DNA of 5,032 nt from Desulfobacteraceae bacterium (GTDB lineage Bacteria; Desulfobacterota; Desulfobacteria; Desulfobacterales; Desulfobacteraceae), in assembly GCA_003354055.1 (NCBI GenBank), contig PIVQ01000553.1, positions 1 through 5,032 on the forward strand, given 5' to 3'. How positions within the stretch are numbered: the first letter of the stretch is position 1; every line of letters begins with the position of its first letter. The position numbers and the translations under genes were made by a program. Shown here in pieces: positions 1 through 5,032 of the stretch. The notes under the pieces are model-generated. The model saw nothing but the letters and a program-made list of their open reading frames with translations, was not told the origin of the DNA and made no database searches.

Positions 1-1728
1 CATATTGACCAGGAAGTTGTGCTCATGGGATGGGTTCAGAACCGCCGGGACCATGGCGGGGTTATTTTTGTGGATCTTCGGGACCGGGATGGCATTACCC
101 AGATTGTATTTAACCCGGTTATCTCTGAAGCCGTCCATGCAAAGGCCCAGGACATCAGGAGCGAATATGTCCTGGGTATCCGGGGAAAAGTGGCAGGCCG
201 TCCCGACGACATGATCAACCCCAATAGAGCCACAGGCGCCATTGAAATCCTGGTTGAGGAACTTAAGATTTTCTCCAAAGCCAAAACCCCGGCCTTCCAG
301 ATTGAAGACAGGATTGAAGCATCCGAAAGCGTCCGTCTCCAATACCGGTACTTGGACCTTAGGCGCAACCAGTTGAAGAACAATATCCTGGCCCGTCACA
401 AAGCCACCATGGCAGTTCGCAATTACCTGGACGGCAATGGATTCATTGATATCGAAACCCCTTTTCTGACCAAAAGCACCCCCGAAGGCGCAAGGGATTA
501 CCTGGTGCCCTCCAGAGTCAACCAGGGTGAATTTTATGCCCTGCCCCAATCTCCCCAGCTGTTCAAACAATTGCTCATGATTTCAGGGTTTGACAAATAT
601 TACCAGGTTGTCAGATGTTTCAGGGATGAAGATCTTCGGGCGGACCGCCAGCCGGAATTCACCCAGATCGATATGGAACTCTCCTTTGTTGACGAGACCG
701 AGATCATGGATATTGCAGAAGGCATGATCAAAGAAATTTTCAAGAACGTTCTGGATATGGATCTCACCGAACCCTTCCCCAGCCTGACCTATGCCGAGGC
801 CATTGAGCGCTTCGGCCTGGACCGTCCCGACATGAGGTTCGGCCTGGAACTTAAAAACGTATCCGACATTGTTGAAAATGCAAATTTCAAGGTTTTCGCC
901 TCTGTGGTTAAAAAGGGCGGACTGGTCAAGGCCATTAATGCCAAAGGCTGTGCTGATTTTTCCAGAAAACAGATTGATGAGCTGACCGAATATGCAGCGG
1001 TATACAGGGCCAAAGGACTTGCCTGGATCAAAATCAAGGAAGACAAATGGCAGTCTCCCATTGCCAAGTTTTTCAACGATGACGAAAAAGAAGCCTTAAG
1101 AGAACGTCTGGACCTTGAGCCCGGTGACATTGTCTTTTTTGTTGCTGACCAGCCCAAGATCACCAATGAGGCCCTTGGACAATTGCGCAACGAACTGGCC
1201 CGCCGTCTGGGAATGATTGACGCAAACGAGTACAAATTTACCTGGGTCACCCACTTCCCGCTGTTTGACTATGATGAAACGGAAAAACGGTATCAATCCC
1301 TTCATCACCCGTTTACAGCTCCCCTGGAATCGGATATTGATAAACTGGATACAGATCCCCTTGCCATCAACTCCCGGGCATATGACCTGGTGCTCAACGG
1401 AATCGAAATCGGTGGCGGATCCATCCGTATCCATGATACCGCTCTTCAGGCAAAGGTGCTTAAGTGCCTAGGCATTGATGAGGCGGAAGCTGCGGAAAAA
1501 TTCGGATTCCTCCTGGACGCTTTAGAGTCCGGAGCACCGCCCCACGGCGGTATTGCATTCGGCCTGGACCGCCTGGTCATGCTGTTGTGCAAGGAAGACT
1601 CCATCCGTAACGTCATTGCTTTCCCCAAAACCCAGAAAGCCACCTGCGTTATGACCGAAGCCCCTTCCAAAGCTGCACCTGCCCAGCTTCAGGAACTGGC
1701 CATCAAGGTGTCAAAACCTGTGGAATAG
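1..1728 (+). CDS. aspS: Aspartyl-tRNA synthetase, 5'-truncated by the window edge
   Basis: Cytoplasmic class IIb aminoacyl-tRNA synthetase that charges tRNA with aspartate using ATP. The frame is open from base 1, and 575 residues remain. Compared with the E. coli enzyme (590 aa), about 15-20 N-terminal residues lie outside the window. In window numbering, residues 1 to about 100 are the OB-fold anticodon-binding domain (RRDHGGVIFVDLRD). Class II motif 1 is near 147-156 (GFIDIETPFL). The Asp-site loop QSPQLFKQ is near 183-190. Motif 2 is FRDEDLRADRQPEF at 207-220. A bacterial-type GAD insertion lies roughly at 285-415. GGGSIRIHD starts at 471, and motif 3 (GIAFGLDRL) covers 517-525 with the ATP-binding Arg524. 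All catalytic motifs are intact. An internal GTG at 19 and ATG at 25 are not the true start, because homology continues to base 1. A His replaces E. coli Leu30 in the RRDHGG segment, a feature linked to relaxed tRNA discrimination. An intrinsic terminator follows 20 nt after the stop. Confidence 0.98.
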   Translation, partial: HIDQEVVLMGWVQNRRDHGGVIFVDLRDRDGITQIVFNPVISEAVHAKAQDIRSEYVLGIRGKVAGRPDDMINPNRATGAIEILVEELKIFSKAKTPAFQIEDRIEASESVRLQYRYLDLRRNQLKNNILARHKATMAVRNYLDGNGFIDIETPFLTKSTPEGARDYLVPSRVNQGEFYALPQSPQLFKQLLMISGFDKYYQVVRCFRDEDLRADRQPEFTQIDMELSFVDETEIMDIAEGMIKEIFKNVLDMDLTEPFPSLTYAEAIERFGLDRPDMRFGLELKNVSDIVENANFKVFASVVKKGGLVKAINAKGCADFSRKQIDELTEYAAVYRAKGLAWIKIKEDKWQSPIAKFFNDDEKEALRERLDLEPGDIVFFVADQPKITNEALGQLRNELARRLGMIDANEYKFTWVTHFPLFDYDETEKRYQSLHHPFTAPLESDIDKLDTDPLAINSRAYDLVLNGIEIGGGSIRIHDTALQAKVLKCLGIDEAEAAEKFGFLLDALESGAPPHGGIAFGLDRLVMLLCKEDSIRNVIAFPKTQKATCVMTEAPSKAAPAQLQELAIKVSKPVE

Positions 1729-1748
1729 AAAAAAAGCGATTATCGAAT

Positions 1749-1785
1749 AAAAAGCGCCCGGTTTCGTTGAAACCGGGCGCTTTTT
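1749..1785 (+). terminator. Intrinsic terminator of aspS
   Basis: A perfect 16-bp inverted repeat (AAAAAGCGCCCGGTTT and its complement) surrounds a 5-nt loop CGTTG. It has a GC-rich core and ends in five T residues. It lies 20 nt after the aspS stop. The A-tract on the left side makes it symmetric enough to work in both directions, but no minus-strand gene approaches it. Confidence 0.95.
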
Positions 1786-1848
1786 AATTATAACGATGTT
1801 ATACCCAAGCTTTTGTTTTCTTAAAGAAAAACCCTGTTCACACTTGTA

Positions 1849-1877
1849 TTGACAAGGCTGATTTTGCTACTTTACAA
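1849..1877 (+). promoter_or_regulatory. Candidate sigma70-type promoter for the 1936-3080 operon
   Basis: A perfect -35 hexamer TTGACA lies at 1849-1854, after the aspS terminator and before the next gene. A weak -10-like element (TTTACA at 1871-1876 or TTACAA at 1872-1877) follows at a 16-17 nt spacing. The -10 match is poor, so either an activator is needed or the call is wrong. Its placement between a strong terminator and a strong ribosome binding site supports a transcription start here. The leader would be about 50 nt. Confidence 0.4.
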
Positions 1878-1935
1878 ACGAATTCAAAAATGTATACCAG
1901 AGGCGTCCATTTGCCGGCGCTGAAAAGGAGGACCC

Positions 1936-2244
1936 ATGACCCTGTACTGGACAAGTGTTGAGTTTGATATTTTAAACCCTGCTGCCTATGAAGACTGCAT
2001 CGGCGGCTTTGTGTATCTGTTTTTAAATGCACGGGATGTTCAGGATGCCATGCAAAAAATAAAGGCGGATGTTGAAGAAGAGGATCTTAAGATAAATATT
2101 ATAGAGTTTGTTGCCCCCTACGAGGGCGTCCCCTGGGATTCAAAGGAAGATCAACTCCTGTATGATGCCCTGGCATCGGAGGCAGCATCAGGCGATGAGG
2201 TTGTCTGGGATGAAATCTCTGCCTATGAATCCAAAAATGATTGA
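1936..2244 (+). CDS. Small acidic protein of unrecognised family (102 aa)
   Basis: I do not recognise this family. The start is well supported by a near-consensus Shine-Dalgarno AAGGAGG at 1925-1931, 4 nt before the ATG. The protein is strongly acidic, with 24 Asp/Glu against 6 Lys/Arg. It has no signal peptide, no convincing membrane segment and only one Cys (residue 21). The N-terminal half (residues 3-60) reads as strand, strand (GGFVYLFLNA), amphipathic helix (residues 33-49), strand (LKINIIEFVAP), which could be a small alpha/beta sandwich. The C-terminal part is helical and acidic. It is the first gene of a probable operon: its stop is 6 nt before the DksA-like gene. Base composition matches the neighbouring core genes, so recent transfer is not indicated. 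An exact function cannot be given. Confidence 0.85.
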   Translation: MTLYWTSVEFDILNPAAYEDCIGGFVYLFLNARDVQDAMQKIKADVEEEDLKINIIEFVAPYEGVPWDSKEDQLLYDALASEAASGDEVVWDEISAYESKND

Positions 2245-2250
2245 AATCAG

Positions 2251-2604
2251 ATGAAAATTTCTGAAAAAGATATGCTTAAGCAGGCTATCCTTGATAAGAT
2301 AAAGATTCTGGAAAAAAAAGTTGAAAGCTTCGGGGAGTTATCAAAGCCGGTCTCACCGGATAATGCCATAGGCCGGCTGACACGAATGGAAGCCATCAAC
2401 AGCAGAAGTATCAATGAGGCCTCCCTTGCAGCGGCAAAGCAAACCCTGAATGCCCTTAAAAAGGCCCTGGAATTGATTGATGATCCGGATTTTGGAGACT
2501 GCACCCATTGTGAGGAACCCATTCCGTATAAAAGACTGCTGATCATGCCGGAAGCCTCTCTTTGTGTCTCATGTGCGCAAAAATTAAGTTCAAACCGCCT
2601 CTAA
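2251..2604 (+). CDS. DksA/TraR-family C4 zinc-finger protein (117 aa)
   Basis: Members of this family bind in the secondary channel of RNA polymerase and tune transcription, often together with ppGpp. The C-terminal zinc finger is complete: Cys84-x2-Cys87 (CTHC) and Cys105-x2-Cys108 (CVSC), separated by 17 residues, with the typical EPIPYKRLLIMPEASLCVSC pattern. Residues 3-26 and about 45-77 form the two helices of the expected coiled coil. The segment DNAIGRLTRMEAIN (37-50) is typical of a short TraR/DksA subgroup. At 117 aa it is shorter than E. coli DksA (151 aa), and the tip carries no clear DxxDxA motif, so a paralogue with a narrower role is likelier than true DksA. The ribosome binding site is weak, and the gene starts 6 nt after the previous stop, which suggests translational coupling. 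Confidence 0.9.
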   Translation: MKISEKDMLKQAILDKIKILEKKVESFGELSKPVSPDNAIGRLTRMEAINSRSINEASLAAAKQTLNALKKALELIDDPDFGDCTHCEEPIPYKRLLIMPEASLCVSCAQKLSSNRL

Positions 2605-2615
2605 GAGAAGAATAA

Positions 2616-3080
2616 TTGTCGACCATAAAAAAAATGCAAATCTGGGTTGATGCAGATGCCTGCCCTGTAAAGATTAAAGAGCTGCTGTACCGGATTGCAC
2701 AACGAACAAAGCTACAGATTACCCTGGTGGCCAATCAGGCCCTCAGGGTTCCAAAATCCCCCTTCATAAAAACCCTTGCCGTAGCTGCCGGCTTTGATGT
2801 TGCGGACAATGAAATACTCAAGCTTATGACCCGAGGGGATCTGGTCATTACAAATGATATCCCCCTGGCAGCCCAGATCCTTGAGAAGGAAGGAAGCGCC
2901 ATCAATTTCAGAGGTGACTTTTTCACAGAAGAGGAAATTCGATCCTGCCTCTACGTCAGAGATATTAAAGAGACACTCAGATCAAGCGGTATAGATACCC
3001 AGGGCCCCCGCCCCATGAACCAGAAAGACTGCCAGCAATTCTCCAATGCCATGGACAGGTTTTTATCATCCGGGAGATAA
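2616..3080 (+). CDS. yaiI: YaiI/YqxD family (DUF188) protein
   Basis: The sequence closely follows E. coli YaiI over its whole length: IWVDADACPVKIKELLYR, LVANQALRVP, VAAGFDVADNEI, GDLVITNDIPLAAQ, INFRGDFFTEEEIR and the C-terminal GIDTQGPRPMNQKD. The family has an Asp-rich PIN-like arrangement (acidic residues in VDADACP and TNDIPLA), so a metal-dependent nuclease role is possible, but its biochemical function is unproven. The start is uncertain. A TTG at 2616 sits 5 nt after AGAAG (2606-2610), giving 154 aa. The alternative ATG at 2634 gives a protein beginning MQIWVDADACP, exactly like the E. coli start, but has only an A-tract in front. The gene is 11 nt downstream of the DksA-like gene and is the last of the operon. 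No intrinsic terminator follows immediately; the accessory insert begins 7 nt after the stop. Confidence 0.93.
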   Translation: MSTIKKMQIWVDADACPVKIKELLYRIAQRTKLQITLVANQALRVPKSPFIKTLAVAAGFDVADNEILKLMTRGDLVITNDIPLAAQILEKEGSAINFRGDFFTEEEIRSCLYVRDIKETLRSSGIDTQGPRPMNQKDCQQFSNAMDRFLSSGR

Positions 3081-3086
3081 AAAAAA

Positions 3087-3120
3087 TAGCGAGAACAGCT
3101 GGAGCAGCGAGAACAGTTAT
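3087..3120 (+). repeat. Left-end paired repeats (AGCGAGAACAG, two copies)
   Basis: Two direct copies of AGCGAGAACAG lie at 3088-3098 and 3106-3116, separated by 7 nt. The second is followed by TTAT. The 15-mer AGCGAGAACAGTTAT (3106-3120) occurs again, inverted, at 4772-4786. A small GCTG-GAG-CAGC hairpin (3098-3108) lies between the copies. Paired sites like this resemble recombinase binding sites at an element end, which is inference. Confidence 0.8.
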
Positions 3121-3152
3121 GGTAGGGTTTAACAGCAACATTTAGGCTACCA
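3120..3152. other. Hairpin next to the left repeats
   Basis: TGGTAG (3120-3125) pairs perfectly with CTACCA (3147-3152) around a 21-nt loop. The loop contains GGTTTAAC, an 8-mer also present inside the large structured element at 4645-4652. No T-run follows, so it is not an intrinsic terminator. It could be part of the element end. Confidence 0.4.
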
Positions 3153-3209
3153 CCACCCAGACTCGTTCAAAAATGCACACTAAGAAGAATCAGCAAGCAT
3201 GACACTGAT

Positions 3210-3234
3210 TATTAACTTTTAGTACCAGTTAATA
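3210..3234. other. AT-rich hairpin in the yaiI / TIR-like intergenic region
   Basis: TATTAACT (3210-3217) pairs with AGTTAATA (3227-3234) around a 9-nt loop. A second weak stem, ATCCTT/AAGGAT, lies at 3275-3293. Apart from these and the repeats at its left edge, the 3081-3362 gap holds no open frame or terminator that I can support. Confidence 0.35.
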
Positions 3235-3362
3235 TTCAAAGGTGTATATCGAATTTCTCAAGATTCCAATTGATATCCTTAACCACAAAGGATCAGGCGG
3301 TAGTTTTGACAGGGATAATTATGCTTAGATGTGATGTCTTGTAACTTATTTTTAATTTTTTA

Positions 3363-3977
3363 CTAAGAAGTTTTTATTTCTTCATCCATATGAACAAGTA
3401 ATTCAGGTAATGGAAGTCTGTCTATATCCTTTTTGTTAAATCCTTCCTTTGATTTTTTTTCGTATAAATTTGCATAGAAAAAATTATAGCCATCCCAAAT
3501 CGAACTGGCACTTGGGGCATCTTTCAAACCATTTTCAGCAAACCAGTTTCTAACTGAATAAACTATCTCCTCCGGTTGGCCTTCATGACATTTGCAATCA
3601 CCGAAAGACAAATCTGATAAAGCTTTCTGAGTACTATATCTTTCCTCTTCAAGAATTAAAATTACTTTTTCTCTATATTTTTTCCCAGCTTTATAATCTC
3701 TACAGCCTAAATCTAAACCTAATTCAAATGGCATATTTTGTCTAAAGTATTCGCCTATTTTTTTTGATTTTGCTCTGCTCAAATCATGAATACCATATTT
3801 TGAAGATTCAATTAGTTCCTTTATTTTGTACAACCTAACTTCACCCGAGTCACTCCTTTCTGATGCGAATCGGGGAGTAAATCCGAGCCTTTTAACAGCA
3901 TATAATAGTGCTTTCATTGAAGGATAATAAGCTTTGTCAAAAGGGCAATTGATAAAGACATTTTTTTCGAAACTCAT
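3363..3977 (-). CDS. TIR / nucleoside-deoxyribosyltransferase-like protein (204 aa)
   Basis: I do not know a name for this family, but the pattern is one I associate with uncharacterised bacterial proteins. Residues 7-14 VFINCPFD form a hydrophobic first strand with a polar loop. SERSDSGEVRLYKI (39-52) has a conserved-looking acidic and Arg cluster. KYGIHDLSR (60-68) is a strand ending in an Asp-Leu-Ser-Arg loop. NMPFELGLDLG (81-91) has a Glu followed by Leu-Gly. VILILEEERYSTQ follows at 105-117, then DCKCHEG (127-133) and VRNWF (142-146). The strand-D-L-S-R and E-L-G pattern resembles the TIR / nucleoside 2-deoxyribosyltransferase-like superfamily, whose members bind or cleave nucleotides or NAD; Glu85 would be the candidate catalytic residue. 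That fold call is inference. The start follows a weak AAGAGA, 3 nt after the DUF2188 gene's stop, so the two are probably co-translated. By rough tally the gene is about one-third G+C, much lower than aspS, which suggests transfer. Confidence 0.85.
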   Translation of the reverse strand: MSFEKNVFINCPFDKAYYPSMKALLYAVKRLGFTPRFASERSDSGEVRLYKIKELIESSKYGIHDLSRAKSKKIGEYFRQNMPFELGLDLGCRDYKAGKKYREKVILILEEERYSTQKALSDLSFGDCKCHEGQPEEIVYSVRNWFAENGLKDAPSASSIWDGYNFFYANLYEKKSKEGFNKKDIDRLPLPELLVHMDEEIKTS

Positions 3978-3980
3978 AAT

Positions 3981-4202
3981 TTATCTCTTAGTTGATTTTT
4001 CCCATTTTTGGATTGATCCGTCTTTTTTATGAATCACTACGTCACTACCAGATTTTTTTTGTCTCCGTGCATCCTTTATAGCTTCATCTTTTGTCTTATG
4101 TACTTTTGAGGCCCTTTTCGTGCCTTCCTTTTTAACAGCCCAGCCAGAATCACGCTTTACAACGTGGGTTCGTTTTGGAGTTGTGTTCTTTTTCTTAGCC
4201 AT
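3981..4202 (-). CDS. Small basic DUF2188 protein (73 aa)
   Basis: This matches the DUF2188 pattern: THVVKRDSGWAVKKEGTKRASKVHKTKDEAI (12-42, key residues HVV, GWAV and the A-S-x-V-H-x-T turn), then VVIHKKDGSIQKW (55-67). The whole protein is close to one domain. It is very basic, with 25 Lys/Arg against 8 Asp/Glu, so nucleic-acid contact is plausible but unproven. Upstream on the minus strand are AAGGGG (4217-4222) and a closer AAGGA (4205-4209). The first is 14 nt and the second only 2 nt from the ATG, so the start is reasonable but not decisive. It is the first gene of a two-gene unit, and its stop is 3 nt before the TIR-like gene. A role as partner, adaptor or antitoxin of that gene is inferred from the linkage only. 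Confidence 0.88.
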   Translation of the reverse strand: MAKKKNTTPKRTHVVKRDSGWAVKKEGTKRASKVHKTKDEAIKDARRQKKSGSDVVIHKKDGSIQKWEKSTKR

Positions 4203-4282
4203 TTTCCTTTTTCGCCCCTTATCTCTGATGAGGTAAGATAAGTTTGAATATACCTTACATATTTATATCGATAGAATCAGAT

Positions 4283-4312
4283 AATTTATCCCTATCAGAA
4301 TTGTTTTTTCAA
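4283..4312 (-). promoter_or_regulatory. Weak candidate promoter for the DUF2188/TIR-like pair
   Basis: On the minus strand, TTGAAA (4312-4307) and TAAATT (4288-4283) are 18 nt apart, about 80 nt before the DUF2188 ATG. The region is AT-rich, so chance matches are common. The -35 overlaps a small hairpin (4301-4317). This is the best pair I found, with low confidence. Confidence 0.25.
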
Positions 4313-4496
4313 AACAACCGGTAAAAATACTCAATAAACTTTAATTTAAAATTTTTCCGGCAATTAATCAAATTTCAATTTGAATTATTTCTCAAGACTA
4401 CTTGCATCCAATAAAATTCCTGTAAAGGATTTTTCTGGTAGTCTTTATGCCGCCTTCCGGCCCGCCCGCCCTCAGTGCCGAATTCAACGTTTGAAT
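4301..4496. repeat. Run of six consecutive hairpins upstream of the DUF2188 gene
   Basis: This gene-free stretch consists largely of adjacent inverted repeats. H1: TTGTTTT/AAAACAA (4301-4317, 3-nt loop). H2: CCGGTAAAAAT (4318-4328) with ATTTTTCCGG (4351-4360), one bulged T. H3: CAAATT-TC-AATTTG core with weaker extension (4362-4388). H4: AAGACTA (4394-4400) with TAGTCTT (4439-4445), enclosing a second stem from CCA at 4408 to TGG at 4438 around loop TGTAAA, with a 7-nt bulge on the left arm. H5: GCCG-CCTTC-CGGC (4449-4461). H6: ATTCAA-CGT-TTGAAT (4482-4496). None has a terminator T-run. An attachment/recombination region, an origin-like region or a structured leader RNA are all possible. Confidence 0.55.
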
Positions 4497-4539
4497 CCTA
4501 AATGATTTCTATTTTTCCTTTTGCATACCCGGTGGGTGA

Positions 4540-4678
4540 GGCAGCGGTAGGGTGAGGGGGTGGAGTGGTGTAAATTTTCGGGGCATCATGGACTGAGAGA
4601 ACCGTAAAATTTCCGCTTCGTAAGCAGTCAGGACGACTGCTGGAGGTTTAACGGAATCCCCCTCGCCCTATCGTTGCC
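4540..4678 (+). ncRNA. Candidate structured RNA with a 21-bp closing stem
   Basis: The outer stem pairs 4540-4560 with 4658-4678: all 21 positions pair, three as G-U wobbles (4544/4674, 4547/4671, 4553/4665). The inner stem pairs 4602-4614 with 4642-4654: 12 of 13 pair, two as U-G (4610/4646, 4611/4645), with one A-A mismatch. The apical hairpin is GCAGTC-AGGAC-GACTGC (4624-4640). All five wobbles become A-C mismatches on the other strand, so plus-strand RNA is favoured. A plus-strand transcript would run into the hairpin at 4788-4840. No promoter or protein is evident, and I do not recognise a known RNA family. A MITE-like DNA palindrome is the main alternative. Confidence 0.5.
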
Positions 4679-4759
4679 GGGTCTGAGTGATACCGCTTGG
4701 AGCCTATGCAGCTTAGGATCGAAAAGCAAATAATCTGTCAGCCGAAGGTTCTCCACCTG

Positions 4760-4787
4760 CTGCTCTCGCTGATAACTGTTCTCGCTA
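4760..4787 (-). repeat. Right-end paired repeats (AGCGAGAACAG, inverted)
   Basis: Read on the minus strand, TAGCGAGAACAG (4787-4776) is followed after 5 nt by AGCGAGAGCAG (4770-4760, one mismatch). This mirrors the left-end pair at 3087-3120. The outer copy with its TTAT extension matches 3106-3120 over 15 nt. It directly abuts the left arm of the minE terminator hairpin. Confidence 0.8.
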
Positions 4788-4840
4788 TAAACGCAAAAAC
4801 GCCCGGTGCCATCATGTGGAACCGGACGTTTTTGCGTTTA
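4788..4840 (-). terminator. Intrinsic terminator of minE, probably bidirectional
   Basis: A 20-position inverted repeat (4788-4807 with 4821-4840) surrounds a 13-nt loop. On the minus strand the single non-Watson-Crick position (4802/4826) is a G-U wobble, so the hairpin is fully paired. The GC core CGTCCGGT/ACCGGGCG is followed by TTTTT. It lies 25 nt past the minE stop. On the plus strand the same hairpin has one C-A mismatch but also a T5 run, so it could end transcripts from the left as well. Confidence 0.9.
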
Positions 4841-4865
4841 TCATAACACCCTCTGGGTGAACTGG

Positions 4866-5032
4866 TTATGCCTTCTTTCGCTTCACATGGAGAATCGGTG
4901 TATTAAAAACCAGAGCAGAGACATCATCATCCCGCTGGACTTTCAGCTCCAGGGCGTCTTTATCAATTTCAAAATATTTTGAAATCACATTTACAATATC
5001 AGTTTGAAGATCGGTCAGAGTGGAGTCGTTAA
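4866..5032 (-). CDS. minE: MinE, cell division topological specificity factor, C-terminal part
   Basis: MinE drives pole-to-pole oscillation of MinD/MinC by stimulating MinD ATPase at the membrane, which places the division septum at mid-cell. The window holds the last 54 residues and the stop; the N-terminal MinD-contact and membrane-targeting part lies beyond the right edge. The visible part matches the topological-specificity domain: LTDLQTDIVNVISKYFEID (the L-x2-D-I-x2-VI-x-KY-x-x-ID pattern), then ALELKVQRDDDVSALVFNTPI, aligning with E. coli LRKDILEVICKYVQID and the strand that follows. It ends in a basic tail, VKRKKA. By usual gene order minD and minC would be further right, not visible here. 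It is convergent with yaiI, with the accessory insert between them. Confidence 0.93.
   Translation of the reverse strand, partial: NDSTLTDLQTDIVNVISKYFEIDKDALELKVQRDDDVSALVFNTPILHVKRKKA

Follow-up and report, generated by a model that had tools for sequence, protein, structure and literature searches.

The segment between yaiI and minE in the window, the whole 5,032-nt stretch of Desulfobacteraceae DNA analysed here, is probably a small palindromic intergenic repeat with a MITE- or REPIN-like layout and arms iterated in a 9-nt register, the loop of which holds about 1.6 kb of unrelated DNA (probably an acquired two-gene unit plus a copy of a structured repeat); we hold this reading with moderate confidence. 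The repeats at the two ends of the segment are arms of a dispersed intergenic family and are not private to a cassette. A copy of the arms with a short loop exists in another genome (G001), and a relative (G024) has neither arms nor genes between yaiI and minE. What appears to be one transposon would thus consist of separable layers: a palindrome family, a gene pair and a structured repeat.

Organization of the yaiI-minE interval

The window contains aspS, a 102-aa open reading frame, a dksA/traR-type gene (PF01258), yaiI (PF02639) and the end of minE (PF03776). The Pfam scan bears out the convergent arrangement of yaiI and minE that was proposed in a preliminary description of this DNA, and the interval between them is about 1.8 kb, with inverted repeats near its ends (Table 1). 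As described there, the yaiI stop (3080) precedes the start of the left repeat copy by 7 nt, the right copy lies directly against the stem-loop downstream of minE, and the insert holds two genes plus structured noncoding DNA. The stem-loop is absent from the terminator-scan output. The genes were also described as AT-rich, which holds relative to yaiI (P204 32.8% and DUF2188 38.3% versus 47.7% GC); however, the minE part is itself 39.5% GC, so only P204 and the gap at 4203-4430 (27.2%) stand out against both sides.

Table 1. Features of the segment between yaiI and minE, in window coordinates.
Feature	Position	Strand	Basis
Left arm of palindromic repeat	3086..3122	+	Sites at 3088 and 3106, spacing 18 nt; 33/34 bases identical to the G001 element
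AT-rich noncoding stretch between left arm and P204	3123..3362		34.2% GC
P204, 204 aa, predicted nucleoside 2-deoxyribosyltransferase/DNPH1/TIR-like fold	3363..3977	-	AlphaFold model, fold comparison
DUF2188 protein, 73 aa, directly upstream of P204	3981..4202	-	PF09954; PADLOC candidate PDC-S16
Copy of dispersed, structured repeat	4512..4690	+	Folds best on + strand, z -2.76 versus -0.65 on the other strand
Right arm and inner flank	4726..4791	-	Sites at 4776 and 4760, spacing 16 nt; 59/66 bases identical to the G001 element, one 9-nt gap
Stem-loop, terminator-like, downstream of minE	4787..4841		Inverted repeat I1

A YaiI match was obtained for 35 of the 86 genomes searched in one family. 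The nearest by YaiI, G022 (80%), keeps the order AspRS-X102-dksA-yaiI and carries different DNA past yaiI. In G024 (69%), AspRS, yaiI and minE occur in the order of the window, and the yaiI-minE gap of about 120 bp contains a stem-loop, with neither the arm repeat nor the cargo genes. The insert is therefore accessory relative to G024, in agreement with the empty site that the preliminary description had anticipated. The exact junction base is not placed, since the G024 intergenic DNA fails to align with the window. Comparison of the segment DNA with 291 genomes of the order gave matches in six, which exceed 41 bp only in G024 (two matches); the noncoding stretch inside the left arm matched nothing beyond short stretches in these genomes. 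No match was found between the segment DNA and phages, or for its parts 4430-4860 and 3081-3362 in a plasmid search.

The repeats are arms of a dispersed intergenic family

At the left end, AGCGAGAACAG occurs exactly at 3088-3098 and 3106-3116. The preliminary description placed this sequence twice at each end, which is correct for the left; at the right, one copy is exact (4776-4786) and the other, AGCGAGAGCAG (4760-4770), has a single mismatch. The 15-bp exact inverted match between 3106-3120 and 4772-4786 was recovered as described, together with a further one of 13 bp (3086-3098 and 4776-4788). In 3,000 trials, mononucleotide shuffling of the two end stretches never produced a shared run of 13 bp or more. 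The arm pair spans 1,699 bp, including a loop of 1,643 bp, and is flanked by a duplication of 2 bp.

Seven relatives together contain 11 exact copies of the 11-mer (four of the seven genomes carry it), which is near the chance level; three of these copies have a second site within 40 bp. The exact double motif was absent from 395 phylum genomes. A degenerate double motif was matched by 10 rows in 102 loci (379,791 bases), all of them from the places of those three paired 11-mers, and by none in the reversed sequence. The AGCGAGAACAG-like sites within arms are spaced 9, 16, 18 or 27 nt, and a reversed-sequence control for site clusters contained two clusters in 43,506 bases. Model R1 was built from six arms, taken from the window, G022 and G023, and contains no G063 or G001 sequence. 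It matched 11 of the 86 family genomes at E<=0.1; at least 20 of the matches lie in G063, where the best E is 3.7e-7, and two form an inverted pair in G001. Model R2, built from 25 arms including those of G063 and G001, was applied to 14 genomes at E<=0.01 and gave at least 18 matches in G063, two in G001, three in G022 and two in G023, each a minimum, and none in the other 10 among the candidates scored. Because at most 150 candidates were scored per genome, the counts for both models are lower bounds. Across 389 genomes of the order, strict filters left three matched at E<=0.001, namely G063, G023 and G001.

Inverted doublets in intergenic DNA amount to nine pairs, the window included. The other eight are short-loop pairs without cargo that span 63-319 bp: one in G001, one in G023 (in which one arm is a single site) and six in G063. 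Most of the loops have nothing in common with one another, and many arms are unpaired within the sequence read; the unit may therefore be the arm and not the palindrome. In the G001 copy, both window arms enclose an 84-bp loop, compared with 1,643 bp in the window, at a different locus. The two arms align with scores of 63 and 83, whereas the best scores among 300 shuffles of each were 24 and 27. In both elements one arm has 18-nt and the other 16-nt spacing, and they share 39 bp inside the right arm though their loci are unrelated; G001 is the only copy that has this inner flank in common with the window. The occurrence of the repeats without the insert in G001, and in a wider sense in all eight cargo-free pairs of three genomes, each at other loci, speaks against the earlier proposal that the repeats are the bounds of one mobile unit.

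Seventeen viral contigs carry the double motif, 11 of them as tandem runs in 9-nt phase, and in no case are sites clustered on both strands; 34 viral contigs contain the 15-mer, none with a second site (up to two mismatches) within 40 bp. Judged by title, the literature matches listed for the motif string include no report of sulfate-reducer repeats, and those listed for Desulfobacteraceae palindromic repeats include nothing on the subject.

The preliminary description suggested looking elsewhere for a transposase with the same ends. A scan of 61 of the 82 flanking ORFs gave none with arm-type ends within the matches listed. A Y1 transposase lies near arms in G063; it was set aside as the mover of the arms because its own inverted ends, GGGGTCAGGTCTTGAAA, differ. 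A TA duplication of the IS630 type at the window was dropped after the flanks of the arm pairs were checked for duplications. At one G063 locus (L298; G063:C1:1523500-1535000), a large RHS-type gene and two copies of a Y1-transposase gene are enclosed by a palindrome (1217-1350) and a half copy (about 10057-10154); of the two Y1 copies, the second is truncated and abuts the half palindrome. The alignment of the palindrome copies does not stop at their end but continues in the flank downstream, which makes local duplication and transposition equally likely at this locus.

The structured DNA is a separate repeat

The structured DNA within the loop is a separate dispersed repeat that is also found without arms. 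It is about 150-180 nt long and multicopy in five relatives, with copies at L134, L139, L144, L125, L160 and other loci, and a direct search, in which up to nine candidates were scored per genome, located it in six of the 86 family genomes and in many contexts. An alignment of twelve copies folds to 46 pairs, 22 of which have two-sided changes (strong covariation). Rfam gave no family at the cut-off and one sub-threshold match in each of two scans, and an integron attC was dropped as an identity for the repeat after inspection of the alignment by eye. The two G024 matches to the segment are 78% identical to window positions 4539-4682. The G024 copies read share the end ...ATGACCCTG; two of the G024 repeat loci carry DDE_Tnp_1_assoc, one of them also DDE_Tnp_1, and the repeat sits inside this DDE insertion sequence, which we take to be ISAs1. 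The G022 copies examined are intergenic, with one transposase-like neighbour (L169), as judged from ORF starts. Elsewhere in G022 (L193/L233, G022:C187), an arm pair adjoins DNA that by eye resembles the G024 insertion-sequence end, followed by a structured-repeat copy; on this reading the arm family and the structured repeat occur close together at least twice.

The gene pair

DUF2188 matches its Pfam family with 65.7 bits (cut-off 22). At the cut-offs applied, neither Pfam nor PADLOC assigned P204 to a family. The 73-aa protein matches PADLOC PDC-S16; the libraries scanned, however, name the small protein only and not P204, and 'PDC-S16' is unmentioned in the literature searched. Of 2,437 candidates, 2,303 are P204 homologues at E<=0.001 (best 74% identity), and the few that were named include Bacteroidota and Balneolaceae. 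It was matched in two of 395 phylum genomes and in 17 plasmid records, in none of the viral contigs and phage records, and in none of the arm-bearing loci tested (tblastn E<=1e-3).

The adjacency of DUF2188 and P204 is kept in both distant genomes (L106 and L107), and three of the four plasmid records opened have a small CDS directly upstream of the P204 homologue, a putative counterpart of DUF2188. In a Sphingomonas aliaeris plasmid (L185), the P204 homologue and its small upstream gene lie about 1.3 kb from Mu/TniB/TniQ-type transposition genes. The pair in G230 (L106) is near a REase_MTES_1575 gene. Behind the pair come a 21-bp inverted repeat without mismatches and an attC-like imperfect hairpin, and the whole stretch, 3345-4182 of this locus, may be an integron cassette. 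DUF2188 genes at two further loci (L236, G022:C261; L237, G002:C542) have no P204-like neighbour by the ORF lists, which suggests that DUF2188 may have other partners.

The AlphaFold model of P204 (36 sequences; pLDDT 88.8, pTM 0.87) is predicted to resemble DNPH1, NDT and TIR domains among the best 1,000 chains of Foldseek, where absence from that set excludes no fold. By its conserved residues, P204 may have N-glycosidase activity. The identity across distant groups together with the low GC3 (24.4% versus 53.5% in yaiI) points to horizontal transfer, by which the gene pair was probably acquired. We infer that the pair probably acts in phage defence. It is a widespread, uncharacterised pair with a predicted NDT/TIR-like fold.

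Origin of the segment

In the simplest account, the palindrome would have come first, at a permissive site, and other DNA (the gene pair and the structured repeat) would then have entered its loop by nested accumulation. No uninterrupted palindrome was seen at yaiI-minE.

The preliminary description instead took the segment for a mobile insertion cassette, in which the arms would be recombinase-bound ends, moved together with the cargo by a recombinase acting in trans. On such a view, the G001 element would be a miniature form. Such cassettes are published (PMC5444012, from the part of that paper available), and the reading keeps weight because the window and G001, at different loci, share both arm types and the inner flank. 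We nevertheless consider it unlikely: duplications are absent at eight of the nine arm pairs and 2 bp only in the window, no second cargo-bearing pair occurs among those found, and the Y1 transposase near the G063 arms has ends of its own. The arms could also be gene-end or RNA-level signals, one for each convergent gene, with the cargo merely between them. Eight of 28 arms, the window left arm included, start within 6 nt of a same-strand stop codon, and terminator-like sequence follows the arms of L259 and L267 by eye. However, the orientation is inconsistent (among mechanically called ORFs, the nearest upstream one is on the same strand for 14 of the 28 arms, on the opposite strand for 10 and not called for four), and signals of this kind fit poorly with an inner flank common to unrelated loci, which makes this reading quite improbable.

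That the gene pair is an integron-type cassette at a secondary site is the most improbable of these readings. It draws on the attC-like imperfect hairpin, noted by eye at about 4126-4182 after the pair in G230, for which z is -1.62 and 14 of 200 shuffles are as good; no attC-like site was seen by eye in the window, and the integrase is absent among the four L106 ORFs scanned. A bolder extension of the palindrome reading is that arm palindromes are a new kind of landing site, in which DNA enters the loop between asymmetric 18-nt and 16-nt arms and arm pairs collect accessory genes. We regard it as very doubtful; if true, the defence-like pair of the window would be one captured insert and the RHS/Y1 region of G063, which terminates at a half palindrome, another, and palindromes that collect cargo would offer a simple, testable route for defence genes into chromosomes. 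For the favoured reading, an interrupted palindromic repeat, the interest lies in the unusual iterated-arm design of the family, for which no mover was found among the ORFs scanned.

Comparison with known repeat systems

The family resembles REPINs and REP doublets with RAYT transposases, as far as the available parts of the sources describe them (PMC3116915, PMC3733652), in its inverted pairs of short intergenic units and in the occurrence of singlets and doublets. DNA inserted between REP dimer partners, and REPs as targets of insertion sequences, are on record in the part of PMC3733652 available. Unlike the REPs of these sources, the arm is a set of direct repeats with an own stem of at least 6 in none of 25 arms; the tags GTAG/CTAC lie within 10 nt of two of 25 arms and CGTC/GACG of none, and the ends of the Y1 transposase found beside arms in G063 are different. 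Bacterial MITEs, as presented in the same part of PMC3733652, are likewise short, noncoding and dispersed, with inverted repeats at both ends. In contrast to them, eight of the nine pairs described here have no target duplication, the loops are mostly unrelated between copies, and the scan of 61 of the 82 flanking ORFs revealed no parent element within the matches listed. Mobile insertion cassettes (PMC5444012, in the portion available) share with the window passenger genes between inverted ends and no transposase, whereas ends of the window type also occur singly and around short, unrelated loops.
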